Assembly: GCA_030744875.1 (NCBI GenBank)
Contig: JASLPR010000058.1
Span: 1 to 45,322, forward strand
DNA: 45,322 nucleotides
DNA from: Chloroflexota bacterium
Lineage (GTDB): Bacteria; Chloroflexota; UBA11872; VXNJ01
Direction: 5' to 3'
In this document: positions 1 through 45,322 of the stretch, one piece after another
Layout of the letters: each line of letters begins with the position of its first letter
Position numbering within the stretch: the first letter of the stretch is position 1
Translations under genes and position numbers: made by a program
The notes under the pieces: generated by a model
The model's database searches: none
What the model saw: only the letters and a program-made list of their open reading frames with translations
What the model was told of the DNA's origin: nothing

Positions 1-86
1 CTACCGCCCAAGCTTTGGGTCGTGCGCTCGAAAAGCTCGCCGTAGCGTCCGGCGCGGTCCGCTTTGTTGAGTTGTGATCGAACCAT
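1..86 (-). CDS. 5' end of an ORF immediately downstream of sufC (truncated by window edge; possibly another Suf component)
   Basis: ATG (CAT at 84-86 on +) directly follows the sufC stop; open to the window edge (MVRSQLNKADRAGRYGELFERTTQSLGG); family not identifiable from 28 residues. Confidence 0.35.
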   Translation of the reverse strand, partial: MVRSQLNKADRAGRYGELFERTTQSLGG

Positions 87-87
87 C

Positions 88-870
88 TCAGTTCCCGACC
101 TCTACCGGTTCGTCCTGTCGCAACCAGTCATACCCTTTATCCTCCAGCTCCAGCGCCAGCTCTTTTCCGCCCGATTTGACGATCCGTCCGCCGGAGAGGA
201 CGTGCACGAAATCGGGAACGATGTAATCCAGAAGTCGTTGATAGTGGGTCACGACGACGACGCTTTTGCGCTCATCGTGCAATCGGTTTACGCCGTCTGC
301 TACGATGCGCAGGGCATCGATGTCGAGTCCGGAATCGGTTTCGTCAAGAATCGCCAGCTTCGGCTCCAGGACCGCCATCTGCAGAATCTCGTGGCGCTTC
401 TTCTCACCGCCCGAAAAACCGTCGTTGACCGACCGTTTCAAGAAACTTTCGTCCATCTCGACGACCTTGAGCTTTTCGCGGATCAGGGCCAGAAAATCAA
501 AGGCGTCGATCTCCTCTTCTCCCCGATGTTTGCGGACCTCGTTAAGTCCGGTGCGGAGAAAGTAGGCCGAGTTCACGCCCGGGATCTCGATCGGATATTG
601 GAAGGCCAGGAACAACCCTTCCCGGGCCCTCTCTTCCGGTCCCATCTCCAGCAGATCCTTGCCCTCATACGTCACCGTGCCCGCAGTGACCTCGTACGCC
701 TCGTGACCGGCCAGCACCTGTGCAAGCGTGCTTTTGCCGGAGCCGTTGGGTCCCATAATCGCGTGCACCTCACCCCGGTTCACCACCAGGTCGATGCCGC
801 GCAGAATCTCTTTCCCCTCGCGGCGTACCGCGAGGCCCTTGACCTCGAGCAACGGTGCTGTCTTCGCCAT
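88..870 (-). CDS. sufC: Fe-S cluster assembly ATPase SufC
   Basis: 260 aa; Walker A GPNGSGKST, SGGEKKRHEILQM signature, LDETDSGLDIDALRIVADGVN typical of SufC. Confidence 0.95.
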   Translation of the reverse strand: MAKTAPLLEVKGLAVRREGKEILRGIDLVVNRGEVHAIMGPNGSGKSTLAQVLAGHEAYEVTAGTVTYEGKDLLEMGPEERAREGLFLAFQYPIEIPGVNSAYFLRTGLNEVRKHRGEEEIDAFDFLALIREKLKVVEMDESFLKRSVNDGFSGGEKKRHEILQMAVLEPKLAILDETDSGLDIDALRIVADGVNRLHDERKSVVVVTHYQRLLDYIVPDFVHVLSGGRIVKSGGKELALELEDKGYDWLRQDEPVEVGN

Positions 871-1171
871 ACATCAGCCTTCTCTGTATCTCAGAATCCG
901 GCAGCCAGCCCGGCCCTCGTTGCGGGCCGGCTCGTTCGCCGGCCGCTACCCGGTTATTTTGCCGGAATCGGGGCGGCTGCGTGTGATTGCGCAGACCGAA
1001 TCTAGCACCAGTTGGAGACGCCCGCAAAATAAAGACAGTCAAAACTGACTTAACTAGTCGCACTTCCTGAAAATGGCGCCGGCGATCCGCCCCAAACGAC
1101 GTCCCGACCGGCCTATCCTAAGGCGTGTGGCAGCGGCTGGTTGTAATCAGGCTTGCATGTTCCGTGGCCGG

Positions 1172-2365
1172 CTAAGACGCTGCGCCAGTCGCCGCGAATT
1201 CGCGCACGATCGCCTCGTAGAGCGCCGCGCAGTTTGCCACCTGGTCCAGTTCGACGTACTCGTCGGGGGAGTGCGCCTGGTCGATGTCCCCGGGGCCGAG
1301 CACGACCGCCGGAATCCCGCCCAGGGCCAGCGAAGAGCCGTCGGTTCCGTAGGGGACCCCGGCGGGTTTGTCCGCCAGGCCCAGCCCGCGCCCGGCCGCG
1401 CTGGCGGCGCTGACGATCGCCGCGGTAGGGTCGGTGTCCAGCCCTTCCTCCAGCAGGAACGGCACCAGCGATTCGAGTTGCATCCCGGGAGTCTCGGCCT
1501 GTAGGCGGTCTAGGTCGTCGGTCACCGCCTGCCAGGTCGTTTGTGCCTGTTCGCTCGGCAGCACCCGGCGGTCGATCTGGACCCGGCACTCGTCGGGCAC
1601 CACGTTCACCTGCACCCCGCCGGCGATGGTGGAAACGGTCAGCGTGCCGTCGCCGCACAGGGCATGGCGCAGTTCGGGCGGCGTCACCGCGTGCCGGGCG
1701 ACCAGGCGGTCGATCACCGCCGCCATCTGATAGATGGCATTGACGCCGTTCTCGGGTTTGGACGTATGGGCAGCGCGCCCCCGGGTCACCACTTCCCAGC
1801 GGGCCACGCCCTTGTGGGCGATGACCGGCACCAGCCCGGTGGGCTCGCCGACGATGGCGCCATCGGCCCGCAGTCCACGCTCGACGGCGGCGTCAACCCC
1901 ACGCTTTAGATACTCCTCATCGACTGTGGCCAGCAGCACCACTTGGCAGCCAGGGTCCGGCGGGCGTTCGATTAGCCGCTCCAGCGCCAGCAGCATCGCC
2001 GCCATCGCGCCCTTGGTGTCGCAGGCGCCGCGCCCGTAAAGCCGGCCGTCTCTTTGAACTGGCTTGTTGGTCGAGACCGGGCCGTCGAACGGCACCGTGT
2101 CCAGGTGGACGTCGAACACGAGCCGGCGGGCGGCCCGGGAAGCGGGCATCTCCAGGACCGTGTTGAAACGGCCGGGCAAGACCTCGTATTGGCTCACTTC
2201 CAGCCCGAGGCGCCGGCCGTAGGCGGCCAGGAAATCCCCGTACTCGCGCTCGCCGCGCTCGCCGCCGGGCATGTCCGGGTTGACGCTGTCGATACTGACC
2301 AATTCGCTCAGCAAATCCGCCGCCCGCGCGGTCTGTCGGTTGGCTGCCATGCCGCCTCCATTCAC
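1172..2365 (-). CDS. M20-family metallopeptidase / acetylornithine deacetylase-succinyl-diaminopimelate desuccinylase-like
   Basis: VFDVHLDTVPFDGP, YGRGACDTKGAMAAML, VDEEYLKRG and GTDGSSLALGGIPAVVLGPG motifs; start may be internal (MAANRQ). Confidence 0.88.
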   Translation of the reverse strand: MNGGGMAANRQTARAADLLSELVSIDSVNPDMPGGERGEREYGDFLAAYGRRLGLEVSQYEVLPGRFNTVLEMPASRAARRLVFDVHLDTVPFDGPVSTNKPVQRDGRLYGRGACDTKGAMAAMLLALERLIERPPDPGCQVVLLATVDEEYLKRGVDAAVERGLRADGAIVGEPTGLVPVIAHKGVARWEVVTRGRAAHTSKPENGVNAIYQMAAVIDRLVARHAVTPPELRHALCGDGTLTVSTIAGGVQVNVVPDECRVQIDRRVLPSEQAQTTWQAVTDDLDRLQAETPGMQLESLVPFLLEEGLDTDPTAAIVSAASAAGRGLGLADKPAGVPYGTDGSSLALGGIPAVVLGPGDIDQAHSPDEYVELDQVANCAALYEAIVREFAATGAAS

Positions 2366-2478
2366 GTTGTCGGTCGCCAGATCATAGTTGCCCGCCCGGA
2401 TCGCCTGCCGCGCAATCGCCGCCCGGCGTCGATAAACTCAGCCCGATTTGTTGGCGCAGTTGTTGAGAAGAGGCCGGC

Positions 2479-3549
2479 GTGGACGAAAGAATCAACGTAC
2501 CGATCGATACCCTCCGTGAATTTGGCCGCCGGGCGTTCGTCAACGCTGGCATGGATGCCGAAGTTGCTGAGATCGTGACCGAGGTGCAGCTGGAGGCGGC
2601 CATTCGCGGCCAGCCCACCCACAACGTCGGCGACATCCCCCGCTACGCTGACCAGGTTCGTAGCGGCTACATCAACGGTTTCCCGACAATGACCATCGAG
2701 CGCGAGTCCGGGGTCCACGCGCTCTACGACGCCGACCGCGCCGCTGGCCAGTACGCCGGCTACGTCGCGATGAACACCTGCATCGAGAAGGCCGCCGAAG
2801 CTGGCATAGCCGCCGTGGGCGTGCGCAACAGCCTGCACTACGGTGCCTCCGGATACTACGCCAGCATGGCCGCTGACAGGGATCTGATCGGCATCTGCAC
2901 CACCAACGCCGGCTCCAGCATGGCTCCCTGGGGCGGCGCCAGCCACACCCTGGGCAACAATCCCCTGGGAGTCGGCGTGCCCACCGGCGACAGCCATCCG
3001 GTGATGCTCGACATTGCCATGAGCGTCGTCGCCGTCGGCAAGATCGCCCTCAGCATTGCCCAGGGCAAAGGACTCCCTGCCGGTTGGATGATTGACGCCG
3101 ACGGCCGTCCGACCACCGACCCGGAGGACTTCGGTACCGGCAGCGCCGCGCCGATGGCCGAGCACAAGGGCTACGGGCTGACCCTGGTGATGGAAATCCT
3201 TTCCGGTGTCCTGACCGGAGCCCTGTTCGGTGCCGACCACAACTGGCGCGGCAAATCCGAAGGCCCCAGCGCCATCCGCGATATCGGCCATTTCTTCCTG
3301 GCCATCGACCCGGCCATGTTCATGCCGATCGATGAGTTCAAGGCCCGTATGGAGACCCTGATCGAGCACCTCCGCGCATCCAAGCTAGCACCCGGGATAG
3401 AGCGGATTATTGTGCCCGGCGAGCCCGAGTACGAGGCCCGCGCCCGCAACCTGGAAAGCGGAACCATCCCGATGCTGCGCAACACCTACGAGCGGGTGCA
3501 GGCCCACATCGAAGAGCACGACCTGGGAGTCAAGCTACCGTCGGCCTAG
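2479..3549 (+). CDS. Malate/L-lactate dehydrogenase (Ldh2/YlbC/YiaK family) oxidoreductase
   Basis: NSLHYGASGYYASMAADRDLIGICTTNAGSSMAPWGGASHTLGNNPLGVGVPTG and AEHKGYGLTLVMEILSGVLTGA motifs. Confidence 0.9.
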   Translation: MDERINVPIDTLREFGRRAFVNAGMDAEVAEIVTEVQLEAAIRGQPTHNVGDIPRYADQVRSGYINGFPTMTIERESGVHALYDADRAAGQYAGYVAMNTCIEKAAEAGIAAVGVRNSLHYGASGYYASMAADRDLIGICTTNAGSSMAPWGGASHTLGNNPLGVGVPTGDSHPVMLDIAMSVVAVGKIALSIAQGKGLPAGWMIDADGRPTTDPEDFGTGSAAPMAEHKGYGLTLVMEILSGVLTGALFGADHNWRGKSEGPSAIRDIGHFFLAIDPAMFMPIDEFKARMETLIEHLRASKLAPGIERIIVPGEPEYEARARNLESGTIPMLRNTYERVQAHIEEHDLGVKLPSA

Positions 3550-3624
3550 CTTTCGCCACCAAGGAACGGGGAACGCCGCGGTCTGGCCGCCGGAGCGATT
3601 GCGACTTCGCTGTCGTCCGCGGGT

Positions 3625-3897
3625 CTAGCCGCCGGCGGCCGCCGGGACGATCGAGACCTCGGCGTCGGCCGGGACCTCGGCGTCCAGGCCGCCGAGGAAA
3701 CGGATGTCCTCGCCGCCGACGTAGACGCCGACGAAGGCCGACGGCTCACCCTTTTCGTCGAGCACCCGGTTCTTGATCCCCGGGTGCTTCGCGTCGATCT
3801 CGTCGAGAATTGCGCGGATCGTCCCTCCGGTAACCCGGAGCTTGCGCTCGCCGTCGACCAGGTTTCGCAATTGCGATGGAATTCTTACGGTTGCCAA
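3625..3897 (-). CDS. MoaD/ThiS-like ubiquitin-fold sulfur carrier protein
   Basis: 90 aa, beta-grasp-like pattern, ends in ...VSIVPAAAGG* (C-terminal GG as needed for thiocarboxylation); 25 nt downstream of the thrC-like stop. Confidence 0.88.
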   Translation of the reverse strand: MATVRIPSQLRNLVDGERKLRVTGGTIRAILDEIDAKHPGIKNRVLDEKGEPSAFVGVYVGGEDIRFLGGLDAEVPADAEVSIVPAAAGG

Positions 3898-3922
3898 TTT
3901 GGTGTCCTTTTACGGGAGCCGG

Positions 3923-5182
3923 TCACCGGGCCGCCTGGGCCAGGACCGCTTCTTGTTTATCCTCCAGCGCGTCCTCGAACGAGCCGATTGTCGGTTGGAT
4001 CGTCATGGTCACGGAGACGTGGCCGTCCACCGCCTCCTGAGTCTTGAGACCGTTGCCGGTGACGTACGCGACGGTGACTTCATCCTCGCCGATCGCGCCG
4101 TTCGCGGCCAGCTTTCTCAGGGTGGCGATGGTGACGCCGCCGGCGGCTTCGGTGAAGATGCCTTCCGTGGCGGCCAGTAGTTTGATGCCTTCCACCGTCT
4201 CGGCGTCGGTCACCGACTCGATCACGCCGCCGGTCCGCCGGGCCACTTCCAGCGAGTAGTTACCGTCGGCCGGATTGCCGATGGCCAGTGACTTCGCCAC
4301 CGTCTCCGGCTGGCGCACTGGTTCGAAGGCGTCCTCGCCGGCCGCGAAGGCGGCCGCCACCGGCCCGCAGCCCGCGGCCTGCGCCCCGGAGACCCGGACG
4401 CTCTGGCCGTCGATCAGGCCGACCGTCACCATCTCTTCGAAGCCCTGCGCGATCTTCGTGTAAAGCGCCCCCGAGGCGATCGGCACCACGACGTGATCGG
4501 GCGCTCGCCAGCCGAGCTGTTCGACGGTTTCAAAGGCCAGTGTTTTGGAACCCTCCGCGTAGTAGGGACGGACGTTGATGTTGCAGAACGCCCATTCTTC
4601 TTCATCGGCGATTTCCGAGCACAGCCGATTCAGTTGGTCGTAGGTGCCGTTAACGGCGATCAAATTCGCGCCGTAGACCGCCGCGTTGGTGATCTTGCCG
4701 GCCTCGACATCGGACGGCAGGAAGACGTAGGTCTCCATTTCGGCCTTCACTCCGGCGGCCGCCACGGCGCTGGCCAGGTTGCCGGTGGAGGCGCAGGCGA
4801 AGACGGTGTATCCGAGTTCGCGAGCCTTGGTGACCGCGATTGCCACCGGCCGGTCCTTGAACGAGTAGGTTGGGTTGACCGAGTCGTTCTTCACGTAGAG
4901 GTTCTTCAGGCCGATGGCGGCGCCCAGTCGCGGGGCGTACTGCAGCGGCGTGAAACCCACTCGCACATCGGAATCCCAGCCGGATTCCACCGGCAGCAGG
5001 TCGACATATCGCCACAGGCTTATCGGGCCGTTCTCGATTTTCTCGCGGCTGATGACCGACCTGATGTGGTCGTAGTCCAGCGCGACCTCTAGGGGGCCGA
5101 AGCAGAGTTCACATACGTGAATCCCGTTGGTCGCGTAGACCTCGCCGCATTCTTTACATTTGAGTCCCAAGACTTTGCTCAT
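3923..5182 (-). CDS. thrC: Threonine synthase-like PLP enzyme with N-terminal zinc ribbon
   Basis: Start taken at MSKVLGLKCKECGEVYATNGIHVCELC (zinc ribbon); PLP lysine in NPTYSFKDRPVA; CASTGNLASAVAA. The ORF-track extension upstream to 5341 lies in the riboswitch leader and is unlikely to be coding. Confidence 0.9.
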   Translation of the reverse strand: MSKVLGLKCKECGEVYATNGIHVCELCFGPLEVALDYDHIRSVISREKIENGPISLWRYVDLLPVESGWDSDVRVGFTPLQYAPRLGAAIGLKNLYVKNDSVNPTYSFKDRPVAIAVTKARELGYTVFACASTGNLASAVAAAGVKAEMETYVFLPSDVEAGKITNAAVYGANLIAVNGTYDQLNRLCSEIADEEEWAFCNINVRPYYAEGSKTLAFETVEQLGWRAPDHVVVPIASGALYTKIAQGFEEMVTVGLIDGQSVRVSGAQAAGCGPVAAAFAAGEDAFEPVRQPETVAKSLAIGNPADGNYSLEVARRTGGVIESVTDAETVEGIKLLAATEGIFTEAAGGVTIATLRKLAANGAIGEDEVTVAYVTGNGLKTQEAVDGHVSVTMTIQPTIGSFEDALEDKQEAVLAQAAR

Positions 5183-5345
5183 GCTCCCGACTCGTTTTCG
5201 CCAGATGATGCTCGTGGGGTAGGCCGGAGAGTGCCGGCCGAGAAACCGCGCCAGGTGCGCGGCGTCACATCCTCGCCGAGCCGCCGGTGGTGGCGGTGCC
5301 CACCACGAGCGGGCGTTGAGTCGTGGGTATGTCCGGGACATGCAA

Positions 5346-5367
5346 GGAACCCCGTACGAGGGGTTCC
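5346..5367 (-). terminator. Terminator/sequester-like hairpin of SAM riboswitch expression platform
   Basis: Perfect 8-bp stem ggaacccc / ggggttcc with 6-nt loop; weak U-tract on the minus strand (CUUGCAUGUCCC), so intrinsic termination is uncertain. Confidence 0.6.
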
Positions 5368-5397
5368 ACTAAAGACAGCTAATGCCAATTGTGGTCC

Positions 5398-5500
5398 TCT
5401 TATCTTGCAGGCAGGTCACCCACCGGAGTTGGCACCTGGTCCCATCGGGACTGGTTGCCGGGCTTCACAGGGCCGTATCCCTCCACCACTCTGGATAAGA
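5398..5500 (-). promoter_or_regulatory. SAM-I (S-box) riboswitch aptamer
   Basis: Minus strand reads CTTATCCAGAGTGGTGGAGGGATACGGCCCTGTGAAGCCCGGCAACC...GGTGCCAACTCC...AAGATAAG, matching the S-box core and P1 closure. Confidence 0.95.
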
Positions 5501-5535
5501 AAATCGGGTGTGACCACTTCTTCAGTTGTCCGAAA

Positions 5536-5563
5536 AGTATATCATTAGGCCGCTCGCCGTCGA
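5536..5563 (-). promoter_or_regulatory. Putative sigma-70-type promoter for the SAM riboswitch transcript
   Basis: Minus strand TCGACG-16 nt-TATACT, with the -10 about 36 nt upstream of the aptamer P1. Confidence 0.5.
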
Positions 5564-5782
5564 AGCGAATCGGTCTCGATCGGGTCCCGGTTGCCGCCGG
5601 GAATGACGGCCCATCGCTAGGAAGGGTCCGGGACCGCAGTTGCGCTTTTCATGGGTTGTGAGGGGTGTGGACGCGGGTCGGCATCGCCGGCGATCGCGCC
5701 GATTCGACATTCCCGGACGGCCGTTTGGCCGGTTTCGCGACCGCCACGCGGCCGGCGCAATTTCGCTCGCGGGCGGCCGCTG

Positions 5783-7048
5783 ATGAACCAGTCCTCGGCC
5801 CGCCGCATCTCCATATCGCTCTTTATCAGCCAGGGCATTTTTAGCGCCGCGATGATCGCCGTCTTTACCGTGATGGCCATCGTCGCCGCCGATCTCGGCG
5901 GCAGCGGGCGCTGGGCCGGCGTGCCGATTCTGGCGATGTTCATCGGCCGCTTCTTGGCCTCTTACCTTATGGGACGCCTGATGGACCTCTGGGGCCGGCG
6001 CCCGTCGCTGGCCGGGGCCTTCCTCCTGGGCTTCGTCGGCGCGGCACTGGCGGTGGCCTCCATCCTGAATCGCAACTTCCCCGGCTTCGTGGTTGCCGCG
6101 CTCATCTTCGGCATGGCACGCGGCGGGGCCGAGCAGATGCGGTTCATCGCTGCCGAAGTGCAAATGCCGAACCGGCGCGCCTGGGCGATCGGCATTATCG
6201 TCTTCGCCGGCACGATCGGGTCGGTCTTTGGGCCCTGGATCTACCAGGCGACCGCCACCGCTGCCGCCGCCACCGGCTACGACCAGAACGTTGGGCCTTG
6301 GGCGGCCGCCGTCGTACTGATGGGCCTGGCGATGACCGTCGTCTACGCGACCCTGCGGCCGGACCCGCGCGAACTCGGCCGACAGATCGCCGTCGCCACC
6401 GAGTCCGGCCTCGGACCAGCCATCGCCCGCCCGATGTCCGAAGTCTTTACCAAGGCCCGCGTCCGCCTCGCCGTCGTCTCGGTGGCGGTCGGACAGGTGG
6501 TCATGACGATCCTGATGGCCGTCACCCCGCTTCACATGACTCAGGAAGGCTACTTCCCGGGTGACATATCCATTGTGATGGGCGCGCACATGCTGGGAAT
6601 GTTCGGGCTAGCGCCGCTTACCGGACGGCTCGTTGATCGGCTCGGGCCCTACTGGGTAATCGCCGGCGGGGCCACGCTGTTGGTGGTCACCTGCGGGTTC
6701 GCCTTCTTCGCTGCCAGCGTTTCGGTGCTGGCGCTGGCGCTGTTTCTGTTGGGGCTGGGCTGGAACCTCACCTTTGTCGCTGGATCGGCGCTCTTGATGA
6801 GCATGGTCACCCAGGCCGAACGGGCCCGCAGCCAGGGCATCACCGAGATGGTGAACTCGCTCACCGGCGGCCTGGCGGCGTTGAGTTCGGGGTTCCTGCT
6901 GGTGTTCGGCGGGCTGCGCATGCTGGCCGTCGGCGGCCTGATGCTGACCGCGATTCTCGTGGTCGCCCAGGCCTGGGTGCTGGCGATGCAGGCCCATCGG
7001 CGCCCGGTGCCGGTCGCCAGCCCGGCGTCACCGGTCGACCGGGACTAG
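5783..7048 (+). CDS. MFS transporter
   Basis: Multi-TM protein; start at MNQSSARRISISLFISQG; RLMDLWGRRPSLAGAFLLG loop typical of MFS. Confidence 0.87.
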   Translation: MNQSSARRISISLFISQGIFSAAMIAVFTVMAIVAADLGGSGRWAGVPILAMFIGRFLASYLMGRLMDLWGRRPSLAGAFLLGFVGAALAVASILNRNFPGFVVAALIFGMARGGAEQMRFIAAEVQMPNRRAWAIGIIVFAGTIGSVFGPWIYQATATAAAATGYDQNVGPWAAAVVLMGLAMTVVYATLRPDPRELGRQIAVATESGLGPAIARPMSEVFTKARVRLAVVSVAVGQVVMTILMAVTPLHMTQEGYFPGDISIVMGAHMLGMFGLAPLTGRLVDRLGPYWVIAGGATLLVVTCGFAFFAASVSVLALALFLLGLGWNLTFVAGSALLMSMVTQAERARSQGITEMVNSLTGGLAALSSGFLLVFGGLRMLAVGGLMLTAILVVAQAWVLAMQAHRRPVPVASPASPVDRD

Positions 7049-7935
7049 TCCCGCGGCCGGACCTCTACCCCGGCCAGCTTCTCCAGCGGCCGGATGATCG
7101 CGCTTACGTTGTTGGATCCCTCGCCCTGGGCCTGGGCCTCGCGATGCACGACCTCGGCCATCGTTGTCACCGCCAGCCGCACTCCCTGGGCCTTGCCCAT
7201 ATCAGTGATAAGCCCCAGGTCCTTGGTCAGCAGATCCAGGCTGAAACGCGGGTCGAAATCGCGCTTCAGGGTGCTGTCCGGGATCGTCCAGGTCATAACC
7301 GCGCTCTGGGCGACCGCGCCGTTCAGTACCTCGTAGACCAGTGCCGGGTCCACGCCGGACTTCGTCGCCAGGACGAACGCCTCGGCGACCGCCGCGTTGG
7401 TCACCCCGACGATCAACTGGTTGGCCATCTTCACCGCCGTGCCGGCGCCCACCGGCCCGCACAGAAAAATGCTGCCGCCGACGATGTCCAATACCGGCCG
7501 GGCCTTCGCGAAGTCCTCTTCCGAACCGCCCAGCATGATCGACAGGGAGCCGTCTTCAGCGCGGGCCGGTCCGCCGCTCATCGGAGCGTCCAGGTAGCCG
7601 ATCCCCTTTTCGGCCGCGGCCGCGCCGCAGCGCAGCGCGGTGTCGATACCGTTGGTGCTGAAATCGATCAGGATGCTACCCGGTGGAGCATTTGCTATCA
7701 GGCCCCCGTCTCCCAGGTAGATTTCCTCAACTGTTTCCGGCACCGGCAGGGCGGTCATGATGAAATCGGCCGCGACGACCTCGCCCACGGTGGCGGCCCG
7801 GGTTGCGCCCGCCGCCACGAGTTCTTCCACCCCGGCCTGGCTGCGGTTGTGCACTGTGAGTTCGTGCCCGGCCTTGAGCAGATTCCGCGCCATCGGCAAC
7901 CCCATCAGTCCTAGTCCGATGAACCCCAATCTCAT
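7045..7935 (-). CDS. NAD(P)-binding beta-hydroxyacid dehydrogenase (3-hydroxyisobutyrate dehydrogenase / tartronate semialdehyde reductase family)
   Basis: MRLGFIGLGLMGLPMARNLLKAGHELTVHNR; YLDAPMSGGPARAEDGSLSIMLGG; GAGTAVKMANQLIVG. Confidence 0.92.
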   Translation of the reverse strand: MRLGFIGLGLMGLPMARNLLKAGHELTVHNRSQAGVEELVAAGATRAATVGEVVAADFIMTALPVPETVEEIYLGDGGLIANAPPGSILIDFSTNGIDTALRCGAAAAEKGIGYLDAPMSGGPARAEDGSLSIMLGGSEEDFAKARPVLDIVGGSIFLCGPVGAGTAVKMANQLIVGVTNAAVAEAFVLATKSGVDPALVYEVLNGAVAQSAVMTWTIPDSTLKRDFDPRFSLDLLTKDLGLITDMGKAQGVRLAVTTMAEVVHREAQAQGEGSNNVSAIIRPLEKLAGVEVRPRD

Positions 7936-8168
7936 GCTGCCAATCCTCTCTGATTCGTGGGCCCATGGAATGTCTGTCGGGCAGTCGAAAGCGACATGGT
8001 CAGCGCACCCTCGAGCTTCCGCTACAGGCAAGTAACCTAGCACCAAACTAATGACAGTTTGTTCGTGCTACCAAAGCGGGTAGCATAACGTAGACCTCGT
8101 TCAGCATTCCCGACTAGGGGAGAGTCCCGGACGATAGTCGCCCGATGCTGGGAAGAAGCGTACCTCCT

Positions 8169-10994
8169 ATGGCAACTCCAACGAGAATTCGCGGGTACAT
8201 CGCTGGACGACTCTGGTTGCTGCTGGCCGCCGGGCTGGTTTTCGCCTTGGCGGGTGCCGCATCCCCGATCTTGGCGATCGGCACCTCCAACACCTGGGTA
8301 TCGCTGGGATCCATCCAGGCGGGGCGGGCGACCGCCGCGGAGGTCTCACCCCTCTTCTCTCTTGACGACAACGTCTTCTTCGCCAGCGATTCGGGTGGTG
8401 TTTATCGCAGTGTCGACGGAGGGTCCAACTTCACCCAGGTGAACAATGGGCTCACCGATCTTCGTGTTGGCAGCCTCTCCATCTCACCGCAGTTCAATGT
8501 TAATTCGGTGCTGTTCGCCAGCACACCCTCCGGGTTGTTCAAGTCGATCGATGCGGGCGGCAGCTGGAATACGGTGACCGGTGGGCTGCCTGCGGTCGAG
8601 GTCACCGGATTGGCATACTCTCCAACCTTCGCGACGGATACGACCGTTTATGCCGCGACGCTGGGTTTCGGCCTCTACGCCTCGGCCGATTCCGGATCAA
8701 CCTGGACTCTGCTGAGTACCACTGGGATGACCAATTTGAGCCTCACCGACGTGCAGGTGGTGGAAGGTGATTTCGGTAAGCTGTTGATGGTCGTTAGGAC
8801 AGCGGGTAAAGTCTTCCGCTCGGACGACACCGGTGTTACCTGGGCCGAGAAGACCACCGGGCTGCCGAGCGGCGTGGACATCACGGCGCTGGAGCTTTCC
8901 CCTGGGTTCCGCACCACCGATCTGGCTATGTTGGGGACCCGGTCGAACGGGATTTACCGCACGACTGACGGGGGCAATAACTGGGCTTCTATCGGGCTGG
9001 CCGACGATGATGCCTCGAACGTGTTCGAGTTTTCGACGGACTACACCGATGACAACACGGTGTTTGCCGGGACGACCACCGGTGGTTTCTACATTTCAAC
9101 CGACAACGGCGGTTCCTTCACTGCCAAGAACAGCGGGCTTGATCGCAAGAACATCACTGCGATCAGCTCATCCAACGACTACCGAACCGATAACACCGTC
9201 TTCGCCGGAGGCGGCCAGGGTGGAATCTTCAAGACGGTCGATGCCGGTGAGAATTGGCTCGAGATGGGAAGTGGGATCAACACTCCCCGTGGCCAGGCGA
9301 TCGATTTCTCCGACGACTACGTGAACGATGGCACAATGTTTGTTGCGACGCAGTCCGGTGTGTTCCGCTCCGCCGACCGTGGTACCACGTGGTCCCGTTT
9401 CTCGACGGGACTTCCGTTCCAGTCGGTGCTCTCGCTTGCCGTCTCTTCTAATTACAGCAATGACGGCCATGCTCTGGTGGGAGTGGAAGACAGCGGCTAC
9501 TACAGGACCTTCGTGGGATCGGCCAACAACGCTTGGATCACACAGAACGTTAACTTGGCCACGCCGATCCAGAACGGCCCGAACGCGCTGGCACTGTCTC
9601 CGAATTTCGGAACGGATCTCACGGCGTTTGCTGGGGGGCCCGGTGGGGTCTACAGGACGAGACAATCGGGCGCCCAGTGGAACCCGGTGGGCGCTGGCGT
9701 TATCCTCGCCGACGTCGATTCACTTGCGATCTCCCCGGGATTCGGCACCGATGCTACTCTCTTCGCCGCTACCCGCGGGGCGGGAATCTACCGGAGCACC
9801 AACAGCGGAGAATCATGGTCCGCAGTCAGCACCGGTCTCGGCAGCTTCGTCGTCGCCCAGGTGAGCATGTCACCAGACTTCACGGCGGATGGGGTTGTCC
9901 TAGCCGCCACGGACGCTGGGGTGTTCATTTCCACCGATCGAGGCTCCAACTGGTCGGCCACTTCGTTGACCAGCGGGGCGTCGGCGGTGGTATTCGCGAC
10001 CAGCGACCGGGCCTTCGCGGCCACTTCTGGAGTTGGTGGGGCCGTGCACCAATCGTCTGACGGTGGACGGACCTGGTCCACGATCACGAACGGCATGCCG
10101 CCTGGCGAGATCGTCAGCCTGGCGGTATCGCCGGACTTTGCCAACGATCTGAACGTCTTTGCAGGCACCGGCGGTCGCGGCGTGTGGGTCTATACCGACG
10201 GTTCTGGCACGGTTTCGACTCCCACCCAGGGTACCGCGACTATCACCAGCGCTACGGTCACCACCAACCTCTACCTAACTGATCCGACCGGTCTCAACAC
10301 ACAACTCAATCACAATGTGCCCAATCTGAACGTGCTGGTCGATGGCCAGCTGCGCAGTGCCAATTTCCGCGATCATTTCGACGAAACCGGCGGCATGGCG
10401 CGCTGGGGCCTGCCGACCTCGGAGGTCTTCGAAGAGACCCCTGGCACCCTGACCCAGTACTACCAACGGGGCGTTGTCGATTTCCATCGACGTGATGATC
10501 TCGGCGGCATCTGGCTGGTGGAACGCCGGCTGGCGTGGGATTTCGTCGGTGGCGGGCTCGGCGGCAGCACCGACCAGGGGGTCGAACCGCAGATCACCAA
10601 TCCTAACGAAGGCGTGGTCCTTGAATGGGGGCACAAGATTTCCGACTTCGACATCACTGGTACGGATGTCGGTTTCCGTCGCTTTTTCGACGAACTTGGC
10701 GGGACCCAGAGTTTCGGGTTTCCGAAGACCGATGCCCGCGAAGATACCGGGGCCGCCGGGATGTTGCTGGCGCCCGGGTCGGACCTCGGCTGGATTCGGC
10801 AGTACTTCCAGGCCGCAGTGTTCGAATATCACCCTGAGGCGCCCGACGGATTCAAGGTGCAGCTGTCGCTGCTCGGCGACACGCTTCGCAACCAGAACTA
10901 CCCCAATGAGAGTTGGGTCGCTCTGACCCCCTTCCTGCCCGCTACCGAAGTGGTCGACGACTCCGCGTTCACCGTCGTGGCGGTGAATCGGTAG
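8169..10994 (+). CDS. Secreted BNR/sortilin-like beta-propeller protein with C-terminal LGFP-like repeats
   Basis: N-terminal hydrophobic segment; repeated SPxFxxDxxVFAATxxGVxRSxDxGxxW blades (14 by eye); C-term WGLPTSE and FGFPKTD repeats with QYYQRG/QYFQAAVFEYHPE; start at 8145 or 8169. Confidence 0.85.
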   Translation: MATPTRIRGYIAGRLWLLLAAGLVFALAGAASPILAIGTSNTWVSLGSIQAGRATAAEVSPLFSLDDNVFFASDSGGVYRSVDGGSNFTQVNNGLTDLRVGSLSISPQFNVNSVLFASTPSGLFKSIDAGGSWNTVTGGLPAVEVTGLAYSPTFATDTTVYAATLGFGLYASADSGSTWTLLSTTGMTNLSLTDVQVVEGDFGKLLMVVRTAGKVFRSDDTGVTWAEKTTGLPSGVDITALELSPGFRTTDLAMLGTRSNGIYRTTDGGNNWASIGLADDDASNVFEFSTDYTDDNTVFAGTTTGGFYISTDNGGSFTAKNSGLDRKNITAISSSNDYRTDNTVFAGGGQGGIFKTVDAGENWLEMGSGINTPRGQAIDFSDDYVNDGTMFVATQSGVFRSADRGTTWSRFSTGLPFQSVLSLAVSSNYSNDGHALVGVEDSGYYRTFVGSANNAWITQNVNLATPIQNGPNALALSPNFGTDLTAFAGGPGGVYRTRQSGAQWNPVGAGVILADVDSLAISPGFGTDATLFAATRGAGIYRSTNSGESWSAVSTGLGSFVVAQVSMSPDFTADGVVLAATDAGVFISTDRGSNWSATSLTSGASAVVFATSDRAFAATSGVGGAVHQSSDGGRTWSTITNGMPPGEIVSLAVSPDFANDLNVFAGTGGRGVWVYTDGSGTVSTPTQGTATITSATVTTNLYLTDPTGLNTQLNHNVPNLNVLVDGQLRSANFRDHFDETGGMARWGLPTSEVFEETPGTLTQYYQRGVVDFHRRDDLGGIWLVERRLAWDFVGGGLGGSTDQGVEPQITNPNEGVVLEWGHKISDFDITGTDVGFRRFFDELGGTQSFGFPKTDAREDTGAAGMLLAPGSDLGWIRQYFQAAVFEYHPEAPDGFKVQLSLLGDTLRNQNYPNESWVALTPFLPATEVVDDSAFTVVAVNR

Positions 10995-11030
10995 GCCCAC
11001 GGCAACTTTTGGGGAATGGGCGGTGTATTC

Positions 11031-11086
11031 TTGGCTCGGCGGGCTCGGTAGGGCGCCGCCCCTGGCGGAGCGTTCCGCCGAGCCAA
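11031..11086. repeat. Intergenic inverted repeat between tandem propeller genes
   Basis: TTGGCTCGGCGG (11031-11042) is the perfect reverse complement of CCGCCGAGCCAA (11075-11086). Confidence 0.7.
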
Positions 11087-11159
11087 CCGAGCCAACATCA
11101 AGCAATTGAATCTGGCCTGCGGGCGGCGCGGGCGCCCGCCAACGATGGAGATGATCTAG

Positions 11160-13178
11160 ATGCCTATTCGAAAGCGACGGCGAGGATTTCTCGGGCTCCT
11201 GGCCGCGTTGGTGGTGTTTGTGGCCCCGGTGGCCCCGGCGCTGGCGCTGGGCACGGCCGGCCAGTGGACCGCCCTGAACGGACCTCCCGGCGGCCCCTTC
11301 ACCAGCATCGTGGCCTCTCCGGACTTCTCGTTCGATTCGTCGATCTTCGTCTCCACGTCCAGCGCCGGGGTCTTCCGCAGCAGCGACGGCGGTGGTACCT
11401 TCACCCGCCTGACCACCGGGCTCACTGATTTCAGCGTGAACCAGATCGCTGTCTCGCCGTCAATTCAAACTGACGGGACGATCTTCGCCGCCACCGCGTC
11501 CGGTGTTTTCAAGACCACCGACGCCGGCCTCAGCTGGTCCGAAGTCAGCAGCGGCCTGCCGGATGGGGCGATCAACGGCGTCGCGATTTCGCCCACCTAT
11601 TCCACAGACTCGCGCGTGTATGTCTCCACTCCCGCTGACGGTGTGTTCCGAACCATCGACGGCGGGGCCAACTGGACCCGCCCCGGCTTTGGCGGCATGA
11701 CCAACATGGCGATCATTGGCGTCGCCGTCTCGCCGGCGAGCGCCGATGAGGTCTTCGCCTGGACTGTTGGCACGGTCTTCCGCAGTACTAACAGCGCCCT
11801 CAGCTGGTCCGAACGCATCGTCGGGGTGGCTTCGACCGCCACGCTCACCGAGCTGGTCATTTCCCCGAACTACGGCGCCGATGGCGTGGTGTACCTGGGT
11901 ACGCCGACCAACGGTGTGTATCGCACGGCGGACTCCGGCGGCACCTGGGCCAGCGTCGGGCTTGCGAGCAGCGGGTCCATCCAGGGCCTCGTGATCTCCG
12001 GCAACTACGGCCGTGACACCACCCTCTTCGCCGCCACCGCCACCGGAGGGGTATCCCGCAGCACCGACAGCGGTGGCACATGGACCGCGGTGAACACCGG
12101 ACTCACCGGCACCGACTACGGACAGCTCGCGATTTCCAACGACTACTTCGTCGACCGCACGCTCTTCACCGGCAGCGCCAGCGGCTTCCTCTACAAATCG
12201 ACCGACGCCGGCGCCGGCTGGTCGCTGGTTGGATCCGGGATCGCCAACGCCAACGTAGTTGGACTCGGCTTTTCGAATTCCTACGCCACCGACTCCACGA
12301 TGGTCGCGGCCACCCAGGGTGGGGTATTCAAGACGACTGACGGCGGTTCCGTCTGGGCCTCGATCAACGGCGACCTGCCGTCCACCGATGTCCAGCAGTT
12401 CGCGCTGGCGCCCGGCTATCCGACCGATGACTCCGTCCTGGTCACCCTCGTGACCAGCGGCATCTACCGGACGTTCTCCGACGGCGGCTGGTGGGACGTG
12501 CAGAACACCGGCCTCAACCCGGTGCTCCGGTCAAACCCGCGGGCGCTGACCCTGTCGCCCGGCTACGGTACCGACCTCACCGCCTATGTCGGCGGGCCTT
12601 CCGGCGCCTACCGCTCGGTTGATGGCGGCGCCACCTGGAGCGCTATCAACACCGGCATTAACTACACCGACGTGTCGGCGTTCGGGCTCTCGCCGGCGTT
12701 TGCCACCGACAACACCATGTTCGCCGGCACCGCCGGCGGCGGAATGTACAAGTCGACCGATCGCGGCAGCAACTGGGTTGCGGCCACTTCCGGAATCACC
12801 GACGGCACCATCAACGCCATCGCGGTCTCCCCGGCCTATGCGACCGACGGGACCGTCCTGGCGGCCACTGACGGCGGCGTGTTTCGTTCGACCGACGGTG
12901 GGGCCACCTGGCAGGGTTCCGGCCTGGCGTCCGCCGCGTTGAGCGTGGTGGTGTCGACGAGTTTCGCCACCGACGGCATCGCGTTCGCCGCCACCATCGG
13001 ACCCGGCGGCACCGTCTACGGGTCCAGCGATGGTGGGCTCACCTGGAGCCAGCTGGGCAGCAACCTGACCTCCGGATTGCCGCTGCTGGTGGTGGTTTCC
13101 CCGAACTACGCGGTCGATCAGAACGTCTTCGTCGGGACATCCGACGCTGGCCTCTGGGTGTACCAGGGCGCTCCCTAG
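11160..13178 (+). CDS. Secreted BNR/sortilin-like beta-propeller protein (paralog of upstream gene, lacking the C-terminal extension)
   Basis: Signal-like N-terminus; 14 blades by eye with FRSTDGGATW-type Asp-box motifs; same blade order as 8169..10994. Confidence 0.85.
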   Translation: MPIRKRRRGFLGLLAALVVFVAPVAPALALGTAGQWTALNGPPGGPFTSIVASPDFSFDSSIFVSTSSAGVFRSSDGGGTFTRLTTGLTDFSVNQIAVSPSIQTDGTIFAATASGVFKTTDAGLSWSEVSSGLPDGAINGVAISPTYSTDSRVYVSTPADGVFRTIDGGANWTRPGFGGMTNMAIIGVAVSPASADEVFAWTVGTVFRSTNSALSWSERIVGVASTATLTELVISPNYGADGVVYLGTPTNGVYRTADSGGTWASVGLASSGSIQGLVISGNYGRDTTLFAATATGGVSRSTDSGGTWTAVNTGLTGTDYGQLAISNDYFVDRTLFTGSASGFLYKSTDAGAGWSLVGSGIANANVVGLGFSNSYATDSTMVAATQGGVFKTTDGGSVWASINGDLPSTDVQQFALAPGYPTDDSVLVTLVTSGIYRTFSDGGWWDVQNTGLNPVLRSNPRALTLSPGYGTDLTAYVGGPSGAYRSVDGGATWSAINTGINYTDVSAFGLSPAFATDNTMFAGTAGGGMYKSTDRGSNWVAATSGITDGTINAIAVSPAYATDGTVLAATDGGVFRSTDGGATWQGSGLASAALSVVVSTSFATDGIAFAATIGPGGTVYGSSDGGLTWSQLGSNLTSGLPLLVVVSPNYAVDQNVFVGTSDAGLWVYQGAP

Positions 13179-13346
13179 CACCGGAGCCGGCGGCCGGGTG
13201 GGGGAGCGGGACGGCAAGGCTCGGGAGTGGGCGCTGGCGTGCCGTCGGGTCGCTTTCGTGCCGGTGTCCCGCTATGGCCGGGCTAGAATCGGCGGCGGTC
13301 GGCTTTTGCGACCGGTCCTGGGGGCGTCCAACCTTCTTGAGCAGCA

Positions 13347-14372
13347 ATGACTGATTCCGCTTCGGGAACTGACCCTTCCCGCGAATACCCGCGAATCCTC
13401 GGCTCCAACGCCGACCGGTTTTTCGTGCCCACCGTGGAAGAGCGTCGGGAGCAGCGTGCGCGCGACGAGACCCACATCTCGCTCGTGGCCGCCTCGCTGA
13501 TATTCCTAGTGGTGGACGCCCTCTGGGCGTTGATCTCGGCGGTTTTGCTCAGTGATTTTCGAGTCTCCAGCCTGGCGGTGCTGGTCGTCGACGTGGCCGT
13601 CGTCGCCCTGACCCGAAGTTCCGGGCAGCAGGCGCGCACCGCCGTGCTTCTCCGCGCGCTGCTGGGAATCACGTTCTTCGCGGTCGAGTTCGCCCTGTTC
13701 GACGCCAGCTACGCCTACCTGCTCGGGCAGGCGCTCATCGGCGCCGGGGCGGTCGTCCTGTCCGTGGGCCGCGGTGGCGAGGGGCGCAACGTGCTGGGCG
13801 GCGCCTTCGCGGCCATCGGCCTGGTGCTGGCGATTGTCCTGATGATCGTGCAGACCCAGGGGCACTTCCGCGAACTCGACGAGCAGTTCAACCGGGCCTT
13901 TGAATTGGCCGCGGTGGGCCGGACGGAAGATGCACGGGAAATAGTGGACCAGCTGCTCGCCGACAACCCGGATGATGCGGCGGTGTACATCAACTCGGCC
14001 GACTTCTTTCAGCAGGTACTCAGGGATCCCGATACCGCGCTGGCTCTGGCGCTGAAGGCGGTTGAGATCGCCGATGGCGATCTGCAAATCCCGGCCTTAT
14101 CCAGGGTCGCCGACCTCTATGCCGCCCGGCAGGACCTCCCCCGGGCTTTGCAGTATGCCGAGCAAGCGATCGCCAGAGACGACGACGTCGCGGCTCTCTT
14201 CTTGCTTCGGGCCAGAATATTTCTCGGCATGGAGAGGACCCAGGACGCCCTGGCTGACCTTCGCCGGGTCGAGGAAATGGAGCCAAACTCCGATCTAGGG
14301 CGGCAGGCCCGGTTCGTCCGACTCAGTATCGAAGATCCCGATTTCTCGACCCTGATCCCCGCCGGCCGCTAG
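13347..14372 (+). CDS. Membrane protein with C-terminal TPR-like repeats
   Basis: Several hydrophobic helices in the first half; AVYINSADFFQQVLRDPDTALALALKAVEIADGD... and ALQYAEQAIARDDDVAALFLLRARIFLGM typical of TPR. Confidence 0.7.
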   Translation: MTDSASGTDPSREYPRILGSNADRFFVPTVEERREQRARDETHISLVAASLIFLVVDALWALISAVLLSDFRVSSLAVLVVDVAVVALTRSSGQQARTAVLLRALLGITFFAVEFALFDASYAYLLGQALIGAGAVVLSVGRGGEGRNVLGGAFAAIGLVLAIVLMIVQTQGHFRELDEQFNRAFELAAVGRTEDAREIVDQLLADNPDDAAVYINSADFFQQVLRDPDTALALALKAVEIADGDLQIPALSRVADLYAARQDLPRALQYAEQAIARDDDVAALFLLRARIFLGMERTQDALADLRRVEEMEPNSDLGRQARFVRLSIEDPDFSTLIPAGR

Positions 14373-14378
14373 ACCCGC

Positions 14379-15446
14379 CTAGATCGCGGCCGCGATCACA
14401 TTCCCGCAGCGCCGCAGAACCTCGCGCGCCGTCGGCATCCGTCCGTTCGTCAGCAGGATGAAGATCGTCCCCGTCGCCGGGTCGGCCCAGGCCACCGTCC
14501 CCGTAGCCCCGGAGTGCCCGAATGCCCCGACCGGCACCAGCGAGCCGGAATTACCGGTCCCCAGGGACACGCTGCCGCCCCGCCGAATCGCCCAGCCCAG
14601 GCCCCAGCCCTGCTCCAGTCGCTTCGCCGCCGGCAGCGAAGCCATGCCGCGGATGTGATCGGTCAGCAGCATTCGCACCGTACCCCGGCCCAGGATGCGC
14701 CGGCCAGCGAACTCCCCTTCGTCCAGTAGCAGACGAAAGACCCGTGCTAGGTCGGCGGTGGTCGAAAACGCCCCGCCCCACGCCACCCCCAGGCGTCGCC
14801 AGTAGTCGGTATTCCAGATCCAGGCGCCGTCGGAATCTTCCGCCGGCGTCGCCGGGATCACCCGCTCCGCCAGATCGTCGCGCCAGCCCAGCGAGGTCGA
14901 GTCCATCCCCAGCGGATCGAACAACTCGCTCCGCATGAACTCCGGTAGATCGCGCCCGGTGATTCGCTCAACCACCTCACCCAGCACCAGGTATCCCTTG
15001 CTCTGGTAGGAAATGTCAGTTCCGGGGGCAAAGCGCAGCGGCTGGCGGCAGGTGGATGCCAGGTACTCGGTGAGCGGCGCCTCGCGGCGGCGCAACTCGT
15101 CGTTATCGGGCAGGAAATCTGGCAACCCACTGGTGTGCGTGAAGAGATGGCGGATCCGGACGTCGAACTTGTCGCGCTGCCCGAACTCCGGAATGTAAGT
15201 CGCGGCCCGGTCATCAAGGTCCAGCTGGCCGCGTTCCAGCAGCAGCGCGGCGGCCGTGGCCACCAGCGGTTTGGTGATCGACGCGATCAGGAATATCGCA
15301 TTGTCGTCGGGGGCGCTACCCACCGATGCGCTGAAGGTTTTACCCTGCCCGTCTTCCACCCGCAGCACCGCTGCCGGCAGGTCGTCTCCGGCCGCCGTTC
15401 GCAACAGCCCTTCCGCGCGTTCGCCGGCGGCGCGCAGGTCGCTCAC
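14379..15446 (-). CDS. Serine hydrolase, beta-lactamase class C / penicillin-binding family
   Basis: SITK (SxxK) active-site motif, LFTHTSGLPDF, SYQSKGYLVLGEVVERITG, HSGATGTVAWADP. Confidence 0.9.
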   Translation of the reverse strand: MSDLRAAGERAEGLLRTAAGDDLPAAVLRVEDGQGKTFSASVGSAPDDNAIFLIASITKPLVATAAALLLERGQLDLDDRAATYIPEFGQRDKFDVRIRHLFTHTSGLPDFLPDNDELRRREAPLTEYLASTCRQPLRFAPGTDISYQSKGYLVLGEVVERITGRDLPEFMRSELFDPLGMDSTSLGWRDDLAERVIPATPAEDSDGAWIWNTDYWRRLGVAWGGAFSTTADLARVFRLLLDEGEFAGRRILGRGTVRMLLTDHIRGMASLPAAKRLEQGWGLGWAIRRGGSVSLGTGNSGSLVPVGAFGHSGATGTVAWADPATGTIFILLTNGRMPTAREVLRRCGNVIAAAI

Positions 15447-15526
15447 TCTCGTCCTCGGCGTGTTTGCCCGATCATTGCGCGCCCCTTTCGTGGGCCCTCT
15501 GCAAAAACTGCTTCATGGCCGGCCGG

Positions 15527-16639
15527 CTACTGACTCTGCAGGTAGCCTTCCGCCGTCTCCAGCAGCAGGTCGGCATAGGGACCGTAGGCGAGATCGCTCA
15601 TGTGCCCGATCCGCACTACCTTGCCGGCCAGTTCGTCCATTCCGCCGGTGACGATGAGCCCGGCTTCCTCGCGGAGGTGGTCGATTATCGCCTGAGCCTC
15701 GTCCTCGCGCCCTGCCGGTGGGAAGAAGGCCGTCACCGTCGGGGAAGCGTTTTCCTCGGCTGCGACCGACTTGAAGCCCAGCGCGCGCATTCGTGCCCGA
15801 AAATCGGCCGCCGACTTCGCCATCCGCGCGTAGCGCGCCTCCAGCGTCTCCGATTGCTGACTGGCGATGCTGGTCGCCAGCGCCCGGATGACGCTGACCG
15901 ACATCGTTGCCGGCTGCGGATGATAGTCGGGCGTGTCGTCGACAAATTGCTTCCACGTTCGCAGGTCGGTGTACCAACCGCGGCCGGTCTTTCCATGGCT
16001 CTTGATGCGGTCCCAGGCAAACGGCGCCACCGCGATTGGCGCCACCCCCGGAGGGCCGCCCAGCGCCTTCTGCGAGGCCGTGCAGCAAACCGCGACATTC
16101 CACTCGTCCATGTTCGTCTCGCAGGCGCCCAGCGATGAGACCGCGTCAACCAGGATTGTGATCCTGAATTCGCGGGCCATTTCGCAGATATCAGCCACCG
16201 GATTCAGCGCGCCGGTCGCCGTTTCGGAGTGGCAGATCAGCAGGCCGCTGTAGTCCCCGCTGGCCAGCAACGGCCGCAGCGCGGTGGGCGTCGCGATTTC
16301 GCCGGGGCCGACCGTGAACGGGTCTGCCCGCAGGCCGTTGCCCCGGGCGATCGACAGCAGGCGATCGGAAAAGTAACCGTTCACGATCACTAGCACCCGC
16401 TCATCGGGCGCGAACAGCGTGCCCACCGCGGCATCGAGGCCGGCGCTGCCCGAGGCTGACAGCAAGAAAACATCGCCCTCGGTCCCTGCATAGCGGCGGA
16501 CCCCCTCGCGAACACGGGTGTAGATGTCCACCCATTCCGGTCCGTAGTGGGCGATAACCTGCTCTCCGAGGGTCTCCAGAACTTCGGGCGCCAGATCGAT
16601 CGGGCCCGGAATCATCAACTTGGCGGTGCGACTGTCCAA
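15527..16639 (-). CDS. Class V pyridoxal-phosphate aminotransferase (serine-pyruvate / alanine-glyoxylate type)
   Basis: MIPGPIDLAPEVLE; LVDAVSSLGACETNMDEWNVAVCCTASQKALGGPPGVA with the PLP lysine. Confidence 0.88.
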   Translation of the reverse strand: MDSRTAKLMIPGPIDLAPEVLETLGEQVIAHYGPEWVDIYTRVREGVRRYAGTEGDVFLLSASGSAGLDAAVGTLFAPDERVLVIVNGYFSDRLLSIARGNGLRADPFTVGPGEIATPTALRPLLASGDYSGLLICHSETATGALNPVADICEMAREFRITILVDAVSSLGACETNMDEWNVAVCCTASQKALGGPPGVAPIAVAPFAWDRIKSHGKTGRGWYTDLRTWKQFVDDTPDYHPQPATMSVSVIRALATSIASQQSETLEARYARMAKSAADFRARMRALGFKSVAAEENASPTVTAFFPPAGREDEAQAIIDHLREEAGLIVTGGMDELAGKVVRIGHMSDLAYGPYADLLLETAEGYLQSQ

Positions 16640-16894
16640 GGGCGTGTTGACGCTCCTGCCCCCCGATGAGTTTGACTCCCGTGAATACGGTTGCGAAGCC
16701 TAGCACAAGTTTCCTGCCCCAAAGGCCGTTTCCTCTCCGTGATCTCACCCGCCCAACGTCCTGCGTGAACTCGCCGGTTGCGCGGCCGGGCGCCCGCCAT
16801 CCGCTGCTGCCGGCGCCGGTTGCCGTGGGGCGGCTTTTCCCTGCCCCGGCGCGCGCCGCTACTATTGGTGCCGCCGGGTCCGTGAAGCTGGTTC

Positions 16895-17632
16895 TTGACC
16901 CGGATCAGGCAGGTGGTTCTTCTGGCCGACGATCGCCCGCGCATCAGCGCCTTCTTTCCGCTGTACAACGAGGAGGCCAACGTTCCCGGAACCGCGAGTA
17001 ACGCCGTGGCGGCTTTGACGGACCTGGCGTCCGAGTTCGAGGTGATCTTAGTCGATGACGGCAGCACCGATCGGACCCCGGCGGCCTGCGCTGAACTGGC
17101 CGCCGCCGATCCGCGCATCCGGGTCGCCACCCATCCCGTCAACCGCGGCTATGGCGCTGCCTTGCGGACGGGCTTCGCCGCCGCGAGGATGGACCTGGTC
17201 ACCTTCACCGACGGCGATGGCCAGTTCGACCTGCGCGAACTGGACCGCCTGCTCGAACGACTGCCCGGGCACGAAATGGTGATCGGTTACCGGCTGCGCC
17301 GCGCCGATCGCTGGCCGCGCCGTCTCAGCGCCTGGGCCTGGGGGGTGCTCATCGGCATCATCTTCGGAGTCCGCCCGCGCGACCTCGACTGCGGCTTCAA
17401 GCTCTTTCGTCGCGAAGTTGTGCAGGGGTTGGATCTGCAAGCCGACGGCGCCTTTATCTCCACCGAACTGCTGGCGCTGGCCAGCCAGGCAGGGCATCGC
17501 ATCGCCCAGGTGGGGGTGAACCATTACCCCCGTCGACACGGCTCTTCCACCGGCAACGACCCGCGCGTCATCCTGCGGGCGTTCATGGAGCTGTTCTCGT
17601 TCTGGCGCGGACTGCGCCGCTCGAAATCATGA
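16895..17632 (+). CDS. Glycosyltransferase family 2
   Basis: ISAFFPLYNEEANV, VILVDDGSTDRTP, NRGYGAALRTGF, TDGDGQFD; TTG (16895) or GTG (16913) start. Confidence 0.9.
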   Translation: MTRIRQVVLLADDRPRISAFFPLYNEEANVPGTASNAVAALTDLASEFEVILVDDGSTDRTPAACAELAAADPRIRVATHPVNRGYGAALRTGFAAARMDLVTFTDGDGQFDLRELDRLLERLPGHEMVIGYRLRRADRWPRRLSAWAWGVLIGIIFGVRPRDLDCGFKLFRREVVQGLDLQADGAFISTELLALASQAGHRIAQVGVNHYPRRHGSSTGNDPRVILRAFMELFSFWRGLRRSKS

Positions 17633-18294
17633 AGCTCTCCGTCCTGATCCCGGTCTACAACGAGGTCGGCTCCATCGCGACCGTCGTCGAACGGGTCGCC
17701 GCCGTCCCCATCGAGACAGAGATCATCCTGATCGACGACTTCTCAACCGATGGCAGCGGCGCGGTGATCGACGCGCTGCCACAGCCAGACCTGGTAATCG
17801 TCCACCACGACCGCAACCGCGGCAAGGGGGCCGCCGTGCGCACCGCGCTGGCCCAGGCGACAGGGGATGTGATCGTGATCCAGGACGCCGACCTCGAATA
17901 CGCCCCGGCCGATTTCGTGCGCCTGCTCGAACCCATCGCCCTGGGTCGGGTCAAGGTCGTGTACGGCTACCGTGACTTCGAGGGGCAGCGGTGGCCACTG
18001 CGTGTAGGCAACCGCTTCCTGACCGCCGTCACCAACCTCCTGTTCGGCTCCGACCTACGCGACATGGAGACCTGCTACAAGATGATCGACCGCGAACTGG
18101 CGGCCGGGCTCGCACTCACCGCCGACCGGTTCGAGATCGAAGTCGAGCTGACCTCGAAGCTGCTGAAGAGCGGCGAACAGATCGAGCAGCTACCGATCTC
18201 CTACGAGCCGCGCCAGGGGGGTAAGAAGCTGGTGCCCTGGATCGACGGTCCGCAGGGGCTCTGGGCGCTAATCAAGCACCGTTGGTTCGTCTAG
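17629..18294 (+). CDS. Glycosyltransferase family 2
   Basis: MKLSVLIPVYNEVGSI, ILIDDFSTDGS, NRGKGAAVRTALAQATGDVIVIQDADLEY; ATGA overlap with the upstream GT2. Confidence 0.92.
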   Translation: MKLSVLIPVYNEVGSIATVVERVAAVPIETEIILIDDFSTDGSGAVIDALPQPDLVIVHHDRNRGKGAAVRTALAQATGDVIVIQDADLEYAPADFVRLLEPIALGRVKVVYGYRDFEGQRWPLRVGNRFLTAVTNLLFGSDLRDMETCYKMIDRELAAGLALTADRFEIEVELTSKLLKSGEQIEQLPISYEPRQGGKKLVPWIDGPQGLWALIKHRWFV

Positions 18295-19417
18295 CCGCCA
18301 CCGTAGCCGCCGATTCTGGCGATCGCGCGGGTGGGGCGATCCGGCCGCCGCCCAGCAGTACGTCGCCGTCGTAGAGCACGGCCGCCTGCCCCGCCGCCAC
18401 CCCCCAGACCGGCTCGTCGGTGACAATTTCCGCACCGCCCCGCCCGTCCACATAGATCCGGGCCGGCGTCTCGTCGCCGCGCGAGCGCACCTTGACTGTA
18501 GCGGCCATTTCCGCGCTGAACGACGCAACCGAGACCGGGTTCAAATCGTCCACCCGAAAGCGGCTCACCTCGGCGTCGGGCCGCGGCCCCACCGTGACCA
18601 CGTTCGCGATTGGGTCGATCTTGGATACGTACACTGCCGCACCGCCGGTGATGCCCAGCCCGCGCCGTTGACCGACGGTGAAGTTCTCGATCCCGCGGTG
18701 CTGGCCGAGCGGCCGTCCGTCGCCATCCACGATGGGTCCCGGCGTGCCTGTCCGCCCGGTCCAATCCCGGGCGAAGGAGCGATAGTCCGACTCCACGAAA
18801 CAGATGTCCATGCTCTCCGGCTTGGTGGCCACCGAGAGGTCCAGTTGGGCGGCCTTCGCCCGCACTTCGGCTTTGGTGAAATCGCCCAGCGGGAACAACG
18901 TGCGCGCCAACTGCGGCTGGGTGAGCACGTACAAGACGTAGGACTGGTCCTTGCCGGCATCGAGGCCCCGCAGGACCCGCCAGCGGCCGTTAGGACCATT
19001 GCGGTCGGTGCGGGCGTAGTGTCCAGTGGCCAGCAGGTCGGCCCCGATCTCTTCGGCCTTCTCCCACAGCGCCCCGAATTTCACGAACTGGTTGCAGTCG
19101 ATACACGGATTCGGGGTCAGGCCGTCGAAGTAGTCGTCGGCGAATCGATCGATGACGGTGCGGGCGAACAGATCGCGGAAGTTCAGGACGAAGTGCGGGA
19201 TGCCCAGCCGGACGCAGACCCGGCCGGCGTCGTCGACTGAGCGCGGCGAGCAGCAGCTGCGGCGGCCCGGCTCGCTCGACTGATCGGGCCAGATATTCAG
19301 GGTCAGGCCGACCACGTCGTAGCCGTGCTCGGCCAGCACCGCGGCCGCCACGGAGCTGTCCACCCCGCCGCTCATCGCCACCGCGACACGCTGTCGCCTG
19401 CCCGACTCTGAGGTCAC
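18272..19417 (-). CDS. mnmA: tRNA-specific 2-thiouridylase MnmA
   Basis: AVAMSGGVDSSVAAAVL, GLTPNPCIDCNQFVKFGAL, ATGHYAR, GKDQSYVLYVL, DICFVE; GTG start (VTSESGRR) chosen over the upstream ORF extension. Confidence 0.93.
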   Translation of the reverse strand: MTSESGRRQRVAVAMSGGVDSSVAAAVLAEHGYDVVGLTLNIWPDQSSEPGRRSCCSPRSVDDAGRVCVRLGIPHFVLNFRDLFARTVIDRFADDYFDGLTPNPCIDCNQFVKFGALWEKAEEIGADLLATGHYARTDRNGPNGRWRVLRGLDAGKDQSYVLYVLTQPQLARTLFPLGDFTKAEVRAKAAQLDLSVATKPESMDICFVESDYRSFARDWTGRTGTPGPIVDGDGRPLGQHRGIENFTVGQRRGLGITGGAAVYVSKIDPIANVVTVGPRPDAEVSRFRVDDLNPVSVASFSAEMAATVKVRSRGDETPARIYVDGRGGAEIVTDEPVWGVAAGQAAVLYDGDVLLGGGRIAPPARSPESAATVAARRTNGA

Positions 19418-19541
19418 TCGATTCTCCCATGCGAGACCGCGTCCGTAGGGCTGGCGTCCATTCCGATCACCGGCCGCCGGCCACCCGGCTCTGCTATCTT
19501 CAAGTTCGCGAATTCTACTTCCCGGCGGAGGCCTACCGCAC

Positions 19542-21527
19542 GTGAAATCGAAACGGTGGTGGACGACCACACGCGCCATTGTCTATTTCGATCTGGCTGA
19601 CGCCGACGGCGACGCCCTCGAACCCGAGCGAATGGTGAAGACGGCCCGGCAAATCGACGCCCAGGTCGTCGGCCTGCGGGCCGCCGGGCCCTCGGCCTGG
19701 TACCCGAGCGCGCTCGAACATCATCTCCCCGCGCTTCCGGTTGACGACCCGGACGTGCTGGCGCGGCTGGTTGAAATCGCCCACGACGAGGGGCTGCGGG
19801 CGGTCGCCGGCGCCGATTTTAGCGTCGCCGGTGAGTCGGTGCTGCGACTGCGGCCGGAATGGATCGCCCGCGACGAGAACGGCGCTCCGGTTAAAGCCGA
19901 CGGCAATCGCTATCGCACCTGCCCGCTCTCCGGATTTCAGGGAGCCAGCCTCGCCCATCCGGCGCTGGCCGAACTGGCCGGCTACGGCCTGGACGCACTG
20001 GTCATCCATCGTCCCGCGGCCCACCGCTGTCGCTGCGGTGCCTGCCGGCGCGGGTTTCGACAGGCAATCGGGGCCGACCTCGCGTCGATCGGCGACGGCG
20101 CGGCGTTGCGCTCCGAGTGGAGTCGCTGGCTCGGGGCAACCGCCGCCGCCGGCCTGGCGGCGAGTATCCAGGCCGCCCGCGCCGTAGAACCCGCTCTGCC
20201 GATGGTCGTGGAAACCGCGGGTCTGACCGCCAGCCCCGCCGATGCGACCGCCGTGGAGCCCAATGATATCCATCGCTCCGGCGATCTGCTGCTGCTAGGC
20301 GCTCCCCCGGGCGCCGACCCGACCCTGGCGGCCGGCGTGCGCACCCGCCACGGCCGCGAACTCAACCCCAACGGCGCCGTCTGGGTCGAGCCTTCCCGAT
20401 CCGAGCCGGGGTCGGCGGCCGGGTCGAGCCCGGCCGAAGCCGCCGGCATCCTCGCCGCCGGCGGCGCCGTCTGGCATCGCTTTCAGACCCTGCCGGAATC
20501 CGGCGCGCCGACCCTTGCCGCGCATGCCCGACTGGTCGAACAGCGCGCCACGGTGGATCAGCGACTGGCCGGTGCGGTCCCCCACCCCCCGGTTGCACTG
20601 GTTTGGCCGGACCTCGCCGCGGTTGACCGACCGGAAGCCGAAGCGGCCCGTGACGAGTTCTTCGGTTTCGCGGTGGCGTTCGTCGCCCACGGCGTAGCTT
20701 TCACCGTGCTGCCCGCGCTGCTGCTGGAGATCGATCGCCTGTCGGGCTTCGCGGCGATCGCGTTGCCGGCCGCCAGCGATCTGGGCGATCGTCAGTCCCA
20801 CGCCCTGCGCCGGTTTGTCGCCAGCGGCGGGGGCTTCCTGGCCAGCTTCACCAGCGGCCTGAACGACGCCGAAGGGACTCCGCGCCGCGATTGGGATCTG
20901 GCCGGCCTGGTAAACGCCGAATTCGACGGCCACATCCTCGAACCTGGACCCGACTGCGTAGCGGTCCCCCGGTCCGACGACTGGCTGAACGCCGGGCTGC
21001 CGGCCGGTTTCGCGATTCCCGCCGCTCAGCGCCAGACGATCCTGCGGCCGGCCGCGGATCGGAGCGTCCTGATGAGGCTCGAATATCGCGGCCGCTCAGA
21101 CCCGCTCTCAACCGACATCCCCTATCTGCTCGGTTCAGACGATGGCCGGGTCATCTACTGCGCCGGTGAGATCGGCCGGATCGTCCGGAAGGGCGACACC
21201 CCCGGGGTTGGCCGGTTGCTGGCCAACGCGATCCGGCGGGCCGCCGGTGGCTTCGCGGTAGAACTCCGCCCCACTCCGGATGTCGAGCTGCATGTTCGGC
21301 GCGGCGCAGCGCGGGTGTACGCCCATCTGCTCAGGCTCGCCGACTCGCCTGATGACGTGGCCGATGCGGCGGTCGGCCTGACATTTGCGGCTGGCCGGCC
21401 GCCGGTAGAGGCCAATCTGGTGGCGGCCGGAGAGCCGGCGGAACTGGAGATCGCCGACGGCTGCGCCTGGGCGATCATCCCCCGCCTCGGGGCCTGGGAA
21501 CTGGTGGAGTTCGTCCTCGCCGACTAG
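19542..21527 (+). CDS. Putative glycoside-hydrolase-like protein (GHL6/GH42-like with glutamine-amidotransferase/trimerisation-like region)
   Basis: 661 aa; RPEWIARDENGAPVKADGNRYRTCPLSGFQ, CRCGACRRGF and a later GFAAIALPAASDLGDRQSHALRRFVASGGGFLASFTSGL segment; family call tentative. Confidence 0.5.
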   Translation: MKSKRWWTTTRAIVYFDLADADGDALEPERMVKTARQIDAQVVGLRAAGPSAWYPSALEHHLPALPVDDPDVLARLVEIAHDEGLRAVAGADFSVAGESVLRLRPEWIARDENGAPVKADGNRYRTCPLSGFQGASLAHPALAELAGYGLDALVIHRPAAHRCRCGACRRGFRQAIGADLASIGDGAALRSEWSRWLGATAAAGLAASIQAARAVEPALPMVVETAGLTASPADATAVEPNDIHRSGDLLLLGAPPGADPTLAAGVRTRHGRELNPNGAVWVEPSRSEPGSAAGSSPAEAAGILAAGGAVWHRFQTLPESGAPTLAAHARLVEQRATVDQRLAGAVPHPPVALVWPDLAAVDRPEAEAARDEFFGFAVAFVAHGVAFTVLPALLLEIDRLSGFAAIALPAASDLGDRQSHALRRFVASGGGFLASFTSGLNDAEGTPRRDWDLAGLVNAEFDGHILEPGPDCVAVPRSDDWLNAGLPAGFAIPAAQRQTILRPAADRSVLMRLEYRGRSDPLSTDIPYLLGSDDGRVIYCAGEIGRIVRKGDTPGVGRLLANAIRRAAGGFAVELRPTPDVELHVRRGAARVYAHLLRLADSPDDVADAAVGLTFAAGRPPVEANLVAAGEPAELEIADGCAWAIIPRLGAWELVEFVLAD

Positions 21528-21541
21528 CTGGCGGAGTCCGG

Positions 21542-22000
21542 TCAGGCCAACCCCAACTCCACGAAGCGCCGCTCCACCATGGTGCGCGAAAGCCCGATCC
21601 GCTGCGCCAATCAGCCCGGTGCGCTGACTTCAAACTGCTAGCACCAGGCCCTGAGGAGCCGTTCCGGTAGTAGGAACTCGGTGGCGAAGCGGTCCGCCTC
21701 ACGCTCGACGCCGGGGCGGCGCCGCTGGACGCCGTACCCGCGGTGCCCGAGCACCAGGTGGCCCAGTTCGTGGGCCAGGCTGAAGTTACGCCGTTCCGGT
21801 GAGTGCGCGGCGTTGATACCGACGACGATGGCCCCGCTGCGCGGCAACTTGAAGAGGACGGCGGAGATGTCGTCGTCCCAGCCTTGTTTCGGGAGCACCC
21901 GCATCTTGTGGTAGCGATTCAGGAACGCGGCCACATCCAGGATTGCCGAACCGGACAGCGGCCCCAGCCGCCGACGTTCTCTACTCGCCTGGATCGTCGC
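21542..22000 (-). pseudogene. ImmA/IrrE-family metallopeptidase, interrupted by two in-frame stops
   Basis: NFSLAHELGHLVLGH and EREADRFATEFLLPE, then frame continues LLPERLLRAWC-TAG-QFEVSAPG-TGA-LAQRIGLSRTMVERRFVELGLA-TGA (stops at 21638-21640 and 21611-21613); no convincing ATG start after the upstream gene ends. Confidence 0.75.
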
Positions 22001-22403
22001 CCGCGATCTCTTCGGCTTTACGATCGCGCTGTTCTTCCTCAACGACGGAGCGATAAAACTCTCGAATCTGATGCCGGGCGCGGGCGGAGAGATCGGGCTG
22101 GGAGCGCAGGAATAACTCGATGCCGGACATATACTGGATGACCTGATCGACGCTCGGGTCACGGGCGGCGGTCTCGCCGTCGAGCACCCACTGCGCTCCG
22201 CTGCCGGCTTCGGCCAGGCCCAGTTGCTCGGCGAGCTCGCCGTACACCCGAACTACCTCGGCCTCCACGGCTCGCCCGGTCTCCCAGTTTGAGACCGAGG
22301 CGCGGCTGCCCTTGCCGCTGTGCTCGTTGATATGCGCGGCCATGCGCTCCTGGGTGAACCCCAGCGCCAGCCTGGTTTCCTTGAGTCTTGCTCCTATCCC
22401 CAC
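21981..22403 (-). CDS. XRE-family HTH transcriptional regulator
   Basis: VGIGARLKETRLALGFTQERMAAHINEHSGKGSRASVSNWETGRAVEAEVVRVYGELAEQLG; GTG start at 22403; overlaps the ImmA-like reading frame. Confidence 0.8.
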   Translation of the reverse strand: MGIGARLKETRLALGFTQERMAAHINEHSGKGSRASVSNWETGRAVEAEVVRVYGELAEQLGLAEAGSGAQWVLDGETAARDPSVDQVIQYMSGIELFLRSQPDLSARARHQIREFYRSVVEEEQRDRKAEEIAGDDPGE

Positions 22404-22644
22404 CGTTTCGCCTGCGTCTTGCCCGCCTATGGGACGTGGAATCAACGAGAAATAATACCAATATCCAGGAAACTGTGCCACAAAACGAGATTGCCCGATG
22501 CCCCACCCCTGCGACAACGGCGAAGTGACCAAACTCCACTCGAACCTCGACTCGGCAATCTTTAGCAGCTTCCAAGATGCTAGATAATATTCTTAATTAC
22601 TGGAATATGTCGCTGGTGAATTAAAGGGGATCAACTGGGGATCA

Positions 22645-22911
22645 ATGGCGAAAACCGCTGCCGGCGACGGCGCTGTACTCCTGTCCATCGGCAAGGTTGC
22701 CGGGCGCCTGGGAATCAGCACCTGCACACTGAAGAACTACGAACGCGACGGCAAGATCCCCGGCGCTCGTCGCAATCCACTCAACGGCCACCGTATCTAC
22801 TCGCCGGCCTAAGTCGAGCAGATTTTGACCATCATCACCGATGGCCAGGAGGATCCTCCCGAATCGTCCCGCGGCCGCCGCATCCGCCGCCGTCGAAGCA
22901 GGTCCAAATGA
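22645..22911 (+). pseudogene. MerR-type HTH protein with an internal in-frame TAA
   Basis: MAKTAAGDGAVLLSIGKVAGRLGISTCTLKNYERDGKIPGARRNPLNGHRIYSPA-TAA-VEQILTIITDGQEDPPESSRGRRIRRRRSRSK-TGA; TAA at 22810-22812. Confidence 0.72.
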
Positions 22912-23318
22912 ATGCTCCGCGACGCCCAACCGACGCGCCCGGCTCCGCCGCCCCCGACGCGCCCGGCGGCGGGCCTGATCGACGACCGCTGTGGCTCACC
23001 CGGCTCTCGTTGCGGCCGCTGGATTCACCGCTTTCGGCGGATTGCCATGCCGACGCCCTGCGGCTACCCCCGCGGGACCCCGGCCGGCCCGCGCCCGTCC
23101 CGCCCTGCCCGACTCCGGGGTTCAACGGCGCGCATTACTACGCCGAAGTCGACCCGGTCACCCTGGCGCCGGCCGCGGCCACCGGCTACCTGCGCTGCCG
23201 TTGGTGCGGCGCCAATCATCCGGCCCCGTCGTTCAGCGCCACGGTCGCCCCGGTCCGGGTGATTCGCGAGGCCACTCCCTTCGAAGTCTTTCGGCCCGTC
23301 CGGGAGGCCACCTGGTAG
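22908..23318 (+). CDS. Hypothetical protein
   Basis: 136 aa; ATGA overlap with the end of the MerR-like frame; CRWCGANH near C-terminus; Pro/Arg-rich, so coding status is moderate. Confidence 0.45.
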   Translation: MNAPRRPTDAPGSAAPDAPGGGPDRRPLWLTRLSLRPLDSPLSADCHADALRLPPRDPGRPAPVPPCPTPGFNGAHYYAEVDPVTLAPAAATGYLRCRWCGANHPAPSFSATVAPVRVIREATPFEVFRPVREATW

Positions 23319-23415
23319 CCGTCGGCGGCCGCTGTAGCTAGACATAAAGTTGACACCCGGCCTAGAATCCGAATCGCGTCGGCGTCGTCAGTCTCCTGGG
23401 GCAGATACCCGGTCT

Positions 23416-23823
23416 ATGCGATTCCTTGTTCGATCCGGCGGCCGTCTCATGGCCGTGATCGTCTTCCTGGCGGTGATGATTCTGGTCGTCACCCAGTCCG
23501 GGGCATCGCCGGCCCAGGCCCGCGCCGACGCCCGCTCGGCCCAGCTCGCGCTGCAAATCGAGGCGGTCCGGCGGGATAACCTGATCCTTGAAGAGCTGGT
23601 CAAGTTTCGTGAGTCCGACAACTTCGTGATCTCCACCGCGAAGCGTGAGCTCGGCCTGGTCGAGGCCGACGACATCGCCCTGGAATTGCGCGGACAACTG
23701 GAGCGCCGCCTGGTCGCCACCCGGGCCGTCGCCGCCCCCGCAGCCACCGTCGAACAGGCGCCGGGCCTGTTGGATTTCGGCTACATTAGGGAATGGATCG
23801 CGCAACTGGCGGGGTCCGACTAA
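23416..23823 (+). CDS. Septum formation initiator family (FtsL/DivIC-like) protein
   Basis: Single TM followed by coiled coil, then ...ILEELVKFRESDNFVISTAKRELGLVEADDIAL. Confidence 0.75.
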   Translation: MRFLVRSGGRLMAVIVFLAVMILVVTQSGASPAQARADARSAQLALQIEAVRRDNLILEELVKFRESDNFVISTAKRELGLVEADDIALELRGQLERRLVATRAVAAPAATVEQAPGLLDFGYIREWIAQLAGSD

Positions 23824-23844
23824 CCCCCGACAGGTTTCGTCCCG

Positions 23845-24273
23845 GTGAAGATCAACATCAAGCGGATCGACCCCTCCCTGCCGTTGCCACGCTATGAGAC
23901 CGATGGTTCGGTCGGGTTCGATTTGATCACTCGCGAAACCACCGCCGTGCTGCCGAGGTCGTTCGCGCTCGTGCCCGGCAACGTTGTCGTACAACTGCCC
24001 CGTCAGCACATGCTGCTGGTCTCCTCGCGCAGCAGCACCCCCCGCCGCACCGGCCTGGTGGTCCCGCATGGGATCGGGGTGGTCGATTCCGATTACCGTG
24101 GTCCCGAAGACGAGGTTAAGGTCCAGGTCTGGAATCCGACCGACATCGCGATCACCGTCGAGCGTGGGGATCGCATCGCCCAGGGGATTATTGTCAGGAC
24201 CGAGCGCGCCGAGTGGCAAGAGGTCGACGACGTCGGCCTCCGCAGCCGCGGCGGCTTTGGTAGCACCGGCTAG
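23845..24273 (+). CDS. dut: dUTP diphosphatase-like (dUTPase)
   Basis: RYETDGSVGFDL, SSRSSTPRRTGLVVPHGIGVVDSDYRGPEDEVKVQVWN, GDRIAQGII, GLRSRGGFGSTG; GTG start. Confidence 0.9.
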   Translation: MKINIKRIDPSLPLPRYETDGSVGFDLITRETTAVLPRSFALVPGNVVVQLPRQHMLLVSSRSSTPRRTGLVVPHGIGVVDSDYRGPEDEVKVQVWNPTDIAITVERGDRIAQGIIVRTERAEWQEVDDVGLRSRGGFGSTG

Positions 24274-24299
24274 CCCCGGAGGCCACAGGAGGGCGTCCG

Positions 24300-25763
24300 T
24301 TGGAACCTTCGGCTCTGGTGGATCTGGTGGTTGGCTTCTACCGTCACGAGGCCGGCCTTGGCGAGGGCGACGGCGTCGTGCTGGCCGTTTCCGGCGGGAT
24401 CGACTCGATGGCCCTGGCGCACGCCTCGCTGCAAATCGTGGATGGGCCGCGGTTCCAGATCGCCCACTTCGATCATCAGCTACGGCCCGACAGCCGCGCC
24501 GACCGCGACCTTGTTCGGGACTTTGCGGCGGCGGCCGGCGTCACTTTTCACTCCGCGGCGGACGACGTCGCCGGGTTCGTCCGGGAAGACGGCCGGAGCG
24601 TCGAGGAGGCCGCCCGGCTGGTGCGTTACCGGTACCTCGAGGCCGTTCGACACGAAACCGGCGCTCGCTTTGTGGCCGTCGCCCACCACCGTGACGACCA
24701 GGCCGAGACCGTGCTTCTCCGGCTGGTGCGTGGCAGCGGTCTGCGCGGGCTGCGGGCCATGCGGCCGGTTGCCGAGCACATCATCCGGCCGCTGCTGACA
24801 ATTGGCCGGGAGGACATCGTCCGCTACCAGGGCGCCGCCGGGTTCGAGTACCGCGACGACCCCACCAACGCGCATCCGACGGCCGATCGCAACCGCATCC
24901 GCCTGGGTGTGCTGCCGGCGCTGCGCGACATCCGCCCCGGCGTCGCCGTGGTGCTGGCCCGCACTGCCGACACCTTCGATGGCGACGTGGAGGCCCTGCG
25001 CTGGGCCGCCTCCGAGGCCCTGGACCGCTGCGCTCCCCGGGAGTTGCAGGGCGCCCTCGAGATCTGCCGCGCGCCGCTGGCCGAGCTTCCCGCGGGCGTC
25101 ATCAGGGCCGTCCTGCGCCACATCGCCGAGCAGCGATCCGGCGAATTCCCCCGGCGATCCGATATCGAGGCCGCCGCCGCGTTCTGCCTGGAGACGAAGT
25201 CGGGCGGCTCCCTTACTCTGGGCCGATCGCTTCAGATCAGGCGCTCCGCCGGACGGCTGCTGTTTGCCCCGGCCGGTGACTGGCGGCCAGCGCCCGACGC
25301 GGAGATCCCGCTCGAAGTTCCCGGGCGGATCGAGCTACCGGTTCTCGGCGCCACGCTGACTGCGCGGACGGTCAACGGGGACGCGGCGACTCGCCTGGCC
25401 GCATCCTTCAACCAGGCCGGCCGCGATCGCGATCCCTTGGTCGCCGCCGTTGATCGCGACCGGCTCGCCGGGCCACTGTCGGTCCGCGGAGGTCTCCCCG
25501 CCGACGTTTTCCAGGCCTTCGGCCGCGACGAGTCGGTGGCCCTTGCCGAATACCTCGCCCGCAAGCGGGTTCCGGACTGGCAGCGCCCGTTGACGCCGTT
25601 GCTGGTCGCCGGAACCAACATCGCCTGGGTCGCGGGTGTGGAGATTGGAGAATTCTGCCGCCTACGCCCCGAAAGCCGCCGGCTTCTGGAGCTGCGCCTC
25701 GAATACCGGGGCGGGCCGCCCGGGCCACCTCGAACCGCCCCCGTCGCCGACCCGGAAGGCTAG
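24300..25763 (+). CDS. tilS: tRNA(Ile)-lysidine synthase TilS
   Basis: AVSGGIDSMALAH (PP-loop SGGxDS), HFDHQLRPDS, VAHHRDDQAETVLLRLVRGSGLRGLRAM; TTG start. Confidence 0.93.
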   Translation: MEPSALVDLVVGFYRHEAGLGEGDGVVLAVSGGIDSMALAHASLQIVDGPRFQIAHFDHQLRPDSRADRDLVRDFAAAAGVTFHSAADDVAGFVREDGRSVEEAARLVRYRYLEAVRHETGARFVAVAHHRDDQAETVLLRLVRGSGLRGLRAMRPVAEHIIRPLLTIGREDIVRYQGAAGFEYRDDPTNAHPTADRNRIRLGVLPALRDIRPGVAVVLARTADTFDGDVEALRWAASEALDRCAPRELQGALEICRAPLAELPAGVIRAVLRHIAEQRSGEFPRRSDIEAAAAFCLETKSGGSLTLGRSLQIRRSAGRLLFAPAGDWRPAPDAEIPLEVPGRIELPVLGATLTARTVNGDAATRLAASFNQAGRDRDPLVAAVDRDRLAGPLSVRGGLPADVFQAFGRDESVALAEYLARKRVPDWQRPLTPLLVAGTNIAWVAGVEIGEFCRLRPESRRLLELRLEYRGGPPGPPRTAPVADPEG

Positions 25764-26059
25764 CCCCCGGCCTTCGGGAAATTGCACGGAATATCCCCGT
25801 CGCAGTGATATCATTAACTGAATACAAGAGGGCGTTGCGGCGGGCGGTAGACAGCCCTTCGGGTTCAGGGTCCGCCAATCACCAGGGGATCCCCAACCGG
25901 TGAATTGTCTTCAAGACACGTCGCACAGGTAACAGTGTCGACGCGACCACCGTTGGTAGATTTGGCTGACGCGGACGGCGCGGCTCGGAATCCCGATGTG
26001 ACGCGCCTCACCTCTTCAAATCGCCAGAAATCTGAGCTGCTCGGAAGGGACCAGCGTCG

Positions 26060-28012
<1,953 letters not shown>

Positions 28013-28119
28013 CCCGGCTGGCATCCAGCGGTCCGGTGCCTCGTTCTTGTGGTCCGGCGCCTGGTCCTCGCGGCGTTTGACGCCGCCGGGAAGGAAGCAC
28101 GGCAGACCGGCGCCTCGAT

Positions 28120-29418
28120 TTAGCGGCCGGGCACCTTTTCCTCCTGGTCCGGCGCTTCGTTCCCACTGCCCCTGACGTCGCCGGGAAAGAGCCGCAGCAG
28201 ACCGGCGCTGGCCAGCAGGTACAGGCCCGCCGTGATTCCGAACTGGACCCCGTGCAGCTCACGTTCCAGGAGGCCACCGCCAATGGCCGCCCCGGCCGCC
28301 CAGGCCACCCCCCAGCCCACCAGCAGCAGGCTGTTGAATCCGGCCCGCAGGTGCTCCGTCACCGACTCCATGTACAGCGCGCTGCGTAGCGGTTGGGCCA
28401 TGTTCATGATGGCCCCACGGGCCAGGTAGGCAAAGGCGGCCAACCCCAGTCCTGGCGCAAAACCCAGCACCAGCAGCAGCGGAATCGAAGCCATCTGGGT
28501 CGCGCCCACGGTGCGCGCCATACCTATTCGCACCGCCAGCAGCGGCCCCAGAACCGTCAGTGCCGCCCGGGTGGCCACCCCGGCGCCGGCCAGTAGCCCG
28601 AACTGCTCCTCGGCCATGCCCAGCGATTTGACGAAATAGACGTTCAAGAACGGAATCACCATGCCCGCCCCGAAGGCGATCAACCCGTGGATTGACAGCA
28701 ACTTGAGCAGTAGCGCCCGTTCCCGCAGGGCCAGGCGCAGGTCCTCGCGCGGCGGCAACTGCACCGCCTGTTCATGGCGCAGGAACAGCAGCGGTAGCAG
28801 GCCCAGCCCGCTCACCAGGCTGGTCACCCCCAGCACCCCCAGGTAGCCGAAGTCGAGATTCGTCCCGACCGCCTCGGCCAGCGCACTGGGGGCATAGCCG
28901 GCCAGCACATTCCCGGCCAGCGTCACCCCCAGGAAGATCAGGGCCGAGAGCGTGAACAGGTAGGGCCGGCCCGCGTCGTTGGTACTGGCGGCCAGCAGCG
29001 GCATCAGCGCCACGGCCCACATCACCCCGCCGACGCCGCCCAGGGTGTTGCCGGCCAGCAGTGTGAAATAGGTCCACGGCAGGATTTGCAGGGTGGTCCC
29101 AACGGCCAGCGCCGCCGCCGCCCACAGAATCAGCCTCTTCAACCCGATCCGCCGCGCCAGCAGCGCCGCCGGGATTGCCGCCAGCGCACTCGCCAGCGAA
29201 CCGGCGCCCACCAGGTAGCCCAATCGCTCCCCCGGCACCCCCAGTTCCACCAGGTAGAGGTTATAGCCAACCGCGAAGGTCCCCACGCTCAGGCTGCCCA
29301 GGAAGGTGCTGGCCAGCAGCAGGCGGGCGTTGTGCGGGAACCGCCGGAACTGACGGTAATACTCGGCCGCGCCGGGAATTCCGCTGAGCACCGGGCCCCA
29401 CCTTTCCTTGAGCGCCAC
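28120..29418 (-). CDS. MFS transporter
   Basis: Multi-TM from MALKERWGPVL (GTG at 29418); the ORF-track extension to 30246 lies antisense-frame within the neighbouring dehydrogenase gene. Confidence 0.85.
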   Translation of the reverse strand: MALKERWGPVLSGIPGAAEYYRQFRRFPHNARLLLASTFLGSLSVGTFAVGYNLYLVELGVPGERLGYLVGAGSLASALAAIPAALLARRIGLKRLILWAAAALAVGTTLQILPWTYFTLLAGNTLGGVGGVMWAVALMPLLAASTNDAGRPYLFTLSALIFLGVTLAGNVLAGYAPSALAEAVGTNLDFGYLGVLGVTSLVSGLGLLPLLFLRHEQAVQLPPREDLRLALRERALLLKLLSIHGLIAFGAGMVIPFLNVYFVKSLGMAEEQFGLLAGAGVATRAALTVLGPLLAVRIGMARTVGATQMASIPLLLVLGFAPGLGLAAFAYLARGAIMNMAQPLRSALYMESVTEHLRAGFNSLLLVGWGVAWAAGAAIGGGLLERELHGVQFGITAGLYLLASAGLLRLFPGDVRGSGNEAPDQEEKVPGR

Positions 29419-29462
29419 CGCCGGCCGAAATCTGACCCCGTCGCGCGGCCGCCGGCCCGTTG

Positions 29463-30533
29463 CTAGGGCGTGAACATCACCTTGATCGCGCCGGTCGTCT
29501 TGTCGGCGGCGGTCGCGTAGGCTTCCTTCGCATCCTCGATCCCGAACTCGTGCGTGACCAGGATGTCGGCGATGCCCGGGTCGGCGTGCAGGATCTCGAT
29601 GGCGTGCTCGAAGTCGGTCACGCCCTGCTCGTCGCGCGAGTAGGTGTGCGAGCCAACCACATGCAGTTCTTTTTCCAGCACCGGCAGGGCCGGAATGCCG
29701 GCGTCGCCCCAGAACGCCCCGGCCACCACCACCGTCCCGCCCGGACGCACCAGCTGCATCGCCAGGGCGGTCGTGCCGGTCGATCCGCCGACGCTCTCGA
29801 TCACGATGTCCGGCAGCCCGTCGTCGCCCAGCAGTCCGCGGAGTTCGTCCTCGGTGGCGTCGGCGCCGGCCTGGATCACCTGCGTTGCGCCCAGGGCCAG
29901 CGCGGCCTTGCGCTGGTGATCGTAGCGGGCCAGCACGATGATCCGCGCCGCTCCGGCGGCCCGGGCGGCCACCGTGGCCGCCAGCCCGATTGAGCCCGCC
30001 CCGATGACCGCTATCGAAGCCCGATACGAGGGCCGCCCCATCCGTACCGCATGCACCCCTACGGCCAGCGGTTCCACCAGCGCACCGGCGGTATCCGAGA
30101 GGCCGTCCGGGACCGGCACCGCGCAATACTCCGGCATCGAAAAATACTCCGCATGCCCGCCCGGCCCGTCCGGGTCCCAGCCCATCACCATGCGAAAACC
30201 GACCTCGGTGCATATGTTGTAGCGGCCGGTGCGACAGGCTTCGCACTCGCCGCAGCGGCGCAACGGCTCCACCGCCACCCGCGCGCCCCGGGCGATTCCG
30301 GTCACACCATCGCCAACCGCCACGACTTCGCCGCAGACCTCGTGACCCACGCAGATGTGTTCCGGAACGGCCGACGACTGCAAGGCGTGGAGGCGATGCA
30401 GGTCACTGCCGCAGATGCCGGCGCGCAGCGTCCGCACGGTCACATCGCCGGGCCCCGGCGTCGGGATTTCGTAGAAATCATCGACCAGGATGTCGTTGTT
30501 GGTGATCTTGGCGGTCTTCAATTGCGGTCCCAT
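29463..30533 (-). CDS. Zinc-dependent medium-chain alcohol dehydrogenase (sorbitol/threonine dehydrogenase-like)
   Basis: GICGSDLHRLHAL, GHEVCGEVVAVG, CGECEACRTGRYNICTEV, VIGAGSIGLAATVAARAAGA. Confidence 0.93.
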   Translation of the reverse strand: MGPQLKTAKITNNDILVDDFYEIPTPGPGDVTVRTLRAGICGSDLHRLHALQSSAVPEHICVGHEVCGEVVAVGDGVTGIARGARVAVEPLRRCGECEACRTGRYNICTEVGFRMVMGWDPDGPGGHAEYFSMPEYCAVPVPDGLSDTAGALVEPLAVGVHAVRMGRPSYRASIAVIGAGSIGLAATVAARAAGAARIIVLARYDHQRKAALALGATQVIQAGADATEDELRGLLGDDGLPDIVIESVGGSTGTTALAMQLVRPGGTVVVAGAFWGDAGIPALPVLEKELHVVGSHTYSRDEQGVTDFEHAIEILHADPGIADILVTHEFGIEDAKEAYATAADKTTGAIKVMFTP

Positions 30534-30606
30534 CCTCTCGGGTGATTGCGATGCGGGTCGGGTGCGACATCCGGCGGCCCGGAGACCGGCAATTCTCCGG
30601 CGCGGT

Positions 30607-32052
30607 CTAATCCCGAACCGTCACCGGCCCCTGCAGCCAGGCCAGCAGCGCCGCCAGCAACGCGACCCCGGCCGCGGCGAAGAATGCGATCCGGAATCCA
30701 AGTTCCATGGACTCCACCGGCGACTGCCGCGCCACTTCGGTGCCGGCGTCCATGGTAACCACAACCGTGAACAGCGTCGCCCAGGCGGCCTGCCCGGTGG
30801 AAAACCCCAGCGTGCGGGCCGTTGCCAGGAAGCCGCTGGCCACGCCCAGCTTGGAACGCGGCAACGACCCGACAATCGCGCTGTTGAGCGTCCACTCAAA
30901 CGAACCCAGCCCCGCCCCGCCGATCGCCATCGCCGCAACAACCCGCGGGATACTCGATTCCGCGCCGAGCAGACCAAGATTGAAGATGCCCACCGCCATC
31001 AGCGCCAGCCCGAACGTCGAGGGTATCCGCGGGCCGATCCGGTCCGACACCCGTCCGGCAACAATGGCGATGAACACCATCATCCCCGGAAGGACCGCCG
31101 AGATCAGGCCCACCTCCTTGACCGATAGGCCCAGAACGTCTTCCAAGTAGAACGGAATCAGCAGGAACGTCGAGGTCAACGCCGCGAACCCGAAGAACGA
31201 GGCGCTCATCGGCAGGCGGAACGACCGGATCCGAAAGAGCGACAGATCGACCATCGGGAAGCGCACCTTCTTCTGCGAATAGATGAAGGCCGCCAGCAGC
31301 GCCACCCCGGCCGCCCCTAGTCCGAGAATCGGCAATGAGGTCCAACCCATCGACCGGCCCTGGGTGATCGCGAACAGCAGGGGCGCCGTCCACCCGATCA
31401 TCAGGACTGTGCCGAGTATGTCGAACCCTTCGCCCTTGATCCGTTCCGATTCACTCAAGAACACCAACCCCCCGACGATCATCAATGCCGCGATCGGCAT
31501 CTCGACGAAGAACATCGCGTGCCAGCCGAGGCCGTCGACGATGAAGCCGCTCAGTATCGGCCCCGACACCAGCCCGACCGATGTCACCGTTCCCACCACC
31601 CCCAGCGCGCGTCCCCGCGACTCCGGCGGAAAAGCCCCCACGATCAGCGCCGGCCCCATGGAATTCAACGCCGCCGCGCCGATGCCGATCACCGCCCGGC
31701 CCGCGATCAGCATCAAGAGATTCTGACTGAAGGCCGAAATCGTGGAGCCGACGAAGAAGATCGCTACTCCGTACAGAAACACCTTCTTGCGGCCCACCAG
31801 GTCGGCCAGCCGGCCAGCTCCCAGCAGTAGCGCGCCGGTGACGATGATCGTTACCAGCGTCACCCACAGCACGTCCTGCACGTCGATCCCCAGGTCGTCC
31901 GCGATCGTCGGCAGCGCCACTCCCAGGGCCGTGGGATCGAACGTCGCCAGCAACACCCCGGTCGCGCCAAAGACGGCCGCGGCCAGGGCTGAACGCGAAA
32001 TGCCTGCGCTGCCCGGATTCAGAGTTTCGCTGGGATCTCCGTGCGTGCTCAT
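30607..32052 (-). CDS. MFS transporter, DHA2/EmrB-QacA-like (14-TM)
   Basis: DPTALGVALPTIADDLGIDVQDVLWVTLVTIIVTGALLLGAGRLADLVGRKKVFLYG; many TM segments. Confidence 0.9.
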   Translation of the reverse strand: MSTHGDPSETLNPGSAGISRSALAAAVFGATGVLLATFDPTALGVALPTIADDLGIDVQDVLWVTLVTIIVTGALLLGAGRLADLVGRKKVFLYGVAIFFVGSTISAFSQNLLMLIAGRAVIGIGAAALNSMGPALIVGAFPPESRGRALGVVGTVTSVGLVSGPILSGFIVDGLGWHAMFFVEMPIAALMIVGGLVFLSESERIKGEGFDILGTVLMIGWTAPLLFAITQGRSMGWTSLPILGLGAAGVALLAAFIYSQKKVRFPMVDLSLFRIRSFRLPMSASFFGFAALTSTFLLIPFYLEDVLGLSVKEVGLISAVLPGMMVFIAIVAGRVSDRIGPRIPSTFGLALMAVGIFNLGLLGAESSIPRVVAAMAIGGAGLGSFEWTLNSAIVGSLPRSKLGVASGFLATARTLGFSTGQAAWATLFTVVVTMDAGTEVARQSPVESMELGFRIAFFAAAGVALLAALLAWLQGPVTVRD

Positions 32053-32288
32053 GCGGCGGCGAGGCTAGCGCGAATTCGCGATGGCAAGCAAACACCGCGG
32101 TGGCCGCCCGGGATGGATCGCGCCCTCCTGGCCATCCACGGCGCTCCCCTCCGCCGGGGTCCCTCCCACTGGTTTGGCGCGCCGCTCGCCGTTATGCTCG
32201 GCCCACGTTACAAATCCATCGGCGCGCGGTCCCCGGCCGGCCCGCCCTTTCCGGCAATACCGCGCGCCCGCTCCGGGAGCGTTCGGCC

Positions 32289-32972
32289 ATGTGCGGCGAG
32301 TCATCCGGGTCCAGATCGCTTCTCGGGTTCCTGCTGGTCTTCGTTGGGGTCTGGTTCCTGCTCGAGCAGCTGGAAGTCATGAACCTCGGCGGACCCTGGC
32401 CCTGGATCCCTTCCTTCTTCATCGTGTTTGTGCTCTGGCAGATGGGCCGGGCCGATTTTCGCAATCCGCTTGGCCCATTGATCCTGGTCGCCCTCGCCGC
32501 CCTGGTACAACTGGCCATCATCGGCGATCGCTACGACCTCAAGTTCGAGGCCTTTTGGCCGGTGGTCATCATCCTGCTCGGCCTCGGGGTCATGCTGCGC
32601 GGGCGCTGGTGGGGCGGCCGTCGCACCCGACCGGCCGGCGAGGATCTCGATGTGCTGGCGGTCTTCGGCAACAGCGAGGAGCGCGTCGCCGGCGCTGACT
32701 TCAAAGGCGGTCGCGTCACCGCCATCATCGGGGCCGTCCGGATTGACCTGCGGGACGCCACCATCGGCGATCAACCGGCCACCGTCGACCTGGCCGTCAC
32801 CATCGGGAATTGCTCCCTGATTGTCCCGGACCACTGGATCGTCGACCGCCATGCCACCACGGTGTTCGGCGGCAACAGCGACAAGCGCTGGGCCGCGCCG
32901 AGCGACCCTGACGGTCCCCGGTTGGTCGTGACCGGCATCGTGCTGTTTGGCGAGCTCGGGATAAAGAGCTAG
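32289..32972 (+). CDS. LiaF-like / cell-wall-active antibiotic response membrane protein
   Basis: N-terminal TM block (MCGESSGSRSLLGFLLVFVGVWFLLEQL) and C-terminal VFGNSEERVAGADFKGGRVTAIIGAVRIDLRDATI...VFGGNSDKR. Confidence 0.72.
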   Translation: MCGESSGSRSLLGFLLVFVGVWFLLEQLEVMNLGGPWPWIPSFFIVFVLWQMGRADFRNPLGPLILVALAALVQLAIIGDRYDLKFEAFWPVVIILLGLGVMLRGRWWGGRRTRPAGEDLDVLAVFGNSEERVAGADFKGGRVTAIIGAVRIDLRDATIGDQPATVDLAVTIGNCSLIVPDHWIVDRHATTVFGGNSDKRWAAPSDPDGPRLVVTGIVLFGELGIKS

Positions 32973-34261
32973 CCGGGACCGGTCTGCGCGGGAGCCCGCG
33001 AGGCCAACTTTCGCCCCGGCCCAAAGGCAAATCCCAGCACCGCCAGCAGGCCGGCGAGCGCCACAACGATCGTCGTGCCGAACATCGTGTGAAATCCCGC
33101 CACATCGACCAACCGCCCCAGCAGCAGCGGTGCCGGCAGCGCCAGCGGACCGAGGATCAGATTCAGCCCCGCCATGTACGTGGGACGGCACAGATCCGGT
33201 GCCCGTTCAAGCACGATCGTGATGTCCGCAACGATGACCATGGACGCCATTCCAGCCATACCCACCGCCGCATAGATGAGCGTCAGGTCGGTGGCGCTGA
33301 ACGCCAGCGAAACCGCCACGACCGTTGCCAGGCTCCCCAGCACCGGCAGATAGCGAACCCCGAACCGGTCCCCGAACCATCCCCCACTCAGCGATCCCGT
33401 CACCTGGCTCAGCAGAAAGACCGTGGTGAGCCGGGCCACGTCGGAATCGGTCGCTCCCAGGTCGCGGGCCCCAAACACGGCGATGAACGCTCCCGCGGCC
33501 ATCGCCCAGGCCACGATCACCCGGGCTCCCGCGTAGTACAGGAAGCCGCGATCCTCAACAAGCACCCTCGGGATCTTGCGCATGATCCGCCAGAACAACC
33601 GATCCGAATCATCTGGATCCGGTGAAGGCGGCTCGCGCAGCGGTAGGAACAGCAGGGATCCGGCGCAAATCATCAGGCCGGCCACGGCGATCAACGTGCC
33701 GTAGCCGCGCGGGAAGGCGTCGTCTCCGAGCAACCCGGACGCCACCGCGAGACCGGCCGCGCCCAGTAGGCCCCCGGTCGCCGTGCTGGCCCCGAAGAAC
33801 CTCCCTCTCACCCGCCGCGCAATGATCTTGCCCAGGATGTCCACCCAGCCGGTGGCCCCAATTCCCGCCGAGCCGTGCAACATGATTAGCGCCGGGAAGA
33901 ACGTGACCAGCAAGAGGGTCGGGTTGGTGTCGCCCACGGTCAGCACGAGCAATCCAAAGAGCGCGAATGCCAGCGCTCCGATCGCGTTGGTGGTCGCCAG
34001 CCAGTTCTTCTTGATCCGCTTGTCGGCGAAGATCGAAGGTCCGGCGATTTGGGGCAGCGAGAAGCTCAACTGGACCATCGCCGGCACCATTCCCACGATC
34101 ACCGCCGATTCAGTCAGATGGCTGACGAACACCGGCAAGATCGTCATTGCCGAGACCAGGTTGACGCCGGTGAAGAAGATCAGGTTGTTGCCGAAGAGCA
34201 GCGCGTAGTCGCGCCCCGGTCCACGCTGCGGCCTATCCGGCCGCCGGTTCTGAGCAACCAT
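32969..34261 (-). CDS. MFS transporter
   Basis: Multi-TM protein, 430 aa; internal DRFGVRYLPVLGSL loop. Confidence 0.85.
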   Translation of the reverse strand: MVAQNRRPDRPQRGPGRDYALLFGNNLIFFTGVNLVSAMTILPVFVSHLTESAVIVGMVPAMVQLSFSLPQIAGPSIFADKRIKKNWLATTNAIGALAFALFGLLVLTVGDTNPTLLLVTFFPALIMLHGSAGIGATGWVDILGKIIARRVRGRFFGASTATGGLLGAAGLAVASGLLGDDAFPRGYGTLIAVAGLMICAGSLLFLPLREPPSPDPDDSDRLFWRIMRKIPRVLVEDRGFLYYAGARVIVAWAMAAGAFIAVFGARDLGATDSDVARLTTVFLLSQVTGSLSGGWFGDRFGVRYLPVLGSLATVVAVSLAFSATDLTLIYAAVGMAGMASMVIVADITIVLERAPDLCRPTYMAGLNLILGPLALPAPLLLGRLVDVAGFHTMFGTTIVVALAGLLAVLGFAFGPGRKLASRAPAQTGPG

Positions 34262-34356
34262 GTGGCGGAGTCTACGCTCTGGCGGGCTCCCGGCTCAGGC
34301 GGGCCGCACCCGGACCGGGCGCCGCGCGGCGCGCCCGGCCGTAGTACTTCGCTTGT

Positions 34357-35457
34357 CTATTCGAGCGCCAGGTAGCGCGTGTTGTCGTCGGAGAACGAGA
34401 AGAACTCTTCGTAGATCAGTACCAGTGAGCCCTCGCCAGCCCTGGCTTGGAACGTTACCCAGCCCTCGAACGAGCCGCCGGGGAACAGATCCGTATCCAG
34501 CTCCGGCAACGGGTACACGATCGGCGGCACGTCCCAGATTTCGCCCCGATCGCCGACGGTGTTGAACGAGAACCCATCCACGTCCAGCGGCGCGTCCTCG
34601 GTGCCGACGTTGCGGACCCGGATCCTCACCTGGACGAACTCCATACCCTCGTCGGGCTCGTTGTTGAACTGGTTCGCCTCGATCGCCATGGCCAGCGCGT
34701 CGTCGCCGCGCACCACCTCCAGGACGGTGATTTCGAAGAGGCCGTTGATGATCGTGGTTCCGAGGGGCGCGGGGGAGTCCAGCTCGACGCCAACGTCGGT
34801 CGCCGCGGCCAGCGGCTCGGCCGGCGCCGTCACCCCGGCCCCATCCTCCAGCGCCAGGTAGCGGATGTCCTCGTCACCGAAGATCGCGAACGGCTCGTGC
34901 CGGAGCATCAGGCCGGTGTCTTCCACGCGGACCTGGAAGGCCATGTAGCCCTCGCCGGATCCGCCGGGGAAGAGGTAGAAGTCAAAGTCCGGGGTCGGCT
35001 CCACCAGGCTCGGGCGCGCGTAGAAGAAGTAGAGCACATTTTCATTCCCGGTGACCTTGAAGTCGGCCTCCCACATGTTGCCGAAGGTGTCCTCGCGGCT
35101 CAGGTTATGACCGCGGAGGCGCACCAGCACGTATTCGTGCCCATCGGCGGGCGGCTCGTTGAAGCTGTTGGCCTCGGTCAGGATTTCGAGCGCCGCGTCA
35201 CCGCGGACGACTTCCAGCACGCTGGCGCCCCAGGTGGCGCCGCGGACATCCTCGCCCATCGCCGCCGGCGCCGGTGGGGGAGCGTCTTCACCGCTGCACG
35301 CGGCCAGCACGAACGCCGCCAGCACCACCATCGCCAACCCGACGGCCAGCTTCTTAGAAGTCTTGCTCCCTAGTCTGCATTGATCTGCACGAATGTGCGC
35401 GTATTCTAGCCCCGATCGCGCGTCACTGAGGCGATCAGCCGGAGTCCGCCGCCCCAT
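34357..35457 (-). CDS. Lipoprotein with two duplicated DUF4352-like domains
   Basis: Lipobox-like VVLAAFVLAAC; two domain copies (VLEVVRGDAALEILTEANSFNEPPADGHEYVLVRLRG / VLEVVRGDDALAMAIEANQFNNEPDEGMEFVQVRIRV), each ending RYLALE; true start uncertain. Confidence 0.7.
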   Translation of the reverse strand: MGRRTPADRLSDARSGLEYAHIRADQCRLGSKTSKKLAVGLAMVVLAAFVLAACSGEDAPPPAPAAMGEDVRGATWGASVLEVVRGDAALEILTEANSFNEPPADGHEYVLVRLRGHNLSREDTFGNMWEADFKVTGNENVLYFFYARPSLVEPTPDFDFYLFPGGSGEGYMAFQVRVEDTGLMLRHEPFAIFGDEDIRYLALEDGAGVTAPAEPLAAATDVGVELDSPAPLGTTIINGLFEITVLEVVRGDDALAMAIEANQFNNEPDEGMEFVQVRIRVRNVGTEDAPLDVDGFSFNTVGDRGEIWDVPPIVYPLPELDTDLFPGGSFEGWVTFQARAGEGSLVLIYEEFFSFSDDNTRYLALE

Positions 35458-36256
35458 CGAGGGCCCGCTCCGACGCGATTACCCCGAGGTGTTCCAAAAG
35501 CGTCCGCTTGTACTCTTCGAAAACCCCGCTCGCCGTCATCGCCAATCGCCGCGGGCGCTCGAGTTCGATTGCGATCTCCGCAACCATCGTCGCCGGTCGC
35601 GGCGACATCACGTAGACCCGGTCCGACAGCAGGATCGCCTCATCGACATCGTGGCTGATGAAGAGAATCGTCTTCCCGAACCGCTCCCAGATGTCCAGCA
35701 GCCATTGCTGCATCTCCAGCCGCGTCAGCGCGTCCAGCGCGCCGAACGGCTCGTCCAGCAGCAGCACGTCGTGGCCGGTCAGGATCGTCCGCAGCAGCGC
35801 CGCCCGCTGGCGCATGCCGCCGGAGAGCTGGTGCGGGTAGCTTTCGGCGAACCCCTCCAGCCCGAAGTCCGGCAGCAATTCGGTGGCCCGTCGGCGCGCT
35901 TCCCGCAGGTCGCCGCCGGCGATTTCGATGCCAAGGGTCACATTGTCCAGCAGCCTCCGCCACGGCAGCAGTAGATCGCGCTGCGGCATGTAGCCCACCC
36001 GGCCGGTGACGCCGAGCGAGAGTTTTCCGTGCAACCGCACCTCCCCGGCGTCCGGCAATTCCAGTCCGGCGACCATGTTGAAGAGAGTGCTCTTACCGCA
36101 GCCGCTGTTGCCGACCACCGTCACGAACTCCCCCGCCGCCGCGGTGACCGACACCGACGCCAGCGTCGGCAACGCTCGGTCCCCCCGGCCGAACGTCTTG
36201 GCCATGTCGGTGACCGCAACTGTCTCGACCCCATCAGCCGGACCCACCGCGCTCAA
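35435..36256 (-). CDS. ABC transporter ATP-binding protein (thiamine/HMP-precursor type)
   Basis: GNSGCGKSTLF, LSGGMRQRAALLRTILTGHDVLLLDEPFGALDALTR; TTG start; operon with NMT1/THI5-like SBP. Confidence 0.92.
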   Translation of the reverse strand: MSAVGPADGVETVAVTDMAKTFGRGDRALPTLASVSVTAAAGEFVTVVGNSGCGKSTLFNMVAGLELPDAGEVRLHGKLSLGVTGRVGYMPQRDLLLPWRRLLDNVTLGIEIAGGDLREARRRATELLPDFGLEGFAESYPHQLSGGMRQRAALLRTILTGHDVLLLDEPFGALDALTRLEMQQWLLDIWERFGKTILFISHDVDEAILLSDRVYVMSPRPATMVAEIAIELERPRRLAMTASGVFEEYKRTLLEHLGVIASERALDGAADSG

Positions 36257-36257
36257 G

Positions 36258-37316
36258 CTAGCTGGCCGGCAGGAAGTCGTTGGTGAAGGCCGCCTCCCAA
36301 TCGATCACCGCTTCCACAAGTCCCTGCTCCGCCATCCACTCGGACATCGTTTGCCAGACCGCGCCGTCCTGGTGGCCCCACTGCGGAGCATCGGCCTGGT
36401 ACTGCGGGCCCAGCCACTCCTGCGACGGCCCCACCAGCGCGGCGTCGGTCTCCGGCGCCGCCGCCAGCAGGATTTCCGCCGCCGCCGCCGGATCGGCGAT
36501 CGCGCTGGCGTAGCCCTTGCTGATGGCGCTCATCGCCCGGGTCACCACATCGGGATTGGTGTCGATCAGGTCCTCGCTCGCTATGATGAGCGGCGTGTAG
36601 TAGTCGGGCACGCCCCAGTCCTTCACAAACAGCGTCTCGATCTCGATTCCCTCCAATTCGGCCTTCACCCCCTGCCAACCGTAGAAGATCCAGTACAGGT
36701 CGACATCGCGCTGGATGATCGTGAGGAAGTCGGCCGCCCCGGCGTCCACCGTCGTCACCTTGCTGAAGTCGCCGCCATCGGCCTCCATCATCGTCTGCAG
36801 CAGCGCGAATTCCAGTGGCGAACCGAATCCGCCGTAGGTCAGTCCCTCGAAGTCCCTGGGGCGGGTAACTGCGCTGGATTTGAGCGACGCGAAACCGGAC
36901 GTATTGTGCTGGATGATCGCCGCCACCGAGACCACCGGCACGCCCTCGGCCCGCGCCGGGGTCATGAATTCCTGGAAGTCGATGCCGAAGTCGGCCTGCC
37001 CGGTAGCCACCACCTGGGGCCTGCCGCCGGTGGCCGGTTCCACGATCTCCATTTCGATGCCCTCGTCCGCGAACAGCCCGTTGTCGCGAGCCACATAGAG
37101 CCCGGTGTGATTGGTGTTGGGCACCCAGTCGAGCACCAGCGATAGCTCGTCCGCGGCCGCCGGTTCGGGTTTCGTCTCCGCCACCACCGCGACCGGCGCC
37201 GCCGTCGGCGCGGGCGCTGCCTCGACCGGCGCCGGTGCATCTTCCGTGCAACCGGCCAGGGCCGCCGTCGCCAGCATCCCGCCGGCAAGACCCAGCAATT
37301 GTCTTCTTGAGATCAC
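36258..37316 (-). CDS. ABC transporter substrate-binding protein, NMT1/THI5-like (ThiY-type)
   Basis: Start GTG MISRRQLLGLAGGMLATAALAGC lipobox; LVLDWVPNTNHTGLYVARDNGLFADEGIEMEIVEPA; GTGA overlap with the upstream permease. Confidence 0.92.
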   Translation of the reverse strand: MISRRQLLGLAGGMLATAALAGCTEDAPAPVEAAPAPTAAPVAVVAETKPEPAAADELSLVLDWVPNTNHTGLYVARDNGLFADEGIEMEIVEPATGGRPQVVATGQADFGIDFQEFMTPARAEGVPVVSVAAIIQHNTSGFASLKSSAVTRPRDFEGLTYGGFGSPLEFALLQTMMEADGGDFSKVTTVDAGAADFLTIIQRDVDLYWIFYGWQGVKAELEGIEIETLFVKDWGVPDYYTPLIIASEDLIDTNPDVVTRAMSAISKGYASAIADPAAAAEILLAAAPETDAALVGPSQEWLGPQYQADAPQWGHQDGAVWQTMSEWMAEQGLVEAVIDWEAAFTNDFLPAS

Positions 37317-38113
37317 AGTTCCCCCTCGTCTTCTCGATATGACCACGGCATCGATAGCCGGGCAATGATTTCGATAGTCAGGTAGGCGGCGACGGCGATT
37401 ACTGACACGATCACGATCACCGCCATCGCGCGGTCGGTGCGAAATGAGTTTTGCGAGCGGATCAGGAATACGCCCAGGCCCTGGCTGGCCCCCAGCCATT
37501 CGGCGATCAGCGCCCCGATCACCGCGTAGGTCGCCGCGATCTTGCTCCCCGAGGCCAGCGCCGGCAGCGCCGCCGGGAGCCGGCCGATGCGAAACATCTG
37601 CCAGCGATTCGCGCCCATCGCCCGCAGCAGCAGCAGGATTTCGTTGTCCGCCGCCCGCAGGCCGTCCAGGAAAGAGACGCAGATCGGGAAGAAGCACACC
37701 AGCACGACCAGGGCCACCTTCGGGGTGATCCCAAACCCAAACCAGATCACCAGCAGCGGCGCTAGCACGATCACAGGTACCGACTGGGACGTCACCAGCA
37801 ACGGGTAGACCGTGCGCCGGATGGGATCCGACAGATGGCTCGCCACCGCCACCGTCACTCCCAGCAACAGCGCGATCGTGAAGCCCAGCGCCATTTCCAG
37901 CAGCGTGATCCCGGCGTGGGACCAGAGCAGATCGGCCGATTCCGCCATCGCCCGGCCGATATCCAGCGGCGACGGCAGCAGCCAGCGCGGGGTGTCCCGC
38001 CACTCGACCATGATCTGCCACACGGCCAGGATCGCCGCGAACGTACCCAGCGCCGGGGCCAGCCGGCGGACCCGGCCGCTTCCGGTCAACGCACCTCCGA
38101 ACCGCGCCAGCAC
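37313..38113 (-). CDS. ABC transporter permease (ThiX/SsuC-type)
   Basis: Multi-TM; EAA-like loop LRAADNEILLLLRAMGANRWQMFRIGRLPAALPALASGSKIAATYAVIGALIAEW. Confidence 0.9.
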   Translation of the reverse strand: MLARFGGALTGSGRVRRLAPALGTFAAILAVWQIMVEWRDTPRWLLPSPLDIGRAMAESADLLWSHAGITLLEMALGFTIALLLGVTVAVASHLSDPIRRTVYPLLVTSQSVPVIVLAPLLVIWFGFGITPKVALVVLVCFFPICVSFLDGLRAADNEILLLLRAMGANRWQMFRIGRLPAALPALASGSKIAATYAVIGALIAEWLGASQGLGVFLIRSQNSFRTDRAMAVIVIVSVIAVAAYLTIEIIARLSMPWSYREDEGEL

Positions 38114-38114
38114 T

Positions 38115-38402
38115 TCAGGACCGGTACTTGCCGATGTGCTCGGCGATGGTCGTGCCGTTTGGCGTGTTGGCGATCTTCATGTTGCAGAGTACGGACGTAG
38201 CGCCGAACTCCAGGCAGGCCGCCTGGGCGCGCTTGACCACGTCCATGATCTGGTCGTACTCGCCCTCGATGGTGGTCTCAAAGCAGCTCACGTCGTAGGG
38301 CAACCCCGACCGCTCCACCACCCCGATCGCCTCGTCGACGCAGGCGTAGAGGTCGTCCACCCCGCTCGGCAGTACCTGAAACGCCGCGATAATCGTCGCC
38401 AT
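38115..38402 (-). CDS. MTH1187-family (YkoF-like) thiamine-binding protein
   Basis: MATIIAAFQVLPSGVDDLYACVDEAIGVVERSGLPYDVSCFETTIEGEYDQIMDVVKRAQAACLEFG; lies behind a TPP riboswitch. Confidence 0.85.
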   Translation of the reverse strand: MATIIAAFQVLPSGVDDLYACVDEAIGVVERSGLPYDVSCFETTIEGEYDQIMDVVKRAQAACLEFGATSVLCNMKIANTPNGTTIAEHIGKYRS

Positions 38403-38445
38403 TGCCCGACTCCTCCTCCGCGATGAACCGCCCGAGGAGCCGGGT

Positions 38446-38478
38446 AAAGAAGAACAGCCGCAGACCTGCACCTGCGGC
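38446..38478 (-). terminator. Rho-independent attenuator downstream of the TPP aptamer
   Basis: Minus strand GCCGCAG-GTGCAGGT-CTGCGGC followed by TGTTCTTCTTT. Confidence 0.8.
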
Positions 38479-38501
38479 ATCCCTCTGTGGAAATGAATCC
38501 G

Positions 38502-38592
38502 TCTTCCTACGCCGGCATTACCCGGTTCAGGTTCAGAGGGAATGCGGCGTGTGGGGCCGCTATCTCAGCCGGATCTACTCCAGCTCCCCCGC
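38502..38592 (-). promoter_or_regulatory. TPP (THI-box) riboswitch
   Basis: Minus strand GGGGAGCTGGAG...GGCTGAGATAGCGG...CCCTCTGAACCTGAACCGGGTAATGCCGGCGTAGGAAG. Confidence 0.96.
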
Positions 38593-38662
38593 GGAAATCG
38601 TCGTTCAGCTTTCTTGGTTGTGCGCCGCTACCCTCAGACCGTCCCACCGTGGCGCGCTGCTG

Positions 38663-39346
38663 TCAAGGCATTTCGGTGCGATCGGCGGCCGGGTCGGTCC
38701 CATCGCCGCTCAAGTCACGGAAGAACAGGACCACTCCGTCCACGATGCGCAGCGCGACTTCCGGCTCCGTCGCACGGTTGCTCACCGTGTAGGTCGAGCC
38801 CAGTTCCAGATCGACCGCCGCCAGCGGCCAGCGCACCCCGGCGAGCGTCACGCCGCGAACGTTGGCCGTGATCGGCGCCAGCGAGATTGTCTCGCCGGAT
38901 TCGACCGCGCAGGTGTGATCGCCTGGACCAAAGGCCCGCACCTCGGTGGTGGCGGTCAGGAAGCGCGCGTCCACCGCCGCCAGCCGCGGGTGCGCCAGCA
39001 GCAGGAGGTTGGCCGCTTCATGATCGGCCCGCGGGCCGCCCCGCCCCCCGAGGATCGTCACGGCGGTCGCGCCGCGGTCCAGCGCCGCCAGCAGCGCCAG
39101 TTCGGCGTCGGTGGCATCCTTGTCCTCCGGGCGCCGTACGATTTCGACGCCTCGCGAATCCAGTTCCGCCCGGCGCTCCCCGGCGATCGAATCCAGGTCA
39201 CCGACCAGCAGCCCGGGGGTTATTTCCAGATTCTCGAGATGGTGCGCGCCGCCGTCGGCGGCCACCACCAGGTCGGCCTCGCGCAGAACCCGTTCGATTG
39301 CGGGCGTCGCACGAAAGTCGCCCGCCAGGATCACTACCGCGTTCAT
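38663..39346 (-). CDS. thiN: Thiamine pyrophosphokinase
   Basis: MNAVVILAGDFRATP, VVAADGGAHHLENLEITPGLLVGDLDSI, DKDATDAELAL, TILGGRGGPRADHEAANLLLL. Confidence 0.92.
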   Translation of the reverse strand: MNAVVILAGDFRATPAIERVLREADLVVAADGGAHHLENLEITPGLLVGDLDSIAGERRAELDSRGVEIVRRPEDKDATDAELALLAALDRGATAVTILGGRGGPRADHEAANLLLLAHPRLAAVDARFLTATTEVRAFGPGDHTCAVESGETISLAPITANVRGVTLAGVRWPLAAVDLELGSTYTVSNRATEPEVALRIVDGVVLFFRDLSGDGTDPAADRTEMP

Positions 39347-39389
39347 CCGCGTCTCCACCGCTTGGCCGGTTCCGGCTTCCAGCATAGAG

Positions 39390-39934
39390 CTAGGCGGCCA
39401 ATGTCTCCCGCAGGGATTCGAGCAGCGCCGCCACGACCTCCGCGTCCAGCTTCGGTCCGGCCATGTCATTCAGGATGGTCACCATCGTCTCCTGCGGCAT
39501 CGGCGCCCGGTAGGGCCGCTCGGCCGACAGCGCGTCGTGAATGTCGGCCACCGCCAGGATTCTCTCTTCCAGACTCAAGTCTTCTGCCCGCAGCCCCAGC
39601 GGATAGCCGCTGCCGTCCAGCTTCTTGCGATGTCGCTGGCGCCAACCAGTTCCAGCAGCACGTCGACCGCCGCCGGACACCCGCTGTCCTTCAGGTAGGC
39701 CGAATAGAACACGTCCGAGCATTCCTCGGCGGTGAGGTCGCAGGTCCGGGCGATCCGCATCGCCGTATACGCCGTGCGGATGGCATGGCCGCGCTTGAGT
39801 CCCTGCGTCATGTCCAGCGCCACCGAGAACCCGCGCAGCAGGTTGGACATTGGGATCGGCCCTGACGCCAGCAGCTCCGTCTCGCGGGACGGCCCCTGAT
39901 CCGTGTGTACGGTACCCACTCCGTTCACCCCCAA
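39390..39934 (-). pseudogene. Collapsed HD-GYP-type gene (N-terminal HD-like part and C-terminal GYP part in different frames)
   Basis: Frame 1 MSNLLRGFSVALDMTQGLKRGHAIRTAYTAMRIARTCDLTAEECSDVFYSAYLKDSGC; frame 2 RHRKKLDGSGYPLGLRAEDLSLEERILAVADIHDALSAERPYRAPMP; switch near 39620-39650. Confidence 0.72.
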
Positions 39935-40162
39935 TAAGTCTTGCCGTATTGTGACCTATTGCCCGGCCGGCGTACGATGGCCGATCGCACACTGGGCCCG
40001 GCGGATCGCCCGGGCCGGGACCTTCCGGCCGGCGACTGGCGCCCGGGCATCTGCCACCCTGGCTCCGCGCGGCTGCCTCCACAGGTTCAGGACGACGATC
40101 TGCGTGCTAGAATGCCGCTCATTTCCGACCGCTGTTCCACCCCCTCTCCAGGACCTCTAACC

Positions 40163-41368
40163 GTGATCCCGACCTCTGCGCTCAAGACCCTGCACCTGGC
40201 CGATGAGGGCAAGCTCGTGCTGCTCGTCTTGGACGGGCTCGGCGGCCTGCCGCACCCCGACACCGGGCTCACCGAGCTGGAGTCCGCCCGCACGCCCAAT
40301 CTCGACCTGCTGGCCCGCGAGGGCATCGTCGGCCTCAGCGAACCGGTCGGTCCTGGCATCACGCCCGGCAGCGGGCCCGGCCACCTGGCCCTCTTTGGCT
40401 ACGACCCCATCGCCGGCAACATCGGCCGCGGCGCGCTTTCGGCGCTTGGCATCGGGCTGGACCTGGCCCCCGAGGACATCGGCGTCCGCCTCAATTTCTG
40501 CACGATTGACTCCGACGGCAACGTCACCGACCGCCGCGCCGGGCGGATTCCCACTGACCTGAACCGCGAACTTGTCGCCGACCTCTCATCCATCGAGATC
40601 GACGGTGTGGAGATCGAACTCGCCACTGAGAGCCAGCACCGCGCCGTGCTGGTGCTGCGCGGCGCGGGCCTGCACCCGGCCGTGCGCGAGACTGATCCTC
40701 AGCAGACCGGGGTGCCGCCGCTGGCCCCCGACGCCCTAGCCCCCGAGGCCGCCGCCACCGAGGCGATCCTGCAACGATTCCTCGCCGGCGTCCGCGAGGT
40801 CATCGGCGACCGCTCACCGGCAAACTTCGTCCTCATGCGCGGCTACGCCGGTCTGCCGGCGCTGGAATCGCTGGAAGAAATCTACGGCGTCAAGTCCGCC
40901 TGCGTGGCCGCCTACCCGATGTACAAAGGCCTGGCCACCATCGCCGGCATGGACATCTTGGACACCGGCGACACCTTCCCCGGCGAGGTCGCGGCCTTGC
41001 AGCGCCACTGGGACGACTACGACTTCTTCTTCTTCCACTTCAAGGACACCGACTCGCTCGGCGAGGACGGCAACTTCGACGGCAAAGTCGCCGCCATTGA
41101 AGAGGTCGACGCGGCGATCCCGGAGATCGTCGGCCTCGGGCCGGCGGCGCTGGCCGTCACCGGCGACCACTCCACCCCCGCCCGCCTGCACCAGCATTCA
41201 TGGCACCCGGTCCCCTTCCTACTGCATGCCGGGCATGCCGTCCCGGATGCCGCCACCGCGTTCGGCGAGCGCGCCTGCGGCACCGGCAGCCTCGGGATCT
41301 TCCCGGCGCGAAACACCATGAGCCTGCTTGTCGGCTATGCTGGTCGGCTCAAGAAATTCGGTGCCTGA
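40163..41368 (+). CDS. apgM: 2,3-bisphosphoglycerate-independent phosphoglycerate mutase, archaeal type (ApgM)
   Basis: LVLLVLDGLGGLPHP, GITPGSGPGHLALFGYDP, RADFNFC-like LNFCTIDSDGNVTDRRAGR, HFKDTDSLGEDGNFDGKVAAIEEVD, TGDHSTPARLHQHSWHPVPFLL; GTG start. Confidence 0.93.
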   Translation: MIPTSALKTLHLADEGKLVLLVLDGLGGLPHPDTGLTELESARTPNLDLLAREGIVGLSEPVGPGITPGSGPGHLALFGYDPIAGNIGRGALSALGIGLDLAPEDIGVRLNFCTIDSDGNVTDRRAGRIPTDLNRELVADLSSIEIDGVEIELATESQHRAVLVLRGAGLHPAVRETDPQQTGVPPLAPDALAPEAAATEAILQRFLAGVREVIGDRSPANFVLMRGYAGLPALESLEEIYGVKSACVAAYPMYKGLATIAGMDILDTGDTFPGEVAALQRHWDDYDFFFFHFKDTDSLGEDGNFDGKVAAIEEVDAAIPEIVGLGPAALAVTGDHSTPARLHQHSWHPVPFLLHAGHAVPDAATAFGERACGTGSLGIFPARNTMSLLVGYAGRLKKFGA

Positions 41369-42752
41369 GCAGCCCGACGGCGCCGGTGGTGGGGCGTCGG
41401 CAGACCCTCGCCGATCCTTGCCGGCCGTTGATGTGTTGATTGCCCGGGTCCACGAGTTGGCTCCGGAAATCCCCGCGTCGGTCGCCACCAGTCAGGCCCG
41501 CCTGGAACTGGATCGTCTCCGGCGAGGCCTGGATCACGAAGGCGACCTCCCCGACACAAACGCGCTGGCCGAATCCGTGGTCCGGAGCGCCCAACGGCTG
41601 CTCGCCCCGGCGCCGCAGCCGGTCATCAACGCCACCGGGGTCATCGTCCACACCAACCTCGGGCGCGCCCTGCTGTCCGACCGCGCCATCGCGGCCCTCC
41701 AGGAGGCCGCGCGCGGCTACTCCGATCTCGAATACGACGTGGCCAGCGGCCGGCGCGGTTCGCGGCGGGTCCACGTCGAGGACCTCCTCTGCGAACTCAC
41801 CGGCGCCGAGGCCGCGCTGGTCGTCAACAACAACGCCGGCGCGGTCTACCTCTGCCTGGCGGCCTTGGCCGGCGGCCGCGAGGTCCCGGTCAGCCGCGGC
41901 GAGGCCGTCGAGATTGGCGGCGGCTTCCGCATTCCCGACATCCTCAGCCAGAGCAGGGCAATTCTCCGCGATGTCGGCACCACCAACCGCACCCGCCTGG
42001 CCGACTATGCGGCGGCAATCGGGCCGAATACCGCCCTGCTACTCCGGGTCCACACCAGCAATTTCCTGGTGGTCGGTTTCACCGAAGGTCTGCCGCTGGA
42101 AGATCTCTGCGCCCTCGGGGATCAACACTCGATTCCGGTGATGAACGACCTCGGCAGCGGCACTCTGCTGCCAACCGAAGAGCACGGACTCGACCCCGAG
42201 CCGACGGTTCAGGAGAGCGTTGCCGCCGGCGCCGCCCTGACAACCTTCTCCGGCGACAAACTCCTGGGCGGCCCGCAGGCCGGCATCATCGTCGGCCGGC
42301 GCGACCTGGTGGATGCCGTCGCCGCCTATCCGCTCACCCGCGCGCTGCGCGCCGACAAGCTCTGTCTGGCGGCGCTGCACGCCACTCTGCTGGCCTACGT
42401 AGCGGGCGTCGCCGAGAGCGAGATTCCGGTCTGGCGGATGATCGCCGCCTCGATCGCCGATCTCAAGCGCCGCGCTCAGGCCTGGGCCGCCGCGCTCGGA
42501 AGCGGCTTCGACGCCGAGGTCATCCCCGCCGAGGCCACCGTCGGCGGCGGGTCGCTGCCCGGCCAGGTAATTCCCTCGGTGGCCCTGCGGATCGCGTCGC
42601 CGGATCACTCTCCCGATGAACTCGCGGCCGCGCTACGCGCCGCCCGGCCGCCGGTCATCGGGCGGATCGAAGCCGACGCCTTCCTGCTATCCCCGCGCAC
42701 CGTGCTGGAGCGTGAAGACGGGGCCCTGATCGCCGCGCTACGGGGGCTCTGA
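41361..42752 (+). CDS. selA: L-seryl-tRNA(Sec) selenium transferase SelA
   Basis: VINATGVIVHTNLGRALLSDRAI, YSDLEYDVASGRRGSR, NNNAGAVYL, DLGSGTLL, FSGDKLLGGPQAGIIVG; GTG start overlapping the apgM stop (GTGCCTGA). Confidence 0.95.
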   Translation: MPEQPDGAGGGASADPRRSLPAVDVLIARVHELAPEIPASVATSQARLELDRLRRGLDHEGDLPDTNALAESVVRSAQRLLAPAPQPVINATGVIVHTNLGRALLSDRAIAALQEAARGYSDLEYDVASGRRGSRRVHVEDLLCELTGAEAALVVNNNAGAVYLCLAALAGGREVPVSRGEAVEIGGGFRIPDILSQSRAILRDVGTTNRTRLADYAAAIGPNTALLLRVHTSNFLVVGFTEGLPLEDLCALGDQHSIPVMNDLGSGTLLPTEEHGLDPEPTVQESVAAGAALTTFSGDKLLGGPQAGIIVGRRDLVDAVAAYPLTRALRADKLCLAALHATLLAYVAGVAESEIPVWRMIAASIADLKRRAQAWAAALGSGFDAEVIPAEATVGGGSLPGQVIPSVALRIASPDHSPDELAAALRAARPPVIGRIEADAFLLSPRTVLEREDGALIAALRGL

Positions 42753-42755
42753 CAC

Positions 42756-43826
42756 ATGGTGTCGCCGGCGACCGCGGGTCTGCGCATTGGCACTGCTGGC
42801 TGGAGCTACGCCGACTGGTACGGAACCTTCTACCCGCTCGCCGCCAAAACCCGCGGGTTCGACGAACTGGAGTTCTACTGCCAGCACTTCGACACCGTCG
42901 AACTCAACAGCAGCTACTACCGCATCCCCTTGCCGTACCTGATTGAGAGCTGGATTCGCCGCACGCCGGAGGACTTTCTCTTCTCGGTCAAGGCTTTCAG
43001 CGCGCTGACGCACCACTTCGAGGCCGCCGCCACCCGCACCTTTGGTGAATTCGCGACGGCCGTGGCGCCGTTCCGGAAGGCCGGCAAATTGGGGACGGTG
43101 TTGATGCAGTTCCCGCCGCGCTTCCAGCGCGACGAATCCGGCATCGCCTACCTGCGCCTCCTCCCCGACCTGCTCCCGGAACTCCCCGTCGTGGTCGAAT
43201 TTCGGCACGAGAGCTGGGTCAACGGCGCGGCCGGGGGCGAAACCGTCGACCTCCTGCGCGATCTCGGCCTCGGGTTCTGCTGCGTTGACGAGCCGCAACT
43301 GAAGGGCAACATGCCGCCGTTCACCGCCGCCACCGGGTCGGTCGGCTACGTCCGTTTCCACGGGCGTAACGCAGACGACTGGTGGCCGGCCATCAACCAG
43401 CGCCACGCTCAGCAACTGCGCCGCGAAATCCGGCGCGATTCGGGATCGCACCGCGAGCGCCGCGCCCGCGAAAAAGAACTGACCGCGCAACTTGAAGCGC
43501 AGAAGGCGCAGCGCTACAACTACCTCTACTCGCAGACCGAGTTGTTCCCCTGGAAGAACCGGATCGCGTCCGTCGATCGCGAAGCCGCCACCACCTTCAT
43601 CATCACTAACAATCATTTCGTCGGCCAGGCGGTCGCCAACGCCAAGATGCTGCAGACCATCTTCGACCAACCGCCCCGCGGCGAGGAGACCGAACACCTG
43701 CAGCAACTGGTCCTGGCCGCTTCCGAAGCCGAACAGGGCTCCTCCTGGTCGGTGGCCGAGGATGATTCCTCAGACCCGACGGCGGCCGACGGCGGACATT
43801 TTCAGCCCCGGCTGACTAATATCTGA
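42756..43826 (+). CDS. DUF72 family protein
   Basis: LRIGTAGWSYADWYGTFYP, YCQHFDTVELNSSYYRIP, KLGTVLMQFPPRF, VVEFRHESW, YVRFHGRN, ITNNHFVGQAVANAKML. Confidence 0.92.
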   Translation: MVSPATAGLRIGTAGWSYADWYGTFYPLAAKTRGFDELEFYCQHFDTVELNSSYYRIPLPYLIESWIRRTPEDFLFSVKAFSALTHHFEAAATRTFGEFATAVAPFRKAGKLGTVLMQFPPRFQRDESGIAYLRLLPDLLPELPVVVEFRHESWVNGAAGGETVDLLRDLGLGFCCVDEPQLKGNMPPFTAATGSVGYVRFHGRNADDWWPAINQRHAQQLRREIRRDSGSHRERRAREKELTAQLEAQKAQRYNYLYSQTELFPWKNRIASVDREAATTFIITNNHFVGQAVANAKMLQTIFDQPPRGEETEHLQQLVLAASEAEQGSSWSVAEDDSSDPTAADGGHFQPRLTNI

Positions 43827-43854
43827 GCGGCGCGTTTTACCCGGCGATACGGAT

Positions 43855-44748
43855 ATGGACCAGGCCGACCTCGCGAAGAAGACTCTTATCGGCACCAGCG
43901 GCTGGCACCGGCTGGAGGGCTTCTACCCGCCCCGCACCCGCCAGCCGGACATGCTGCCCTTCTACGCCGAGCATTTCCCGGTAGTCGAAGTCGCCACCAC
44001 CTTCCAGGGGATTCCCGGTGAAGACCGCGTCCGGGAGTGGGCCGACGTGGTCCCCGACGGGTTTGTTTTTGATGTCCTGGCGTTCGGTGGCCTCACCCTG
44101 CACCAGCGCCGCCCCGGCCAGGCCGCGCCGCTACCCGGAATGCCCTGGTCGGAAGTCGCCGTCGAGCCCCCGGACGTCATCTTCGAGGAGTTCGCGGCCG
44201 CCATCGCGCCCCTGACCGAGGCCGGCAAGCTGGGCCTGCTGATGCTGCAGTTTCCCCCGTGGTTCGACTGGGGGCCGGACAGCTTCAGGTACCTGGAACG
44301 CTGCCGGGCCCAACTGCCCGGCCTCCCGCTAGGGGTCGAATTCCGCAATCCCTCCTGGTTCCTGCCCGAGCCGTGCCTCGAAGAGACGCTGGACCACCTG
44401 ATCGACCTAGAAATCGCGCTCACCGCTTCCGACTTCCCGCCCGCTCGCGAGGCGCCGCTGCTGCAATCCCAGGTGAGCCTTTCCGAGATCGCGCCGGTCC
44501 GCCTGCACGGGCGCAAGGAGGGCGAATGGGATCGGATCGCCGACACCGCCGCCACCGTCGCAGAGTATCCGTACAGCGAGTCCGATCTCGCCACGCTCGC
44601 CGAGCTGACGCTGGAACTCAGCGGCGAGGCCGATCGGGTCCACGTCATCTTCAACGTCCTGCCCTCCGAGGCCGCCGTCGCGAGCGCGCGCGCCTTCGGC
44701 GAGTTGCTGCTCACCGAGCCGGAAGACGGCTACACCGCCTACCAATAG
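43855..44748 (+). CDS. DUF72 family protein (second copy, divergent)
   Basis: LIGTSGWHRLEGFYP, FPVVEVATTFQGIP, KLGLLMLQFPPWF, GVEFRNPSW, VRLHGRKEGEWD. Confidence 0.88.
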   Translation: MDQADLAKKTLIGTSGWHRLEGFYPPRTRQPDMLPFYAEHFPVVEVATTFQGIPGEDRVREWADVVPDGFVFDVLAFGGLTLHQRRPGQAAPLPGMPWSEVAVEPPDVIFEEFAAAIAPLTEAGKLGLLMLQFPPWFDWGPDSFRYLERCRAQLPGLPLGVEFRNPSWFLPEPCLEETLDHLIDLEIALTASDFPPAREAPLLQSQVSLSEIAPVRLHGRKEGEWDRIADTAATVAEYPYSESDLATLAELTLELSGEADRVHVIFNVLPSEAAVASARAFGELLLTEPEDGYTAYQ

Positions 44749-44891
44749 TCACGCGATAAGCATTGACTATTCGAGCAGACGGTTAACAATGGGAATGCGC
44801 TCGATTCCACAAAGCGTGCGCATGTTGCCAACTGGATTCTTGGGAATCACCGCCGCGCGGGACCGCGACGCGCGTCGATCGAAGAGGAGCT

Positions 44892-45322
44892 ATGAGCCGT
44901 AGAGACGGATCAGTCTACCTGCCGCTGTCCCTGACTGACGTTCAAGGCAGCCCGGTGGCGAAATCAACCCTCTTCCTCAAATCGCGCGATAGCTACGTTG
45001 TCTTCCGGGAGGCCGGCTCGCGGGTCGATCGCCAGGCCATAACCCAGCTCAAATCGAGTGATATCGACACGCTGTATGTCCTCTGCACCGACGGCGAATC
45101 CATCGACCACTACGTGAGCCGGCACCTCACCCAGGCTCTCCACGACCCGAATGTCGAGCCCAGCGAAAAGGCCCACCTGCTCACGGCGTCCTCGATGGTG
45201 ATCGCCCGCGAGATCATGGATCACCCCAACCTCATCGAGATCAGCCACGCCCGTCCCATCATCGACGCCACCGCCGGACAGGCCCTCGCCTCGCCTGACA
45301 CGCTCTTCGAACTGATCCGTTC
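44892..45322 (+). CDS. N-terminal part of an HD-GYP-type signalling protein (truncated at window end)
   Basis: Open frame MSRRDGSVYLPLSLTDVQGSPVAKSTLFLKSRDSYVVFREAGSRVDRQAITQLKSSDIDTLYVLCTDGE...; resembles N-terminal domains preceding HD-GYP; HD motif beyond window. Confidence 0.55.
   Translation, partial: MSRRDGSVYLPLSLTDVQGSPVAKSTLFLKSRDSYVVFREAGSRVDRQAITQLKSSDIDTLYVLCTDGESIDHYVSRHLTQALHDPNVEPSEKAHLLTASSMVIAREIMDHPNLIEISHARPIIDATAGQALASPDTLFELIR

Follow-up and report, generated by a model that had tools for sequence, protein, structure and literature searches.

The locus and its leader RNA

The window analysed here is a stretch of 45,322 nt from a Chloroflexota genome labelled G000 (2.3 Mb, 89% complete). 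A SAM-I riboswitch, a ThrC-like gene and a sulfur carrier gene follow one another on its minus strand in this order, with an intergenic gap of 25 nt between the two genes. The ThrC-like gene (3923-5182; ATG at 5182, stop at 3923-3925) encodes a PLP enzyme of the ThrC family, 419 aa long, for which we propose a role as an O-phosphohomoserine-dependent homocysteine synthase. The carrier gene (3625-3897; TTG at 3897, stop at 3625-3627) encodes a CysO-like ubiquitin-fold sulfur carrier of 90 aa that ends in VPAAAGG. The first-pass annotation of this DNA had described a ThrC-like gene and a GG-ended carrier 25 nt apart, and had mentioned a SAM riboswitch. This description was confirmed in all its coordinates, as the two ORFs lie on the minus strand with profile matches for each, and the leader matched RF00162 with 78.5 bits.

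The riboswitch aptamer spans 5397-5501 (minus strand) and forms the leader of the operon. Its RF00162 score exceeded the gathering threshold of 44.4 bits (E 6e-17), on the correct strand and upstream of the operon, and it reached 101.8 bits with a model made from the leaders of the window and its relatives. A possible expression-platform hairpin, GGAACCCC-N6-GGGGTTCC, was recognised by eye between the aptamer and the gene (5346-5367, minus strand), with no clear U-run. It was paired in the predicted fold, the stability of which was about that of shuffled sequences (z -0.12). No convincing match to a further SAM riboswitch was found in the examined stretches of G000. Elsewhere in the window, a TPP riboswitch (RF00059, 67.3 bits; 38486-38600, minus strand) lies beside a thiamin pyrophosphokinase gene (38663-39469, minus strand).

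The ThrC-like enzyme

The enzyme scored 281.6 bits against TIGR00260 (threonine synthase), above the cut-off of 167.1, and also matched Pfam PALP. The nearest folds to its AlphaFold2 model (pLDDT 87) were threonine synthases, with TM up to 0.89. Its fold, its PLP-lysine motif and most of its cofactor residues resemble those of the threonine synthases in PDB entries 6nmx, 2zsj and 1v7c, and the TIGR00260 cofactor motifs SFKDR (with K109), STGN and TGxGLK are all retained. The PLP-lysine motif itself, NPTYSFKDR, is encoded at 4850-4876 (minus strand).

Unlike ThrC, the clade to which the enzyme belongs has N203 in place of Ser, R205 in place of Asn, Y208 in place of Arg and, usually, Tyr or Phe in place of the canonical Gly at position 106 of the PLP-lysine motif. 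The window system also differs from ThrC in its N-terminal zinc ribbon, its methionine control and its linked carrier. Three of the substitutions fall in a clade signature, NINxRPYYxEGSK (residues 201-213; 4544-4582, minus strand), which replaces the canonical NSVNPYRxEGQK, and the canonical phosphate-loop motif NSVNPxR is absent from the window enzyme. N203, R205 and Y208 were invariant in 131/131 clade proteins, whereas S, N and R occupied these positions in all 5 canonical ThrC rows aligned. The equivalent loop binds the substrate phosphate in the T. thermophilus ThrC structure. We considered the pocket signature as a marker of carrier use and rejected it. Since the motif is identical in carrier-free members, the changes in the loop and at position 106 mark the clade and not the use of a carrier.

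A zinc-ribbon-like set of N-terminal cysteines, C9, C12, C24 and C27 (5102-5158, minus strand), is conserved in the clade, C9, C12 and C24 being invariant and C27 present in 119/130. The four-cysteine ribbon noted in the first-pass annotation is thus borne out by its conservation across 131 clade proteins. Its suggested role as a docking element for the carrier was not supported: carrier-free paralogues (L069-L071) also have the ribbon, so it is not a carrier-specific docking site.

Cysteate synthase provides a precedent for a ThrC relative that has turned to a sulfur nucleophile. It shares a ThrC origin with the window enzyme, which nevertheless lies far below the cut-off of the cysteate synthase model TIGR03844 (61.4 bits against 324.9), and this identity was rejected.

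The sulfur carrier

The carrier matched Pfam ThiS with 38.4 bits (cut-off 22.5). Its AlphaFold2 model (pLDDT 91) had CysO from M. tuberculosis as the top fold match (3dwg_C, TM 0.94), and its nearest solved relatives by sequence were the CysO proteins from Amycolatopsis and M. tuberculosis. With its ubiquitin-like fold and C-terminal GG it is of the CysO type. It did not reach the curated cut-offs for SAMP1 (45.9 against 60) or moaD_arch (33.4 against 49.5). The C-terminal Gly-Gly codons (3628-3633, minus strand) specify the predicted site of adenylation and thiocarboxylation, and G89 and G90 were invariant in the alignment of carriers. In roughly half of the linked carriers the GG is followed by at least one residue, so that a protease would have to trim them.

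Some carriers departed from this picture or occurred outside it. The linked carrier at locus L149 (5461-5739, plus strand) has VPAVAWG where GG is expected, along with a run of F; an error in the sequence or decay of the tail may explain this. G000 has four further ThiS-family carriers, on contigs C35, C41, C25 and C52 (loci L091, L092, L093 and L090); one of them adjoins an aldehyde ferredoxin oxidoreductase-like gene and one is CysO-like and solitary. In genome G058, a CysO-like carrier is fused to a MoeB-type E1 (L217, 4689-5774, plus strand), between a cysteine synthase and a cluster of transporter, rhodanese and JAMM genes.

Distribution of the clade and linkage to the carrier

The window enzyme fell into a single clade (SH-aLRT 99), set apart from canonical ThrC by a long branch. 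The named loci of the clade were mostly from Chloroflexota, including SAR202 and Dehalococcoidia, and others were from Actinomycetota (Nitriliruptoraceae, Egibacter), Elusimicrobia and Omnitrophota. Single clade MAGs were labelled Planctomycetota (with no adjacent carrier) and Euryarchaeota. Among 131 distinct clade members, 110 had the carrier directly downstream, 18 lacked it and 3 were truncated at contig ends. Because this linkage spans many families and several phyla, the pairing of enzyme and carrier is not due to chance. The linkage looks ancestral, with several later losses.

The carrier-free members deserve attention, as 8 of the 18 still have a SAM riboswitch. The carrier may thus be dispensable or unlinked in them, and free sulfide may also serve. 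Extended to the whole clade, this would make the enzyme an O-phosphohomoserine sulfhydrylase acting on free sulfide, with the carrier as an accessory supply at low sulfide and not an obligate donor. The retention of riboswitch and identical pocket in carrier-free members speaks for such an enzyme, as does a linkage that was apparently lost several times. Nevertheless, we regard it as unlikely, given how prevalent the adjacent carrier is and given its bias towards genomes lacking PF01053 enzymes (the MetB/MetC/MetY/MetZ superfamily). The carrier was adjacent in 39/41 inspected loci of genomes without PF01053, compared to 8/17 in genomes with it (p 9e-5, kinship ignored).

Several loci had unusual contexts. 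In order-level relatives (L015-L032, family f2), the pair is divergent from, and adjoins, a 16S rRNA gene in many genomes. G156 has three clade copies (C3, C26 and C49) with about 48% identity, and the copy inspected was carrier-free and accompanied by lysC and asd. In G291, a carrier-free clade member forms a tight operon with a cysE-like gene and a PF01053 enzyme (L105, C1:1073554-1075907), which could couple homocysteine and cysteine synthesis.

Methionine-specific regulation

In total, 61 loci had a SAM riboswitch immediately ahead of the clade gene; of the 29 loci from close relatives, 26 had one. G058 has a T-box instead, with the specifier GAAA-AUG-A (Met), and its operon runs from the T-box through the ThrC-like and carrier genes to thrB. 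The divergent neighbour, thrS (723 bits), has its own T-box with the specifier GAAA-ACC-A (Thr), which serves as a built-in control for the specifier reading. Specifiers were located from the GAA motif as in glyQS. A second Met T-box (GAAC-AUG) was found at locus L149, where the operon continues to sulfite reductase and APS reductase. No Rfam leader was found at the tested SAR202 and Dehalococcoidia loci, and the methionine control rests on the other loci. Since two unrelated classes of RNA, S-box and T-box, precede it, the clade gene is tied to methionine and not to threonine. The strongest individual clue to the putative substrate comes from G058, where thrB is co-transcribed with the pair behind a Met T-box.

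Pathway enzymes in the source genome and its relatives

No full PF01053 match was found in G000 (best E 1e-5), while the same search gave matches in all 14/14 control genomes. MetX and the DUF39/HcyBio protein (PF01837) had no match in G000 either. The product of any MetA (PF04204) enzyme would serve no known purpose without a PF01053 enzyme. Throughout the family and order of G000, PF01053, MetX and HcyBio were likewise missing, the sole exception being a PF01053 enzyme in G008. The absence of metB, metY, metZ and metX from the genome is what the first-pass reading of a sulfur-carrier-dependent enzyme expects.

The E1-like MoeB/ThiF and JAMM protease that this reading also calls for were both present. 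The MoeB-type E1 of G000, on contig C6, scored 416.9 bits against PRK08762, under the model cut-off of 449, and has a rhodanese adjacent to it; the JAMM protease is on contig C76. In several relatives (G024, G028, G030, G038, G039 and G046), ThiF and JAMM genes are found no more than a few kb away from the pair. At the G030 locus (L054, 1-2750), genes for an E1, a JAMM protease and a LarE-like PP-loop protein run convergently towards those of the carrier and the ThrC-like enzyme. G000 also has homoserine kinase (thrB), homocysteine methyltransferase and serine acetyltransferase.

These gene contents bear on two alternatives that keep methionine or sulfur control for the operon. A gamma-synthase of the kind known from plants, which forms cystathionine from O-phosphohomoserine and cysteine, would use the identical activated substrate, and methionine control would fit it, to judge by inference only. 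Such a route also needs a cystathionine beta-lyase; these lyases normally belong to PF01053, of which G000 has no enzyme. The route leaves the linked sulfur carrier unexplained as well, and we consider it very improbable. A CysM-like cysteine synthase would combine O-phosphoserine with the carrier thiocarboxylate, the SAM control then being part of general sulfur assimilation. CysO with CysM is a known precedent, and the carrier is nearest to CysO in both sequence and fold. The enzyme, however, is of the ThrC family and not CysM, and the serine acetyltransferase of G000 indicates an O-acetylserine route. G058, moreover, has a separate CysK, a CysO-ThiF fusion and a JAMM cluster, while its ThrC-like operon holds thrB. 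Cysteine synthesis by the pair is thus very improbable.

A third alternative is an ordinary threonine synthase in an operon that is incidentally under methionine control, with a carrier that serves another pathway. The TIGR00260 score of the enzyme would fit this function, and one clade member, at L111, lies between lysC and asd and may, by its context, be a plain threonine synthase. The G000 assembly itself has no clear canonical ThrC: its paralogue on contig C47 only narrowly passes TIGR00260 (173 against 167 bits). A dual role of the window enzyme that includes threonine synthesis is therefore possible in G000. Many relatives, though, have a second, canonical ThrC alongside the clade enzyme, clearly so in G001 (269 bits) and G019 (288 bits). 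Control by SAM and by Met T-boxes, next to a thrS gene with a Thr T-box of its own, also argues against an ordinary threonine synthase, as does the invariant change of the phosphate loop. In addition, this alternative leaves no homocysteine route. We therefore find it quite unlikely.

Replacement of known routes across Chloroflexota

We surveyed 400 Chloroflexota genomes of at least 85% completeness, scoring the clade as present at E<1e-80 and PF01053 as missing at E>1e-30. The clade was found in 159 genomes, PF01053 was missing in 84 and HcyBio was present in 26. HcyBio was added to the test because PF01053 alone is confounded by reverse-transsulfuration enzymes. Among genomes lacking both PF01053 and HcyBio, 58/69 had the clade, compared to 101/331 of the others (odds ratio 12, Fisher p 1e-16). 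The clade and HcyBio coexisted in only 1 of the 26 HcyBio genomes (p 3e-5), and the clade gene there was carrier-free. None of these Fisher tests takes the relatedness of the genomes into account, and the p-values are descriptive. A PF01053 enzyme was also present in 101 of the clade genomes.

Eleven genomes lacked PF01053, HcyBio and the clade (G012, G066, G192, G255, G284, G302, G318, G336, G382, G386 and G402). These genomes either belong to auxotrophs, have gaps in their assemblies or use still another route.

The DUF39 (HcyBio) route, in which aspartate semialdehyde is sulfurated directly, is likewise an alternative in genomes without PF01053. It differs from the system described here in that it is absent from G000 and, across the phylum, nearly exclusive with the ThrC-like clade.

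Proposed function of the pair

The first-pass annotation had put forward the pair as a sulfur-carrier-dependent homocysteine synthase, and the genomic tests that were run (missing routes, E1 and JAMM protease, methionine control, replacement of the known routes across the phylum) support it. What was observed directly is the presence and linkage of the genes, their methionine-specific control, the lack of other routes and the altered phosphate loop. On these grounds we consider it likely that the pair is the homocysteine-forming step of this organism, joining O-phosphohomoserine and the carrier thiocarboxylate. As PF01053 and MetX are absent and the enzyme is of the ThrC family, the substrate should be O-phosphohomoserine.

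In the following scheme we infer which substrate and sulfur donor are used, how they react and how the product is released. Homoserine kinase would make O-phosphohomoserine, and a MoeB-type E1, probably fed by the rhodanese, would adenylate and thiocarboxylate the carrier at its terminal GG. From O-phosphohomoserine the ThrC-like enzyme would eliminate phosphate, giving a beta,gamma-unsaturated PLP intermediate as in threonine synthase. Where threonine synthase adds water to the beta carbon, this enzyme would then attach the thiocarboxylate sulfur to the gamma carbon. The carrier adduct would be hydrolysed, perhaps with the help of the JAMM protease, to free homocysteine. Homocysteine methyltransferase would convert homocysteine to methionine, and SAM would turn the operon off through the riboswitch.

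At the level of the clade, it seems reasonably probable that the enzyme is a ThrC-derived homocysteine synthase of fold-type II, acting on O-phosphohomoserine and a dedicated thiocarboxylate. For much of Chloroflexota it would be the sole route, and its range would extend to Actinomycetota, Elusimicrobiota, Omnitrophota and perhaps to MAGs of archaea. Judged from genome sequences, many uncultured bacteria without any of the textbook enzymes for homocysteine probably make methionine through this pair, by an undescribed route.

Comparison with known systems

Price et al. 2018 concluded that at least one further homocysteine pathway is still to be discovered (PMC5764234). The pair is a concrete, testable candidate for this named gap in microbial metabolism. 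If the proposal is true, bacteria have one more pathway to homocysteine, which could close some of the gap described in PMC5764234. Predictions of auxotrophy would change for many uncultured lineages, and a widespread annotation as threonine synthase would be corrected.

Thiocarboxylate-dependent methionine synthesis is known from Wolinella, as cited in PMC6225789, and the pathway is also mentioned in PMC5764234. There, too, a GG-ended carrier gives the sulfur of homocysteine, and an E1 and a metalloprotease, both of which have counterparts in G000, are part of the system. The enzyme of the Wolinella pathway is reportedly MetY, a member of the PF01053 family that acts on O-acetylhomoserine. 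G000, in contrast, is without a MetY-type PF01053 enzyme and MetX, and the window enzyme is of the ThrC family. In the literature searched, which was mainly open-access, we found no description of a ThrC-family enzyme in a thiocarboxylate-dependent homocysteine role.

The system also resembles CysM/CysO/Mec+ of M. tuberculosis in its CysO-like carrier, the adjoining fold-type II PLP enzyme and the presence of E1 and JAMM in the genome. It differs from that system in its ThrC-like partner, in its control by SAM or Met T-boxes and in the thrB gene of the G058 operon. Thiocarboxylate-dependent methionine synthesis as such is therefore known, and what would be new is a ThrC-family enzyme with phosphate-activated homoserine in that role. 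If confirmed, this would be the second enzyme fold to draw methionine sulfur from a ubiquitin-like protein, and it would do so with phosphate-activated homoserine, a substrate otherwise known from plants.

Follow-up and report, generated by a model that had tools for sequence, protein, structure and literature searches.

A SAM-I riboswitch precedes a predicted metM-metO homocysteine synthase operon in Chloroflexota

The window considered here is a stretch of 45,322 nucleotides from a Chloroflexota bacterium (contig JASLPR010000058.1), belonging to a draft genome of 2.3 Mb in 97 contigs that is 89% complete. Its minus strand carries a SAM-I (S-box) riboswitch aptamer at positions 5397..5501. 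RF00162 matches it over its full length (78.5 bits, gathering cut-off 44.4; E 6e-17), and the draft genome has no other match to this family. A complete S-box core on this strand had been proposed from the sequence, and the covariance search confirms it; the site at 5398-5500 was placed correctly, although each end fell 1 base short of the Rfam match. The complete set of core motifs is present (CAGAG, GGAGGGA, UGAA, GGCAACC, GGUGCCAA-UCC and AAGAUAAGA), with a P1 pairing of CUUAUC/GAUAAG. S-box riboswitches switch expression off when SAM is high. Elsewhere in the window, a TPP riboswitch (38486-38600, minus strand, 67 bits) lies ahead of an ORF for an NMT1/THI5-like substrate-binding protein (36258-38021) that probably serves thiamine-precursor uptake, a SelA-like gene (41328-42752, plus strand, 448 bits) suggests the use of selenocysteine in this genome, and two long ORFs at 8145-13178 (plus strand), the first with BNR/sortilin-like propeller repeats found by Pfam and the second similar by eye, probably encode secreted or surface proteins.

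The next genes on the minus strand are, as originally described, a threonine-synthase-like (PALP) gene followed by a ThiS/MoaD-type gene. The first, here called metM (3923..5182), encodes a 419-aa ThrC-like pyridoxal phosphate (PLP) enzyme predicted from its PALP domain, clade profile, tree position and active-site residues to be an O-phosphohomoserine-dependent homocysteine synthase, with 231 bits to PALP and 723 bits to the MetM-clade profile. Its start appears best placed at the ATG at 5182 and not at the ORF-finder's 5341, because both the clade-profile match and the zinc-ribbon N-terminus, with its four cysteines (C9, C12, C24 and C27), begin there. The second gene, metO (3625..3897, Pfam ThiS 38.4 bits), has a TTG start at 3897, 25 nt past the metM stop codon, and encodes a 90-aa sulfur carrier that terminates precisely at Gly-Gly (VPAAAGG). 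Many MetO tails of other loci (L045, L119-L134 and others; L-numbers denote loci, G-numbers genomes) run 1 to 10 or more residues beyond Gly-Gly, and trimming by a protease would be needed there before thiocarboxylation. An E1-like activating enzyme for MetO was not located. On another contig (G000:C76, ~9940-14079, minus strand), some 3 kb separate a JAB-domain protease gene from a threonine synthase paralog of PRK08197 type (568 bits, cut-off 303); the protease gene's product could be a carrier-processing protease, and the gene is unlinked to the metM-metO operon.

Between the aptamer and metM, about 30 nt past the aptamer and in the presumed expression platform, lies a terminator-like hairpin (5367-5346, that is 5346..5367 on the minus strand) with the stem GGAACCCC/GGGGUUCC, the loop UCGUAC and a folding energy of -14.7 kcal/mol. 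Reading by eye, the segment GAGG...CCAC that follows P1 can pair with GUGG...CCUC on the 5' side of the hairpin, which would give the leader the mutually exclusive pairings typical of S-boxes. With abundant SAM, the aptamer would close P1, the antiterminator pairing would be blocked, and the following hairpin would lower transcription. Hairpins placed equivalently in relatives are followed by U-runs (G002, GGGGGUUUUUGUUU; G003, GGGGUUUUUGUUUUG). Termination in the window itself is something that we infer, since its U-tract is weak (UUGCAUG) and a terminator scan of its leader detected none; the case for attenuation is built on what relatives show, given the outcome of that scan and a leader whose folding stability is not above that of shuffles. 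Both the SAM response and the attenuation step are predictions for this locus. A promoter-like site (TCGACG - 16 nt - TATACT, with TG before the second hexamer; 5536..5563, minus strand) sits just upstream of the riboswitch, but a consensus scan that found 1 such site against 0.3 expected in shuffles is no evidence of function.

The linkage of riboswitch and genes extends well beyond the window. RF00162 has matches in 75 of a sample of 101 genomes (the window genome and 100 relatives), and the riboswitch is followed by metM in every riboswitch-bearing member of the class (36/36, the window counted). The metO gene follows metM in 35 of these 36 class members, the one exception being a contig end. 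The same riboswitch-metM-metO order is found in other classes of the phylum (G046, G052, G063, G075, G083, G088, G091 and G099), while in G056 riboswitch and metM are present and metO was not found. In a scan of a genome collection, loci with the ThrC-like/MoaD-like pair bore titles that include Acidobacteria, Nitrospinae, Leptospirillum and Thermodesulfobacteriota; four of these loci, from other phyla (L120, L127, L129 and L133), have a SAM riboswitch directly upstream. The actinomycete Nonomuraea gerenzanensis, used as a reference in place of Streptomyces MetM, encodes an enzyme that is 51% identical, with a SAM riboswitch (68.7 bits) upstream and a MetO-like gene downstream, and the window MetM groups with this stand-in homolog and its shared neighbourhood. 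In a MAG labelled Nitrosocosmicus (L131:3362-5978), the ORF after the gene for a MetM-clade enzyme encodes 446 aa and matches a carrier weakly; it may represent a fusion of a carrier with its activating enzyme.

A maximum-likelihood tree of 57 MetM-type sequences, the window protein among them, and 26 canonical ThrC sequences, including those of PDB 2zsj and 6cgq, separates the two groups with support values of 100/98 and 100/100, and the window protein falls outside the solved ThrC enzymes. Four changes are fixed between the groups (57/57 versus 26/26; 2zsj numbering): T90 to L, S157 to N, N159 to R, and R162 to Y. A fifth, N190 to S, is found in 46/57 MetM-type sequences, and the window protein has L136, N203, Y208 and S237 at the positions of T90, S157, R162 and N190, respectively. 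Both groups conserve the PLP lysine and the STGN loop. We take the changed positions, T90, S157, R162 and N190 in particular, to include ligands of the substrate phosphate in Thermus ThrC, an assumption for which a literature search found no confirming paper. The question of whether metM is the only thrC in its genome can be answered in the negative, as three further thrC-like ORFs lie elsewhere in the window genome and most class relatives have a separate canonical ThrC; beside these three divergent paralogs, no ThrC of canonical type was found in the window genome.

Some relatives place the gene pair under a different regulatory element. In G058, a T-box leader scoring 98.9 bits, above the cut-off, precedes metM-metO-thrB (L176:1768-2055), and its specifier, read by eye from the alignment, is AUG (Met) in the consensus context GAAA-NNN-ACC. 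In G042 (L177:2511-2848) and G054 (L178:2559-2896), which count as one case because they belong to one genus, a weak SAM riboswitch (37.9 and 30.4 bits, both sub-cut-off) stands in tandem with a T-box of about 69 bits, below the cut-off of 93, ahead of metM-metO; here too an AUG specifier is read by eye, in the close variant GAAG-AUG-AUC. In both of these genomes the neighbours of the pair are another ThrC-like gene, distinct from metM, and thrB, assigned to a GHMP kinase, and the SAM-riboswitch operon of G056 comprises metM, asd, an aspartokinase-type gene and thrB, so that thrB neighbours metM in four relatives (G058, G042, G054 and G056). As read from these arrangements, the T-box and thrB contexts point to methionine as the product and O-phosphohomoserine as the substrate.

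Another line of evidence comes from the enzymes that are missing. In the window genome (a draft, 89% complete), no PF01053 enzyme (MetB, MetC, MetY or MetZ) was found above the cut-off, and neither MetX nor the DUF39 homocysteine enzyme was found, while a homoserine kinase, thrB (248 bits), and an S-methyltransferase (249 bits) are present. At this completeness an absent gene could simply reflect missing sequence, although relatives that are 94-98% complete show the same gaps. Across the sample, 45 of the 101 genomes have no strong PF01053 match (best E above 1e-50), and the MetM clade is present in 38 of them; of the other seven, four have DUF39 and three have neither (G012, G021 and G067). 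G012, a genome of the same order that is 96% complete, has no detectable MetM, strong PF01053, strong MetX or DUF39. By comparison, MetM occurs in 17 of the 56 genomes with PF01053, a skew with a Fisher p of 4e-8 that overstates independence because the genomes are related. Relatives also carry the same riboswitch before metY or metX (for example G074:C17, G071:C23, G087:C46, G051:C66 and G094:C38), and the window's riboswitch differs from others of the group in controlling metM instead of metX/metY-type targets.

Taken together, the aptamer, the conserved gene order, the place of the enzyme in the MetM clade, the gap in the pathway and the thrB gene are best read as a SAM-repressed metM-metO homocysteine synthase operon, to which we assign a probability of about 0.9. 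MetM reportedly uses thiocarboxylated MetO and O-phosphohomoserine directly to form homocysteine. By analogy, MetO, a ubiquitin-like sulfur carrier, would be charged as a C-terminal thiocarboxylate, homoserine kinase would supply O-phospho-L-homoserine to the threonine-synthase-fold enzyme MetM, MetM would combine this substrate with the sulfur of MetO to yield homocysteine, and the methyltransferase would convert homocysteine to methionine. Catalysis by MetM and the source of its sulfur are predicted here from homology, regulation and pathway gaps. The original prediction was that an operon shut off by SAM makes homocysteine or methionine and not, or not only, threonine. It gains support from the riboswitch linkage and the separate clade, from finding no other homocysteine route and from the complementarity with metX/metY and DUF39, as well as from the AUG-specifier T-boxes of relatives and a published enzyme of the MetM/MetO type (PMC12172450). 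The SAM regulation, which had been called metabolically odd for a threonine synthase, makes sense because the gene pair matches the homocysteine-making MetM-MetO, an explanation already published in 2024.

Among the alternatives, the one that fares best, although it is improbable, is a bifunctional enzyme that can turn O-phosphohomoserine into either threonine or homocysteine, MetO directing it to the latter. Dual activity is made conceivable by a Microcystis ThrC, 51.6% identical to MetM, which made threonine in vitro (PMC12172450), and the retained PLP lysine and STGN core, together with the lack of a canonical-type ThrC beside the three divergent paralogs found in the window genome, would fit such a role. 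Canonical ThrC nevertheless coexists with MetM in most class relatives, residues fixed in ThrC are altered in MetM, and neither the AUG-specifier T-boxes nor the SAM control carries a threonine signal. Even less probable is an ordinary threonine synthase under SAM control, for instance one that spares homoserine phosphate during methionine shortage. The S-box, which is off at high SAM, has the wrong sign for control of that kind; a sulfur carrier is the enzyme's near-constant partner; and on this reading the genome would lack any known route to homocysteine. The window protein does score 281 bits with the thrC model TIGR00260, above the cut-off, the solved structures nearest to it in sequence are those of threonine synthases, and the Microcystis result bears on this reading as well; but the MetM clade stands apart from canonical ThrC and lacks the ThrC-fixed residues, most class relatives have a separate canonical ThrC, and G042 and G054 have a ThrC-like gene and thrB alongside the pair. 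Operons that join a ThiS/MoaD-like carrier to a cysteine synthase are known (PMC1779556), but it is least probable of all that the pair makes cysteine in a CysM/CysO-like reaction with O-phosphoserine, SAM being a general sulfur signal, given an enzyme that is ThrC-like and not CysK/CysM-like, thrB adjoining metM in four relatives, Met-specifier T-boxes before metM, and a distribution of metM complementary to that of metX/metY.

With the homocysteine synthase operon as the preferred reading, a broader statement can be made with slightly better than even odds: that a whole Chloroflexota class makes its homocysteine mainly or solely through MetM-MetO, that the pair is also present in several other phyla, regulated by SAM riboswitches and, in some lineages, tRNA-Met T-boxes, and that it may fill part of the gap in Aquifex, Pyrolobus and Acidimicrobium, for which Price et al. 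2018 reported homocysteine synthesis as unsolved (PMC5764234). Within the literature searched, the wide distribution of MetM-MetO and its link to Met T-boxes appear to be new; the text of Iyer 2006 names no threonine synthase neighbourhood. What is added to the knowledge of MetM-MetO is its breadth, a distribution complementary to that of the other routes to homocysteine, residues fixed within the clade, and T-boxes with an AUG specifier. This distribution suggests that little-cultured lineages commonly use the route described from Streptomyces in 2024. Many 'threonine synthase' annotations may denote homocysteine synthases, and MetM-bearing genomes are likely to be mis-scored as methionine auxotrophs. 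Simple markers for telling MetM from ThrC are the riboswitch, a sulfur-carrier gene next door and, in certain relatives, a T-box whose specifier is AUG.

Compared with canonical ThrC (PDB 2zsj and 6cgq), MetM shares the fold-type II PLP architecture, the SFKDR lysine, the STGN loop and about 36% identity, but forms a separate clade in which ThrC-invariant residues are altered in 57/57 sequences, and it has an N-terminal four-Cys ribbon and a sulfur-carrier partner. The protein-thiocarboxylate methionine route of Wolinella reportedly consists of HcyS, HcyD and MetY. Like that route (Krishnamoorthy and Begley 2011, cited in PMC5764234), the one proposed here would have a thiocarboxylated carrier deliver sulfur to an activated homoserine, and some relatives' MetO has extra C-terminal residues that would need trimming; the difference is that the PF01053 enzyme MetY, not found in the window genome, is replaced by a ThrC-fold enzyme. 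The closest counterpart is the MetM of Streptomyces described by Hasebe et al. 2024 (AEM 90:e01247-24), a threonine synthase homolog that acts as a homocysteine synthase with the sulfur carrier MetO; PMC12172450, which reports that work, gives a SAM riboswitch upstream of metM and homologs in cyanobacteria. Although the window belongs to a different phylum, its function is predicted, and its enzyme is about 51% identical to the actinomycete relative, it resembles the Streptomyces system, as described there, in its ThrC-like PLP enzyme, its adjacent sulfur-carrier gene, its upstream SAM riboswitch, and a genome in which a homoserine kinase is present and no canonical homocysteine genes were found.
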